Positions 1 to 64,000 of a stretch of DNA of 64,000 nucleotides are shown here, one piece after another. This DNA comes from Gammaproteobacteria bacterium. Its GTDB lineage: Bacteria; Pseudomonadota; Gammaproteobacteria; 21-64-14. Within the stretch, counting starts at the first letter, position 1. Every line of letters starts with the position of its first letter. Below the pieces are notes generated by a model. It saw only the letters and a program-made list of their open reading frames with translations, was not told where the DNA came from and ran no database searches. The translations under genes and the position numbers were made by a program. The stretch is taken from contig JALUXX010000053.1 in NCBI GenBank assembly GCA_027013145.1, forward strand, positions 62,001-126,000, read 5' to 3'.

Positions 1-990
1 GATCCCGCGATACTCCTGGTAGGTGGTCGAACCGATGCACTTGAGTTCGCCCGAGGCGAGCATCGGCTTGATCAGGTTCGACGCATCCATGACCCCGCCC
101 GAGGCCGCACCCGCACCGATGATGGTGTGGATCTCGTCGATGAACAGCACCGCCCCCGGCTCCTTGCGCAGTTGCGCAAGGACGCTCTTGATCCGCTTCT
201 CGAAGTCGCCGCGATACTTGGTGCCGGCGACCAAAGTGCCCAGATCCAGGGCGTAGATGGTGCTGCCCCGGAGCACCTCGGGCACCTCACCGTCGACGAT
301 CATCTTCGCCAGCCCCTCGGCGATCGCAGTCTTTCCCACCCCCGCCTCGCCGACGAAGAGCGGATTGTTCTTGCGCCGCCGGCACAGGATCTGGATCGTG
401 CGTTCGATCTCCGCCCGGCGCCCGATCAACGGATCGATCTTGCCCTTGCGCGCGAGCTGATTCAGATTCGTGGCGAAGTTCTCCAGCGGACGCCGTGCCG
501 TGTTCTCGGTGCCGACCTCCTCCTCGGGGCCTTCGGCGAGCGGATCCTCCTCGCCGTGAACCTTGGAGATGCCGTGCGAGATGTAGTTGACGACGTCCAG
601 GCGCGTGATGTTCTGCTTGTTGAGGAAATAGACCGCCTGCGACTCCTGTTCGCTGAAGATCGCCACCAGGACATTGGCGCCGGTCACCTCCTTGTTACCG
701 GCCGACTGCACGTGGAAGACGGCGCGTTGCAGCACCCGCTGGAAGGCGAGCGTTGGCTGCGTCTCGCGCGGGTCGTGGGGCGCGAGCAGGGGGGTCGTCT
801 CCTCCAGGAACCCGCCGAGATCCTTCTTCAGCCGCTCCAGGTCGGCGCCGCAGGCGCGCAGGACCTCGGCGGCGGTGGGATTGTCGAGCAGGGCCAGGAG
901 CAGGTGCTCCACCGTCATGAATTCATGCCGCTTGTCCCGCGCCTCCTTGAAGGCGAGGTTGAGGGTGAATTCCAGCTCCTTGCTCAACAT
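1..990 (-). CDS. clpA: ClpA, ATP-dependent Clp protease ATP-binding subunit (C-terminus cut by window edge)
   Basis: ClpA is a AAA+ unfoldase that feeds substrates, including ClpS-delivered N-degron proteins, into the ClpP peptidase in the cytoplasm. The 330 visible residues begin [14 protein letters not shown], typical of ClpA. They contain the N domain (about residues 1-145), then the first AAA+ module with Walker A GEAGVGKT at about 214-221 and Walker [15 protein letters not shown] near 285. The second AAA+ module and the C-terminus lie left of base 1. The ATG at 988-990 has GAGG just upstream. clpS lies directly upstream on the same strand with a 112-bp gap, the usual gammaproteobacterial pairing. 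Identification is secure. Confidence 0.97.
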
Positions 991-1102
991 GGCTTCTACC
1001 TCATCGGCTACGTCGACCCGTACGGGCGGGCCGTCCCGCATGCAGACGCCTCGCGGCGGCGACTACACCGGCGGCCGCGAACCACGGGCGCGAAGGCGTC
1101 CG

Positions 1103-1423
1103 TCACGCCTCCTCCATGGTACACAGCAGCGGGTGCTGGTGCAGGCGTGAGAATTCGTTCACCTGTGAGACCTTGGTCTCGGCGATCTCGCGCGAGAACA
1201 CGCCGCACACGCCCTTGCCGCGCGTGTGCACGTGCAACATGATCTGCGTCGCCTTGGTGCGTCCCATGGCGAAGAACTGCTCCAGCACCTGCACGACGAA
1301 CTCCATCGGCGTGTAGTCGTCGTTCAGCAGCACGACCTTGTATAGGGGCGGGCGCTTGAGCTTCGGCCTCGCCTCCTCGACGATCAGTCCGTCGTCCGGA
1401 TTTGCGGTACCCGTGCGCGGCAT
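1103..1423 (-). CDS. clpS: ClpS, adaptor of the ClpAP protease
   Basis: ClpS binds the ClpA N domain and delivers N-degron substrates. The product is 106 residues, the normal length. After a flexible acidic N-terminal tail comes the core [20 protein letters not shown], then [21 protein letters not shown], both highly conserved in ClpS. The [11 protein letters not shown] segment contributes to the hydrophobic pocket for N-terminal residues. It is transcribed toward clpA, so the two may be co-transcribed. The 313 bp upstream contain a perfect -10 hexamer on this strand. Confidence 0.96.
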
Positions 1424-1736
1424 CTCGATTCAACCCAGCCGATCTTCCGTTGCGGTCGTTCATCCGCCTCGTCCCGCGATGCCGGAACCCGCGCGGGCAC
1501 GGCATTCGCACCGCCGCCGCCGAGGATCCCGGGCGCCCGCTCTACTCGTACCATATCCGCCGAACGCGCACAATGCGCGCGCCGGCGGCTTCCCCGCGGA
1601 GCCGACCGATGGCGAAATTATACTGCATTCCGGTACCGTCCCGCCGCCATCCCCCCGCGACCGTCCCGCATGCCCCCATATATCGGCGGCGGCGGCGAAA
1701 GGTGAAATCCCCCGCCGCTCCGCCGCCGTTACACGG
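1424..1736 (-). promoter_or_regulatory. clpS upstream intergenic region with TATAAT hexamer
   Basis: This 313-bp gap between icd and clpS holds no gene. On the minus strand a perfect TATAAT lies at 1622-1617, about 190 bp upstream of the clpS ATG, in an otherwise very GC-rich stretch. No convincing -35 hexamer sits 16-18 bp further upstream (the sequence there is GGCGGG), so activator dependence or a different start is possible. I saw no obvious terminator for icd. Confidence 0.35.
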
Positions 1737-2993
1737 CTACATGGCGCGCGCGACCGCCGCGGCGAAGGCGGAGCAGCTCAGCGCCCGCGCCCCTTCCATC
1801 TGCTCGGCCAGGTCGCGCGTAACGGTACGTGCGGCGATGGTGCGCTCGATTCCGCGCACGATCCGGTCGGCCGCCTCGGTCCAGCCGAGATGGCGCAGCA
1901 TCATTTCCGCGGAGAGGATCAGGGAGCCGGGGTTGGCGAGGTCCTTCCCCGCCAGGGCGGGCGCGGTGCCGTGGGTCGCCTCGAACAGGGCGACGGCGTC
2001 GGAGAGGTTGGCCCCGGGCGCCATGCCGATGCCGCCCACCTGCGCGGCGAGCGCATCCGAAATGTAGTCGCCGTTGAGATTCAGGGTGGCGATGACGCTG
2101 TAGTCGGCCGGATGCAGGAGGATCTCCTGGAGGAAGGCGTCGGCGATGACGTCCTTGACGACGACCTCCCGTCCGCTCCCGGGGTCCACGATCCGATGCC
2201 AGGGCCCGCCGTCGACCGGCTGCGCGCCGAATTCCTCGCGCGCCAGCTCGTAGCCCCAGTTCTTGAACGCCCCCTCGGTGAACTTCATGATGTTGCCTTT
2301 ATGCACCAGCGTCACCGACGGGCGCCCGTTGTCGAGCGCGTAGCGGATCGCCTTGCGCACCAGACGCCGGGTGCCGTCGCGGGAGACCGGCTTGACACCG
2401 ATCCCGGAGCTCTCCGGGAAGCGGATCGCCTCGACGCCGAGTTCCCCGCGCAGGAATTCGATCAACCGCCGCGCCTCGGGACTCGCGGCCGGCCACTCGA
2501 TGCCGGCGTAGATGTCCTCGGAGTTCTCGCGGAAAATCACCATGTCGGTGTGTTCCGGGGCGCGTAGCGGGCTGGGGGTCCCGGGAAAGTAGCGCACCGG
2601 GCGCAGACACACGTACAGGTCGAGGCGCTGGCGCATGGCCACATTGAGGGAGCGGATCCCGCCGCCCACCGGCGTGGTGAGCGGGCCCTTGATCGCGACC
2701 CGGAACTCCCGCATGGCCTCCAGGGTCTCCTCCGGCAGCCATACCTCGCCGCCGTAGCGTTCGTTGGCCTTCGCGCCCGCGTAGATCTCCATCCACACGG
2801 GCGCCCGGCGCCCGCCGTAGGCCGCGGCCACGGCCGCATCGACCACGTGCCGCATCGCGGGGGTGACATCGACGCCGATGCCGTCGCCCTCGATGAAGGG
2901 GATGATCGGCCGATCCGGCACCTCCAGAGTGCCGTCGCGACCGACGCCGATGCGCTCGCCCCCGTCGGGGACGTTGATCCGCTGGTAGCCCAT
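1737..2993 (-). CDS. icd: Isocitrate dehydrogenase, NADP-dependent
   Basis: This enzyme oxidatively decarboxylates isocitrate to 2-oxoglutarate with NADP in the TCA cycle. The 418 residues match the E. coli type I enzyme (416). Visible motifs include [20 protein letters not shown], carrying the substrate serine that AceK phosphorylates in enteric bacteria, [13 protein letters not shown], and the cofactor loop [19 protein letters not shown]. Only 98 bp separate it from the divergent Nudix gene, and AT-rich TTATTCTAT in that gap could serve either direction. The next TCA enzyme in the window is acnA, about 2 kb away on the other strand. Confidence 0.97.
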
Positions 2994-3091
2994 GGGTGCT
3001 CCGTACGCTGAGAGGGGCGGGAAATGCGTTATTCTATCACCTCACCGCCCCGACCGGCGCGCCGCGCCGCCGTCCCAGGGAGCCCGAGCCG

Positions 3092-3580
3092 ATGACCTGG
3101 ACACCGCATGTGACCGTCGCCGCCGTCGTCGAGCGCGGGGGACGTTTCCTCCTCGTCGAGGAGCGCATCGACGGGCGCCACCTCTACAATCAGCCGGCCG
3201 GTCACCTGGAGGCGGATGAATCGCTCCTCGAGGCGGTGGTGCGCGAGACCCTGGAGGAGACGGGCCGGGAGTTCCGGCCGCAGGCCATGGTGGGAATCTA
3301 CCGCTGGACGCGCCCGGACGGCGGGCCGACGTTTCTGCGCTTCACGTTCTGCGGGACCTGCGGGGAGCCGGCGCCCGGGCGCGCCCTGGACGAGGGCATC
3401 GTGCGCGCCTGGTGGGCCGACCCGGAGGCGCTGCGCGCCGACCCGCAGCGGCTGCGCAGCCCCCTGGTCCTGCGCAGCATCGACGATTACCGCGCCGGGC
3501 GGCGTTACCCGCTGGAGCTGCTCGCCGAGGCGGACGCCGGGCCCGCGGATGCGGCCGCCGCCGGCAACGCGCGGGGCTGA
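3092..3580 (+). CDS. nudJ: Nudix hydrolase, NudJ-like phosphatase
   Basis: A 162-residue Nudix protein starting MTWTPHVTVAAVVERGGRFL. Compared with E. coli NudJ it has the same N-terminal HVTVA pattern and the family feature NQPAGHLEADESLLEAVVRET followed by LEETG, together a complete Nudix box (GX5EX7REUXEEXGU). NudJ-type enzymes hydrolyse nucleoside and thiamin pyrophosphates. The in-frame reading extends upstream to 2996, but homology begins at the ATG at 3092. It ends 10 bp before mnmA, the same nudJ-mnmA order as in E. coli, so co-transcription is likely. Confidence 0.9.
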   Translation: MTWTPHVTVAAVVERGGRFLLVEERIDGRHLYNQPAGHLEADESLLEAVVRETLEETGREFRPQAMVGIYRWTRPDGGPTFLRFTFCGTCGEPAPGRALDEGIVRAWWADPEALRADPQRLRSPLVLRSIDDYRAGRRYPLELLAEADAGPADAAAAGNARG

Positions 3581-3590
3581 GGCCCGAGCG

Positions 3591-4724
3591 ATGGACCCCG
3601 CCGCCTCCCCCGCCGCCCCGGCCGCGCGCACGGACGCGGCCCGCCGCGTGGTGGTCGCCGTCTCCGGCGGCGTCGACTCCTCGGTGGCGGCGCTGCTCCT
3701 GGCGCGCGCGGGCCATCGCGTCGAGGCCCTGTTCATGAAGAACTGGGAGGACGACGACGTCGACGGGCGCTGCGCGGCGGCGGCCGATCTGGCCGACGCC
3801 GAGGGGGTCTGCGCGCACCTCGGCATCCCGCTCCACCGGGCCAACTTCGCCGATCAGTACCGCGCGCGGGTCTTCGCCCGCTTCCTCGCCGACCACCGCG
3901 CCGGGCGCACGCCCAACCCGGACGTGCTGTGCAACCGCGAGATCAAGTTCCGCGCCTTCCTCGATCACGCCCTGCGCCTGGGCGCCGAGCGCATCGCCAC
4001 CGGCCACTATGCGCGCGTACGCACGCGCGACGGGCGCTTCGAGCTGCTCTGCGCCGCCGATGCCGGGAAAGATCAGACCTACTTCCTCCACCTCCTCGAC
4101 CAGGAGCAGCTCGCGCGCACCTGGTTTCCGCTGGGGGAACTGCACAAGCCCGAGGTCCGGCGTCTGGCGCGTGCGGCCGGCCTCGGCACGCACGCGAAGA
4201 AGGACAGCACCGGGATCTGCTTCATCGGCGAGCGCGAGCACCGCGCCTTCCTGCGCCGTTATCTCCCCGCCGAACCCGGGGAGATCCGCAGCATCGACGG
4301 CGCCGTACTCGGGGTGCACGAGGGCCTCGCCTTCTATACCCTCGGTCAGCGCCGCGGCCTGGGGATCGGCGGGCGGCGCGACGCCGATGCCGCGCCGTGG
4401 TACGTCGTCGCCAAGGACCCCGTCGCAAACGTCCTGATCGTCGCCCAGGGACACGATCACCCGCGCCTGTATCATCGCGGACTGCAGGCCGAGGCGGTAC
4501 ACTGGATCGCCGGCGAGGCCCCCGCCTCCCCGCTGCGGTGCGAGGCACGGATCCGCTACCGCCAGCGCGAACAGCCCTGTGTGGTCGAGATCGACGCGGA
4601 CAGCGTACAGGTGTGCTTCGCCGCGCCCCAGCGCGCGGTGACGCCCGGACAGTCGGTGGTCTTCTATCGTGACGGGGTCTGCCTCGGGGGCGGGCGGATC
4701 ACCGCACCGCTGGATCCGAGCTGA
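3591..4724 (+). CDS. mnmA: MnmA, tRNA 2-thiouridylase
   Basis: MnmA adenylates and thiolates U34 of tRNA(Glu, Gln, Lys) with sulfur relayed from IscS through the Tus system. The protein is 377 residues. It has the PP-loop SGGVDSS at 25-31, the NPDVLCNREIKF segment with the first catalytic cysteine, the ATGHYAR loop, and STGICFIGER with the second catalytic cysteine. An Ala/Pro-rich tail of about 17 residues precedes the conserved RRVVVAVSGG. The ATG at 3591 is 10 bp after the Nudix stop; the in-frame reading further upstream overlaps that gene and is not used. Confidence 0.96.
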   Translation: MDPAASPAAPAARTDAARRVVVAVSGGVDSSVAALLLARAGHRVEALFMKNWEDDDVDGRCAAAADLADAEGVCAHLGIPLHRANFADQYRARVFARFLADHRAGRTPNPDVLCNREIKFRAFLDHALRLGAERIATGHYARVRTRDGRFELLCAADAGKDQTYFLHLLDQEQLARTWFPLGELHKPEVRRLARAAGLGTHAKKDSTGICFIGEREHRAFLRRYLPAEPGEIRSIDGAVLGVHEGLAFYTLGQRRGLGIGGRRDADAAPWYVVAKDPVANVLIVAQGHDHPRLYHRGLQAEAVHWIAGEAPASPLRCEARIRYRQREQPCVVEIDADSVQVCFAAPQRAVTPGQSVVFYRDGVCLGGGRITAPLDPS

Positions 4725-4917
4725 GGGGATCACCGCGCCGCGGCTATTTTAGCCACCTGAAACGAATGCTATTCTATTGACCCGGCGCCGGCGTGGGGAG
4801 CGCCGCGGCGTGCGCGCGCATCGATGTGGCGGGGATCGCCCGCCGGCGCGCATACGCGGGCCCGGCGCCTCGGCCCCTGCCCGTCCCCGCTCGGACCAAC
4901 GATCAGGAATCCCTCGC
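4725..4917 (+). promoter_or_regulatory. Probable acnA promoter region
   Basis: The 193-bp gap between mnmA and acnA contains an AT-rich patch with an extended -10 element, TGC-TATTCT, whose hexamer is at 4770-4775. The -35 position (TTTTAG, 4747-4752) is poor, consistent with an extended -10 promoter. That would give a leader of about 140 nt. No terminator after mnmA is evident. Confidence 0.4.
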
Positions 4918-9079
<4,162 letters not shown>

Positions 9080-9100
9080 GCGCGGCCGGTGCCGCCGATG

Positions 9101-11542
9101 TCAGCGTTCCGCGCGCGTGCGCGCCCGGATGAGGTTGGAGACGAGCGGATTGAGCCGCGCGATCTGGAGCCAGCCGATGAAGTCCTGCGCCGGCAGCGGA
9201 ATCCCGAGATAGTTGCCCTGAGCGAGGTCGCAGCCGAGGATCTCCAGCAGTTCCCAGGACTCCCGGGTCTCCACGCCCTCGGCCACCACGCCCAGCCCTA
9301 GGTTGTGCGCGAGATCGATGGTGGCACGCACGATCACCGCGTCGTTGTCGTCGCGCACCATGTCCATCACGAAAGCCCGGTCGACCTTGACCTCCTGCAG
9401 CGGCAGCTCTTTCAGGTAGACCAGCGACGAATATCCGGTACCGAAATCGTCGATGCACGCCCGCACCCCCATTGCGTTGAGCCGCAGGAGGTTCTCGCGC
9501 ACGCTCGCCGGGTCCGACATGATCGCGCTTTCGGTGATCTCGACCATCAGGCGCCGCGGCTCCACCTGACAGCGCTGCAGGCGCTCCTCCAGGGTTCGCG
9601 GAAGATCCGGGTCCTGGAGGTCGCGCACCGATAGGTTCACCGAGACCTCCATGTCGAGTCCCTCCTCGACCCAGCGCGCGCATTGATGCAGCGCGCCGTC
9701 CAGCACCCAGTCGGTGAGACTCGCGATCATGCCGGTGCGTTCGGCGATGTGGATGAACTCGTCGGGGGAGATCGGACCGAAACGCGGATGCGACCAGCGC
9801 ACGAGCGCCTCGGCGCGGCAAACCCGGCCGGTGTTCATGTCGTACTCGGGCTGAAAATAGAGTTCCAGCGCGTGGTGCTCGATCGCCTCGCGCAGGTCGT
9901 TCATCAGGGCGATGCGCTCGATGCTGTGCTCGTCCTGCCCGGGGTCATAGACCGCGTGGCCGCCCCCGTAGCGTTTGGCCTGATACATGGCCACGTCGGC
10001 GCGCTGGAGCAGCGTATTGGCGTCGCCGCCGTGCGTGGGGAAATGCACGATCCCCATGCTGATTCCGACACTGAGTCCGTGGCCCTCGACGACGAAGGGC
10101 CGCTCGATCGCCGCGGAGATCTTGCGTGCCAGATTCACGGCGTCGCCCGCCGACGCCCCGGGCAGCAGGATCGCGAATTCGTCGCCGCCGAGCCTGGCCA
10201 CGGTGTCGGTGTTGCGCAACTGTGCGAGCAGGCGTTCGCCCACCTGCTTGAGCATCTGATCGCCGATATGATGGCCCAGCGTGTCGTTGATCTCCTTGAA
10301 GCGGTCCAGATCCATCATCATGAGCGCAAAGACTCGCCGATCACGGGCGCCGCTCAGGACCGCCTGCTCCAGCCGATCGTAGAGCAGGACCCGGTTGGGA
10401 AGACGCGTCAACGCGTCGTGCTGAGTCTGGTGTTCCAGGCTCGAGGTCTCGTCCAGGACGTGCTCCATCAACCCCTGGAAGCCGCGCTCGAGGCGCGCGA
10501 TCTCGTCGCCGCCCGCTCCGACCTCCTCGAACCCCCGCTGCAACCCCATCCGGCGCGCGAATTCGGCGACGCGCCCGGACAAGGCGCGGATACGGTAGGT
10601 GACCCAGCCCATCAGGAGGACGAATACGAGGACGAAACCCGACGCGGTCAGCGCACGCCGTTCGCGCTCCCGCGCGAGCAGGGTCGCCAGCGGGGAGGCG
10701 GCCGGGCGCGCCGGGCCCGCCCGCAGGAGCCGCACCGCCGGTGCCCCGTCCACCGCCCCCGGCGGACTCAGCACCGTGATCCAATGGCGGCCGACCCGCG
10801 CCGCTGACAGCCCCGGCCCCAGCCGCCGGGGATCGCTGCTTGCGAGCACCCGTGACCCGTCCCTGGAGACGAGCGCGAGCACGCCGCCGTCCAATCCGGC
10901 GCCTGCGTCCACCCGCTGCAGGAAGGCGCCGGCGGGCACTGCCAGCACGAGCGCCCCGCGCGCGCGCCCCTGCGGGTCGGTCACCGGAGCCGCCGCCAGG
11001 ACCACCGCCCGGCCGCCCGGGAGCGTGACGACCCCCGCGTGGCGCCCCGCAGCGGCGAACCGTACGGTTGCAGAATACAGTCCCGCAGCGGGCGCCCGCG
11101 ACCCTTCCTCATAGATCTCGCGCACCGCACCCTGCGGGCCGAGGAGGAGCACATCGACCCCGTCCGCGAGCGCCGCCAGGGCCGCGCGTGAGGGAAACCA
11201 GCGCGGCGGCACACCGCGGAACACCGCCGGGGCGGCCCGTGCCGGCCGCGACCAATCCGCGCCGCCCATGCGGGCGTGAAGGGCGCCGCGTTCGGCGAAC
11301 ATCTCCGCGGCCGCGGCGAGCGTTCGCAGGCGCGCAGCGAAGCGCAACGTGTCGGAAGCGAGGGATCGGCGCAGGCCGGCCGCCCGATCCGCGCGCGCCA
11401 GGGCGTGCGCGGCACCACCCGCGTACCATTCCGAAACGCCCCATATGAGCGCCCCGGCGAGCGCACCCAACAGCGCGAGCTGGGCGATCAACGGCAGACG
11501 CTGCCAAAAGTCCACGGGGGTCATCCGCTTCAGGCCGTGCAT
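9101..11542 (-). CDS. Membrane-bound GGDEF-EAL bifunctional c-di-GMP protein
   Basis: An 813-residue inner-membrane signalling protein. A transmembrane segment at about 16-37 is followed by a periplasmic sensor region (about 40-295) of unassigned fold, a second transmembrane segment at about 302-318, a linker, a GGDEF domain (about 370-540) and an EAL domain (about 545-795). GGDEF is intact at 452-456, with a likely inhibitory I-site RNTD at 443-446. The EAL motif is intact at 578-580, and NLSVRDL, EITESAIM, DDFGTGYSS and VAEGVET retain the usual catalytic residues. Both cyclase and phosphodiesterase activity are therefore possible; which dominates cannot be read from sequence. ATG codons at residues 1 and 7 are both usable. 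Confidence 0.93.
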   Translation of the reverse strand: MHGLKRMTPVDFWQRLPLIAQLALLGALAGALIWGVSEWYAGGAAHALARADRAAGLRRSLASDTLRFAARLRTLAAAAEMFAERGALHARMGGADWSRPARAAPAVFRGVPPRWFPSRAALAALADGVDVLLLGPQGAVREIYEEGSRAPAAGLYSATVRFAAAGRHAGVVTLPGGRAVVLAAAPVTDPQGRARGALVLAVPAGAFLQRVDAGAGLDGGVLALVSRDGSRVLASSDPRRLGPGLSAARVGRHWITVLSPPGAVDGAPAVRLLRAGPARPAASPLATLLARERERRALTASGFVLVFVLLMGWVTYRIRALSGRVAEFARRMGLQRGFEEVGAGGDEIARLERGFQGLMEHVLDETSSLEHQTQHDALTRLPNRVLLYDRLEQAVLSGARDRRVFALMMMDLDRFKEINDTLGHHIGDQMLKQVGERLLAQLRNTDTVARLGGDEFAILLPGASAGDAVNLARKISAAIERPFVVEGHGLSVGISMGIVHFPTHGGDANTLLQRADVAMYQAKRYGGGHAVYDPGQDEHSIERIALMNDLREAIEHHALELYFQPEYDMNTGRVCRAEALVRWSHPRFGPISPDEFIHIAERTGMIASLTDWVLDGALHQCARWVEEGLDMEVSVNLSVRDLQDPDLPRTLEERLQRCQVEPRRLMVEITESAIMSDPASVRENLLRLNAMGVRACIDDFGTGYSSLVYLKELPLQEVKVDRAFVMDMVRDDNDAVIVRATIDLAHNLGLGVVAEGVETRESWELLEILGCDLAQGNYLGIPLPAQDFIGWLQIARLNPLVSNLIRARTRAER

Positions 11543-11825
11543 CCACGCATCCTCCGGACCCCGGCCGGTGCGCGCTTCCGCGCGCCCGCGGATCCCGCTC
11601 CAACGCCGCCCTGGCCGGTCGAGAACGACGTTTTCGGTTATAATATAATTGATTTGCTAGTATTCTTCGGGTTGTTTCTACAGCGAAGGATTGTTCTCAC
11701 ATCGAACGCCGGACGCCACCTCGCCCCCCGCAGGAACCCGCACCGCGCCCGGGTGCCCTTAGCGGCCGTGGGACCTGGAACTTCAGGTATCCACCGCCCC
11801 CGGCACGGAAGGAGCGAGACCCGCC
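11543..11825. promoter_or_regulatory. AT-rich divergent intergenic region
   Basis: This 283-bp gap separates the GGDEF-EAL gene (leftward) and the GNAT gene (rightward). It contains an AT island at about 11629-11670 with overlapping TATAAT and TATAATT-like hexamers (a perfect TATAAT at 11639-11644 on the plus strand) and TATTCT at 11661-11666. No clean -35 partner was found for either strand. Promoters for both flanking genes are likely here. Confidence 0.35.
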
Positions 11826-12287
11826 GTGACCGCTTCCGACCCCGGGGCCTTTACCGTCCGTGAAGTATCCTGGGCCGCGCAGGCCCCGCAACTGCGCGCG
11901 GTCCGGACCGCCGTCTTCGTGCGGGAGCAGGGAATTCCGCTCGAACTGGAACTGGATGCGGCCGACGCCGGCTGCCTCCACGTGCTCGCAACCGCCCGCA
12001 GCGGCGAGGGGATCGGTGCCGGGCGCATGTCGCCGGCGGGGGTGATCGGGCGCATGGCGGTGGTACGCCCGTGGCGCGGGCGCGGGGTCGGGACGGCGCT
12101 GCTGGAGGCGCTGATCGCGCGGGCGTACCGCGACGGGCTGGCCGAGGTCCGCCTCGACGCGCAGTCGACGGTCCGCGGGTTCTACGCGCGGCTGGGCTTC
12201 GTCCCCGCGGGCCCCGTATTTCTCAAGGCGGGCATCGAACACGTGCCCATGCGCCGTCCGCTGCACGCCGGGACGGACCGCGGCTGA
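11826..12287 (+). CDS. GNAT family N-acetyltransferase
   Basis: A 153-residue single-domain acetyltransferase. The acetyl-CoA site is the run GRMAVVRPWRGRGVGTALLE (R/Q-x-x-G-x-G/A pattern), followed by the GFYARLGFVPAGPVF helix typical of GNAT proteins. The N-terminal half, with VRTAVFVREQGIP, resembles ElaA/YjcF-type GNATs of unknown substrate. GTG at 11826 is the probable start, with GGAAGGAG about 11 bp upstream. It converges on the aspartoacylase-like gene. The acceptor substrate cannot be predicted. Confidence 0.85.
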   Translation: MTASDPGAFTVREVSWAAQAPQLRAVRTAVFVREQGIPLELELDAADAGCLHVLATARSGEGIGAGRMSPAGVIGRMAVVRPWRGRGVGTALLEALIARAYRDGLAEVRLDAQSTVRGFYARLGFVPAGPVFLKAGIEHVPMRRPLHAGTDRG

Positions 12288-12289
12288 CC

Positions 12290-13120
12290 TCAGCCGCCGC
12301 GCCCGCGTGGGTGGATCGTCGCCAGCGTGTCGCCGCGGCGCACGAAGCCGCTGCGACGGACCGCACCCAGCAGACCCGCGGCGACCGCGGGGAGCGTCTC
12401 CCGGATCTCACCGTCCGCGGAATCGTAGACGTGCCCCAACGGCTCCCCGACGTGGACCCAGGCGCCGGGCGCGCGAAGGCCGATGAAGATCCCGCCCCCG
12501 CCCGCCTGCACCGCACGCTCGTCCTCGGCCGCGAAGTAGTGCAGATCCTCCTCGTCCTCCCAGAGCGGATCACCGGCCAGCACCTCGGTACGGAGCAGGA
12601 ACGCCACGAGGGCGCGGAACAGCCGCTCGCAGTACGCCTTGTTCAGGACGCCGCGCCGTCCGAGTACGATCTCGAGCCGCCCGCGACGCTCCGGGCCGAT
12701 CGGCGGATACTCGACCACGGCCGGTAGGCCGAAGAGACAGGCGTCGGCCCGTGCGTCGTCGTCCGGACCGTAGAGGCGCACCTGCGGCAGGGCCTCCAGC
12801 TTCGGGTCGGGCGAGACGACGCGGACCTGATAGCGGGCCGGCGCCGCGGCCGGCTCCCGGTTGCGCCCCGCGCCGCCGCCGGGACCGGGGGCCAGCAGAA
12901 CCGGCTCACGCAGACTCCGGCCCCAGTGGGCGCCGCGCTCGACGGCATGCAGAAACGCCGACAGGCGGGCGATGACGAACGTCCCGTTCACGTCGTCCCG
13001 AGGGGCCCCGGTGGTGATCAGCACCGCGGGCCTGCGCCCGGCCGGACCGATCGGCACCGCGGCCGGTTCGGCCCCCGGACCCGCCCCGGCGGAGGACTGC
13101 GAAGACGATGTGGGCGGCAT
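12290..13120 (-). CDS. Succinylglutamate desuccinylase/aspartoacylase-like protein lacking the usual zinc motif
   Basis: A 276-residue protein related to the M14-like AstE/AspA family. The C-terminal half is typical: GVLNKAYCERLFRALVAFL, then a biotinyl-like beta domain with APGAWVHVGEPLGHVYDSAD and SGFVRRGDTLATI. The N-terminal half is short. Where active members have a GxHGDE zinc motif this one reads TTGAPRDDVNG, with no histidine or glutamate, and the central DLNR/DLHxG catalytic block is not visible. It is shorter than the 330-370 residues usual for the family. I infer a non-catalytic or divergent member. The ATG at 13120 follows GGGAACC; upstream in-frame sequence is low-complexity and not conserved-looking. 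Confidence 0.65.
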   Translation of the reverse strand: MPPTSSSQSSAGAGPGAEPAAVPIGPAGRRPAVLITTGAPRDDVNGTFVIARLSAFLHAVERGAHWGRSLREPVLLAPGPGGGAGRNREPAAAPARYQVRVVSPDPKLEALPQVRLYGPDDDARADACLFGLPAVVEYPPIGPERRGRLEIVLGRRGVLNKAYCERLFRALVAFLLRTEVLAGDPLWEDEEDLHYFAAEDERAVQAGGGGIFIGLRAPGAWVHVGEPLGHVYDSADGEIRETLPAVAAGLLGAVRRSGFVRRGDTLATIHPRGRGG

Positions 13121-13384
13121 GGTTCCCCTTGCGAGTCTCCGGCCCCCGCGACCCCGGCGCGGGCTCGCCACCTGCTCCCGTCTGCAGGTTTCGCGCCACC
13201 TCGTCCGCCTCCTGACGACGGCCTTCAATGCCGCCGCTGCGGCATCTGCACCGGCGGGGCGCAGACGCGCCCCGGAACGGGGCATCGCCTCATCCCCGCG
13301 CTGCGGATCCGCCCTCGTATCGGCCCCGCTCCGGGGGCATAATGACCGCGTTCGTGCCCAGCGCCCGCCGGCCGGGAGGTTCCG

Positions 13385-13915
13385 TTGCCGTCCGCTCATT
13401 CCGAAACGCCCGAGGCAGACCGCGACCGGTCGCCCGCGACGGGGACCGCGTACGAACTCGCGCGACGCGAGGACGTGCGCCGCGCGGTGCGGACCCTGAT
13501 CCTTACGGCCCGACGCGAGATCGCTTTGCTGAGCACGGCCCTCGAGCCGGCCGTCTACGACGACGCGGTGCTGCTCGAGGCGATCGGCGCACTCGCCCGG
13601 CGCCGCGGTGCCCGGGTACGCGCCCTGATCCGGGATCCGCGTACCGTGGTGACGCGCGGTCACCGGCTGGTGGAACTCGCCCGCCGCCTGAGCAGCAGCG
13701 TGGAGCTGCGCCGCCCCCATCCGGAGCACCGCGACGGCACCGAACAGATCCTGATCACCGACGAGTCTGGGATCCTGTTCCGCCCCGACGAGACGCGGTT
13801 CCATGGCCGGATGGCGCCGAACGCCCCGGCCGAGGCGCGGCGGCGGTTGCGCACCTTCGAGGAATGGTGGGCGCTCGCCGAGCCCGACCCGGAACTGCAA
13901 CGACTCCACCTCTGA
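13385..13915 (+). CDS. DUF7931-like uncharacterised protein
   Basis: A 176-residue soluble protein without signal peptide or membrane segments. The pattern LILTARREIALLSTALEPAVYDD followed by ARRRGARVRALIRDPRTVV and ILITDESGILFRP resembles phospholipase-D-like folds, but no HKD catalytic motif is present. Similar short proteins in gammaproteobacteria are often labelled histone acetyltransferase HPA2-like or DUF7931, a label that probably comes from neighbouring GNAT genes. The start is TTG at 13385, supported by GGGAGG 5-10 bp upstream; no ATG is available in frame. It is 19 bp before the exported protein gene and probably co-transcribed with it. Confidence 0.6.
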   Translation: MPSAHSETPEADRDRSPATGTAYELARREDVRRAVRTLILTARREIALLSTALEPAVYDDAVLLEAIGALARRRGARVRALIRDPRTVVTRGHRLVELARRLSSSVELRRPHPEHRDGTEQILITDESGILFRPDETRFHGRMAPNAPAEARRRLRTFEEWWALAEPDPELQRLHL

Positions 13916-13934
13916 GGCGCCCGGAGCCGGAACC

Positions 13935-14894
13935 GTGCGCGCCGCCGGACCACCCGCAATCGCGACCGCTCCGCTGAAGGCCGTGTCGCTGTCGCTCGCG
14001 CTGATCGCGATCGCACTCCCCGCGCCGGCGTTGCCCGGGACGCTGCCGAAGACGCTGCCGGGCACACTGCCGGGTGCGACCGGCGCCGGGATCGAGGTGA
14101 TCCGCCTGAGCCACCGCACGGCACGGGCCCTGCTGCCCCTCCTGCGCCCGCTCCTGCCGCGCGGCACCGCGCTCTCGGGACGCGGGCACACGCTGCTCCT
14201 GCGTGCCGCACCCGCCGAACGCGCCCGAATCCGCGCCCTCGCCCGGCGTCTCGACACGCCGCGACCGCGCCTGCTCATCAGCATACGGCCCCGCCCGCGG
14301 GTCACACCGGCGGGAGACATCGTCCGCTACGATGTGGGCGGCCCCGCGGCGGGGACGCACGCGGGTCGCGCGCGCACCTACGAGGTCGAACCCGACGACT
14401 ATGCGGCCGGCAGAGAGAGCGTCGCGACGCTGGACGGCCGCCCGGCGCACCTCGAAATCGGCCGGCGCCTGGTGCGGGTCGAGGGCCCGGTCTGGGTCGC
14501 GCCCGACACCGTCACCCTGACGGGCGCCATCCCACCGGGTCCGCCGGGCGCTGTCCCGATCGTCGTCCCGTTGCGCCTGCGTCGGGTCGCCTCCGGCTTC
14601 GACGTGGTGGCGCATGCCCACGGTGACGAGGTCGTGTTGAGCGTGCGCGCGTATCGCGCCCGTACCGATTCCGCGGGAGGCGGACCGATCGCCTATGCGC
14701 GGGTGGCCGCCACCGTACGCGGCCGGCTCGGACAGTGGATCGACCTCGGCGGCATCGGGGCCGGCGCGCGCGCCGCCGCCGGGACGCGCAGCTACTCCAC
14801 GCAGCCCGTCGACACCGGCCCGCGCGGGTTCCAGATCCGTGTCGACCGCCTGCCGGCGGCGACCGCGTCGCCGCTCGCACCGCCCGATCCCTGA
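13935..14894 (+). CDS. Exported protein with secretin N-terminal-like domain
   Basis: A 319-residue protein with a probable signal peptide (LKAVSLSLALIAIALPAPALP, about residues 12-32). The segment IEVIRLSHRTARALLPLLRPLLP and the following repeat ending ARIRALARRLDTPRP resembles the short N-terminal (NolW/secretin N1) domains of type II and III secretion secretins. There is no C-terminal secretin beta-barrel, so it cannot form a pore itself. The rest is beta-rich and unassigned. GTG at 13935 is the chosen start because it begins the signal peptide; the frame is open further upstream inside the preceding gene. Role unknown; a periplasmic accessory protein is an inference. Confidence 0.6.
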   Translation: MRAAGPPAIATAPLKAVSLSLALIAIALPAPALPGTLPKTLPGTLPGATGAGIEVIRLSHRTARALLPLLRPLLPRGTALSGRGHTLLLRAAPAERARIRALARRLDTPRPRLLISIRPRPRVTPAGDIVRYDVGGPAAGTHAGRARTYEVEPDDYAAGRESVATLDGRPAHLEIGRRLVRVEGPVWVAPDTVTLTGAIPPGPPGAVPIVVPLRLRRVASGFDVVAHAHGDEVVLSVRAYRARTDSAGGGPIAYARVAATVRGRLGQWIDLGGIGAGARAAAGTRSYSTQPVDTGPRGFQIRVDRLPAATASPLAPPDP

Positions 14895-14920
14895 CCGCCC
14901 CGCCCCACGGGATGACGCCG

Positions 14921-15985
14921 TCAGTACGCCCGGCGCCATAGCAGCATGACCAGCAGGAGCGCCAGCGCGGCCGGGGCGAACGCGCCGAGAGCGGGCGGGA
15001 GGTGGTAGACCAGGGCGGCCTGCCCCGCGGTCTGCTGCAGGAGTTGAAAGCCGATGCCGACCAGGGCCGCGACCACCACGCGCTGTCCGATCGACACCGC
15101 GCGCAGGGACCCGAATACGAACGGCACCGCCAGGACGATCATCGTCGCGCTGATCAGCGGCAGACTGACCCGCCGCCAGAGCGCGAGCGCATAGCGTCCC
15201 GGGTCCTGCCCGGTGCGCCGCAGATAGCGCACGTAGTCGTAGAGCGCCGGTACCGAGAGATCGTCGGGCGGGATCACCAGACGCTTGAGTTCGCCCGGCC
15301 GCAGGGGCAGCGGCCAGTACATCTGCGGAGTCGACTGCACCCGCAGCCCGTCGGGGAGATAGCTCACCAGGCGCACACCCTCGAACAGCCAGCGACCCCG
15401 CTCGTAGCGTGCGCGTTGCGCGTGGACCCAGCGCCGGAGCCGGTCCCCCCCGGAGCGCTCATAGACCGTGACGTCGCCGAGGCGGTCGCTGGCGAGGACC
15501 TCCCCGATATGCAGATACCCGCCGGCGTAACGCGTCCACACCCCGCGCGCCGTGCGCAGTGTCGCCTGTCCGGTGATCGCCTGCGCCCGCAGGTCGCGCG
15601 CATAGCGCTCCGACTTCGGTGCGACCCCCTCCCCGAACACCAGGACCAGCGCCATGACCACGGCCCCCGCCTTCAGGACCGGCCAGGTGATGCGCGCGAC
15701 GGACAGCCCGGCCCCGCGCAGCACCACCAGCTCGTTCGCGTTCGCCATCGTCCCGAGCGCCACCACCGACCCCAGCAGCGCCGACACCGGAAACAGCTCG
15801 ACGAGCCAGCGCGGCGAGGTCAGCAACACGTAGAGCAGCGCGAGCCCGACCGTATAGTGCCCCTTGCCGACGTCCTCCAGCTCGCCGAGAAAGTCGCTGA
15901 AGGTGAAGAGCACCAGCAGTGCGGTCAACACCAGCGCCACGCCGGCGGTCACCCGCATCCCGATGTAGCGGTTCAGCGTCTTCAC
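14921..15985 (-). CDS. lptG: LptG, LPS export ABC transporter permease
   Basis: LptG pairs with LptF and LptB2 to extract lipopolysaccharide from the inner membrane toward the LptA bridge. It has 354 residues and starts with GTG at 15985 (MKTLNRYIGMRVTAGVALVL). The expected arrangement is visible: three N-terminal transmembrane helices, a periplasmic beta-jellyroll (about residues 100-270) and three C-terminal helices ending LLLVMLLWRRAY. The start overlaps the lptF stop by 4 bp (GTGA), so translation is probably coupled. Its 3' end faces the secretin-N-like gene. Confidence 0.95.
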   Translation of the reverse strand: MKTLNRYIGMRVTAGVALVLTALLVLFTFSDFLGELEDVGKGHYTVGLALLYVLLTSPRWLVELFPVSALLGSVVALGTMANANELVVLRGAGLSVARITWPVLKAGAVVMALVLVFGEGVAPKSERYARDLRAQAITGQATLRTARGVWTRYAGGYLHIGEVLASDRLGDVTVYERSGGDRLRRWVHAQRARYERGRWLFEGVRLVSYLPDGLRVQSTPQMYWPLPLRPGELKRLVIPPDDLSVPALYDYVRYLRRTGQDPGRYALALWRRVSLPLISATMIVLAVPFVFGSLRAVSIGQRVVVAALVGIGFQLLQQTAGQAALVYHLPPALGAFAPAALALLLVMLLWRRAY

Positions 15986-17070
15986 GGCGCCGGGCGCATG
16001 CGCCGCAGCCGTTCGACGACCCGCGGCCACAGCAACAGCGCCACGGCCGCGAACAGCATGCCGGCGTGTATGAGGCCGAGCCCGGGGAACACCCCGAGTT
16101 CGCCCCGCGCCACCCACGACTTCGCGATCCCGAGCAGATTGTAATAGACGGCGTAGACCAGGATCGCCGTGAATACGCGTGCGAACCGTCCCTGGCGCGG
16201 ATTCATGCGGCTGAGCGGAACGGCGAGCAGGGCCAGCAGCAGCGCCGCGGCGGGCATGGACAGCCGCCACTCCAACTCCGCCAGGTTCCCGCGGGTGGGG
16301 GCTGCGAGCAGGCGCGCGGTCGGCAGGGCGATCCGCTGGCGGTCGCGCGCGCCTTCCCCGCCCTCCTGCAGCCAGGTCGTCAGCCGCGCGAAGCGCGCGA
16401 CGCGGTACCCGCCCCCCGGCGGCGCGACGTCATAGCGCAGACCGTCCTCCAGGACGATCGCACGGCGTCCGGTCCGCGGATCCGAAAAATGCCGGCCGCG
16501 CTGCGCCAGATACACTTGGTCGCCGAAGCGGCCGCGCCGGTCGATGAACACGTCGCGCAGGCCGCGCGCCCCGGGGCCCAGGGCGCCGACGTAGACGACG
16601 CCGCGACCGCCCATGAGCTCGTGGAACCGACCCGGCGCCACCGCAGCCACGTCGCTGACGGACTGCGCGCGCGCGCGCACGCGATCGCCGAGCTGGGCCG
16701 CCCAGGGCTTCACGTACAGCGCAAGCGCCGCGATGCCCGTCGCGAAGACGACGGCGACCAGGGTGACCGCTCCGACGATGCGCCGCTCCGGCACCCCGCA
16801 GGCGCGCAGTGCCGTCATCTCCAGATCGGCGTAGAGGCGTCCGAAGGCGATCAGGACGCCGAGGTAGAGCGCGATCGGAAGGATGATATCCAGGGAATAG
16901 ACGAGCTTCAGACCCAGGAGCAGCAGGATCACGCGGCCGGGGAGCCCGCTCGCGAGCGCGTCGCCGAGCAGCAGCGCGACCCGGTGGCCGGCGAAGACCA
17001 CCAGCAGGATGAGCGCGACCACCAGAAACGGCAGGACGATCTCGCGTACGAGATAGCGCCGAACGATCAA
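15982..17070 (-). CDS. lptF: LptF, LPS export ABC transporter permease
   Basis: The partner permease of LptG, 362 residues, starting MIVRRYLVREIVLPFLVVALI. It shows the same fold: N-terminal helices, a periplasmic jellyroll (about 125-255, with RFHELMGGRGVVYVGAL), then three C-terminal helices including LAVPLSRMNPRQGRFAR, a conserved coupling-helix region. It is the first gene of the lptFG pair and begins about 105 bp downstream of the pnp stop. A terminator lies between, so it should have its own promoter, although none is obvious. Confidence 0.95.
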   Translation of the reverse strand: MIVRRYLVREIVLPFLVVALILLVVFAGHRVALLLGDALASGLPGRVILLLLGLKLVYSLDIILPIALYLGVLIAFGRLYADLEMTALRACGVPERRIVGAVTLVAVVFATGIAALALYVKPWAAQLGDRVRARAQSVSDVAAVAPGRFHELMGGRGVVYVGALGPGARGLRDVFIDRRGRFGDQVYLAQRGRHFSDPRTGRRAIVLEDGLRYDVAPPGGGYRVARFARLTTWLQEGGEGARDRQRIALPTARLLAAPTRGNLAELEWRLSMPAAALLLALLAVPLSRMNPRQGRFARVFTAILVYAVYYNLLGIAKSWVARGELGVFPGLGLIHAGMLFAAVALLLWPRVVERLRRMRPAP

Positions 17071-17124
17071 ACCGCCAGCCTCGCGTTTCCACCCGGGGTC
17101 GCGCCGTCCCCCGGAGCCTACACG

Positions 17125-17147
17125 AAAAAGGGGCCGTCGGCCCCTTT
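17125..17147 (-). terminator. Rho-independent terminator after pnp
   Basis: On the minus strand a 9-bp stem, AAAGGGGCC / GGCCCCTTT with loop GAC, spans 17147-17127 and runs into five T residues (17129-17125). It lies 29 bp past the pnp stop codon and separates the rimP-pnp operon from lptFG. Confidence 0.8.
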
Positions 17148-17175
17148 CCGCAGCGTCCGGCCCGGCCGCGACCGC

Positions 17176-19260
17176 TCAGTCGTTGACCGCCTTGATGCTG
17201 AGTCGGATACGACCCTGCTTGTCGACCTCGAGGACCTTGACGCGCACGAGATCGCCCTCGGAGAGCTTGTCGCTGACCTTCTGTACACGCTCCTCCGAGA
17301 TCTGCGAGATGTGTACCAAGCCGTCCTTGCCAGGGAGGATAGTGACGAAGGCCCCGAAATCCATCAGCTTCGCCACTCGGCCCTCGTAGACCTTGCCCAC
17401 CTCCACGTCGGCGGTGATCAGCTCGATACGCCGACGCGCCTCGTCCCCGTCGGCCTTGTCGACGGAGGCGATCTTCACGGTGCCGTCGTCGGTGATGTCG
17501 ATCGTCGTGCCGGTCTCCTCCGTGATGCTGCGGATCGTCACACCGCCCTTGCCGATGACATCGCGGATCTTCTCCGGATCGATGCGGAAGGAAATGATCC
17601 GCGGCGCGTATTCGGACATCTCCGCGCGCGGCGCGGCGATCGCCTCCTGCATCCGGTCGAGGATGTGCATGCGCGCCTCGCGTGCCTGCTGCAGCGCCGT
17701 ATCCATGATCTCGCGGGTGATCCCGTCGATCTTGATGTCCATCTGCAGCGCCGTGACGCCCTCACGGGTCCCCGCGACCTTGAAGTCCATGTCGCCGAGG
17801 TGATCCTCGTCGCCGATGATGTCGGTCAGCACCGCAAAGCGATCGCCGTCCTTGACCAGGCCCATCGCAATTCCCGCGACCGGCGCCTTGATGGGAACTC
17901 CGGCGTCCATGAGCGAAAGGCTCGTGCCGCAGACGGAGGCCATGGAGCTGGAGCCGTTCGACTCGGTGATCTCCGATACGACGCGAAGGACGTAGGGGAA
18001 CTCCTCCATCGTCGGCATCACGGCCTGGATGCCGCGCTTGGCCAGCCGCCCGTGCCCGATCTCCCGGCGCTTGGGCGAACCGACCATCCCGGTCTCGCCG
18101 ACGCAATAGGGCGGGAAGTTGTAATGGAGCATAAACGGCTCGCGGCGCTCGCCCTCGATGGCGTCGATGATCTGCGCATCGCGGCCGGTGCCGAGCGTGG
18201 TGACCACGAGCGCCTGGGTCTCGCCGCGGGTGAACAAGGCCGAACCGTGAGCCCGCGGCAGCACGCCCGTGCGGATGTGGATCGGACGCACGGTGCGCGA
18301 ATCGCGCCCGTCGATGCGCGGCTCGCCCGCCAGGATCTGGCCACGCACGATGCGCTTCTCCAGCGCCTCGAACTCCCCCTGCACGGCCTCAGCGCTCCAG
18401 CGGGGCTCCTCGCCGCCGGCGAGCCGCTCCACGACCGCCGCCCGCACCTCCCCGACGCGCTGCTGGCGCGCGAGCTTGTCCTTGATGCCGTAGGCTTCCC
18501 GCAGGCCCGCCTCACCGGCCTCGGCCACGGCCGCGGCCAGCTCCGTATCGGTCGCCGGCGCCTGCCAATCCCAATCCCGCGTCCCCGCCTCCGCCTTGAG
18601 CTCGGCGATGGCGCGGATCACGCACTGCAACTGCTCGTGACCGTACATCACCGCACCGAGCATCACCTCTTCCGGCAGCACCTTCGCCTCGGACTCGACC
18701 ATCAACACCGCGTTCTCCGTACCCGCGACGACCAGATCGAGCTCGGAGTCCTTCAGCGCGCTCATGCTCGGATTGAGGAGATAGGCCCCGTTGCGGTAGC
18801 CGACCCGCGCCGCGCCCAGCGGACCGTTGAACGGCACGCCGGAGACGGCCAGCGCCGCCGATGCCCCGATCAGGGCGGGGATCTCCGCGTCGACCTCCTT
18901 GTTCAGGGACATGACCGTGGCGATGATCTGCACCTCGTTGAGGAAGCCCTTGGGGAACAGCGGGCGCAACGGGCGGTCGATGAGCCGCGAGGTGAGCGTC
19001 TCCTTCTCCGATGGGCGCCCCTCGCGCCGGAAGAATCCGCCCGGGATCTTGCCCGCGGAATAGGTCCGCTCCTGATAGTGCACCGTCAGTGGAAAGAAGT
19101 CCCGACCTGGGCGCGGTTCCTTGAGGGCGACGGCGGTGACGAGGACCACCGTATCGGCCATGTTGACGAGCACGGCGCCACTCGCCTGACGGGCGATCTC
19201 GCCGGTCTCCAGGGTGACCGTATGGTCTCCGTACTGGAAGGTCTTCTTGACGGCTTTCAC
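17176..19260 (-). CDS. pnp: Polynucleotide phosphorylase
   Basis: A 3'-5' phosphorolytic exoribonuclease of the RNA degradosome. The product is 694 residues. Two RNase PH domains are visible, the second with [13 protein letters not shown]-type KH sequence after it ([20 protein letters not shown] is the KH domain, about 555-610). An S1 domain follows at about 620-690 ([19 protein letters not shown]). The motifs [20 protein letters not shown] and [20 protein letters not shown] are diagnostic. It is the last gene of the operon, 55 bp after rpsO. In E. coli the same gene is autoregulated through its leader; nothing here shows that directly. Confidence 0.98.
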
Positions 19261-19315
19261 TATGAGGGTTCCTGTGCAGATGCGGATGGGTGAAGGGGGA
19301 ATCGCGGGGCGGTAC

Positions 19316-19585
19316 TCAGCGGCGCAGGCCGAGGCGGCCGATCAGTTCCTGGTAGCGATCGTGCTCGGTGCGCTTGAGGTAATCGAGCAGCTTGCGCCGC
19401 TGATTGACGAGGCGCAGCAGGCCCTGCCGGGAGTGGTGATCGTGCTTGTGTGTGGAGAAATGCCCGGTCAGATGTTCGATGCGCGCCGACAGCAGGGCGA
19501 CCTGCACCTCCGGCGATCCGGTGTCGTCCTTGCCCCGCTGGTAGTCGCGGATGATCTGTGATTTCTGCTCTTGATCGAGTGACAT
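19316..19585 (-). CDS. rpsO: Ribosomal protein S15
   Basis: An 89-residue 30S subunit protein with the canonical signature [20 protein letters not shown] and [21 protein letters not shown]15 binds the 16S rRNA central domain. It has its own candidate promoter just upstream, as in E. coli, so it can be expressed apart from the larger operon, and it is followed closely by pnp. Confidence 0.99.
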
Positions 19586-19626
19586 CGCTGGCTCCGGTCT
19601 CGGACTGCGGCCAATGGCAATCCGCT

Positions 19627-19655
19627 ATTCTAGACGCCCCCTCCGAGGGGCACAA
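19627..19655 (-). promoter_or_regulatory. Candidate rpsO-pnp promoter
   Basis: On the minus strand TTGTGC (19655-19650) and TAGAAT (19632-19627) are separated by exactly 17 bp. The predicted start, around 19620, would give a 35-nt leader to the rpsO ATG at 19585. It lies in the truB-rpsO gap, where E. coli also has an internal promoter. Confidence 0.55.
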
Positions 19656-19661
19656 GCGCGC

Positions 19662-20576
19662 TCACGCGCCGCCCACCAGACGACGCGGTGCGACCCGGCC
19701 GTCGTCGAGAATCTGACCCACACCGAGGAAGCGGCGGTCGCGCGCGTACAGGCGCACCCAACCCCGGGTCGGGGCGTGCGGTACCAGCACGGGCTGGCCG
19801 CGACGCAGGTAATAGGCGGCGTCGTCGGAGAGCCGCACGTCGGGCCACTCGGCCAGGGCGCTCTCCATCGGCAGCAGCACCGAATCGAGCCGTTCGGTTC
19901 CCTCACCGGCGAGGCGCCGCAGGGTATCGAGATCGACCATCGCCGCCCCGTCGTACGGCCCCACCGCCAGACGCCGCAACGCAGTCACGTGCGCGCCGCA
20001 ACCGAGCACTGCACCGATGTCTTCGGCGAGCGTGCGCACATAGGTCCCCTTGGAGCAGCGCACGTCGAACTCCAGCACGTCGCCCTCCAGGCGCAACAGC
20101 TTCAACGTGTGGATAATGACCGGTCGCGGCTTGCGTTCGACCTCGACGCCCTGGCGCGCCAGCTTGTAGAGGCGCTGCCCCTGGTGCTTCACCGCGGAAT
20201 ACATGGGCGGGACCTGCTCCTGCGGGCCCTCCATCCCCTCCAGCACGCGCTCCACGCGGGCCCGGTCCACCCCTTCGACCGGTCGCGTTTCGAGCACCTC
20301 GCCCTCCGCGTCGCCGGTCGCCGTACGCTGGCCGAGGCGACAGCGCACCCAATAGCGCTTGTTCGCGTCCAGCAGGAAACCGGAGACCTTCGTGGCCTCG
20401 CCGAGGCAGACCGGGAGCAGACCGCTGGCGAGCGGGTCGAGGCTGCCGGTATGCCCCGCCTTGCGTGCGTCGAACAGCCGCTTGACGATCTGCAGGGCCT
20501 CGTTGGAGGTCAGTCCCGGATCCTTGTCGAGCAGCAGAATGCCGCTGATGTTCCTGCGCCGCGCGCGCTCTCTCAT
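19662..20576 (-). CDS. truB: TruB, tRNA pseudouridine-55 synthase
   Basis: TruB makes the universal pseudouridine 55 in the tRNA T loop and acts as a tRNA chaperone. The protein is 304 residues. The catalytic aspartate lies in [21 protein letters not shown], and [17 protein letters not shown] and [12 protein letters not shown] are typical family motifs. A C-terminal PUA-like portion ends the protein ([20 protein letters not shown]). Its ATG overlaps the rbfA stop by 4 bp (ATGA), indicating coupled translation in the nus operon. Confidence 0.97.
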
Positions 20577-21016
20577 GATCGTCCTTCGCCGTCGCTGTCC
20601 GCGCCGGGCACCCCCGGCCCCTCCCCGTCCGCCTCCGGCGCGTCCCCGGAGCCTCCGGCTTCGCGGTCACGGCCGACGGCCGCGTCGATCAGCTTACTCA
20701 GATGCGCGCCGCGCGCGATCGAATCGTCGTACTCGAAGCGCAGGCGCGGCACCACTCGCAACCCGAGCGAGCGCCCCAGCAGGCGCCGCAGAAACCCGGC
20801 CGCGTGATTGAGCGCCGCGACGGCGGCGGCGTGATCGCGGCCTTCGTCCAGCACGGAGACGAACACACGCGCATTGGCCAGATCCGGGCTCATGCGCACC
20901 CCGGTGACGGTAACCCATCCGGCACGGGGGTCCTGAATCTCGCGCCGGATCAGGGCCGAGAGCTCGCGCTGGAGCTGCTCGCCGACGCGCCGGCTGCGGC
21001 TGAATTCCTTCGGCAT
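20573..21016 (-). CDS. rbfA: RbfA, ribosome-binding factor A
   Basis: A 30S maturation factor with a KH-type fold that binds near the 16S rRNA 5' helix. It has 147 residues. [21 protein letters not shown] and the [20 protein letters not shown] strand are the family hallmarks, and [21 protein letters not shown] ends the conserved core. The last 30 residues are an acidic, Gly-rich tail. It lies 14 bp downstream of infB and overlaps truB by 4 bp. Confidence 0.95.
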
Positions 21017-21030
21017 CCACCCCGCCCGAA

Positions 21031-23535
21031 TCAGACCGTGCGTGCCACCTCGACGCGCTGATAGACCTCGATCTGGTCGCCCACCTTCACGTCATTGTAA
21101 TTGCGCACGCCGATACCGCACTCCATCCCCGCGCGCACCTCGCCCACGTCGTCCTTGTACCGGCGCAGCGATTCGAGTTCGCCCTCGAACACCACGACGT
21201 TGTCGCGCAGGACCCGGATCGGATTGTTGCGCTTGACCACACCCTCGATGACCATGCAGCCGGCGACCGCGCCGATCTTCGAGGAGCGGAAGACCTCCCG
21301 GACCTCGGCCAGGCCGACGATCTCCTCCTTGGTCTCCGGGGCGAGCATTCCGCTCAGCGCCTGTCGGACTTCGTCGATGACGTTGTAGATCACGCTGTAG
21401 TAGCGCAGATCGACGCCCGACTCCGAGACCAGCTTGCGCGCGGTCGCATCGGCGCGCACGTTGAAGCCGATGAGCACGGCGTTGGAGGCAACCGCCAGAT
21501 TGACGTCCGACTCGGTGATGCCGCCCACACCGCTGGCCACGATCTTCACCTTGACCTCGTCGGTCGAGAGCTTGGTCAGGGCGTCCTGCAACGCCTCCGC
21601 ACTGCCCTGCACGTCGGCCTTGACGACGAGATTGAGGGTGCTGACTGCGCCCTCCTCCATCTGCGAGAGCACGTCCTCGAGCTTCGCGCCCTGTTGGCGC
21701 GCGAGCTTGACGTCGCGGAACTTGCCCTGGCGGTACAGGGCGATTTCGCGCGCCTTGCGCTCGTCGGGGACCACCACGACCTCATCACCGGCGTTGGGCA
21801 GGCCCGACAGACCCAGCACCACGACGGGAATGGACGGGGTCGCGCGCTCGACCGCAGCGCCCGATTCGTCGAAAAGCGCGCGTACGCGGCCATGTTCCTT
21901 GCCCGAGAGGATCACGTCACCCTTATTCAACACGCCGCTCTGAACCAGGACCGTGGCCACGGGCCCGCGGCCCTTGTCGAGGCTCGATTCCAGGACCACC
22001 CCGGTGGCCGGCCCCTCGGCCACCGCCTTCAGCTCCATGACCTCCGCCTGCAGCAGAATCGCCTCGAGCAGTTCATCGACTCCGGCGCCGGTTTTCGCCG
22101 AGACCTCGACGAACATCGTGTCGCCGCCCCAGGCCTCGGGGATGACTTCGTGCTGCGAAAGCTCCTGCTTGACCCGGTCCGGGTCCGCCTCCGGCTTGTC
22201 GATCTTGTTGATCGCGACCACCAGCGGCACTTCGGCCGCCTTCGCGTGCTGAATGGCCTCGATCGTCTGCGGCATCACGCCGTCGTCCGCCGCCACCACC
22301 AGCACGACGATATCGGTCACCTTCGCGCCGCGGGCGCGCATGGCCGTGAAGGCGGCATGGCCCGGGGTATCCACGAAGGAGATGCCGCCTTTCGGCGTCT
22401 TCACGTGATAGGCGCCGATGTGCTGGGTGATCCCGCCGGCCTCGCCCGCCGCCACCTTCGAACGGCGCATGTAGTCGAGCAGCGAGGTCTTGCCGTGGTC
22501 GACATGACCCATGATCGTCACCACCGGCGGTCGCGGGACCGGCTCGGCGTCGCTGTGGCGCTCGGGGACCAGTTCCGCCTCGAGATCGCTGTCCTTCAGC
22601 AGCTTGGCCTTGTGGCCCAGCTCCTCGACCACCAGCGCGGCCGTGTCCTGGTCGATGACCTGATTGATCGTGGCCATCATCCCCATCTTCATCATCGCCT
22701 TGATGAGCTCCGCCGCCTTCACCGCCATCTTCTGCGCGAGTTCGCTGACGGTGATGGTCTCGGGGATGGTGACCTCGCGCACGATCGGCGCGGTCGGGCG
22801 CTCGAAGGCGTGCTGGGAGCTGCCCGTGACCGTCACCTGACGCTGGCGCGTGCGTTTGCGCCGCCGCCCGCTCTTGTCCACCGCGACGTGCAGTTCGCGC
22901 CGCCCGTAGCGGGTCTCGCGGTCGTCCTTCGAGGGTTTGCGCTTGGCGGCGCGCTCGGGCGCCGGTGGCGGCGGTGGTGCCGCCTGGGCCGCCGCCTGCG
23001 CCTGCTCGGCCGCGAGCCGCGCCTGGACCTCGGCCTCGGCGCGTGCGCGCTCCTCGGCCGCGGCGCGCTCCGCCTCCTCCTCGCGCCGCTTGGCCTCCGC
23101 CGCCGCCTCCTCGCGCGCGCGCTCCTCGGCCGCGATCCGCTCCTGCTCCTGGCGCGCCTTCTCTGCCGCCTCGTCCTCGCGGCGCTTGGCCTCCTCGGCC
23201 TCTTCCTTGAGAATCTCGCTGCGCTTGACGTAGGTGCGCTTCTGGCGGACCTCGACGTTGACCACACTCTTCGGGGCGCCGCGCCCCTGGCCGCTGCCGA
23301 AACGCAGCTCGCTCTGGACCTTGCGCTTGAGCGTGACCTTGCGCGGCTCGACGGCAACCGGCGCGGACTTGCCGTGCGTCTCGCGCAGGAACGTCAGCAG
23401 GCGCAGCTTGTCCTTGTCGTTGATCGTCGCCTCCGCGTCGCTCACCGGCAGACCGGCCTCGCCGAGCTGATCCAGCAGGCGCTCGACGGGGATCCCGACC
23501 ACCTCCGCGAACTGCTTAACGGTTACTTCGGGCAT
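21031..23535 (-). CDS. infB: Translation initiation factor IF-2
   Basis: IF-2 is the GTPase that recruits fMet-tRNA to the ribosome. The protein is 834 residues. An IF2 N-terminal domain ([20 protein letters not shown]) is followed by a long charged, Ala/Glu/Arg-rich linker (about 110-200). The GTPase domain follows with G1 [13 protein letters not shown]3 [10 protein letters not shown]4 NKIDKPEAD and a G5-like SAKTGAG; the C-terminal domains II-IV end in [20 protein letters not shown] at 23535 is chosen because GAGG precedes it and homology begins there. nusA ends 14 bp upstream. Confidence 0.98.
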
Positions 23536-23549
23536 ATCGATCCTCGGTC

Positions 23550-25055
23550 TCAATGCTGGGACGACTGCTCATTCTCGAACCACGGCGCACGCGCCGTCAT
23601 GATGAGCTGCGCGGCGCGCTCCTCGCCGAGATCGGCGATATCCTTCAGCTCATCGACGGACTGCTCGGCGAGATCCTCCATGGTCACGACGCCGCCGCTG
23701 GCCAGGCGATAGGCGAGTTCGCGGTCCATACCCTCCATCTCCAGGAGATCCGGTGCAGGCTCGACCTCCCCGAGCTTCTCCTCGTCCGCGATCGCCTTGA
23801 TCAGCAGCACGTCGCGCGCCCGGTTGCGCAGCTCCTCGACGATGTCCTCGTCGAACTCCTCAATCCCGAGCAGCTCGCCGGTCGGGACGTAGGCGACCTC
23901 CTCGATGCTGGAGAAGCCCTCCTGCACCAGGATCACCGCGATCTCCTCGTCGACGTCGAGCTGCTCCATGAACATCTTCTGCAGCGTCTGCGCCTCCGCC
24001 TCGCTCTTCTCCTCGGCCTGGGCCTCGCTCATGACGTTGAGCTCCCAGCCGGTGAGCTGGCTCGCGAGCCGCACATTCTGACCACCGCGGCCGATGCTCT
24101 GCGCGAGCTTCTCCTCGGAGACGGCGATGTCCATGCTGTGCGCCTCCTCGTCGACCACAATGGAGACGACTTCGGCCGGCGACATCGCGTTGATCACGAA
24201 CTGGGCCGGGTTCTCGTTCCACAGAATGATATCGATACGCTCCCCCGTCAGCTCGTTGGACACCGTCTGCACGCGCGAGCCGCGCATGCCCACGCATGCC
24301 CCGACCGGATCGATGCGCGGATCGTTCGAACGCACGGCGATCTTCGCGCGCAGACCCGGGTCGCGCGCCGCGGCCATGATGTCGATGAGGCCCTGCCCGA
24401 CCTCGGGGACCTCCAGCTTGAACAGCTCCACGAGCAGCTCCGGACGCGTGCGGCTGACGAAGAGCTGCGGCCCGCGCGGTTCGGGGTGGACGTCATAGAG
24501 GTAACCGCGGATGCGGTCACCCGGGCGCAGCGCCTCGCGCGGGATCATCTCCTCGCGTGCGATCAGAGCCTCGGCATTGCCGCCGAGATCGAGTACCACG
24601 CCCCCGCGCTCGGAGCGTTTGACGATGCCGCTGACCAACTCGCCGACGCGGTCCTGGTAGGCCTCCACGACCTGCGCGCGTTCCGCCTCGCGCACCTTCT
24701 GCACGATGACCTGCTTGGCGGTCTGCGCCGCGATGCGCCCGAAGGCGATCGACTCGAGGGGTTCCTCGATGAAACCGCCGACCTCGATCGCCGGATCGCG
24801 CTCGCGCGCCTGTGTCAGGGTGAGCTGATGCTCGGGGAACTCGATTTCGGCGTCGTCGTCCAGCACCTCCCAGCGCCGGAACGTGCTGTACTCGCCGCTC
24901 TCACGGTCGATCGCGACGCGCACCTCGATCTCACCCCCGTAGCGCTTCTTGGTCGCGGACGCGAGCGCGGCCTCGATGGCATCGAAGATGATCTCCTTGT
25001 CGACGCCCTTCTCATTGGAAACGGCGTCCACGACCAGCAATACGTCTTTGTTCAT
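23550..25055 (-). CDS. nusA: NusA, transcription elongation/termination factor
   Basis: NusA modulates pausing, intrinsic termination and antitermination of RNA polymerase. It has 501 residues. An N-terminal RNAP-binding domain starts [20 protein letters not shown]. An S1 domain follows ([20 protein letters not shown]), then two KH domains ([38 protein letters not shown]) and two C-terminal acidic helix-hairpin repeats (about 350-495), as in gamma/betaproteobacteria. The start at 25055 matches the family. It is 25 bp downstream of rimP, and its own leader contains terminator-like hairpins, a plausible autoregulatory target. Confidence 0.98.
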
Positions 25056-25080
25056 TCCCACGACCTCCGACTCCCGCCGG

Positions 25081-25542
25081 CTACCACTCCGGAACCACGT
25101 GCGCCTTCGCCACGCGCTCCAGGGGGATCTCCACCTCTGCACCGTCCTCGTCCAGCACGACCCGTCCCTCACCCACCGTCACCAGCCGGCCGGTGAACTT
25201 CCGCCGCCCCTCGAGCGGCCCGTCAAGCCGGATGCGCACGCGGCTGCCCACCTGACGCGCCATCTGTTCGGCGTTGAACAGCGGCCGGTCGGCCCCCGGC
25301 GAGGACACTTCCAGGACATAGGGCCCCGGCAAGGGCTCCTCGACGTCCAGTACCGCGCTGAACTGCTCGCTTACCCGCTGACAGTCCTCCAGCGTGATGC
25401 CGTCGCCACCGCCGCGGTCGATATACGCGCGCAGCACCCGTCCGCGTCCCTCCGCGTGCAGGTCGATCCCGAGCAGCTCATAACCCATCGCCCGGGCGAC
25501 GGGCCCCAACAGGGCCTCGACTCCAACCGCTTCCCGCCTCAT
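25081..25542 (-). CDS. rimP: RimP, ribosome maturation factor
   Basis: RimP assists late assembly of the 30S subunit. The product is 153 residues with the expected two-domain pattern: N-terminal [28 protein letters not shown], then [19 protein letters not shown], and a C-terminal SH3-like barrel ([17 protein letters not shown]). ATG at 25542 is preferred over a TTG 15 bp upstream. It is the first gene of the nus operon. Confidence 0.95.
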
Positions 25543-25629
25543 GCCGCCGGTCCCCAACCGTTTCCGAAAAGGTCCGGGACAGACCCTTCCAACCCGTCGT
25601 ACACGGCACGGGGCCGGCCCGGCTCCGCC

Positions 25630-25655
25630 GAATCAGACACTTCCGTGTCCGGTTC
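25630..25655. repeat. Short imperfect palindrome, copy 1 of a dispersed hairpin element
   Basis: A 26-bp element with 11-nt arms around TTCC (GGAA on the minus strand): GAATCAGACAC, TTCC, GTGTCCGGTTC. A copy sharing 19 of 26 bases, with the differences mostly transitions, is at 42566-42591. Both sit in intergenic DNA. It is REP-like in size and form. Confidence 0.5.
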
Positions 25656-25718
25656 ACGTGGGGGGCGCGATCACCCCGCGTGCACAGGCCGATTTCCACC
25701 GCCCGTTAAAACAAAAAA

Positions 25719-25733
25719 TGGGCACGAGGCCCA
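25719..25733 (-). terminator. Second terminator-like hairpin in the rimP leader
   Basis: On the minus strand TGGGC / GCCCA forms a 5-bp stem with a 5-nt loop (25733-25719), followed directly by six T, a G and four more T. The stem is short, but the U-tract is strong. It lies about 175 nt upstream of the rimP ATG. Confidence 0.5.
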
Positions 25734-25800
25734 CTCCCAACCCACTTGGCAGTCGACACCACCACCCGCGACGCCGCACGCGGCGCCGGGAGCCGGGCGC

Positions 25801-25822
25801 AAAAAAACCCCGCAGCGGGGCC
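25801..25822 (-). terminator. First intrinsic terminator in the rimP leader
   Basis: On the minus strand CCCCG-CTG-CGGGG (25820-25808) is followed by seven T residues (25807-25801), a good intrinsic terminator. The 5' arm GCCCCGC is also fully complementary to GCGGGGC near the start of the transcript (about 25907-25901), so termination and an alternative pairing are mutually exclusive. Confidence 0.7.
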
Positions 25823-25913
25823 GGACACCCTCAACACCGAAATCTGACCCCGGGCCGGGGTGCCCCCGGATCACCTCCGGGGTCCGCAGCGGCACCGCAA
25901 GCCCCGCTTCGGT
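25801..25913 (-). ncRNA. Candidate structured leader RNA or small RNA
   Basis: Transcription from the promoter at 25920-25948 would start near 25913 and stop at the terminator at 25801, a product of about 113 nt. By eye it folds with a closing helix ACCGAA/TTCGGT and internal hairpins GCGG..CCGC, CCCCGGA-GGTGA-TCCGGGG and ACCCCGG..CCGGGGT, then the terminator. No 4.5S RNA, 6S RNA, tmRNA or tRNA signature is present. It may be an attenuated leader of the nus operon rather than an independent RNA. Confidence 0.45.
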
Positions 25914-25919
25914 GGCCGG

Positions 25920-25948
25920 ATTTTACACGAGCCTCGGGTGCGGTTCAA
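25920..25948 (-). promoter_or_regulatory. Strong sigma70-like promoter of the rimP-nusA-infB operon
   Basis: TTGAAC (25948-25943) and TAAAAT (25925-25920) on the minus strand are separated by exactly 17 bp, the best sigma70 match I saw in the window. Confidence 0.7.
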
Positions 25949-26131
25949 CGCGCACCGCCCGCCGCACACCCGTAAATATAGCATGGTTTCCGGTGACCGT
26001 CCGTACCCGCGCCCGTCGCGGTTTCTGTGACGCGGGTCCACGCCAGAGCCGCGCCGCGGCGCCATGATGGTGCCGTCCGCCCCCCGCCGGTTCGCGGGGT
26101 CGCAGCGCCAACGTCATGAGGTCCGCCACGG

Positions 26132-28612
26132 GTGCAGACACCGAATCGAGCCGCACATCCGCTCCCGCCCGCGCCGGCCATCCTGTTGCTCGCCGGCCTT
26201 ACGCTGCTCTTTGCCGGATGCGTCCCCGGCGGCGGATCGCCCGGCGCCACCGCCCCCACCCAGGTGGTCGCGAGCGTCGCCCCCGTGCAGCTCTCCGGCA
26301 GCGTCGGCGACGGCCCCGTCCAGAACGCCACCGTCACGGTCACCGATTCCGCCGGGCACGAGCGGGTCCGGGACCGGAGCGACCTCAGCGCCAAATACAC
26401 CGTCACCGTGCCCGCCGGCACCCCGTTCCCCGTGCGCATCGCGGCCGCCGGCGGTACCGATATCGTCTCCGGTTCGACCCCCGATTTCACCCTCCTCTCG
26501 GCGGCCCTGTCGCCGGACCAGCGCACGGCGAACCTCACGCCCCTGACGACCCTGATCGTGCGCACCGCCGAGACCCTGCCCGGCGGTCTGACCGCCGCCA
26601 ACGTCGATGCCGCACGCCGCGACGTGATGGGGACGCTGTCCTTCGGCCTGGATCCGGCGCAGGTACCGGACCCCATCACCACCCCGATCACCGCGGCCAA
26701 CGTCGCCGGGGTCCTGCGCGCCAATGAGGCCCTGGCGGAGCTGATCCGGCGCACGCGCGCGACCCTGGTCAGCGCCGGCGCGACGATCACCGACGACGGC
26801 ATCGTCGATGCACTCGCTGCCGACGTCAGCGACGGCGCCCTCGACGGGCGCGGGGCGCCGGGCACCGATCCGCGGGTCTCCGCCATCGCGCATGTGGTCG
26901 CGGCGCAGGTGCTCACCGAGGCGCTCGCGGGACGCCTCCAGGTCGGCGGCGCCGACGCCACCGTCGCCCTCGACACTGCCCTGCATGTGACCGCCCCGGG
27001 CGTCCCGGCCGGAGCGACGGTGGCCGCGGTCCCGATCACCGGCGGCGCACTCGCCGAGGCCCGGCGGGCGATCCGCGCCGCGCGCGCGGTCTCCTCCGCG
27101 CCCGTACTGGGGACCCTGCTCGGCGCCGTCTCCGCACTGGCGCCCGGCGCCACGCCCCAGGCATTCGCCGCCGTGCTCCCCGCCGGGGCCGACTCCGAGC
27201 TGGCGCGCACAAGGACCCTGGTGGGAACCGCCACCGCGGCCACGCTCGCCTCGATCAACACCGTCGCCAACGAACCGCTCGGCCTGCCGGCGCCGGTGAT
27301 CTCCTTCGCGGCCAGCCCCACGTCGGTCCCGTCGGGCGGGTCGGCGACGCTCACCTGGAGCGTCACCGGGGCCACCTCCTGCACCGCCTCCGGAGGCTGG
27401 GGCGGGGCGCGCGCGACCGCGGGCACCGCGAGTACGGGTGCACTCACGGCCGGTACCGGCTACACCCTGAGCTGCAGCGGTCCGGGCGGGACCACGAGCG
27501 CCTCGGCCGCCGTTTCCGTCGCCGCCGCGCCGCCCGCCGCCACCGCCTTGATCGCAAGCCTGAGCGTGCTCGACACCGCCCACGCCGCGGCCTGGTCGGT
27601 ACAGCCGAACCTGGGCACCGGCGCGACCCTCTACGGCGACCGTAGCTATACGATCTCCTCGCTGCCGGCCGCCGTAGCCGGCGGCGCCTGGATCCGCACG
27701 GCCAACGACTCGCGGGTCTTCACCGGGGCGGTCGTCGCCCGGTTCACCGTCGCGCAGGCGGCGACCGTCTACGTGGCCCACCGCGACGACATCGCGCCCA
27801 AACCCGCCTGGCTGCAGGGCTGGACCGACACGGGCATGAACCTCGTCGACAGCGAGCCCAGGACCTACAGCCTCTACCGTAAGGACTTCGCGGCCGGCGC
27901 GACCGTCGATCTCGGCCCCGACGGCGGCGGGACCAGCTCCGGCATGTACACCGTGATCGTGCTGCCCACGGCGACGACCGGCGGCACGAGCCCGGCCCCC
28001 GCACCGACCCCCAGCCCCGCACCAGCTCCGACCCCGACCCCGACGCCGACCGTGGACCACATTCCCGTCGCCGTCAATGACAGCGCCACCACGCCGCTGA
28101 ACACGGCGGTCACCGTCCCGGTCCTCGCCAACGACAGCGGGCTGCAGGACGTGCCGGTGACGGTAAGCGTGATCGGCGCGCCCGCGCACGGCTCCGCTGC
28201 GGTCAACGCCGACAACACCGTCCGCTACACGCCGGCGACCGATTTCGCCGGCAGCGACAACTTCACCTACCAGGTCCGCGACGTCGACGGCGACCTCGCC
28301 ACCGCTACGGTCACGGTCGGCGTCACCTGCACCACCTGCTCGCCCAAGACCCTCACCCTGTCCTGGGATCCCAGCCCGCAGGCAATTTCGGGCTACCGCG
28401 TGTACTATGGACTCACGGCCGCCGCAGCAACGACACTCGCCCGCGATGTCACGGTGGGTGCCGCGGGTTTCGACCCGGCCGCACCGAGCACCCGGTTCAG
28501 CGCCTGGAACGGCCTGCACCTGCGCGTGGGGGACACGGTCTGCTTCCGCGTAACGGCATACAACGCGGCGGGGGAATCGGGACCCTCCACTGCCGTGTGC
28601 GGAAACCTGTGA
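26132..28612 (+). CDS. Large multidomain surface lipoprotein
   Basis: An 826-residue exported protein with lipobox LLFAGC near residue 29. A carboxypeptidase-regulatory-like or Ig-like domain follows (about 50-125), then a helical Ala-rich region (about 130-385), a bacterial Ig-like domain with a disulfide pair (PVISFAASPTSVPSGGSATL, about 390-465) and a beta domain around YVAHRDDIAPKPAWLQGW (about 470-615). A Pro/Thr linker at about 620-645, a tandem-95/cadherin-like domain (YTPATDFAGSDNFTYQVRD) and a C-terminal fibronectin-III-like domain complete it. This build suits cell-surface adhesion or glycan binding; no catalytic motif was found. The GTG start at 26132 is uncertain. It lies 1 bp before a second exported protein gene. 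Confidence 0.75.
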   Translation: MQTPNRAAHPLPPAPAILLLAGLTLLFAGCVPGGGSPGATAPTQVVASVAPVQLSGSVGDGPVQNATVTVTDSAGHERVRDRSDLSAKYTVTVPAGTPFPVRIAAAGGTDIVSGSTPDFTLLSAALSPDQRTANLTPLTTLIVRTAETLPGGLTAANVDAARRDVMGTLSFGLDPAQVPDPITTPITAANVAGVLRANEALAELIRRTRATLVSAGATITDDGIVDALAADVSDGALDGRGAPGTDPRVSAIAHVVAAQVLTEALAGRLQVGGADATVALDTALHVTAPGVPAGATVAAVPITGGALAEARRAIRAARAVSSAPVLGTLLGAVSALAPGATPQAFAAVLPAGADSELARTRTLVGTATAATLASINTVANEPLGLPAPVISFAASPTSVPSGGSATLTWSVTGATSCTASGGWGGARATAGTASTGALTAGTGYTLSCSGPGGTTSASAAVSVAAAPPAATALIASLSVLDTAHAAAWSVQPNLGTGATLYGDRSYTISSLPAAVAGGAWIRTANDSRVFTGAVVARFTVAQAATVYVAHRDDIAPKPAWLQGWTDTGMNLVDSEPRTYSLYRKDFAAGATVDLGPDGGGTSSGMYTVIVLPTATTGGTSPAPAPTPSPAPAPTPTPTPTVDHIPVAVNDSATTPLNTAVTVPVLANDSGLQDVPVTVSVIGAPAHGSAAVNADNTVRYTPATDFAGSDNFTYQVRDVDGDLATATVTVGVTCTTCSPKTLTLSWDPSPQAISGYRVYYGLTAAAATTLARDVTVGAAGFDPAAPSTRFSAWNGLHLRVGDTVCFRVTAYNAAGESGPSTAVCGNL

Positions 28613-28613
28613 G

Positions 28614-29783
28614 ATGGCGACTTCACGACGACAAGCCGTCACGATGACGAAGCGCGCGGCGACCCCGGCGCCCCTTGCGCGCTTGCGTGGGCTCGCCGCC
28701 GCCGCACTCCTGGGGTTGGCCGTCCCGGCCCTTGGAGCCTCGCCGCCCTACCCTCCGAGTCCCGTCATCACGGGCGTGACCTGGGATTTCTCGAGCCTGC
28801 GCCGTTCCGCACCCGGCAGCGATCTCTGGCCGGTGACCTGGGCCGACGACGGCAACCTCTACACCTCGTGGGGAGACGGGGGCGGCTTCGGCGGCACCAA
28901 CGACCTCGGTCGCGTCAGCCTGGGCGTCGCGCGTATCACCGGCACGGCGGACAGCCTGGGCGCCGTGAACCTCTTCGGCGGCTATGCCGCGCAGACGCCC
29001 GCGACCTTCATCGGCAAGGCCGGCGGCCTGCTCTCGGTCGGTGGCGTGCTCTACATGACCCTGGAGCTGCAGGATCAGTGGCTCAAGTTGAAGATCGGGC
29101 GCTCGCTCGACCACGGGCTATCATGGCAGTTCAACTCGCCCACCGCGTGGGATTTCGCGGAGCCGGACGGCGCCTTCAGCGACATGACCTTTCTGCAATT
29201 CGGGCGCGATTACCAGGGCGCGCGCGACAACTACGTCTACGCCTACTCCCAGGATAAACGGGCGAGCCACGACAGCGTCTGGCGCACCAACACTATCGCA
29301 CTTGCGCGGGTGCCGAAGGATCAGATCATGAACCGCTCCGCGTATCAGTATTTCGCCGGGCTCGACGGATCGAACCAGCCGCTCTGGACCACCGACATCA
29401 ATGGCCGCAAGCCGGTCTTTTCCGATCCCAACGGGGTCGGTTGGGCGGTACGCGTCGACTACGACCCGGGCCTGAAACGCTACCTGCTGACGACCTGGCA
29501 TGCCTGGGACGGGTCGTGGGGGATCTTCGACGCACCGGAGCCGTGGGGCCCATGGACTACGGTGGCGTACTACACGAACTGGATCGATTCGTACCCGAAG
29601 TTCGGCTTCAGCTTTCCGCAGAAATGGCAGAGCAGCGACGGGCGCAGCTTCGTCATGGTGTTCTCCGGAACCGGCCCTTACGACGCCTGGAATACGGTGA
29701 AAGGCACGTTCACCGTGGCGGCGCCGGCCGCCGCCGCCCCGCCTCCGACTCCGACGGGGGTGCGCCTGACGGTCTCCCCTTGA
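28614..29783 (+). CDS. Exported DUF4185-like beta-propeller protein
   Basis: A 389-residue secreted protein. If translation starts at the internal ATG (28644) the signal peptide is LARLRGLAAAALLGLAVPALGA; otherwise the N-terminus is 10 residues longer. The repeated pattern DLWPVTWADDGNLYTSWGDG, SLGVARITGTADSLG, IGRSLDHGLSWQF, VYAYSQDKRASHD and YDPGLKRYLLTTWHAW resembles DUF4185 / five-bladed propeller proteins related to GH43-type glycosidases. Such proteins are often secreted; activity here is unproven. It starts directly after the surface lipoprotein gene and probably acts with it. Its last 74 bp overlap the 3' end of the convergent flippase-like gene. Confidence 0.7.
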   Translation: MATSRRQAVTMTKRAATPAPLARLRGLAAAALLGLAVPALGASPPYPPSPVITGVTWDFSSLRRSAPGSDLWPVTWADDGNLYTSWGDGGGFGGTNDLGRVSLGVARITGTADSLGAVNLFGGYAAQTPATFIGKAGGLLSVGGVLYMTLELQDQWLKLKIGRSLDHGLSWQFNSPTAWDFAEPDGAFSDMTFLQFGRDYQGARDNYVYAYSQDKRASHDSVWRTNTIALARVPKDQIMNRSAYQYFAGLDGSNQPLWTTDINGRKPVFSDPNGVGWAVRVDYDPGLKRYLLTTWHAWDGSWGIFDAPEPWGPWTTVAYYTNWIDSYPKFGFSFPQKWQSSDGRSFVMVFSGTGPYDAWNTVKGTFTVAAPAAAAPPPTPTGVRLTVSP

Positions 29784-30807
29784 GCCGTTGCGGGGAGACC
29801 GGCGCAGTCGCCCCTGGATTTTCACCCTGTGTCGCGGCGCGACGCAGATCTCCCGGACGCAGATCCAGCGCGGTCATTGCGACCGCCGCTCCGGGCGCGA
29901 ATCCCAATACGTTCATAAAACGTCCGACCAGCGCGAAGGCGACACTCTCCGCGGGAGGAACCCCAGCGAAGTTGAGCAGCAGTACGAGCAGCCCCTCGAG
30001 CACCCCGATCCCATCCACCGCGATCGGAAGCCGGGAGACCAGCAGGGCGACCGCCAGTGCCGCGGCGAACGTCAAGAAGCCCACCTCCACCCCCACGGCC
30101 ACGGCGACCAGATACCCCATGAAGAGCGACGTCAGTTGCTCGAGTACCGTCAGCAGCGCGAACCACGCGAGCAGACCGGGCGCGTCGCGATACGCCACGT
30201 AGGCACTGCCGAGTTTGTGTGCCATGCGCGAAACGCGCGACCCGGACCGCCGTTCGAGTATTCGTGCAATGGGTGTGCTGACACGCCGGCTGAAGGAGGC
30301 GCCGACCGCCACTACCGCAACCCCGAGCAGCACCGCCATCGTTACCAACAGGTCCTTGAGACCAAGCGCGCCCTGATTGCGCCACACGAGATAAAAGGCG
30401 GCGACGCAGGCAACGGCCAAGCCGATGACGAAACCGACCAACCGTTCGACCACTATCGACGCCGTCGCCGCCGCCCCGTTCCCAGTCCGGCGCCATACCC
30501 ACATGCCGCGCAGCATATCCGCGCCCAAGGTGGCCGGCAGGACCGTTGCCGACAGGGCCGACAGAGAATAGATGCTCCAGTTTTCCCAGAACGGGACGTG
30601 CAGCCCCCGCCTATGCAGCAGGAGGCCCCATTTGAAACTCATCTGGAGACGATCGAAGAGATACAATCCGTACGCGACCAGGAGCAGCCGGAAGTCGGCG
30701 GTGCGAACGTTCTCGGCGAAGCGACCCCAATCGACGACGTGGATGAGAACCGCGACCGCTCCAAGGGTGAACAACCATCGAATTGCTGTCCCCACCCGCA
30801 AGCGCAT
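29710..30807 (-). CDS. UPF0104 / flippase-like integral membrane protein
   Basis: A 365-residue protein with about 8 predicted transmembrane helices and the family features VLPATLGADMLRGMWVWRR, IVVERLVGFVIGLAV and SRLPIAVDGIGVLEGLLVLLL. These are typical of the lysylphosphatidylglycerol-synthase transmembrane region (UPF0104) proteins found in polysaccharide and glycolipid clusters. There is no soluble aminoacyltransferase domain, so it is not MprF itself; lipid or glycan transport is an inference. ATG at 30807 is chosen because homology begins MRLRVGTAIRWLF. The low-complexity C-terminal tail overlaps the neighbouring gene by 74 bp. Confidence 0.75.
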   Translation of the reverse strand: MRLRVGTAIRWLFTLGAVAVLIHVVDWGRFAENVRTADFRLLLVAYGLYLFDRLQMSFKWGLLLHRRGLHVPFWENWSIYSLSALSATVLPATLGADMLRGMWVWRRTGNGAAATASIVVERLVGFVIGLAVACVAAFYLVWRNQGALGLKDLLVTMAVLLGVAVVAVGASFSRRVSTPIARILERRSGSRVSRMAHKLGSAYVAYRDAPGLLAWFALLTVLEQLTSLFMGYLVAVAVGVEVGFLTFAAALAVALLVSRLPIAVDGIGVLEGLLVLLLNFAGVPPAESVAFALVGRFMNVLGFAPGAAVAMTALDLRPGDLRRAATQGENPGATAPVSPQRLKGRPSGAPPSESEAGRRRPAPPR

Positions 30808-30996
30808 CGGTGCACCCACTCCCCTCGATCCCGCGCGCGACCGCGGGCCGATCCCGCCCCCCGAGGACCATGATGCGCGATCCCCCGCCGCTCTCGCGGA
30901 AACGCGGCTCGTGTCGATCAAGGACTATAGCAGGTCCCGCGCCGGGGATCGGCATCGACGGGCGCCTTCCGGTAGGCAACATGAGTCCGCCACCCC

Positions 30997-31002
30997 TATA
31001 AT
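30997..31002 (+). promoter_or_regulatory. TATAAT hexamer upstream of deacetylase gene
   Basis: A perfect plus-strand TATAAT lies about 115 bp before the deacetylase start, in the divergent gap with the flippase-like gene. No good -35 is seen at 16-18 bp, so this is a weak call. Confidence 0.3.
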
Positions 31003-31116
31003 GACGGGAACGCGAGCCGGACGGGCGGGACGGGCGTGGGGATTCCCTGCGGGGGCGGCGCAGGTCCGGCGAGCGACGCGGGCGTCACACGGTTTGCCGC
31101 TCGAAGGGGGTACAGG

Positions 31117-32262
31117 TTGAAGACATCGTCCTGGCGGCGGTTGGGGAGGTCGTTGCGCCGCGTCGCGGCGACCCGTTATCCACGCTTCCTCTTCGGTGGC
31201 CCCGCTCCACACGATGAAATCCCGGTTTTCATCTATCACGACGTAACGCCGGAGGGATTCCGCGCGGATCTCGAGTATCTGCAAGGCAACGGGTACCGGT
31301 GCCTTCGGACGTCGGAATACATGGACTGTCTCCGCTCCCGCTCGATACCCCCGCGCTCGCTGCTGCTCACCTTCGACGACGCGGTCGAGAACTTCCACCA
31401 GGTCACGTTCCCCCTGCTGCGCGAGTGCTCGATTCCGGCGACGCTCTTCGTTCCCACCTTCTGGATGCGCGAGCCCCGCAAGGCCCCGGCCACCGCCGAG
31501 GTCGACCCCGCCGAGCGTGACGCATTCATGACCTGGACGCAGCTTCGCGAGTGCGCCGCATCGGGCCTCGTGGACGTCCAGCTTCACGGTCACCGGCACG
31601 CGCTCATACACACCTCTTCGCGACCTGCCGGCTTCGCCACCCCGGAGCTGCTTCGCCGCCACCATCTGTTCGACTGGCCCATGCGCCACGAAGAGGGACG
31701 CGACCGGCTCGGGCGCCCGCCGCCGGGCACGCCGATCTACGAGTCCCGACCGCTGCTCGGGGCCGACTTCCGCCTGATCGAAGACGACGAAGCGGCCCGC
31801 GCCTGCCGCGAATACGTCGCCGCAACCGGCGGCACGGCCTTTTTCGGCCGCCCCGGCTGGCGCCGTGAACTCGAAGCCGTGCTCCGTCGATCGCGGCGCA
31901 ACGGCGGAACGGCGCGCATCGTCACCGGCGAGGAATTCCGCAGCTTCGTCGCAACCGAGTTCCAGGCCTCCGCGGACCTCTTCACGGCGGAAATGGGCGC
32001 GCGTCCGCGCTACCTGGCCTATCCGTGGCAGCTCGGGTCGGATATCTCCCTGGACCTGGCGGCCGCATGCGGAATCGAGGCGGTGTTCGGTGTGGGTATC
32101 GACCACAGGCGGATCAGTCGCCTGCGAGGGCCGCTCCCGGCCGCATCCCGCATCAAAGGCGACTGGCTGCGGTTCCTCCCCGGCCGCGGCCGCCGACGTC
32201 TGCGCGACGTGGTCCCCGCGAAGCTGCGCGACTTCGTTCGCTCGCAGCACCTTGCACATTGA
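31117..32262 (+). CDS. Polysaccharide deacetylase family protein
   Basis: A 381-residue NodB-homology protein. FIYHDVTPEGFRADLEYL is a typical start of the domain. Motif 1 is LLLTFDDAVENF with the metal/base aspartates, motif 2 is LHGHRHA, and a late motif is YLAYPWQLGSD. The central segment has a long insertion (about 165-255). The family removes acetyl groups from glycans, usually in the envelope; no signal peptide is evident, so the location is uncertain. TTG at 31117 is preferred because AAGGGGG lies 6 bp upstream; an in-frame GTG at 31036 would add 27 residues. It precedes the glycosyltransferase gene by 38 bp. Confidence 0.8.
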   Translation: MKTSSWRRLGRSLRRVAATRYPRFLFGGPAPHDEIPVFIYHDVTPEGFRADLEYLQGNGYRCLRTSEYMDCLRSRSIPPRSLLLTFDDAVENFHQVTFPLLRECSIPATLFVPTFWMREPRKAPATAEVDPAERDAFMTWTQLRECAASGLVDVQLHGHRHALIHTSSRPAGFATPELLRRHHLFDWPMRHEEGRDRLGRPPPGTPIYESRPLLGADFRLIEDDEAARACREYVAATGGTAFFGRPGWRRELEAVLRRSRRNGGTARIVTGEEFRSFVATEFQASADLFTAEMGARPRYLAYPWQLGSDISLDLAAACGIEAVFGVGIDHRRISRLRGPLPAASRIKGDWLRFLPGRGRRRLRDVVPAKLRDFVRSQHLAH

Positions 32263-32300
32263 CCGCCCGGGCCTCCGGCGATGATCGGGGTTGAGACCAC

Positions 32301-33473
32301 GTGAGAAGCGCGCCGTCACGGAACCCCGCGAGGGGGCAACGGGTAGTTTGTGTGATGGGCCGGCCGATCGACCAGGACGACGGCATCGGTGTGTACACCT
32401 CGCAGCTCCTGCGAAATCTCCTCGAACTCGACCCGGATTCGCGCTACGTCATCCTGTTGCGCACGCCCCGCCACCGGGATGATTTCGCCGCCTACCCCAA
32501 CGCCGAGACCCGCGTGATCCCGGCGCGCGCAAAACTCTGGTGGGACCAGGTCACCGTCGCCCGCGCCGCCCGCGCCGTGGGCGCGGACATCGTATTCAAT
32601 CCGAAATTCTCGCTGCCGCTGCTTTCCTTTCGCCCGGGAATCTTCGTGTTGCATGGATCCGACTGGTACGTCAACCCGCAAAACTACACCTGGTGGGACA
32701 ACCTCTACATCCGCACCATGCTGCCGCTCTATTGCCGCAAAGCGGCGCGCCTGCTGTCGATCTCCGACGTGGCCCTCGCCGATACGGTGCGCTACGCGGG
32801 TATCGACGGAGAAAAGGTCACGCCCAGCTACGCCGCCGCGGGCGATCACTTCCGCCGCATCGACGATCGCCGCGCACTCGGCGAATTCGCGGCCCGCCAC
32901 GGCCTGCCCGAGCGGTTCATCCTCACGGTCGCACGCGCCTACCATACAGGCCATGGGCGCGTAATCGAGTACCCGGGCGGAAACAACGAAAACCTCATAC
33001 GAGCCTACCGGCGCTATCGGTCGGCCGGCGGCGACCTCCCCCTGGTGGTCGTCGGACGGGATATCGATGCCTACCTGCGCCGCCGCGGTTTCGACGACGC
33101 CGCGCTCGCCGACGTACACTTCACCGGGTTCGTCCCCAACCGCGAGATCGTCTACGCCTACAACCTCGCCGAGTTCTTCATTCTCTGTACACTGTATGAA
33201 AGCTTCCCGCTGCCCGTCGCCGAGACCCTGTCCTGCGGCTGCCCCGCGATCCTGCCCACGACCGGCGGCTGCCGCGACCTCGCCCGGGACTGCGCCCGTT
33301 ACGTCGACCCCCACAATGTCGAAGCGATCGCCGCGGCCATCGGCGAGATGGCCCGTTCCGAACCCCTGCGACGCCGGCTCGCGGCATGCGGGCTCGAGCG
33401 CGCCCGCGAATTCACCTGGCGCCGCACCGCCGAGCGCACGCTGCAAGTATTCGACGCAGTCGCCCCCCGCTAA
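32301..33473 (+). CDS. Glycosyltransferase family 4, GT-B fold
   Basis: A 390-residue GT-B glycosyltransferase. The C-terminal nucleotide-sugar domain has VGRDIDAYLRRRG, HFTGFVPNREIVYAYNLAEF and the EX7E motif in LYESFPLPVAETLSCGCPAI. The N-terminal acceptor domain includes GIGVYTSQLLRNLLELDP. Sugar donor and acceptor cannot be told from sequence; with the adjacent deacetylase and flippase-like genes an exopolysaccharide or glycolipid role is likely. The start is GTG at 32301. Its TAA stop is the first triplet of a long inverted repeat, so the native C-terminus may have been altered by insertion. Confidence 0.88.
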   Translation: MRSAPSRNPARGQRVVCVMGRPIDQDDGIGVYTSQLLRNLLELDPDSRYVILLRTPRHRDDFAAYPNAETRVIPARAKLWWDQVTVARAARAVGADIVFNPKFSLPLLSFRPGIFVLHGSDWYVNPQNYTWWDNLYIRTMLPLYCRKAARLLSISDVALADTVRYAGIDGEKVTPSYAAAGDHFRRIDDRRALGEFAARHGLPERFILTVARAYHTGHGRVIEYPGGNNENLIRAYRRYRSAGGDLPLVVVGRDIDAYLRRRGFDDAALADVHFTGFVPNREIVYAYNLAEFFILCTLYESFPLPVAETLSCGCPAILPTTGGCRDLARDCARYVDPHNVEAIAAAIGEMARSEPLRRRLAACGLERAREFTWRRTAERTLQVFDAVAPR

Positions 33474-33577
33474 ACGGGGACAGTTTACCTATTTCCGCTG
33501 ACTATCCGCTTGACTGAAGCGGCGGAGCCCGAGCGGAAATGGGTAAGGAGCGGAAATAGGTAAACTGTCCCCGTTTA
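33471..33577. repeat. Large palindrome, 29-bp perfect inverted repeat (GGGGACAG type)
   Basis: The arms at 33471-33499 and 33549-33577 are perfect reverse complements and contain GGGGACAGTTTACCTATTT. Between them lie a small CCGCTT/AAGCGG hairpin (about 33508-33523) and a direct near-copy of GAGCGGAAATGGGTAA. Palindromes with this core are known from gammaproteobacteria as REP-like elements associated with RAYT (Y1 transposase) genes; none is seen in this window. A solo copy is at 35291-35312. Confidence 0.8.
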
Positions 33578-33579
33578 CG

Positions 33580-34770
33580 TTAGGCTGCGCTGCCGGCGAA
33601 GTGATTCAGCTTGCAGCCACTACCGGAATAGGTTCCGGACACACTTCCCGCACTATCCACCCAAGACCCGCTGAGCACCCCGCCCGCCTTATCCAACGTG
33701 CCGGTAATGACAGTCCCGTCGGAGGCTTTTGCGGATAGCGTGGTTCCCGAAAGCGTGCCCGTCAGATTCAGCAATTCATCACCGGACACACTGTAGACTA
33801 CGCCGGTGATCTTGTCAGAGCCGTCGACATCGAAAGCGAAAAGGCCGAAGTCACCACCGCCGCTGAAGCGGCCCGTAAAGCGATAGGCCGCATTGATCAC
33901 TCCACCGATTCGATTTCCGGCAAATGTCCCGGAAGCGGAAAACGCCGTGCTATTCCAAGTACCACTGATCGCGTCGGGTCCGGCGAACCCGCCGTTGAAT
34001 GCCGCACCCGATGACGCATCGCTGCTGACGAAGGCGGCGCTTCGATCAAAGCTGACGGCCTCGGAACCGCTAAGCGACCGGAGAGATTTGTCAGTGTTGC
34101 TGAATGCAAAGCCCGCCAGTAAGCCGGTCTTCGCATCGATGAGCACACCGAACGGCCCGTTATCGTCACCGGAAAACGTCCCGCGGAACGCCCCCGAATG
34201 AACGCACCGCAACGTGGATTCCAGATGGGACTTCGCCGCCGACGGGTCCGGCAACGGATGCGGCGTCCCATCGACCGAGGCGGCGTCCGAAATGATCGAT
34301 GCCAGCTCGGCCCCCAGGTCAGCCGCATCGAACTTCACCGGTGCCCAGGTCCCGGCAATCTTTTGCACGGCCGGGGAGATCGTGATACCGTCCGTCGGAT
34401 CGCCGTTCTGATCCAACATCATCAAAAACCGTACGATGTTCTGCACTTGTACCGACTTGCTGCTACCCGCCGAGACGAGATCTATGGGAGTGAGCACGGA
34501 CTTGCCGGTAGCGGTACCGATCGTGACCCCGCCAACCGAAAATGTGACCGGTGTTCCGACTTCATACGTGAAGGCACCGTCCGGACCGGTGATCCCCGTC
34601 CGGCTGCCCGACACGTAACTCAGGCCCGAGACATTACTATCCTTTAGAATACCCGTTGCGGTAGCACCGCCCCCTGCGGGGTTACCGCCACCGCTCTCAC
34701 AGGCCGCCAAACCCGCCAATACTCCGACCGCACAACAGCGCATTGCGTTTTCGATACTCAGGATTTTCAT
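33580..34770 (-). CDS. Putative lipoprotein of unknown function
   Basis: A 396-residue exported protein with signal peptide and lipobox (VLAGLAAC at about 17-24), then a Gly/Ala linker. The first domain (about 40-195) contains GITGPDGAFTYEVGTPVTFS and a segment VQNIVRFLMMLDQNGDPTDG seen in several uncharacterised envelope lipoproteins. The second half (about 195-390) is Gly/Ser/Thr-rich and beta-repetitive (FRGTFSGDDNGPFGVLIDA, ISGTWNSTAFSASGTFAGN, LSGSWVDSAGSVSGTYSGSG). I do not recognise its function. Its GC content and codon use are visibly lower than neighbouring genes, and it is bracketed by repeat copies, suggesting acquisition. Confidence 0.7.
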   Translation of the reverse strand: MKILSIENAMRCCAVGVLAGLAACESGGGNPAGGGATATGILKDSNVSGLSYVSGSRTGITGPDGAFTYEVGTPVTFSVGGVTIGTATGKSVLTPIDLVSAGSSKSVQVQNIVRFLMMLDQNGDPTDGITISPAVQKIAGTWAPVKFDAADLGAELASIISDAASVDGTPHPLPDPSAAKSHLESTLRCVHSGAFRGTFSGDDNGPFGVLIDAKTGLLAGFAFSNTDKSLRSLSGSEAVSFDRSAAFVSSDASSGAAFNGGFAGPDAISGTWNSTAFSASGTFAGNRIGGVINAAYRFTGRFSGGGDFGLFAFDVDGSDKITGVVYSVSGDELLNLTGTLSGTTLSAKASDGTVITGTLDKAGGVLSGSWVDSAGSVSGTYSGSGCKLNHFAGSAA

Positions 34771-35290
34771 CGTTCAGCCCCTTGGGTCCATCATTAGAGT
34801 TGGCGACAGAAAAGGCGGTCTTGTATTTTCGACTGAGGATGCGCCGCATGCTGCCGCTTGCCGGTTCTCCGATAGGAACGCGATGCCTGCAACGCACGGA
34901 TGTGCGACCAACCGTTACGAAAAGCAGGTCTGTCGTTCGTCTCTTTATTAGAATTACGATGTTCGCAGTGCCGCGACGGACAGGCAATAAGCATTCCATC
35001 TATATTTTTAATATGTTTCTCAGATTGTTAACGATCATCGGTTGTAGTAATAACCATTACCTGTAAAAATACCTGACGCACAAAACAGCGGATTTACACC
35101 GATCGCTTACGTCGCTGGCGTCGAACCCCGGTCCAAGCGATTGGTTCCCCGCGACAAAGGGCGAAAATCATCATTCGCGGCTTGCGGCCTCAGTCCTGTA
35201 AAATTTATTGACAGTAATGCCATCCACCCAGGCGGACAACTTACCGGGGTCCGGTAACCACCCCTTATTGCCGGCACAAGGCGCCGGCAC
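34771..35290. other. AT-rich non-coding part of the repeat-bounded module
   Basis: About 520 bp with markedly lower GC than the rest, including ATTTTTAATATGTTT near 35003 and TTTATTGACAGTAAT near 35205. No frame has convincing protein character. The promoter of the lipoprotein gene is presumably here on the minus strand. The last 120 bp read on the minus strand as a short frame with protein-like residues, too little to call. Confidence 0.4.
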
Positions 35291-35312
35291 GGAAATAGGT
35301 AAACTGTCCCCG
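35291..35312. repeat. Solo copy of the GGGGACAG-type repeat arm
   Basis: This 22-bp segment is identical to the right-hand arm of the palindrome at 33471-33577 over GGAAATAGGTAAACTGTCCC, and ends about 45 bp before the CDF transporter start. Together with the palindrome it delimits a 1.8-kb module. Confidence 0.75.
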
Positions 35313-35356
35313 ACGGAGGGGACGATGACTGACCACGGCGTCGGCCGGGGCGGGCG

Positions 35357-36280
35357 GTGAGCGCCCCGCACGAACACGGGGACGAGGCCGGCCCCTACAC
35401 CGGGAGCGACCGGCGGCTGCTCGCGGCACTCGTGATCACCGCGACCTTCATGGTCGTGGAGGCCGCCGGCGGTTTCCTCGCCCACTCGCTGGCGCTGATT
35501 GCAGACGCCGGCCACATGCTCGCCGACAGCGCGTCGCTGTTGCTCGCCTGGTTCGCCGTGCGCGCGGCCCGGCGCCCGGCCGACGAGCGGCGCTCCTACG
35601 GTTACGAGCGTTTCCAGGTGCTGGCGGCGCTCATCAACGGCGTGACGCTCCTCGGTCTGAGCCTCTGGATCGTCGTCGAGGCCCTTCAGCGCCTGGTCAG
35701 CCCGCCCGAGGTGGCGGGCGCGATCATGGTGGTGATCGCCGCGATCGGGCTGGCAGTCAACGCCGGGATGTTCTGGCTGCTGCACCACGGCGATCACGAG
35801 GACCTCAATCTGCGCGCCGCGGTGCTGCATGTACTCGGCGACCTGCTCGGTTCCGGCGCCGCGGTGGCGGCGGGCGCCGTCATCCTCACCACCGGCTGGA
35901 TGCCGATCGACCCGCTCCTCTCGATCCTCGTCGCCGCGCTCATCCTGCGCAGCGCCTGGCGCCTCACGCGCGAGTCGGGGCACATCCTGCTCGAGGGGGT
36001 CCCTGGCGACGTGACCCCGAGCGCGCTCGGCGCCGCGGTGCTCGACGCCGTGCCCGAGGTGCGCGACGTGCATCATATCCATTCATGGTCGCTCACCGGA
36101 CGCCGCCCGATGGTCACGATGCATGCGCGCCTCTCCGAGGGCGCGGATTCCGAATCGACCCTGCGGGCGATCCACCAGGCGCTGGCGCAGCGGTTCGGAC
36201 TGCACCACGTGACCGTGCAGATCGAATTCGGGCACTGCACCGATGGTCGCGTCACCACGCCGGTGCATCGGCGCCGCTGA
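35357..36280 (+). CDS. CDF family cation efflux protein, CzcD/ZitB-like
   Basis: A 307-residue inner-membrane Zn2+ (or Co/Cd) proton antiporter. A His-containing N-terminal tail is followed by six transmembrane helices. The metal site is seen as ADAGHMLADSASLLLAW in helix 2 and HVLGDLLGSG in helix 5 (HxxxD), and a His-rich loop LLHHGDHEDLNL lies between helices 4 and 5. A C-terminal cytoplasmic ferredoxin-like domain follows (VRDVHHIHSWSLTGRRPMV). The GTG start at 35357 matches the family. There is no obvious partner gene; the RND operon follows about 200 bp later. Confidence 0.92.
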   Translation: MSAPHEHGDEAGPYTGSDRRLLAALVITATFMVVEAAGGFLAHSLALIADAGHMLADSASLLLAWFAVRAARRPADERRSYGYERFQVLAALINGVTLLGLSLWIVVEALQRLVSPPEVAGAIMVVIAAIGLAVNAGMFWLLHHGDHEDLNLRAAVLHVLGDLLGSGAAVAAGAVILTTGWMPIDPLLSILVAALILRSAWRLTRESGHILLEGVPGDVTPSALGAAVLDAVPEVRDVHHIHSWSLTGRRPMVTMHARLSEGADSESTLRAIHQALAQRFGLHHVTVQIEFGHCTDGRVTTPVHRRR

Positions 36281-36475
36281 CCGGCCCGGCGTCCGCGGTC
36301 CGCGTCACGCGGCGCCGATTGCCGCTCGGTCGCCTGCTCTGGTATCTTCCTGCCCGGTCGGAGTGCGTTCCGCACCGTTCCCGCAGCGCAACGCAACGGC
36401 GGCGGCGCCGCCCGGCCGACGCCCCTGTGTACTGCAGGCGCCCATCCCCCGGAATGCGAGGCGGAGCCCGGTACG

Positions 36476-38107
36476 TTGCCGAAGCCCGAACGACCGCCGA
36501 CACCCCGCCCCCGCGGCCTTGCGACTGCGCTGCCTCTCCGCGGCACCACGTCCCCGTCGGGTGCGCGGTTGAGACCGGTGCTCGTCTGCGCCGCTGCCCT
36601 GCTCGCCACCGGCTGCACGATCGGTCCACGCTACACGCCGCCCGGCAGCCCGCCGGTACAGCGCTACACCGCCGGGGCGCAACCCGCCCGGACCCCGGAC
36701 GCGGCGGGCACGTCGCAGCATTTCGCCTATGGGCGGGCGCTCACGGCTCAGTGGTGGACCTTGTTCCGCTCCCCGGCGCTGGACCGCCTGTTGCAGACGG
36801 CCCTGAAGAACAATCCGACGCTGGAGGGTGCGCAGGCGACGCTGCGCCAGGCGCAGGCGACCCTGCAGGCCGACGAAGGCGTCTTCTATCCCCAGGTCAG
36901 CGGCACCCTGGGCGTCAAGCGCCAGCGTTTTTCGGGCGCGGTATTCGGCGGCGGGGTGCCCTCGCGCATCTTCAATCTGTTCACCGGCAACGTGAACATC
37001 ACCTATTACCCCGATTTCTTCGGGGTCAACCGCCTCGTCTACCGCCAGCAGAACGCGCAGGTCGATTTCCAGCGCTTTCAGATGCAGGCCGCCTATCTGA
37101 CACTGGAGTCCAACGTCGTCACCCTCGCCATCACCGCGGCCGAGCTGCACGCACAGATCGATGCGACACGGGCGATCATCGCCGACCAGGCCGAGATCCT
37201 GGCGTTGACACAGCGCCGCTACGGTCTCGGTGCCGCGCCCTACCTCGACGTGGTCAGCCAGCGCAGCCAACTCGCCGCCGCGCGCGCCGCGCTCCCGCCG
37301 CTCGAGCAGCGCCTCGCACAGACGCGGCATCAACTGGCCGTTCTCGCGGGCGCGTATCCCGCGCAGTGGAAGGCGCATCCCTGGACGCTGACGGAGCTGC
37401 GCCTGCCCGAGAGTCTCCCGGTGACGCTGCCCTCGACGCTCGTACAACGCCGCCCGGACATCCGCGCCGCCGAGGCGCAGATGCGCGCGGCCAATGCACA
37501 GGTCGGGATCGACACCGCACGCATGTATCCGGTGGTCTCCCTGACGGCGAGCTTCGGCCAGGAGAGCGCGAAGACGGGCCGGTTCTTCAACTCCGCGGGC
37601 AACGTCTGGAACGTCGCCGCCGACCTGGCCCAGCCGCTGTTCCAGGGCGGCACCCTGCGCGCGCAGCGGCGCGCATCGCAGGAGGCCTACCGCGCGATGG
37701 CGGCGGACTACCGCAAGACGGTGCTCGGTGCCTTCGGCCAGGTCGCCGACGCCCTGCGGGCGGTGGAGAACGACGCGCGCACCCTGCAGGCGCAAGAGGC
37801 GGCACTGTCCTCCTCCCGCGAGGCGCTCAAGCTCGCACGCGCGCAGTACGCCGCCGGCGCGATCGACTATCTGCGCGTGCTCAACGCCCAGGTCGCCTAC
37901 GGCAACGCACGCATCGCGGCGCTGCAGGCACGGGCGCAGCGCCTGCGCGACAGCGCCGCGCTGTTCGCCGCGATCGGTGGCGGCTGGTGGCCGGGGGCCG
38001 CAAGCTCCCGCGCCGCCTCCGACAAGCCGACCGGGGCGCCAGCCGGCGCGCAGGGCGCTTCCACCGGCGCCGTTCACGAGGCGGCGGCCGACAGGAGAAC
38101 TCCATGA
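36476..38107 (+). CDS. RND efflux outer-membrane lipoprotein, NodT/OprM family
   Basis: The outer-membrane channel of a tripartite efflux pump. The product is up to 543 residues with lipobox ALLATGC (C about residue 47). Two OEP repeats follow, with WWTLFRSPALDRLLQTALKNN in the first and RRPDIRAAEAQMRAANAQVG and QPLFQGGTLRAQRRA in the second, all hallmarks of NodT. The start is uncertain: TTG at 36476, or an internal TTG near 36569 directly before the signal sequence. Its stop overlaps the adaptor ATG by 4 bp, so the three genes form one operon. Confidence 0.92.
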   Translation: MPKPERPPTPRPRGLATALPLRGTTSPSGARLRPVLVCAAALLATGCTIGPRYTPPGSPPVQRYTAGAQPARTPDAAGTSQHFAYGRALTAQWWTLFRSPALDRLLQTALKNNPTLEGAQATLRQAQATLQADEGVFYPQVSGTLGVKRQRFSGAVFGGGVPSRIFNLFTGNVNITYYPDFFGVNRLVYRQQNAQVDFQRFQMQAAYLTLESNVVTLAITAAELHAQIDATRAIIADQAEILALTQRRYGLGAAPYLDVVSQRSQLAAARAALPPLEQRLAQTRHQLAVLAGAYPAQWKAHPWTLTELRLPESLPVTLPSTLVQRRPDIRAAEAQMRAANAQVGIDTARMYPVVSLTASFGQESAKTGRFFNSAGNVWNVAADLAQPLFQGGTLRAQRRASQEAYRAMAADYRKTVLGAFGQVADALRAVENDARTLQAQEAALSSSREALKLARAQYAAGAIDYLRVLNAQVAYGNARIAALQARAQRLRDSAALFAAIGGGWWPGAASSRAASDKPTGAPAGAQGASTGAVHEAAADRRTP

Positions 38108-39222
38108 AGAAACGTCTGGCCCTCACCCTGCTGGTCCTCGCGGTCGTGTTCGGCGCGATCTTCGGCTGGAAGGCCTTCGTCGGCTACAAGATGCACGAGA
38201 TGTTCGCACATCGCGCCATGCCCCCGGCCGCCGTCTCCGTCGCCACGGCGCGGATGCAGGAATGGGCCCCGCAATTGCACTCCGTGGCGAGCCTCACGGC
38301 GGTTCAAGGCGTGGAGGTCTCGACCCCGCTGCCCGGCAAGGTCACCCGCATCCTGTTCCATTCCGGCCAGCGGGTGCACGCCGGGCGCCTGCTGGTCCAG
38401 ATCGACGACAGCAGCCAGCAGGCGCAACTGCGCCACGACCGCGCCCTGGCGCGGCTCGCGGCGATCAACCTCAAGCGCGCCAAGCGCCTGTTCGCGAACA
38501 AGGCCGCGAGCCGCGCCGACGTCGACACGGCGCAGGCGAACTACGAAGCCGCCCGCGCCCAGGTCGCCGCGGACCGGGCCGTGCTGCGCAAGCTTGCGGT
38601 GCGCGCACCCTTCACCGGCGTACTCGGTGTGCGTCAGGTCGACCTCGGCCAGTACGTCAACCCCGGTCAGGCCCTGGTATCGCTCCAGAGCTGGGATCCG
38701 CTGTACGTCGACTTCACGCTCCCGCAGCAATACCTGCCCGAGGTGCACACCGGCGACCGCGTAAGGCTGCGGGTGAACGCCTACCCGAAGACGACCTTCA
38801 CCGGCACGGTCCAGGCCATCGGCTCGCGCGTCGAGCCCACCACCCGGAATTTCCGCGTGCGGGCCCGGGTCCCCAATGCCGACCATCGTCTGCGCCCGGG
38901 CATGTTCGCCACCGTCACTCTGGTGCGCTCGGTTGCGCGCACGGTGCTCACGGTCCCGGTGACGGCGATCGCCTACAATACCTACGGCGATTACGTCTAT
39001 GTCGTGGAGAAGAAGCAGGAGGCCGGAAAGACGGTGCTGATCGCGCGCCAGCGCCTGGTCTCCGTCGGGCCGCAACGCGGCGGTCTGGTCGAGATCAGCA
39101 AGGGCCTGAAAGCCGGCGAGCGCGTGGTGAGTGCCGGACAGGTCAAGCTGCGTGACGGTTCGGTGATCGTGATCGGCGATGCCGGAGACAAGGGCGCGGG
39201 GCGGACCGATGCGTCTCACTGA
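38104..39222 (+). CDS. RND efflux periplasmic adaptor (membrane fusion protein)
   Basis: A 372-residue HlyD/AcrA-type adaptor anchored by an N-terminal transmembrane segment (about 4-24, LALTLLVLAVVFGAIFG). The lipoyl halves GKVTRILFHSGQRVHAGRLL and LAVRAPFTGVLGVRQVDLGQ flank a short alpha-hairpin, followed by beta-barrel and membrane-proximal domains (ending KAGERVVSAGQVKLRDGS). The short hairpin and sequence resemble MdtA/MexH-like or YegM-like adaptors rather than AcrA. The start overlaps the channel gene by 4 bp and the stop overlaps the pump gene by 14 bp. Confidence 0.94.
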   Translation: MKKRLALTLLVLAVVFGAIFGWKAFVGYKMHEMFAHRAMPPAAVSVATARMQEWAPQLHSVASLTAVQGVEVSTPLPGKVTRILFHSGQRVHAGRLLVQIDDSSQQAQLRHDRALARLAAINLKRAKRLFANKAASRADVDTAQANYEAARAQVAADRAVLRKLAVRAPFTGVLGVRQVDLGQYVNPGQALVSLQSWDPLYVDFTLPQQYLPEVHTGDRVRLRVNAYPKTTFTGTVQAIGSRVEPTTRNFRVRARVPNADHRLRPGMFATVTLVRSVARTVLTVPVTAIAYNTYGDYVYVVEKKQEAGKTVLIARQRLVSVGPQRGGLVEISKGLKAGERVVSAGQVKLRDGSVIVIGDAGDKGAGRTDASH

Positions 39223-42200
39223 CCTCTTCATCCGCAGGCCCGTTCTCGCGGTCTCGCTCAACCTCGTCATCCTGCTCCTCGGGGTGCGCGCGTTCCTCGA
39301 CATGACGGTGCGCGAGTACCCGAAGCTCACCAACACGGTCATCACCGTCACCACGTCCTATCCCGGTGCCAGCCCGAGCACCGTACAGGGTTTCGTCACC
39401 ACGATCCTGGAGAAGGCGATCGCCAGCGCCCCGGACATCGACTACATGACCTCGACGAGTTCGCAGAGCGTGTCGGCCATCCAGGTCTACATGAAGCTCA
39501 ACAGCGATCCCAACGCGGCCCTGACGCAGGTGATCTCGAAGGTCAATCAGGTCCGCAACCAGCTCCCGCCGGAGAGCGAATCCCCCGTCGTCAAGGAGAC
39601 CGAGGGCAGCTCCACGGCGCTCATGTATCTGGCCTTCTACAGCAAGACCATGAGCTCCGAGCAGATCGCGGACTATCTGAACCGCGTCATCCAGCCGAAA
39701 ATCCAGGGCGTGGCGGGCGTCGGGCAGGCGCAGATCCTCCCCGCCGGCTCCGGCAACGGCAACACCTTCGCCATGCGCGCCTGGCTCGATCCGCAGAAGA
39801 TGGCGGCCCTGGGGATCACCCCGGCCGAAGTCGCCCAGGCCCTCGCCTCCAACGACCTCGTCTCCGCGGTCGGCCGCACCAAGGGACCCAACGTCGCGAT
39901 GACGATTCGCGCGACCACCAGCCTCCACTCGGTGAAGGCGTTCCGAAGGCTCGTGGTGGCGCAGCGCGACGGAACCCAGATCCGCCTCGGTGACGTCGCC
40001 GACGTCGAACTCGGCGCCGAGGACTACAACCAGTCCGTCTATTTCAAGGGCCAGCCGGCCACGTTCATCGGCGTGACCCCGACGCCCTCGGCCAACGCCC
40101 TGGCGGTCGCCGACGGCGTGCACAAGGTCTTCCACGAGATCCAGACCGAGCTTCCGCCGGGACTCCATGCCGGTATTCCCTATGACGGCAGCGTCTTCAT
40201 CCGCGCCTCCATCCACGAGGTCGCCGACACCATCCTCATCACCCTCGGCGTGGTGGTACTGGTGATCTACCTGTTCCTCGGCTCGTTCCGATCGCTGCTC
40301 ATCCCGGCGGTGGCCATACCGCTGTCGATCATCGGGGCGGGACTGATCATGCTCGCCCTCGGCTACACGCTTAACCTGATGACCCTGCTCGCGATCGTGC
40401 TGGCCATCGGGCTGGTGGTCGACGACGCCATCATCGTGGTGGAAAACATCCACCGCCACATCGAAGAGGGTCGTTCGCCGCTCGACGCGGCGATCCTCAG
40501 CGCGCGCGAGTTGACCCTGCCGATCGTGGTCATGTCCACCACTTTGATCGCGGTCTTCGCCCCCATCGGGTTCATGGGAGGACTGGTCGGCAACTTGTTC
40601 AGCGAGTTCGCCTTCACGCTCGCCGCCAGCGTCCTCATCTCGATGGTGGTCGCGCTGACCCTGTCGCCCGTCATGGGCTCGCGTGTGCTGCGCCACACCC
40701 CGCCGCGCGGCTTCAGCCATTTCCTCGACCGGACCTTCGACCGGCTGCGCGCCCGCTACATGCGCTCGCTGCACGGGGTGCTGAACTACCGCCCCATCGT
40801 CCTGGTCTTCTCCGCCGTGATTCTGGTGAGCATCTTCTTCCTGTTCACGAGCACCCGCCACGAACTCGCCCCCACCGAGGACCAGGGCATCCTGTTCGCC
40901 CAAGGCAAGGGCCCGCCGACCGCCACCCTGCACTACCTGGAACGCTATTCCAAGCAGATGCTGAACATCTTCGACTCCTTCCCCGAGGAGCACATGACCT
41001 TCCTCGTCAACGGGATCGCCCCCGGCGGGGGCGCCGGCAACAACAGCGTGTTCGGCGGCATGCTGCTCAAACCCTGGGGCGAACGCAAGCGCTCGCAGAT
41101 GCAGATCCAGCCGCTGCTGCAGAAGAAGCTCAACACCATCGTCGGCCTGAAGGCGGTCGCCTTCACGCGGCCTTCGGTCCCCGGCTCCGCCGGCGGCCTG
41201 CCGATCCAGTTCGTCGTCAAGGCAAATGCCGATTACGGGGAAATCAATGCCGTCGCTAACCGCCTCATCGGGCGCGCCATGCACAGCGGGATGTTCATGT
41301 TCCTGGACAAGGACCTCAAATTCGACAATCCCGAAGTCGTGATGCACATCGACCGCCCCATGGCGGCGACCCTTGGCCTGACCATGCGCGATATCACCAA
41401 CAACCTGCAGCCGCTGCTCGGCGGCAACTACATCAACCGCTTCAGCATGGCGGGGCAGAGCTACAAGGTCATCCCGCAGGTACCCGACCGCTTCCGCGCC
41501 GACCCCGATCTGCTCAAGCGCTACTATATTCGCACAGGCTCCGGATCGCTGGTGCCGCTGTCGACCGTCGTCTCGCTGCATACGGAGGTGCAGCCGGACT
41601 ACCTTCCGCAGTTCCAGCAGCTCAACTCCGCGACCATCCTCGGCGTGATGATGCCGGGTGTCACCATCGGCCAGGCCCTCAACTATCTTCGGGACACGGC
41701 GAAGAAGATCTTTCCGCCGGGGTTCGAGGTGGATTACGCCAGCGTCTCACGCCAGTTCATGCAGCAGGGCAGCTCCGCACTCGTCAGCTTCGCGCTGGCG
41801 ATCATCCTGGTCTACCTGCTGCTGGCCGCGCAGTTCGAGAGCTTCCGCGACCCTCTGATCGTCATGACCACGGTGCCGATGTCGATCTGCGGCGCACTGA
41901 TCTTTCTGAGTATCGGACTCGCCTCCCTCAACATCTACACCCAGGTGGGCCTGCTGACCCTCATCGGCCTGATCACCAAGCAGGGAATCCTGATCGTGCA
42001 GTTCGCCAACGACCTGCAGCGCAACGAGGGGATCGGTCGGCGCGAGGCGGTGGAGCGCGCCTCCAGCGTTCGCCTGCGCCCGATCCTGATGACCACCGGC
42101 GCCATGGTCTTTGGCGTCATCCCCCTGCTCGTCGCCACGGGCCCCGGCGCGGTGAGCCGCTTCGACATGGGCCTGGTCATCGCCACCGGGCTGTCGATCG

Positions 42201-42307
42201 GCGCGCTGTTCTCGCTCTACGTGGTACCGACCTTCTACATGTACCTCGCGCGTGACCACGCGGCGGAGGCGGGAACCGCATCGGAACCGGCGCCCGATAC
42301 CCCGTGA
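39209..42307 (+). CDS. RND efflux transporter, HAE-1-like
   Basis: A 1032-residue inner-membrane proton-driven pump of the AcrB/MexB superfamily. It starts MRLTDLFIRRPVLAVSLNLV, with two halves of six transmembrane helices and two large periplasmic porter loops. The proton-relay aspartates are visible in LAIGLVVDDAIIVVENIHRH (TM4), and GLITKQGILIVQFANDLQ is the matching TM10 segment with the lysine. It is therefore a drug/organic type (HAE-1) pump rather than a CzcA metal pump, but the substrate cannot be predicted. ATG at 39209 is chosen since earlier in-frame codons lie inside the adaptor gene. It is the last gene of the operon. Confidence 0.95.
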   Translation: MRLTDLFIRRPVLAVSLNLVILLLGVRAFLDMTVREYPKLTNTVITVTTSYPGASPSTVQGFVTTILEKAIASAPDIDYMTSTSSQSVSAIQVYMKLNSDPNAALTQVISKVNQVRNQLPPESESPVVKETEGSSTALMYLAFYSKTMSSEQIADYLNRVIQPKIQGVAGVGQAQILPAGSGNGNTFAMRAWLDPQKMAALGITPAEVAQALASNDLVSAVGRTKGPNVAMTIRATTSLHSVKAFRRLVVAQRDGTQIRLGDVADVELGAEDYNQSVYFKGQPATFIGVTPTPSANALAVADGVHKVFHEIQTELPPGLHAGIPYDGSVFIRASIHEVADTILITLGVVVLVIYLFLGSFRSLLIPAVAIPLSIIGAGLIMLALGYTLNLMTLLAIVLAIGLVVDDAIIVVENIHRHIEEGRSPLDAAILSARELTLPIVVMSTTLIAVFAPIGFMGGLVGNLFSEFAFTLAASVLISMVVALTLSPVMGSRVLRHTPPRGFSHFLDRTFDRLRARYMRSLHGVLNYRPIVLVFSAVILVSIFFLFTSTRHELAPTEDQGILFAQGKGPPTATLHYLERYSKQMLNIFDSFPEEHMTFLVNGIAPGGGAGNNSVFGGMLLKPWGERKRSQMQIQPLLQKKLNTIVGLKAVAFTRPSVPGSAGGLPIQFVVKANADYGEINAVANRLIGRAMHSGMFMFLDKDLKFDNPEVVMHIDRPMAATLGLTMRDITNNLQPLLGGNYINRFSMAGQSYKVIPQVPDRFRADPDLLKRYYIRTGSGSLVPLSTVVSLHTEVQPDYLPQFQQLNSATILGVMMPGVTIGQALNYLRDTAKKIFPPGFEVDYASVSRQFMQQGSSALVSFALAIILVYLLLAAQFESFRDPLIVMTTVPMSICGALIFLSIGLASLNIYTQVGLLTLIGLITKQGILIVQFANDLQRNEGIGRREAVERASSVRLRPILMTTGAMVFGVIPLLVATGPGAVSRFDMGLVIATGLSIGALFSLYVVPTFYMYLARDHAAEAGTASEPAPDTP

Positions 42308-42357
42308 CGCCCCCGCGCGCCCTGTTGAGACTTGCGCAGACTCCTGGCGGCCGTCCC

Positions 42358-42519
42358 GTAGCCCGAATGCAGGCCGCAGACCGGAATCCGGGACTCCCGG
42401 TGCCGAAAGAAACTCCCGACCCCGGATTCCGCTGCGCTCCATTCCGGCTACATAACCGACCCGATTCGATATCGATCTGATGTAGCCCGGATGCAGGCCC
42501 GGCGGGCCGAAATCCGGGG
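42358..42519. repeat. Two units of the GTAGCCCGGATGCAGGCC-type dispersed palindrome
   Basis: Unit A (42358-42451) runs from GTAGCCCGAATGCAGGCC through CGGAATCCGGGA to an inverted half, CCCCGGATTCCGCTGCGCTC, ending GGCTAC. Unit B (42482-42519) is a half unit, GTAGCCCGGATGCAGGCC to AATCCGGGG. A third complete unit is at 59512-59585. The motif is a familiar interspersed palindrome in gamma- and betaproteobacterial genomes; it carries no gene. Confidence 0.75.
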
Positions 42520-42565
42520 AACGCGGCGGCCTGCTCGTCGCCACCGGTCCGAGCACGACCCCACC

Positions 42566-42591
42566 GGATCAGGCGCTTCCGTGCTTGATTC
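42566..42591. repeat. Short imperfect palindrome, copy 2 of a dispersed hairpin element
   Basis: A 26-bp element GGATCAGGCGC, TTCC, GTGCTTGATTC, related (19/26) to the one at 25630-25655. Here it follows the GTAGCCC-type repeats in the gap after the RND operon. Confidence 0.5.
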
Positions 42592-42999
42592 GCATGCGGG
42601 AATCGACCTGACACCGCATCCGTCTTCATTTTTTTGGTCGCCTCCGCTACGGTTTGAGGCGTAGTTGTCCCTACTCCGTCTGTCGTACATCCAACGATAC
42701 GCTCGCTGCCTAACCCCGGTTTGTGCACGTCGATCCCGACATCGAAACGGACGACCGGCGTTGCCCCCACCCCTTGCGCCGCACCGTCGTCCACCGGCGT
42801 GACACCACTCGACGTTCGTTCCGCAGGTCCGTGTACCACTGGTTCATTGTGCGTTTTCGTACATACCCAAACAGCTTCTCGCGGTATCGTTTTTTCGGAC
42901 TCGACCCCAGGCCGTGTCCCTACAAGAACGAACGAGGCGGCCCTTGCAACAGCGCAGACCAGGGCCCTTCCTCAGGAAGCACCGCAGGAGGGAACGCGG
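42592..42999. other. Porin upstream region without recognised genes
   Basis: About 400 bp between the repeats and the porin start. Frames across it show no conserved protein. Several T-rich stretches (TTCATTTTTTTGG near 42628, GTATCGTTTTTTCGG near 42884) could be promoter or terminator parts, but none forms a clear hairpin or a -35/-10 pair. The porin ribosome-binding site CAGGAGGG lies at the right end (42985-42992). Confidence 0.35.
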
Positions 43000-44226
43000 A
43001 TGAACCAGCGAAACGCGAAGATTGGCCCCCGGCTCTTGGCTTGGCTCGTCACGCTGCTTGGCCTGTCCGTGATGCCGGCCTATGCCGGCGGATTTCTCGG
43101 GCATGTGGACGGAAAGCTGCGGCTCTACGACTTCCAACGGATCAACCAAGGCAACAAACCCGGGACCTTGCGCTCCTTCTCCTTCGGCGGGATGTTACAT
43201 GCCGACACCAAAGCGTTCCGGGGATTGAGCGCGGGAGCGACCTTCGCAGCCGCCGAGCCCTTGGGCCTGAACGATTTCCCGACCAAAACCGACAACAGCC
43301 TCCCGGGAAATACCGTCACTTCCCTCACCGAGAGCTACTTGACGTACCGACACGCCGGCGCCGGCATGCTCCGCGTCGGCAACCAGATATTCAAGTCGCC
43401 GTGGGCAAACCCGTCGGATTCGCGTATGATCCCCGCGACCTTTCAGGGCGTCGTCTACCACAGCCCCAAGCTCTACGGCTTCTCGCTCACGGCCGCGCGC
43501 ATCTTCCGCTGGAAGGGGCGGACCGCGGAACACTTCGGCACGATCAACCTCCTGAAGCAAAGCACCACCGGCTTCCTCGCGTTCGGTGCCGCCTATCACG
43601 GCCACGGTCTGAGCGGCACCTTCTGGCACTATCGCTTCTATTCCCTCGCCGATATGGAGCACCTGCAGGTGAAGTACGCGAGGAAGATCTACGGGGGCGC
43701 CACCGCTTTGCTCGGCTTTCAGTATATCCACGAGACCGATGTCGGCTCGGCGCGGCTTGGCAAGGTCGATACCGACGCGTACGGACTCCTTGCGGGCGCC
43801 CGGTTCGGTCCGCTGACGCTCACGCTCGGGCTCAACCACATCACACCCAACCCCGGGGCCTACCACGGCGGAGACATCGTATCGCCCTATACCCACAGCT
43901 ACGCCACCGACCCCCTGTACACCACCTCGATGACCCAGGGCATGGTCGAGCAGAATTCCGCCGGAAACGCCTGGAAGCTCAAGGGTGTCTACTGGGCGTT
44001 TCGTCACCGTATCCGCATGATCGCCAGCTACGCCCGCTACAACGTCGACACCCCGGTGCATACCGGACAGACGGGAAACCCGCATGAGATCGACATCGAC
44101 GCGACCTACTTCCCACCCGGAAAGCTGAAGGGTCTGTCTTTGCGTGACCGCGTTGGGTTCTTCGACTACCCCGGAGCGCCGAAGACCTTTGTCTACAACC
44201 GTGTCATGGTGCAGTACCTGTTCTAG
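43000..44226 (+). CDS. Outer-membrane porin, OprD-like family
   Basis: A 408-residue outer-membrane beta-barrel. A signal peptide ending MPAYA-G (about residue 29) is followed by alternating amphipathic strands and a C-terminal aromatic residue (VMVQYLF). Features such as AGMLRVGNQIFKSPWANPSD and SRMIPATFQGVVYHSPKLYG match OprD-type specific porins. CAGGAGGG precedes the ATG at 43000. With the downstream AmiS/UreI-like channel it may form an uptake path for small uncharged solutes such as urea or short amides; this is inferred from context and from porins such as FmdC that cluster with amide utilisation. Confidence 0.8.
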   Translation: MNQRNAKIGPRLLAWLVTLLGLSVMPAYAGGFLGHVDGKLRLYDFQRINQGNKPGTLRSFSFGGMLHADTKAFRGLSAGATFAAAEPLGLNDFPTKTDNSLPGNTVTSLTESYLTYRHAGAGMLRVGNQIFKSPWANPSDSRMIPATFQGVVYHSPKLYGFSLTAARIFRWKGRTAEHFGTINLLKQSTTGFLAFGAAYHGHGLSGTFWHYRFYSLADMEHLQVKYARKIYGGATALLGFQYIHETDVGSARLGKVDTDAYGLLAGARFGPLTLTLGLNHITPNPGAYHGGDIVSPYTHSYATDPLYTTSMTQGMVEQNSAGNAWKLKGVYWAFRHRIRMIASYARYNVDTPVHTGQTGNPHEIDIDATYFPPGKLKGLSLRDRVGFFDYPGAPKTFVYNRVMVQYLF

Positions 44227-44283
44227 ACCGATCCCAACACCACCTACGGCAGCGGCCGGGAACTGGCCTTGAGGAGACGAGCG

Positions 44284-45048
44284 ATGAACAGATTCGACAA
44301 TACTCCAGGTCGATGTGGCATCCCCATCAGCGCGGCGAAGGCCTGCGGCTGGGCGGCACTCGCACTTGGCCTGTGTTCCGCCGATACGTGGGCGGCGACG
44401 GGCATCGCACAGCACGTTCCGGCGACCGCGGCCGGCCTCTCCCATCAATTGGCGCAGATCGCCGGCGAACTCAAGCCCGTACATCATTCCTCCATCGGCA
44501 AGTGGATCGCCCCCCTGATGTACCTGGGCAGTTTCGCCTTGCTCGCCAACGGCCTCATGCACCTCGACCCCGAACGCAAGAAGGCCAACGAGGTCGGTGT
44601 CGGAATCATCACGGCCACCGTCGGCATCATGTGGTGGCCCTTCCTCGTCGGCATGATGGAGGACCAGGGACTCGGCCCCCTCACGAACATCGTGACGGGC
44701 TTGGCCGGCATGTACTCCTTTTTCTTCATCGCCCTCGGCCTGACCCAGGCCTTTCGCGTTCCCTCGAAGAAACAGCTCGGTCCGGTGGCGATTCTCATCG
44801 GGTGGCTCACCGGTGCCTACGGCTACTTCTTCGTCACCACGCCCGCGCCGACCGGTGGAACGTGGGTCTACCACTTCACCATCGCCCTTGCGTGGTTCAT
44901 CGCGATGAATCTTGCCGGGCTCTTCATGCAGGGGCGCCTGCGCAGCGAACGCCTCCTTGGTTGGGTGGTCACGTTCTGCGCGGTCTACACCTTTGCGATC
45001 CCGGCCATCATGTGGTCCATGGCCCCCGGCCATCAGGGACCGTTCTGA
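44284..45048 (+). CDS. AmiS/UreI-like six-helix membrane channel protein
   Basis: A 254-residue integral membrane protein. An N-terminal hydrophobic segment (about 22-38) resembles a signal peptide and is followed by about 35 hydrophilic residues. Six transmembrane segments then start at IAPLMYLGSFALLANGLMHL and end at TFCAVYTFAIPAIMWSM. The core pattern, with MYSFFFIALGLTQAF and GWLTGAYGYFFV, resembles the AmiS/UreI family of urea/amide channels, although the N-terminal extension is unusual. ATG at 44284 is preceded by GAGGAGA. It lies 57 bp after the porin gene and shares its operon. No urease or amidase is nearby, so the solute is unknown. Confidence 0.65.
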   Translation: MNRFDNTPGRCGIPISAAKACGWAALALGLCSADTWAATGIAQHVPATAAGLSHQLAQIAGELKPVHHSSIGKWIAPLMYLGSFALLANGLMHLDPERKKANEVGVGIITATVGIMWWPFLVGMMEDQGLGPLTNIVTGLAGMYSFFFIALGLTQAFRVPSKKQLGPVAILIGWLTGAYGYFFVTTPAPTGGTWVYHFTIALAWFIAMNLAGLFMQGRLRSERLLGWVVTFCAVYTFAIPAIMWSMAPGHQGPF

Positions 45049-45090
45049 TCCATCCGACAACGCGCAACTCAAACGACGGGGGAAATCATC

Positions 45091-45174
45091 ATGGGAATGG
45101 TACCGTGGGCAATGGTGATCATCGCGGTCGTGGGCTGGCTGGTAGCGCTGGCGGTATGGTTCGCCGCGGACTGA
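45091..45174 (+). CDS. Candidate 27-residue single-span membrane peptide
   Basis: A short frame with ATG at 45091 and TGA at 45172-45174. The peptide starts MGMVPWAMVIIAVVGWLV and ends AVWFAAD; residues 3-25 form one hydrophobic helix. CGGGGGAAA lies 8-16 bp upstream, a usable ribosome-binding site. It is 42 bp after the AmiS/UreI-like gene and directly before a strong hairpin, as expected of a terminal small subunit. Small transporter subunits of this build (KdpF, MetS-like) are known, but I cannot assign it to a family. Confidence 0.5.
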   Translation: MGMVPWAMVIIAVVGWLVALAVWFAAD

Positions 45175-45197
45175 GCGGCGCGTGCCAGCGGCCGCCA

Positions 45198-45227
45198 GGC
45201 GGGCCCGGGCAGGCGCCCGGGCCCGCC
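45198..45227. terminator. Strong GC-rich hairpin at the end of the porin operon
   Basis: A perfect 13-bp stem, GGCGGGCCCGGGC / GCCCGGGCCCGCC with loop AGGC, lies 24 bp after the 27-residue frame. It has no U-tract, so it may be an RNA-stabilising 3' hairpin or a non-canonical terminator. Confidence 0.5.
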
Positions 45228-45283
45228 CGTGAACCGCCCGGCCGTCATCCGGCGCGGTGCGCCAACCGGCGGGGCCCCCGGGC

Positions 45284-45289
45284 TATAAT
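45284..45289 (+). promoter_or_regulatory. TATAAT hexamer upstream of the Crp/Fnr gene
   Basis: A perfect -10 hexamer lies 100 bp before the proposed ATG. The -35 position (GCCAAC) is poor, which would suit an activator-dependent promoter. Confidence 0.35.
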
Positions 45290-45388
45290 GTCCTTATTGT
45301 CCCTATCGGCTGTCCGGGCCATGGGGGCGGGCAAAGGGCACCGTTACGGCAACGCGCCGCCACGATGCTTCGGAGGGTGGCGTCGGCC

Positions 45389-46066
45389 ATGATTGCGACA
45401 GACGCGCGTGCCTGGAACGAGCACTTCCCGCACCTCGCGCGGTTACGGACACCCGAATGGCATGCCGCCGTTCGGAACGCGCCGGTCGTGGAGATCCCCC
45501 CCCGCACGGTCGTGATGCGTCCGGGGGACGCCTGCCACCACGTCCTCATGGTCTGGCAGGGCAGCATCCGTGTCTATCTCAGCGGGGAGAATGGCCGCGA
45601 GGTCGTGCTCTACCGGGTGCACCCCGGGGAGGTGTGCGTCCTCACCGTGGCCAGCCTGCTACGCGGCATGCACTACCCGGCGGAGGCGGTGACGGAAGCC
45701 GAGGTGCGAGGCCTGAGCATCCCGGCGGCGGGCTTCATGCGGGCGTTCTCGGAGGACCCGGAGTTTCGCAGGTTCGTCGTGGAAACGCTGGCTCAGCGCC
45801 TGTTCGAAACGATGCTCTGTGTGCAGGAACTCGCCTTTATGCGCCTGGACGTGCGGCTGCCGTGGTTCCTGTGCAAGCGGTTTCAGGAACTGGGGACCGA
45901 CGTCATGGAGATCACCCACCAGCAGCTCGCGCACGAACTGGGCACGACACGCGAGATGGTGAGCCGGCTGCTCAAGGAACTGGAGCGCCAGAACCACATC
46001 CGTCTGCACCGCGGCCGCATCGAGCTGGTCAATCCCGATCGCCTGCGCGGAATGATCGCGCGCTGA
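45389..46066 (+). CDS. Crp/Fnr family transcriptional regulator
   Basis: A 225-residue regulator with an N-terminal cyclic-nucleotide-binding fold (RTVVMRPGDACHHVLMVWQG to GEVCVLTVASLLRG), a long dimerisation helix, and a C-terminal winged helix with recognition sequence ITHQQLAHELGTTREMVSRL. Four scattered cysteines are present, but not the N-terminal Fnr cluster, so iron-sulfur sensing is unlikely. The effector is unknown. ATG at 45389 is preferred (GGAGGG 12 bp upstream); an ATG at 45365 is also possible. It follows the porin/UreI-like operon and may control it, and is convergent with metE. Confidence 0.88.
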   Translation: MIATDARAWNEHFPHLARLRTPEWHAAVRNAPVVEIPPRTVVMRPGDACHHVLMVWQGSIRVYLSGENGREVVLYRVHPGEVCVLTVASLLRGMHYPAEAVTEAEVRGLSIPAAGFMRAFSEDPEFRRFVVETLAQRLFETMLCVQELAFMRLDVRLPWFLCKRFQELGTDVMEITHQQLAHELGTTREMVSRLLKELERQNHIRLHRGRIELVNPDRLRGMIAR

Positions 46067-46080
46067 GGCCCGGGGCCGCC

Positions 46081-48390
46081 TCAAGCATTCGCGGCGGGGG
46101 CTCCGTCCTTCGCGAAGCGCTCGCGCAGGATATGCGCGGCGCGCACCATGTTGGCGAGTGCCGGCTCCACTTCGGCCCACGTGCGGGTCTTGAGACCGCA
46201 ATCCGGGTTCACCCACAGGCGATCGGCCGGAATCAGGCGCGCGGCGCGCTCCAGCAGCGCGACCATCTCCTCTACGCTGGGGACGCGTGGGGAGTGGATG
46301 TCGTAGACCCCGGGTCCGATCCCGTTGGGGTACTCGAAGTCCCGGAACGCCTCGAGCAGTTCCATACGCGAGCGTGAGGTCTCGATGGTGATGACGTCGG
46401 CGTCGAGCGCGGCGATGGAATCGAGGATGTCGTTGAACTCGGCATAGCACATGTGCGTGTGGATCTGGGTGTCGTCGCGTACTCCGCAGGAGGCGACGCG
46501 GAAGCAGCGCGCCGCCCACTCCAGATAGGCATGCTGCTCGGCGCGGGCGAGCGGTAACCCCTCGCGAAAGGCGGGTTCGTCGATCTGGATGATGGCGGTT
46601 CCCGCCGCCTCCAGATCGGCGACCTCCTCGCGCAAGGCAAGGGCGATCTCCAGGCAGGTGCGCTCGCGCGGCTGGTCGTCGCGGACGAAGGACCACTGCA
46701 GGATGGTCACCGGCCCCGTGAGCATGCCCTTCACCGGGCGCTCGGTCAGCGACTGCGCGTAACCCGTCCACGCCCCCGTCATCGGGCCGTTACGCTCGAC
46801 GTCACCGTAGAGAATGGGCGGGCGTACGCAGCGCGAGCCGTAGCTCTGCACCCAGCCGTTGGCGGTGATGGCGAAGCCCTCCAGGCGCTCGCCGAAATAC
46901 TCCACCATGTCGGTACGCTCGGGCTCGCCGTGCACCAGCACGTCGAGACCCAGGGCCTCCTGGCGCCGGATGACCTGCGCGATCTCGGCACGCATGCGCT
47001 CGCGATACTCTTCGGCGCTGAGCACCCCGTTGCGCAGATCCCGGCGCGCACGGCGGATCTCCGGAGTCTGCGGGAAGGAACCGATGGTGGTCGTCGGGAA
47101 GAGCGGCAATGCCAAGCGCGCGCGCTGGCTCACCCGGCGCACGCGGTAAGGGCTGGCGCGGCGGGCGAGCTCGTCCCCCGCCTGCGCCAGTCGCGCCTGT
47201 ACCGCCGGGCGCCGGATCCGGCGCGAGTTGCGCCGCGCCTGCACCGCAGCGCGCGCGGCCGCGAGCGCCGCGGTCACCGTCGACTCTCCTTCCACCAGCG
47301 CCCGGCGCAGCAACGCCAGCTCCTCGAGCTTCTGCATCGCGAAGGCCAGCCAACCGCGCAGATCGGGGTCGAGCCCGTCCTCGTGCGCGAGGTCGACCGG
47401 TACGTGCAGCAGCGAGCAGGAGGGCGCGAGCCGCAGCCGGTCGCCGAGCCGCTGGTGCACCGGGCGCAGCCGCTCCAGACACGCATCGAGGTCGGTACGC
47501 CAGACGTTGCGCCCGTCGATCACGCCCGCGGACAGGACCTTGTAGGCCGGCAGTTGATCGAGCACGGTCTGGAGCTGATCGGGCGCGCGCACGAGGTCCA
47601 CGTGCAGCGCATCGACGGGCAGGCGGCAGGCGAGGCCGGCACGCTCGCCCAGGCCGCCGAAATAGGTCGCCACCATCCGCTTGAGCCCCGGCACCTGCAG
47701 GCGCGAGTACGCCGACTCGAAGGCGTCGCACCACGCCTGCGGCAGGTCGAGGGCGAGGATGGGTTCGTCGAGCTGCACCCACTCGACGCCCTGCGCCTGC
47801 AATCGTGCGAGGAGAGCGCCGTAGACCGGCAACAGTTCCTCCATCAGTTCGAGGCGATCGAAGGATTCACCGGCGCACTTGCCGAGCCAAAGGTAGGTCA
47901 AAGGCCCCGGCAGCACCGCCTGCACGCGGTAGCCCAGGGCCCGCGCCTCGGCGGCGTGATCGAAGATCGCCCCGCCCGCGAGACGGAACCGCTGCCCGCG
48001 CTCGAACTCGGGCACGAGGTAGTGGTAGTTCGTGTCGAACCACTTGGTCATCTCGCAGGCGTGCGCCTCCCGCGAGCCGGCCGCCCGCCCGCGCGCCATG
48101 AGGAAATAGGTCTCCAGCGGTACCGGGCCGTCGAGGGCGCCGAAGCGCGGCGGAACCACGCCCACGAGGGCGGAGAAGTCGAGGACGTGGTCGTACCAGG
48201 AGAAGTCCCCCACCGTCACGTAATCGAGCCCGGCGGCCGCCTCGCTCGCCCACATCCCGCGACGCAACGCGGCGCCGGCCGCCTCCAGACCCGCCGCGTC
48301 CAGTTCGCCGCGCCAGTAGCGTTCCACGGCACGCTTGAGTTCGCGCCGCGGGCCGATCCGCGGGAAGCCCAGGGTGTGGATCTCGATCAT
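46081..48390 (-). CDS. metE: Cobalamin-independent methionine synthase
   Basis: MetE transfers the methyl group of 5-methyl-THF(Glu3) to homocysteine using zinc and no B12. The product is 769 residues, near the usual 755. It has the N-terminal folate half ([31 protein letters not shown]) and the C-terminal catalytic half. In the latter [39 protein letters not shown], the zinc-ligand HTHMCYAEF and [13 protein letters not shown] are complete. ATG at 48390 begins the conserved [13 protein letters not shown]. It is divergent from metR, whose product should activate it. Its neighbour nrdAB is also B12-independent. Confidence 0.98.
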
Positions 48391-48435
48391 GCTCGAATGC
48401 CTCCGCCGTCCGCCCTCACGATTCCGGCGGAGTTT

Positions 48436-48500
48436 GCGCAAGGCTCGATAATGATTCAAATTCTTTATTTTCAGTTTTTAGATGAATTATACTCATACAG
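48436..48500. promoter_or_regulatory. metE-metR divergent control region with MetR-like box
   Basis: This AT-rich 65 bp lies in the 110-bp gap between metE and metR. A box TGAA-TTATA-CTCA at 48483-48495 matches the MetR consensus TGAAN5TTCA at seven of eight defined positions. It overlaps a perfect minus-strand TATAAT (48491-48486) pointing toward metE, and a TATACT (48488-48493) that would place the metR start almost at its ATG. A second weaker half-site, TGATTCAAATTCT, is near 48452. Confidence 0.55.
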
Positions 48501-49418
48501 ATGCTCGAACTCCGCCACCTGCGCACACTCCTGGCCCTCCGCGAAGCCGGCACGCTCGCCGCCGCCGCGGCCCGCCTCCACCTCACGCAGTCCGCCCTGT
48601 CGCATCAGCTCCGCGCCCTGGAGGCGCACCTCGGCCTGCCGGTCGTGCACCGCGGGCGCCGCCCGTTGCGCTTCACCGCAGCGGGCGAGCGACTCCTGGA
48701 CCTCGCCGGGCGCGTGCTCACCGAAGTGGATGCGACCCGTTGCGAGCTGCAACGCATGGCCGCCGGACACGGCGGGCGCCTGCACCTGGCGATCGAATGC
48801 CACAGTTGCTTCGACTGGTTGATGCCGGCGATGGACATCTATCGCCCGCGCTGGCCGGAGGTCGAGATCGATCTCTCGCTCGCCCACAGCTTCGAGCCTC
48901 TGCCGGCACTCGAGGCAGGCGAGCTCGACCTGGTCGTGACCGCCGACCCCGAGGAACGCGAGTCGTTGCGCTACGTTCCATTGTTCCGCCACGAGGGCGT
49001 ACTCCTGACGGCACCCGGCCATCGGCTCGCCGCGCGCCCCTGGATCGAGCCCACGGACGTCGCGGGCGAGACGGTGGTCACGTATCCCGTCCCGACCGAG
49101 CGGCTCGACCTCTACCGCCACTTTCTGACGCCCGCGGGCGTCGTGCCCCGCGCGCGGCGGACCGCGGAGCTGACGGCCGTCCTGTTGCAGCTCGTCGCCA
49201 GCGGGCGCGGCGTGGCCGCCCTGCCCCGCTGGGCGGCGGCGGACTTCCTTGCGCGCGGCTCGCTTGTCGCCCGACCCCTCGGCCGCAGCGGCTTCTGGGC
49301 GACCGTCTACGCAGCCGTGCGCGCCGACCAGGCATCCGTCGCCTACATCCGGGACTTCGTCGCCACTGCCCGCGAGACCGCCTTCCGCGAGTTGGAGGGG
49401 ATCCGCGGCACCGCCTGA
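48501..49418 (+). CDS. metR: MetR, LysR-type regulator of methionine genes
   Basis: A 305-residue LysR regulator. The N-terminal winged helix contains LRTLLALREAGTLAAAAARL and LTQSALSHQLRALEAHLG; the effector domain starts at about residue 90, with IECHSCFDWLMPAMDIYRPR, a segment characteristic of MetR, which senses homocysteine. The divergent position next to metE supports the call. Upstream spacing suggests a very short or leaderless transcript. The nrdAB riboswitch begins just after its stop. Confidence 0.94.
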   Translation: MLELRHLRTLLALREAGTLAAAAARLHLTQSALSHQLRALEAHLGLPVVHRGRRPLRFTAAGERLLDLAGRVLTEVDATRCELQRMAAGHGGRLHLAIECHSCFDWLMPAMDIYRPRWPEVEIDLSLAHSFEPLPALEAGELDLVVTADPEERESLRYVPLFRHEGVLLTAPGHRLAARPWIEPTDVAGETVVTYPVPTERLDLYRHFLTPAGVVPRARRTAELTAVLLQLVASGRGVAALPRWAAADFLARGSLVARPLGRSGFWATVYAAVRADQASVAYIRDFVATARETAFRELEGIRGTA

Positions 49419-49424
49419 CCGCGC

Positions 49425-49453
49425 TTGCATTCCGCCTGAACACACACTATCTT
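49425..49453 (+). promoter_or_regulatory. Candidate nrdAB promoter
   Basis: TTGCAT (49425-49430) and TATCTT (49448-49453) are separated by 17 bp. The predicted start falls at about 49460, immediately before the riboswitch, so the whole aptamer is transcribed. Confidence 0.5.
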
Positions 49454-49457
49454 GTGC

Positions 49458-49685
49458 GTCACCTCCGGTGCGATCTCAAGATCTTGGGATCTCCAAAAGG
49501 GAACCCGGTGCAACTCCGGGACTGACGCGCAGCGGTGAGGGGGAACGACGCGCACAGGGGGCCCCACGCGGGGCCCCGGGCACTGTCCCGACGGGACGGG
49601 AAGCCGTGCGCCGAGGCCCGCCGCCTCCCGAAGGGAGACGGCCCGCCCCCGAGTCCGAAGACCTGCCGGAGGCCGGCCGGGCGGG
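49458..49685 (+). promoter_or_regulatory. Cobalamin riboswitch upstream of nrdAB
   Basis: A cobalamin aptamer (adenosylcobalamin class) is recognised by the order of conserved blocks. The 5' core AAAAGGGAACCCGGTG is at about 49495-49510. CAACTCCGGGACTG follows, then GCAGCGGTGA, CACTGTCCCGACGGGACGGG with GGGAAGCC at about 49600, and finally the B12 box GAGTCCGAAGACCTGCC at 49651-49667. Insertions of GC-rich hairpins (GGGGGCCCC...GGGGCCCC) enlarge it. With cobalamin bound, expression of the downstream class Ia reductase should fall. No U-tract follows, so control is more likely translational than transcriptional. Confidence 0.9.
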
Positions 49686-49821
49686 AGCCCGGTCGTGGAA
49701 TGCCCAGGCCTTCGCGACACAGGCTTCGGGTGAAGCGGCCCCCGGACTCCGCCGTCGCGCCGCCTCCACCCCCCCGTACGCGCAGGCGCCCGAATCCTCA
49801 GGAACGTCAGGAGGCGCCCCG

Positions 49822-52653
<2,832 letters not shown>

Positions 52654-52705
52654 CGCAGCCCCAGGCGCGCGCCCGCCCGTCCGTCCGCAACCGGAGACCA
52701 AAGAC

Positions 52706-53842
<1,137 letters not shown>

Positions 53843-54001
53843 CGGCGGAATCGGCACAGCTATTGCGACAGCCGGTGGCGCGGCCAGCCGGAAAATGGAT
53901 TCGCTCGCTCTGTACTATGGACATTGCGCATCGAATCGACATATCGGCCACCCCGACCCATGTGGCACTGATCGGTAACCTCTCGTGGTACCATCTCCGG
54001 C

Positions 54002-54949
54002 ATGGGAGAGGCATTCAAAAGCGCCGTGGCCAGTCAACGCATGTTGCTGCGCAGCCGCCTGTCAGGGCGGCTGGGACATCTGGCCAAGGCGTGCCGGGCG
54101 GCGTGGCCGCAGCGGCGCGACCTGGAGGATTGTCTGGTCCGGGGTCTGGAGGTCCTGCCCTACTGCAAGTACCTCTACGTACTCGATGACAAGGCCCGGC
54201 AGATCACGGCCAACGTTTCGCACGGCGGGCTGGTCTCCGGGGAAGCCGGTCGCGACCGCAGCGGGCGGCCGTACATGGCGGAGGCGATCGGCGGCGAGGC
54301 GTTCTCGCTGTCGCACGCCTACATCAGCCGAAATGCGCGGCGTCCGTCTCTCACCGCGGTTCAGCGCATCGTCGACACTGCGGGGAATCTGCTCGGGTAC
54401 CTGGGCGCGGACTTCGATCTGCGCGAGCTGCCGCTGACCCGGGACATATACCGCGAGTCGGAAACATGGAGGCAGATCAAGGGCGATCCGGCGATCCGGG
54501 GCGGTCTTTTCCTGCAGGAACGGGTCGAGAGCGCCATGGACCGGCGCCTGGACGAAGTGCTCGCCCTGGTGACGGAGCTGATCGACGTCCACGGCGTGTT
54601 CCACGCCAAGCTGCATTTCTCCAGCTCCCGCGCCACTCTTTGGCTGCAGGACGATCCGTTCCGCTACCGGATCCTGGATATCGAGGACCTCACCGATCCG
54701 GCGATCTGCCTCGCCTGGGGTCACCACAGTTACCCAAAGGATGCACTCATCCCGTCCGCCCGGGTTAGGGACGTGTTCGATACCTTCCATAAGCTGCGCT
54801 TCATGGACGAGAACATCTATCTGCGTTCAGGCTCCCTGAACATCTTCAACGGGATGGTGGGACTGAACTTCTCCTGCGACGGGTCCCACTACATGCCCTG
54901 GGCGGAGTTCCTGGACAAGAACGTCGGTTTCTGGCTCGAGGGCACCTGA
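54002..54949 (+). CDS. Stand-alone PDC (dCache-like) sensor-domain protein
   Basis: A 315-residue protein whose first half resembles a single PDC/Cache sensor domain: KYLYVLDDKARQITANVSHG, GEAGRDRSGRPYMAEAI, FSLSHAYISRNARRPSLTA and GNLLGYLGADFDLREL are the characteristic fold features. The second half (about 165-315) is not assigned. There are no transmembrane helices and no signal peptide, so it should be cytoplasmic, and no GGDEF, kinase or MCP output is attached. Such solitary PDC proteins are known in gammaproteobacteria; their partner is not visible here. The ATG at 54002 is the only plausible start. Confidence 0.7.
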   Translation: MGEAFKSAVASQRMLLRSRLSGRLGHLAKACRAAWPQRRDLEDCLVRGLEVLPYCKYLYVLDDKARQITANVSHGGLVSGEAGRDRSGRPYMAEAIGGEAFSLSHAYISRNARRPSLTAVQRIVDTAGNLLGYLGADFDLRELPLTRDIYRESETWRQIKGDPAIRGGLFLQERVESAMDRRLDEVLALVTELIDVHGVFHAKLHFSSSRATLWLQDDPFRYRILDIEDLTDPAICLAWGHHSYPKDALIPSARVRDVFDTFHKLRFMDENIYLRSGSLNIFNGMVGLNFSCDGSHYMPWAEFLDKNVGFWLEGT

Positions 54950-55084
54950 TCCGCCGGGAGCGGTCGCGCCGACGCACCGCACCACCCGACCGCTCAACGG
55001 TTTCGATGCGATCGGTGTACCAGGCATGAACCCAGGGTGTGGGACGGTGAGGCCGTCCGTCCACGGAGGAACGACGTCCGGGAC

Positions 55085-56992
55085 TTACGAATCGCCCTCC
55101 GCCTCCTCCCGTTCCCCCGCCCGCTTGGCTTCGAGGTCCTCCCAGCGCGCGTAGGCCGCGGTGACGTCGCGCTGCAGCGCCTCCAGGCGCGCCTGGGCCG
55201 CCTTGACGGGTTCGGGACCGCCGCGGTGGAGCTCCGGATCGGCCAATTCCCGGTACAGGGCCTCGATCTCGGACTCCATGCGCTCGATCTCGCCCGGAAG
55301 GCGTTCGAGGTCGGCCTGTTCGCGGTAGGCGAGTTTGCCGGCGCGCGCGCCCCGGCCGGGCGCGGCGCGGGCCCGGCGCGGGGAACTCTGCGCCGCGGAT
55401 TCCGTTCCCGGCGCACCCGCGGTGCCCCGCCGCAGCCAGTCGCTGTAGTTGCCCTCGTAATACCGGAAACCCCGCGCGCCCTCGTGAACGAGCAGGCCGT
55501 CGATCACGGCGTCGACGAAGGCGCGGTCGTGCGAGACCAGGATCACCGTACCGGCGTATTCGCGGACGAGGTCTTCGAGCAGCTCCAGGGTCTCGAGATC
55601 GAGGTCGTTCGTCGGCTCGTCGAGCACCAGGACGTTCGAAGGCCGGGCGAACAGACGCGCGAGGAGCAGCCGGTTACGCTCGCCGCCGGAGAGGAGCCGC
55701 ACGGGCGTACGCGCACGCTCGGGCGTGAACAGGAACGCGCGCAGGTATCCCAACACGTGGCGGCTGGAACCCTCGAAGTCGATACGGTCGGCGCCCTCGG
55801 CGATGTTCCAGGCCGCGTCGTGCTCCGGGTCGAGCTGCGCACGCGACTGGTCGAAATAGGCGATCTGCAGGTTCTCCCCGTAGCTGAAGTGCCCACCGTC
55901 GGGCGCGCGCTCGCCGAGCAGCAGGCGCAGCAGCGTGGTCTTCCCGCAGCCGTTCGGGCCCATCACGCCGAGGACGCGGCCGCGCTGGATCTTCAGACTG
56001 AAATCGCGCAGGACAGTCTTTCCCGCGATCTGCGCGCAGACCCGCTGCGCCTCGATCACCCGACGGCTGCCCGCTTCACCCGCGTGGGCGCGCAGCCGCG
56101 CGCGGCCCTCGAGGCGACGGCGCCCCGCGGCCTCCTCGCGCATCGCCTCGAGGGCGCGCACCCGGCCCATGTTGCGCGTGGTCCGTGCCTTCACGCCGCG
56201 CCGGATCCAGGCCTCCTCCTCGGCCAGGCGCTTGTCGAACTCGCGCTCGGCACGCCGCTCGACTTCGAGTGCGGCGCGCTTGCGCCGGCGATAGTCGGCG
56301 TAGCCGCCGGGCCAGCCGTGCAGGCGGCCGCGGTCGACCTCGACGATGCGCGTGGCGACACGGTCGAGGAAGGCGCGGTCGTGGCTGATGAAGACCAGCC
56401 CCCACGGCGCCCTCGCCAACAGGTTCTCGAGCCACGTGATGCCGTCGATGTCGAGGTGATTTGTCGGCTCGTCCAGGAGCAGCAACTCCGGCTCGGCGAC
56501 GAGCGCGCGCGCCAGCAGCACGCGACGCTGCTGGCCTCCGGAGAGGGTGGCGAATTCCGCCGCCGGGTCCAGATCCATGCGCGAGAGCGCGGCCGCGACC
56601 CGTGTGTGCGCACTCCAGGCGCCGTCGGCCTCGAGCGCCTGCTGCAGTTCCGCCAGGCGCGCCGGCTCCGCGTGGTCGGACACGGCCCGCTCGTACTGCG
56701 CCAGTCGCTCCGCCGCAGCGCCGAGCCCCGCGGTGACGATCCCGTCGACGCGCCCGGAAAGGCCCGACGGCAGGTCCTGGTCCAGGCAACCGACGCGCAG
56801 GCCGGCCGCGCGCACGATCTCGCCCGCGTCCGGGGCCCGCGCACCGGCGATGACGCGCAGCAGCGTGGACTTGCCGGCGCCGTTGCGCCCGACTAGGCAC
56901 ACCCGCTCGCCCGCCTCGACGGTGAGATCGACCGCATCGAGGACCGGCTCGGCGCCGAAGCGGACCGTGACCTCCCGCAGCGTGATCAGCAT
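55085..56992 (-). CDS. uup: ABC-F ATPase, Uup-like
   Basis: A 635-residue soluble ABC-F protein without transmembrane domains, acting on the ribosome and in genome stability. Two ATPase modules are seen: Walker [12 protein letters not shown], signature [15 protein letters not shown] and Walker [12 protein letters not shown] in the first; [30 protein letters not shown] and [12 protein letters not shown] in the second. An interdomain linker and a C-terminal coiled-coil (about 560-630, [20 protein letters not shown]) match Uup rather than EttA. The start at 56992 is 40 bp downstream of the DUF423 gene. Confidence 0.92.
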
Positions 56993-57032
56993 GGCACCCG
57001 GGCCGCGTCCCGCACGCGCCGCGCCCGGGGAC

Positions 57033-57407
57033 CTACAGACCGCGCGCCGCGGCGACGGCGAGCAGGATCCAGCCGACGATGAAGGCGGTGCCGCCGAAGG
57101 GGGTGATGATCCCGAGCGCCCGCACCCCGGTGATCGCGAGCGCGTAGAGACTGCCGGAGAACAACACCACCCCCGCGACCATCGACCACCCGGCCCAGCG
57201 CAACGCCCCGGAGGTCGGCAGGTGGAGGGCCAGCAGCCCGATGGCGAGCAAGGCGAGCGAGTGGAAGAACTGGTACTGTTCGGCGGTATGGTAGACCGCA
57301 TTCAGCTCCGGCGAGAGGCGGCCGCGCAGCGCATGGGCGCCGAACGCCCCCAGAACCACCGCGAGGAATCCGGAGAGAGATCCGAGGAGAATGAACAGTC
57401 GAGCCAT
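57033..57407 (-). CDS. DUF423 family membrane protein
   Basis: A 124-residue inner-membrane protein with four transmembrane helices. It starts [20 protein letters not shown], with [20 protein letters not shown] and [18 protein letters not shown], the DUF423/YgdD pattern. Function is unknown across the family. The ATG at 57407 is preferred to a TTG two codons upstream. It is 61 bp after the SCO gene and may share the operon. Confidence 0.9.
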
Positions 57408-57468
57408 GATCAACGCTTGTCCTCAGTGACCGCCCAAGTGCTCCAAGCCCCGCCGCGCGGCGCGCCGG

Positions 57469-58086
57469 TCAGCCCTCGGCGATCAGGCGGCCGAGATCGT
57501 GGGCCAGGTCGGCGGGACGGTCGGTGGGTCGCGCGAGCAGCCGCACCTCGCCGCGGGTGTCGAAGACGTAGACGGCGCTGCTGTGGGAGACTTCGTAGTC
57601 GCCGTGGGCGTCGGGCCTGCCGTAGCCGTAGGTCACCCGATAACGCCTCGTGAGGCGATGGAGTTCCTCGGAATCGCCGCGCAGGCCGATGACTTCCGGA
57701 CCGAAGGCGGCGGCATACTCCTTCAATACCGCGGCGGAGTCGCGCGCCGGATCGACGCTGACGAACAGTACGCGCACGTCGCGCGCCCGCGCGCCCAGCT
57801 CGCGCAGGGCGGCCGCCAGATCGGCCAGCGTGGTCGGACAGACGTCCGGACAGTGGGTGTAACCGAAGTAAAGCAGCACGACTTTGCCGCGGAAGTCGTG
57901 CGCATTCACGACCCCGCCGGTCTTCGAATCGGTGAGCGTGAACTTCAGCGGCGGCATGATCCCGGAGATGTCGGTGGTACGCCAGCCGCGATCGCGCGCG
58001 GAGCATCCCGCCAGCAGGAGCGCGGACAGCGCGGCGACCCAGGCCGCGCGCCCTCCGGCGGCGGCCACCCGCGCCCTCCAACTCAT
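57469..58086 (-). CDS. SCO1/SenC family copper chaperone
   Basis: A 205-residue lipoprotein-type SCO protein (lipobox ALLLAGC, Cys about residue 28). The thioredoxin fold has the copper motif GYTHCPDVCPTTLADL (CxxxC) and the distal histidine in YEVSHSSAVYVF. SCO proteins load the CuA site of cytochrome oxidase. The start overlaps the PCuAC stop by 4 bp. Together with PCuAC and CtaG it forms a delivery route for both oxidase copper centres, although no oxidase structural genes are in this window. Confidence 0.94.
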   Translation of the reverse strand: MSWRARVAAAGGRAAWVAALSALLLAGCSARDRGWRTTDISGIMPPLKFTLTDSKTGGVVNAHDFRGKVVLLYFGYTHCPDVCPTTLADLAAALRELGARARDVRVLFVSVDPARDSAAVLKEYAAAFGPEVIGLRGDSEELHRLTRRYRVTYGYGRPDAHGDYEVSHSSAVYVFDTRGEVRLLARPTDRPADLAHDLGRLIAEG

Positions 58087-58517
58087 CGCAGGTCCGCCCC
58101 GCGCACGCGGAACTTCACCCGCAAGGCCCCGCCGCCCGCGAAATGCAGCGTGATCGGCACCACGTCGCCCGGATGTATGGCGCGCGTGCGCCCCATGAGC
58201 ATCAGGTGATTGCCGCCGGGGGTGAACTGCACGCTCCAACCCGGGGCGATTTCGAAAGACTTCGCGGGCTTCATACGCCCGTAGGACACGGTGCGGTGGA
58301 GCACGATCCGCCGGTAGGCCGGGCTCGACGCGCCGATCAGGCGTAGCGGGCGCTCGCCGGTGTTGCGGATGACGAAATAGCCCGCCATCGGCAGATCCCC
58401 GGGCAGCCAGCGGATGCGCGCCTCGGTCACCTGCACCGGGACGCGGGACGCCGCGCCCGCGGGCACCGCCGCGAGCCACGCGAACGCCGCCAGGAACAGT
58501 ATCAGTCGCCTACGCAC
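58083..58517 (-). CDS. PCuAC family periplasmic copper chaperone
   Basis: A 144-residue protein with a signal peptide (ILFLAAFAWLAAVPAGA). The copper motif is seen as LHRTVSYGRMK and GNHLMLMG, matching H-x-n-M and H-x-M. PCuAC gives Cu(I) to the CuA site together with SCO. Coding overlaps: 8 bp with CtaG upstream and 4 bp (ATGA) with SCO downstream. Confidence 0.92.
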   Translation of the reverse strand: MRRRLILFLAAFAWLAAVPAGAASRVPVQVTEARIRWLPGDLPMAGYFVIRNTGERPLRLIGASSPAYRRIVLHRTVSYGRMKPAKSFEIAPGWSVQFTPGGNHLMLMGRTRAIHPGDVVPITLHFAGGGALRVKFRVRGADLR

Positions 58518-59376
58518 CGCAAACCTCCCGTCGAACGCCGCCCCAACGCCGCCCCGCCCCGGCGCCCGCGCGCACCCACAGGCGCAGGACGATGAGCCCG
58601 CCGACGACGCTCATCATCGCCGCCGGGATCCAGGTGATGAGCCCCCCGATCTGCTGGTCGGTCAGCGGGCTGATCGGCCACGGCCGCCCGCACAGACCGT
58701 ATACCGTATAGAGGTCGTGCGTACTCAGCGCGATGTAGGCGCCGAGGGCGATCTGCGGCAGCATCACCAGCCACAGCATGGCGATCCGCGTGACGTGGCC
58801 CGGCGTGCCGTACGCCGCGACGGGCCGCGGGTCGACGATGAGCCACCAGAACAGGAGCCCGTCGACCAGCATGCCCCAGTTCATCAGGTTGTAGAGCGGG
58901 ACGCTGAGCATCGCGTAGAGGTGGATGTCGGGGATGAGCCAGAAGTAGATCAGACCGACGAACAGCGCCGACGCGATCCACGGCTGCTGTAAGGTGCGGT
59001 AGACGGCGCGCACCGGGGCGCTGAACCACAAGGGACGCAGCACGCGCTCGCGCAGCCGCTCGGGCAGGCCCGCACCGAGCACTTCGTGCGGGGTCGCGAG
59101 CACGATCAGGAGCGGCGCGAGGTGGTGCAGGATCAGGTGTTGGAGCCGGTGCACCCAGAAGACATGCTGAGCGAGATAGTCGTAGTGGGTCTGGAGCACG
59201 AGGTAGGCCAGCGTCAGGCCGGCGAAGAAGGCGATGCCGCGCCAGGCACCGACCGGGCGCCCGTCCCGGCGCAACCGCGCCGCGCCGCGCAGGTACAGGG
59301 CGCCCGCGCCCAGGCAGGCGAGGAGGACGGTGGGCGAGAACTCCCAGGGCGCGAGAAATGCGAGCATCGAGGTCAT
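58510..59376 (-). CDS. CtaG, caa3-type cytochrome c oxidase assembly factor
   Basis: A 288-residue protein with about seven transmembrane helices of the CtaG/Pfam PF09678 type: HVFWVHRLQHLILHHLAPLL with conserved histidines and YNLMNWGMLVDGLLFWWLI. CtaG is needed for insertion of CuB in caa3 oxidases, distinct from the Cox11-type CtaG. ATG at 59376 (an alternative is 3 codons later). It is the first gene of the copper-delivery operon. Confidence 0.92.
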   Translation of the reverse strand: MTSMLAFLAPWEFSPTVLLACLGAGALYLRGAARLRRDGRPVGAWRGIAFFAGLTLAYLVLQTHYDYLAQHVFWVHRLQHLILHHLAPLLIVLATPHEVLGAGLPERLRERVLRPLWFSAPVRAVYRTLQQPWIASALFVGLIYFWLIPDIHLYAMLSVPLYNLMNWGMLVDGLLFWWLIVDPRPVAAYGTPGHVTRIAMLWLVMLPQIALGAYIALSTHDLYTVYGLCGRPWPISPLTDQQIGGLITWIPAAMMSVVGGLIVLRLWVRAGAGAGRRWGGVRREVCGA

Positions 59377-59511
59377 GGATCCGGTCGTCCGGGGCCGCGG
59401 CGCGGCCCGGGGGCCCGTTGACCGGGCATGATACCCGCACCGCCGCTACGCCGACAAGCGAAGGGGCGGCCGCGCGGCGCGCGTTCAGGGGAGTTCCTGC
59501 GGCACCGTGAT

Positions 59512-59585
59512 CCCCGGATTCCGGCCTGCGGCCTGCATCCGGGCTACGAAAATGTAGCCCGGATGGAGCGAAGCGGAATCCGGGG
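59512..59585. repeat. Complete unit of the GTAGCCCGGATG-type dispersed palindrome
   Basis: Nested inverted repeats: CCCCGGATTCCG (59512-59523) pairs with CGGAATCCGGGG (59574-59585), and CATCCGGGCTAC (59536-59547) pairs with GTAGCCCGGATG (59554-59565) around a GAAAAT loop. Two related units are at 42358-42519. It lies in the gap between the MerR and CtaG genes. Confidence 0.75.
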
Positions 59586-59609
59586 AGGGAACTTCCTCCG
59601 GCGCGCGTC

Positions 59610-60071
59610 TCAGGGGCGACGCCGGCCGCGCCGGGTCGCGGCGCGGGGACGCGTGCCCTCTTCCGCCTCCTCGATCCCCTCGATCACGGGACAGCCCTCG
59701 CGGCTCGCGGCGCACAGATTCAGCAGGAGCCGCAACTCGTCGCGCAGGTGACTCAGCTCGGCGAGCCGCCGCTCGACCTCGGCGAGCTTGCCGGCGGTCA
59801 GCTTGCGCACGCGGGGCCGGGCGCGCACCGGATCCTCCCGGAAACGCAGCAGCGCGCCGATCTCGGCGAGCGTGAAATTCATCGCCTGCGCGCGGCGGAT
59901 GAAGCGCAGCCGCGAGAGGTCGCGCGCCCCGTAGCGCCGCAGCCCCGAGGCGGTGCGCCCGACGCGCGGCAGCAGGCCGATTTTCTCGTAATAGCGCAGC
60001 GTGTCGGCACTGAGCCCGAGCCGTTCGGTGACCTCGCCGATCGACATCGCGCGCGCGTCCTCCGCACTCAT
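59610..60071 (-). CDS. MerR family metal-responsive regulator
   Basis: A 153-residue MerR-type regulator. The winged helix contains MSIGEVTERLGLSADTLRYYEKI and GLRRYGARDLSRLRFIRRAQ, followed by a dimerisation helix and a C-terminal metal loop with two cysteines, C120 and C127 (LCAASREGCPVIEGIE). The spacing is near that of CueR/ZntR (two residues shorter than CueR), which points to a soft metal such as Cu(I) or Zn(II). It overlaps the thioredoxin-like gene by 4 bp and is the last gene of the permease operon. Its operator was not identified with certainty. Confidence 0.88.
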   Translation of the reverse strand: MSAEDARAMSIGEVTERLGLSADTLRYYEKIGLLPRVGRTASGLRRYGARDLSRLRFIRRAQAMNFTLAEIGALLRFREDPVRARPRVRKLTAGKLAEVERRLAELSHLRDELRLLLNLCAASREGCPVIEGIEEAEEGTRPRAATRRGRRRP

Positions 60072-60349
60072 GCCACACCACCCCGCATCCGCCGCAGTTC
60101 GTCGTCGAGCAGCGCGTGCAGTCGCGCCGGCGCGGCCGCGCCCGTGAGCACCAGCCGCCCGTCGATCACCAGCGCCGGCGTGGCGCGCACACCGAGCGCG
60201 ACCGCGCGGTCGAGTTCGGCCACCACGTCGACCATCGAAACGCGCAGCGGGAGTTTACGATACTCCAGGTAGGCGTCGACCAGCCCGCGCATCCTGGCGC
60301 AGCGCGGACACCCCGGCGAGGTGAACAGCTCGATCTCCGGTAGCGTCAC
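60068..60349 (-). CDS. Small thioredoxin-like protein (CPRC)
   Basis: A 93-residue thioredoxin/glutaredoxin-fold protein with active site SPGCPRCARM near residues 11-20 and the cis-proline region RATPALVIDGRLVLTG. It has no signal peptide. Small proteins of this kind commonly sit next to DUF318-type permeases, where they may reduce metal-binding cysteines; that role is inferred. It lies between the permease (37-bp gap) and the merR gene. Confidence 0.82.
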   Translation of the reverse strand: MTLPEIELFTSPGCPRCARMRGLVDAYLEYRKLPLRVSMVDVVAELDRAVALGVRATPALVIDGRLVLTGAAAPARLHALLDDELRRMRGGVA

Positions 60350-60386
60350 TCCGCCCTCCTCCGCAGGCGCCGGCCGATCCTGTGTC

Positions 60387-61340
60387 CTACATCAGACGGT
60401 TGAGCGCGAGGGCGAGGAGCACCGAGGTGAACACGACCCCGCCCGCGTACACCAGCGCCGTGCGCGTACCCATGCGCCGTCCGACGGGCCCCAAAGTGGC
60501 GACGTTGGTCCCGACACCGGCGACGAGCAGCAGCATCGCGTTTCCCGCGCCGAGGCCCTTGAGGTGCAGCGCGTGGATCCACGGCAGCGACCCGAGGCTG
60601 TCTGTGTACACGACCCCGGCGACGGCGACCGCCAGGAACACGCCCGCGAGCCCCGCACCGGCGCCGTAACGCAGCACCCAGTCCGCCGGCAGGAACTCCT
60701 TGACGATGGCCCCGAGCACCGCGCCGGCGAGTATCCAGGGTGCAAGCTCGCGCAACAGGCCGTAGGCGGTACGCAACGCCTGCCGCAGTTTGTCCCGCGG
60801 GTTCGACAGATCCCACCAGCGTTCATCCGCATCCGCCGGCGCCACCTCGCAGCCCGCGCAACCGCACGAGGATGGGGGTGACGGTTCGGCGCCCGCCGCC
60901 ACCGCAACACCCGGCGCGCGCACCGCGCCGCCCAGCCGGTCGACCAGCAGCCCCGTGACCGCACCGATGGACACCCCGCACGCCGCGATCGCCACGGCGA
61001 GCGGCCAGCCGAGGAACACAACCAGCGCGATCAGCCCGTACCAGTTGAACCAGGGCGTGGCGATCAGGAACGCGCAGGCGGGCCCCCGCCGCCCGGTCGC
61101 GCGATGCAGTTCGATCGCCGTGGGAATCGCCGTGCAGCAGCACAACGGGGTGAGGAACCCGGCCGTGGCACCGGCCAGGTTCGAGCGCAACGGCCCGCCG
61201 CCGACCAGCCGTCGCAGCGCGTCGGGGCGGACCACCGCCTGCAGCAGGCCGGCGACGAAGAACCCCAGCACCGCCACTTCCGCGAATTCCCAGAGGTAGT
61301 GCGCCGTCGTGCCGGCGAGGTTGAGCAGCGCGGTCTCCAT
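60387..61340 (-). CDS. DUF318/UPF0718 family permease, metal-efflux-like
   Basis: A 317-residue inner-membrane protein with two groups of about four transmembrane helices. FLTPLCCCTAIPTAIELH, with three consecutive cysteines, and a cytoplasmic loop with CGCAGCEV resemble ArsP/SO_0444-like permeases, some of which export copper, zinc or trivalent arsenicals. The substrate is unproven; the adjacent copA locus suggests copper. The ATG at 61340 begins METALLNLAGTTAHYL. It is the first gene of the permease-thioredoxin-MerR operon. Confidence 0.8.
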   Translation of the reverse strand: METALLNLAGTTAHYLWEFAEVAVLGFFVAGLLQAVVRPDALRRLVGGGPLRSNLAGATAGFLTPLCCCTAIPTAIELHRATGRRGPACAFLIATPWFNWYGLIALVVFLGWPLAVAIAACGVSIGAVTGLLVDRLGGAVRAPGVAVAAGAEPSPPSSCGCAGCEVAPADADERWWDLSNPRDKLRQALRTAYGLLRELAPWILAGAVLGAIVKEFLPADWVLRYGAGAGLAGVFLAVAVAGVVYTDSLGSLPWIHALHLKGLGAGNAMLLLVAGVGTNVATLGPVGRRMGTRTALVYAGGVVFTSVLLALALNRLM

Positions 61341-61484
61341 CGCTTCCCCATTCTCCGCCGGGGCCGCACCCTACACAAGGCGGAGGCGGCGATGCCGGAC
61401 CTCCCCGCGCCCGCCGGCGCATCCGCACGACCGGCGGGCGGCCGGAGACCGGGCGCACCCGGGGCCACGGGCAAGGCGCCGCGC

Positions 61485-61501
61485 CGTATTCCCATAATAC
61501 G
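61485..61501. promoter_or_regulatory. Inverted repeat in the metal-resistance divergent region
   Basis: A perfect CGTATT-CCCAT-AATACG palindrome (6-5-6) lies in the 233-bp gap between the permease operon (leftward) and the Cys-rich gene (rightward). On the minus strand it contains TATTAT, a possible -10. It is a candidate operator for the MerR protein or another regulator. Confidence 0.4.
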
Positions 61502-61573
61502 CAAAGGTTTTTTCGGCGCTTCGGGCCCGCGGCGATCCTTGCAAGCGTCATCCCGATCGACTAGCGTAAGCAG

Positions 61574-61927
61574 ATGCGTGTTTCCCTCCGGCACCTGATT
61601 TCGGCCCTCGCGCTGATGGCGCTGCTGCTGCCCGCGGCGCGTGCGGCCGCCGCCGCGGCGCAGTCACCTGCGCCCGCCACCGTTGCGGCGCGCGCCGACG
61701 CACCACCGGCACACCCCCAGACGTCCTGTCCTTGCGGGTGCGGACATCTGTGCCAGGGCATGCCCGGAGGCTGCTCCATGCCCGGGTGCGGCGGGTGTAC
61801 GCACGCCTTCTCGATTTCCCTCGTCTCGTTGCCGTCGGCCACGCCGGTAACGGGCCCCCGCGTACCGGTCGCCTCCGGTACGCCCGGCATCCGCCCCGAC
61901 CCGCTCCTGCGCCCGCCCAGGGCCTGA
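61574..61927 (+). CDS. Small exported Cys-rich protein, CopL-like by position
   Basis: A 117-residue protein with a signal peptide (about 1-28, ending ARAAAAAA). The mature part has a dense metal-binding cluster CPCGCGHLCQGMPGGCSMPG followed by CGGCTH, with eight cysteines and several Met and His. The rest is Pro-rich. It lies 215 bp upstream of copA, the position of CopL in Xanthomonas copLAB; CopL is needed for copper induction there. Sequence is too short and biased to call a homologue, so this is context only. Confidence 0.6.
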   Translation: MRVSLRHLISALALMALLLPAARAAAAAAQSPAPATVAARADAPPAHPQTSCPCGCGHLCQGMPGGCSMPGCGGCTHAFSISLVSLPSATPVTGPRVPVASGTPGIRPDPLLRPPRA

Positions 61928-62142
61928 ACACCCCGACCCCCGCCGGGCGCGCCCGGCGGATGCGGGCGGGTATCCGCGATCGTCCCCCACCTGCCGGATC
62001 CGCGCGGCCGTTGCGGCCGCGAACCGTGTACGTGGGCCGACCTCCGTACCCCGACCCCCGAGCCGATCGCCCGGCCCGCAGACCGCCCGGCATCCCGGCC
62101 GTTCCAATCGTTTCGAACCGATATCGCTGAGGAGCGTGCGTC

Positions 62143-63984
62143 ATGTCCAACCTTCTTCACCCGCTGCTCGACCGGCGGTTGAGTCGCCGCCGTTTCGTCC
62201 AGGGGCTGGCCGCCGGTGCGGCCGCCACCGCCTTCCCGTGGCTCGCCCCCACCGCACAGGCCGCAGCGCCACGCCCGGGTCCCCACGGCCTTCCCGAACT
62301 GTCGGGCACCGAGTTCGATCTCGCGATCGAGCCGACGCCCGTGAACATCACCGGTACCCCGCGCATCGCCACGCTGGTCAACGGTCTGATCCCCGGCCCG
62401 CTGCTGCGCTGGCGGGAAGGCGACACGGTGACGCTGCGTGTCACCAACCGTCTGCCGACCTCCACGTCGATCCATTGGCACGGCATCCTGGTACCGACGG
62501 ACATGGACGGCGTGCCCGGGATCAGCTTTCCCGGCATCGCACCGGGCGAAACCTTCGTCTACCGTTTCCCCGTGCGCCAGAGCGGCACCTTCTGGTACCA
62601 CAGCCACACCGGCTTCCAGGAACAGACCGGCCTGTACGGTCCGCTGATCATCGAGCCGCGCGAACCCGACCCGGTGCGCGCCGACCGGGATTACGTCGTC
62701 ATGCTCAATGACTGGACCGACGAGAACCCGAAGGACGTCTATTACCATCTCAAGGCCGGCGAAGGCTACTACAACTATCACAAGCGCACCGTCGGGGACT
62801 TCTTCCGCGACATCGCGACTAAGGGGCTGATGCCCACGCTGGAGAATCGCTGGGCCTGGGGGATGATGCGCATGGATCCGCGCGACATCGCCGACGTCAG
62901 CGGCCGGATGATCGGTGCGACGTACACCTATCTGATCAACGGCCATCCGCCGGCGGCCAACTGGACCGGGCTGTTCCGGCGCGGCGAGAAGATCCGGCTG
63001 CGCTTCATCAACGGCTCGGCGATGACCTACTTCGACGTGCGCATTCCGGGGCTCAAGATGACCGTGGTCGCCGCCGACGGCAGCAACGTCGAGCCGGTAT
63101 CGGTCGACGAGTTCCGCATCGGCGTGGCGGAGACCTATGACGTGCTCGTCGAACCCAAGGACGACGCCTACACGATCTTCGCCCAGTCCATGGACCGCAG
63201 CGGCTACGCGCGCGGGACGCTGGCGGTCCGCGAGGGACTGAGCGTCCCGGTACCGAGGATGGATCCCATCTTCTCGCGCACGATGACCGACATGGGAATG
63301 GGCGGGATGACCGGCATGCCGGGCATGGCGGGTACGGCCGACATGCACGCAGGCGGCATGCACCGCCCGGGCTGGACGCCCCCGCCGGCGCCGAAGCTGC
63401 CGCACCCCGCCCCGGCCAACGCCGGCGGTCAGACGGCCTATCCGCAGCCCCAGGACGTACACCTGAAGGTCGGTCCGGAGGTGGTCTTCATCGCCGCACA
63501 CCCCACCGAACGCCTCGACCGGCCCGGCGACGGGCTCAATGACAACGGCCGCCGGGTGCTCACCTACGCCGATCTCGTGCGCCTGGATCGCGGCCCGCAG
63601 AACATCCCCTTCCATGACCGCGACCCGGACGCCGAAGTGCTGCTGCATCTGACCGGAAACATGGGCCGTTACATCTTCGGTATCAACGGTCTCACCTACG
63701 ATCAGAGCCGGCCCGTCCGGTTCCCGTACGGCCAGCGCATCTGGGTGACCCTCATCAACGACACCATGATGGAGCACCCCATCCACCTCCACGGCCTGTT
63801 CACCGAACTGGACAACACCGACGATTACCGGCGCCGGCCCCTCAAGCACACGGTCAGCGTCAAACCGAGCGAAAAGGTTCACTACTACCTCACCGCAGAC
63901 GAGCTCGGTCGCTGGGCCTACCACTGCCACCTGCTCTACCACATGGAAGCCGGCATGTTCACGTCGGCGGAGGTGAAGCGATGA
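62143..63984 (+). CDS. copA: CopA, copper-resistance multicopper oxidase
   Basis: A 613-residue periplasmic multicopper oxidase exported by the Tat system (LSRRRFVQGLAAGAAATAF). Type 1, 2 and 3 copper sites are complete: HWHG, WYHSHTGFQEQTG, MEHPIHLHGLF and WAYHCHLLYHMEAGMF. A Met-rich insert at about residues 380-408 (MGMGGMTGMPGMAG) binds extra copper, as in PcoA/CopA, and the enzyme oxidises Cu(I). The ATG at 62143 is in a usual position. The stop codon overlaps the next ATG (ATGA). Confidence 0.95.
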   Translation: MSNLLHPLLDRRLSRRRFVQGLAAGAAATAFPWLAPTAQAAAPRPGPHGLPELSGTEFDLAIEPTPVNITGTPRIATLVNGLIPGPLLRWREGDTVTLRVTNRLPTSTSIHWHGILVPTDMDGVPGISFPGIAPGETFVYRFPVRQSGTFWYHSHTGFQEQTGLYGPLIIEPREPDPVRADRDYVVMLNDWTDENPKDVYYHLKAGEGYYNYHKRTVGDFFRDIATKGLMPTLENRWAWGMMRMDPRDIADVSGRMIGATYTYLINGHPPAANWTGLFRRGEKIRLRFINGSAMTYFDVRIPGLKMTVVAADGSNVEPVSVDEFRIGVAETYDVLVEPKDDAYTIFAQSMDRSGYARGTLAVREGLSVPVPRMDPIFSRTMTDMGMGGMTGMPGMAGTADMHAGGMHRPGWTPPPAPKLPHPAPANAGGQTAYPQPQDVHLKVGPEVVFIAAHPTERLDRPGDGLNDNGRRVLTYADLVRLDRGPQNIPFHDRDPDAEVLLHLTGNMGRYIFGINGLTYDQSRPVRFPYGQRIWVTLINDTMMEHPIHLHGLFTELDNTDDYRRRPLKHTVSVKPSEKVHYYLTADELGRWAYHCHLLYHMEAGMFTSAEVKR

Positions 63985-64000
63985 TCTCGCGCAAAAGACT
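63981..64000 (+). CDS. Start of the next gene, probably copB (partial)
   Basis: An ATG at 63981 overlaps the copA stop by 4 bp and opens MISRKR before the window ends. In copAB and pcoAB loci copB follows copA directly with such overlaps, so an outer-membrane CopB is expected; only 20 bases are visible. Confidence 0.4.

Follow-up and report, generated by a model that had tools for sequence, protein, structure and literature searches.

The rimP-leader was described by Naville & Gautheret (2010) as a terminator of the form GGGc...gCCC located before rimP in the majority of leader-bearing species (PMC2965389). In several Gammaproteobacteria the leader is tandem, with a second, upstream terminator of the form CCCg...cGGG and a potential antiterminator (PMC2965389). 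The same study proposed a role for NusA (PMC2965389).

In the metY-rimP-nusA-infB operon of E. coli, rimP is likewise preceded by two terminators, t1 and t2. There metY comes before the terminators, and the leader region contains RNase III sites (PMC6511841). E. coli NusA was reported to regulate its own operon, and mutants in which NusA termination is reduced have higher levels of the operon's transcripts (PMC6511841). Expression of an E. coli rimP fusion was lower, not higher, in a rho mutant, and the cause was left open (PMC7815308). In B. subtilis, which belongs to another phylum, NusA controls its own gene by stimulating termination in the operon leader (Mondal et al. 2016, as summarized in PMC12288461). 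Short and long transcripts arise from one start in S. agalactiae, for which the authors suggest the same feedback (PMC4448216).

Organization of the locus

The window is a 64,000 nucleotide stretch of DNA in which a rimP operon is encoded on the minus strand in the order rimP-nusA-infB-rbfA-truB-rpsO-pnp. Genes from rimP through truB were identified with family models, while rpsO and pnp were read from translated open frames. The first three genes are:

25081 to 25542, minus strand: rimP, first gene of the putatively controlled operon (NCBIfam RimP models, best E 8.9e-46, under the curated cut-offs)
23553 to 25061, minus strand: nusA, encoding the proposed feedback regulator (TIGR01953, E 7.9e-123, over the cut-off)
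21031 to 23553, minus strand: infB (TIGR00487, E 1.1e-268)

The nusA product has a duplicated C-terminal domain, seen as two stretches that match TIGR01954 over the cut-off. On the other side of the leader is a divergent, unrelated gene (26132-28612, plus strand) with a tandem-95 repeat match and a weak large-adhesin match. A cobalamin riboswitch was identified elsewhere in the window (49449-49684, plus strand, 66.3 bits, Rfam).

The leader elements precede rimP in the following order:

25920 to 25948, minus strand: predicted sigma-70-type promoter, TTGAAC-17-TAAAAT
25801 to 25914, minus strand: predicted short leader RNA of ~114 nt, spanning the inferred start through T1, based on fold and promoter
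25900 to 25912, minus strand: 5' element CCGAAGCGGGGCU, proposed 5' strand of an antiterminator, conserved in a congener (G001) as CCGAAGCGGGGUU
25801 to 25822, minus strand: terminator T1, CCCCG...CGGGG plus U-tract (CCCg...cGGG motif), from sequence, congener and class survey
25707 to 25738, minus strand: terminator T2, GUGGGC...GCCCA UUUUUUGUUU (GGGc...gCCC motif), from covariance model and congener

The -35 box TTGAAC (25948-25943) and the -10 box TAAAAT (25925-25920) are separated by a 17 bp spacer on the minus strand. This is the sole promoter-like site in 25500-26200, where shuffled sequences gave a mean of 0.0. The same region contains 3 terminator-like sites, with 0.5 expected. The start of the leader RNA was placed from the position of the promoter. 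The resulting 114 nt are predicted to form a closed multi-branch fold of -65.0 kcal/mol (z -2.55), and 0/200 shuffles were equally stable. An earlier note on this DNA had proposed a strong promoter followed by about 113 nt of closed multi-branch structure ending in a terminator, and both proposals were borne out. A hairpin of the leader contains GGAGGTGATCC (25868-25878, minus strand), which matches the sequence usually complementary to the 3' tail of 16S rRNA and which is absent from the congener.

T1 reads GGCCCCG-CUG-CGGGGUU followed by the U-tract, and T2 reads GGAGUGGGC-CUCGU-GCCCAUUUUUUGUUUU. The second terminator-like hairpin that the earlier note had placed about 70 nt after the first is T2, but the distance between T1 and T2 is ~62 nt. 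A covariance model of T2 was built from 41 sequences, leaving out the organism's own genus, and covers 32 positions. It recovered T2 at 25738-25707 with 40.5 bits (E 3.7e-8 over the window), which was the top match in the genome. The exact T2 pattern occurs once in this genome. A T2-like terminator at 17118-17149 (minus strand, 23.7 bits with the T2 model) lies directly 3' of the frame read as pnp. With the equivalent T1 model, also built without the genus, T1 was the sole match in the window and a weak one (12.9 bits, E 0.83).

Comparison with described leaders

The window contains both terminators of the tandem rimP-leader. A GGGc...gCCC stem followed by a T-stretch (T2) lies in the 5' UTR of the rimP-nusA-infB operon, and a CCCg...cGGG terminator lies upstream at 25822-25801, its match to the T1 model being weak as given above. 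Tandem terminators before rimP and the motifs themselves are shared with the leader of Naville & Gautheret, and the window may also share the potential antiterminator for the upstream terminator (PMC2965389). Two features differ. T2 ends ~164 nt before the rimP ATG, while the published range is 4-130 nt with the congener inside it, and the 5' domain of the window's leader is lineage-specific and GC-rich. Judged from its sequence, the leader is well supported as an example of the tandem rimP-leader already published, which is conserved in Gammaproteobacteria.

The Rfam family for this leader, RF01770, did not match the window's leader at its gathering score (47 bits) or at E up to 5. Over 20 loci, the gathering score was reached by E. 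coli alone, whose corresponding T1 and T2, lying between metY and rimP, are recognized by RF01770. The window shares with that leader two U-tract hairpins in the same order and differs in having no tRNA gene before them. Because RF01770 misses the window's leader and, at its gathering score, the other relatives tested, we assign the leader to the rimP-leader as published rather than to the Rfam family. The search for known sRNA or RNA families over the leader, at Rfam gathering scores and at E up to 5, returned sub-threshold matches only. The best of them, SorX over the T2 hairpin, scored 22.1 bits where its gathering score is 46.6, and was rejected.

Conservation of the leader

One congener was found in the genome collection (G001), and the arrangement of promoter, T1 and T2 also precedes its rimP. 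Identity between the two is 92% over the promoter (-35 to ~+17, including the 5' element), 96% over T1 and 90% over T2. Counted over aligned positions, with many gaps, it falls to 70% upstream of the promoter, 78% in the leader interior, 64% in the T1-T2 spacer and 53% between T2 and rimP. The congener gave the only full-length DNA match to the leader, likewise in front of rimP. Outside the genus, similarity consisted of short matches, and those checked were not linked to rimP.

The class was surveyed using 115 rimP leaders, a set that includes the window and the congener and is biased toward the closest RimP sequences. The T1 and T2 motif classes were defined once the published description had been consulted and these leaders had been inspected initially. 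By these classes, T1 followed by T2 was found within 300 nt of rimP in 69/115, compared with 0/115 after shuffling. T2 alone was present in 30 and T1 alone in 11 (4 and 4 in dinucleotide-shuffled controls). T2 with or without T1 occurred in 99/115 leaders, against 4/115 when shuffled. The exact T2 pattern was then scanned over 275 genomes, giving 91 matches in 84 genomes. Two opposite-strand palindrome duplicates were set aside, and 67 of the 72 placeable matches are on the rimP strand and no more than 400 nt upstream of the gene. The window is the extreme of these 67 placed cases, with 172 nt from the start of the T2 match to rimP; the median is near 42 and the congener has 42. The stretch between T2 and rimP (25542-25706, minus strand) holds ~130 nt extra, and no promoter-like site was found in it.

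By these sequence comparisons, the conservation of the predicted promoter, T1 and T2 and the T1-T2 order are beyond chance. The description of the region in the earlier note as an attenuator-like leader of rimP-nusA-infB is well supported. That note had the leader type right but overlooked both the prior description of the arrangement and the initiator tRNA found upstream in most relatives.

Absence of the upstream initiator tRNA

A tRNA-Met (CAU) gene lies no more than 700 nt upstream of rimP in 69/115 leaders, often just before T1. Neither the window nor the congener has an initiator tRNA gene in front of rimP, and in the window's genome an initiator-type tRNA is located elsewhere. T1 could be the leftover terminator of a metY unit whose tRNA was lost or moved, leaving the 114-nt RNA as a non-functional or decaying remnant and T2 as the only regulatory terminator. 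The frequent position of T1 shortly 3' of tRNA-Met in relatives suggests as much, as do the tRNA at another locus in this genus and the interior of the 114-nt RNA, only 78% identical in the congener. Against this, the promoter with its 5' element and T1 have been retained while their flanks drifted. In 29/115 leaders T1 and T2 occur together without an upstream tRNA-Met, so T1 persists without the tRNA, and its loss or absence in this genus is not unique. A tRNA relic within the 114 nt was rejected, as neither a tRNA scan nor Rfam at E up to 5 gave a tRNA-like match in the leader region. We consider the remnant explanation unlikely.

A more speculative proposal, which we doubt, is that in this genus a structured 5' RNA domain replaced the initiator tRNA and grips T1 as a default antiterminator. 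If true, what was once the terminator of a tRNA would now act as a regulated switch that controls the nusA operon.

Possible pairing between the 5' element and T1

The 5' element CCGAAGCGGGGCU can pair with the 5' arm and part of the 3' arm of T1. In this pairing, termed P1, the RNA segment AGCGGGGCU would pair with the T1 segment GGCCCCGCU. The predicted minimum-energy fold uses P1 in both species, at -65.0 kcal/mol versus -62.7 kcal/mol with the T1 hairpin in the window, and at -54.3 versus -47.9 kcal/mol with T1 formed in the congener. All pairs are retained in the congener through two one-sided changes to G.U, with no compensatory double change. Shuffling gave a complement as long or longer in 42/300 cases for the window and 51/300 for the congener (14-17%). 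Folds that disfavour T1 as strongly or more so were obtained in 140/300 and 15/300 shuffles, respectively. P1 is possible and no more than that: it is kept in two sequences without a compensatory change, and equal complementarity arises in 14-17% of shuffles. The complementarity between GCGGGGC (25907-25901) and GCCCCGC (25821-25815) pointed out in the earlier note is complete and kept in the congener, but it does not exceed chance in such GC-rich sequence.

The 5' element of the congener (contig C51, minus strand), CCCCGAAGCGGGGTTT, is nearly a copy of T1, CCCCGTTGCGGGGTTTTTTT. It looks as if the T1 hairpin had been duplicated to the 5' end of the RNA.

These folds raise the tentative idea of an antitermination switch, in which P1 would be the default and a protein, a ligand or the elongation state would release it for termination. 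The use of P1 in both minimum-energy folds, the G.U changes that keep its pairs and the potential antiterminator that Naville & Gautheret report from several Gammaproteobacteria, also acting on the upstream terminator (PMC2965389), are consistent with a switch. The shuffles, and the comparison of just two sequences, argue against one. A different long-range stem, enclosing T1, gave no consistent signal of conservation among tandem leaders (mean z ~ -0.4). We regard the switch as unlikely on balance; it can be compatible with attenuation by the rimP-leader.

Small RNA and leader peptide as alternatives

A free-standing small RNA whose leaky terminator lets transcription into the operon is improbable. 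Its own promoter and terminator and its stable fold would suit such an RNA, and the rimP leader is among the attenuator-derived sRNAs associated with ProQ (PMC5391140). However, no known sRNA family was found at Rfam gathering scores, the one full-length match is again before rimP, and throughout the class both the location and the order of T1 and T2 go with rimP. Leader-peptide attenuation was rejected as highly improbable: open frames are present and a strong ribosome-binding site might be read in GGAGGTGATCC, but that site is missing from the congener, no frame yields translations that are alike over their full length in both species, and the short shared stretches fall only where the 5' element, T1 and T2 are conserved.

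Discussion

The window holds a real, conserved attenuator-type leader; its kind has already been described and this instance, in an unannotated lineage, is new. Since such leaders are common and were known before, we consider the find solid but ordinary. The predicted promoter, T1 and T2 are present, conserved and fixed in position before rimP.

The explanation that we favour, with reasonable confidence, is a rimP-leader whose serial terminators limit polymerase entry into rimP-nusA-infB under feedback from NusA. Two intrinsic terminators in series in the 5' UTR would restrict the number of RNA polymerases reaching the operon. By analogy with other species, NusA on the elongating polymerase would make it pause and terminate more often at T1 and, above all, at T2. 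With plenty of free NusA, most transcripts would stop as short leader RNAs; with little, polymerase would read through into the operon. Less firmly, early pairing of the 5' element with the T1 arm might block T1 and tune readthrough. NusA probably limits its own operon in this organism. Such feedback is plausible but not new, since it has been reported for E. coli and B. subtilis.

Several observations count against this explanation. The T1 model gave a weak match (E 0.83), RF01770 gave none, and T2 is unusually far from rimP. The lowered expression of the E. coli rimP fusion in the rho mutant also counts against it.

With this leader, an attenuator already known to be widespread is seen in a further lineage, one overlooked by the current Rfam model. 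A simple T2 model of 32 positions detects rimP leaders where RF01770 fails. Both terminators can occur without an upstream initiator tRNA gene.
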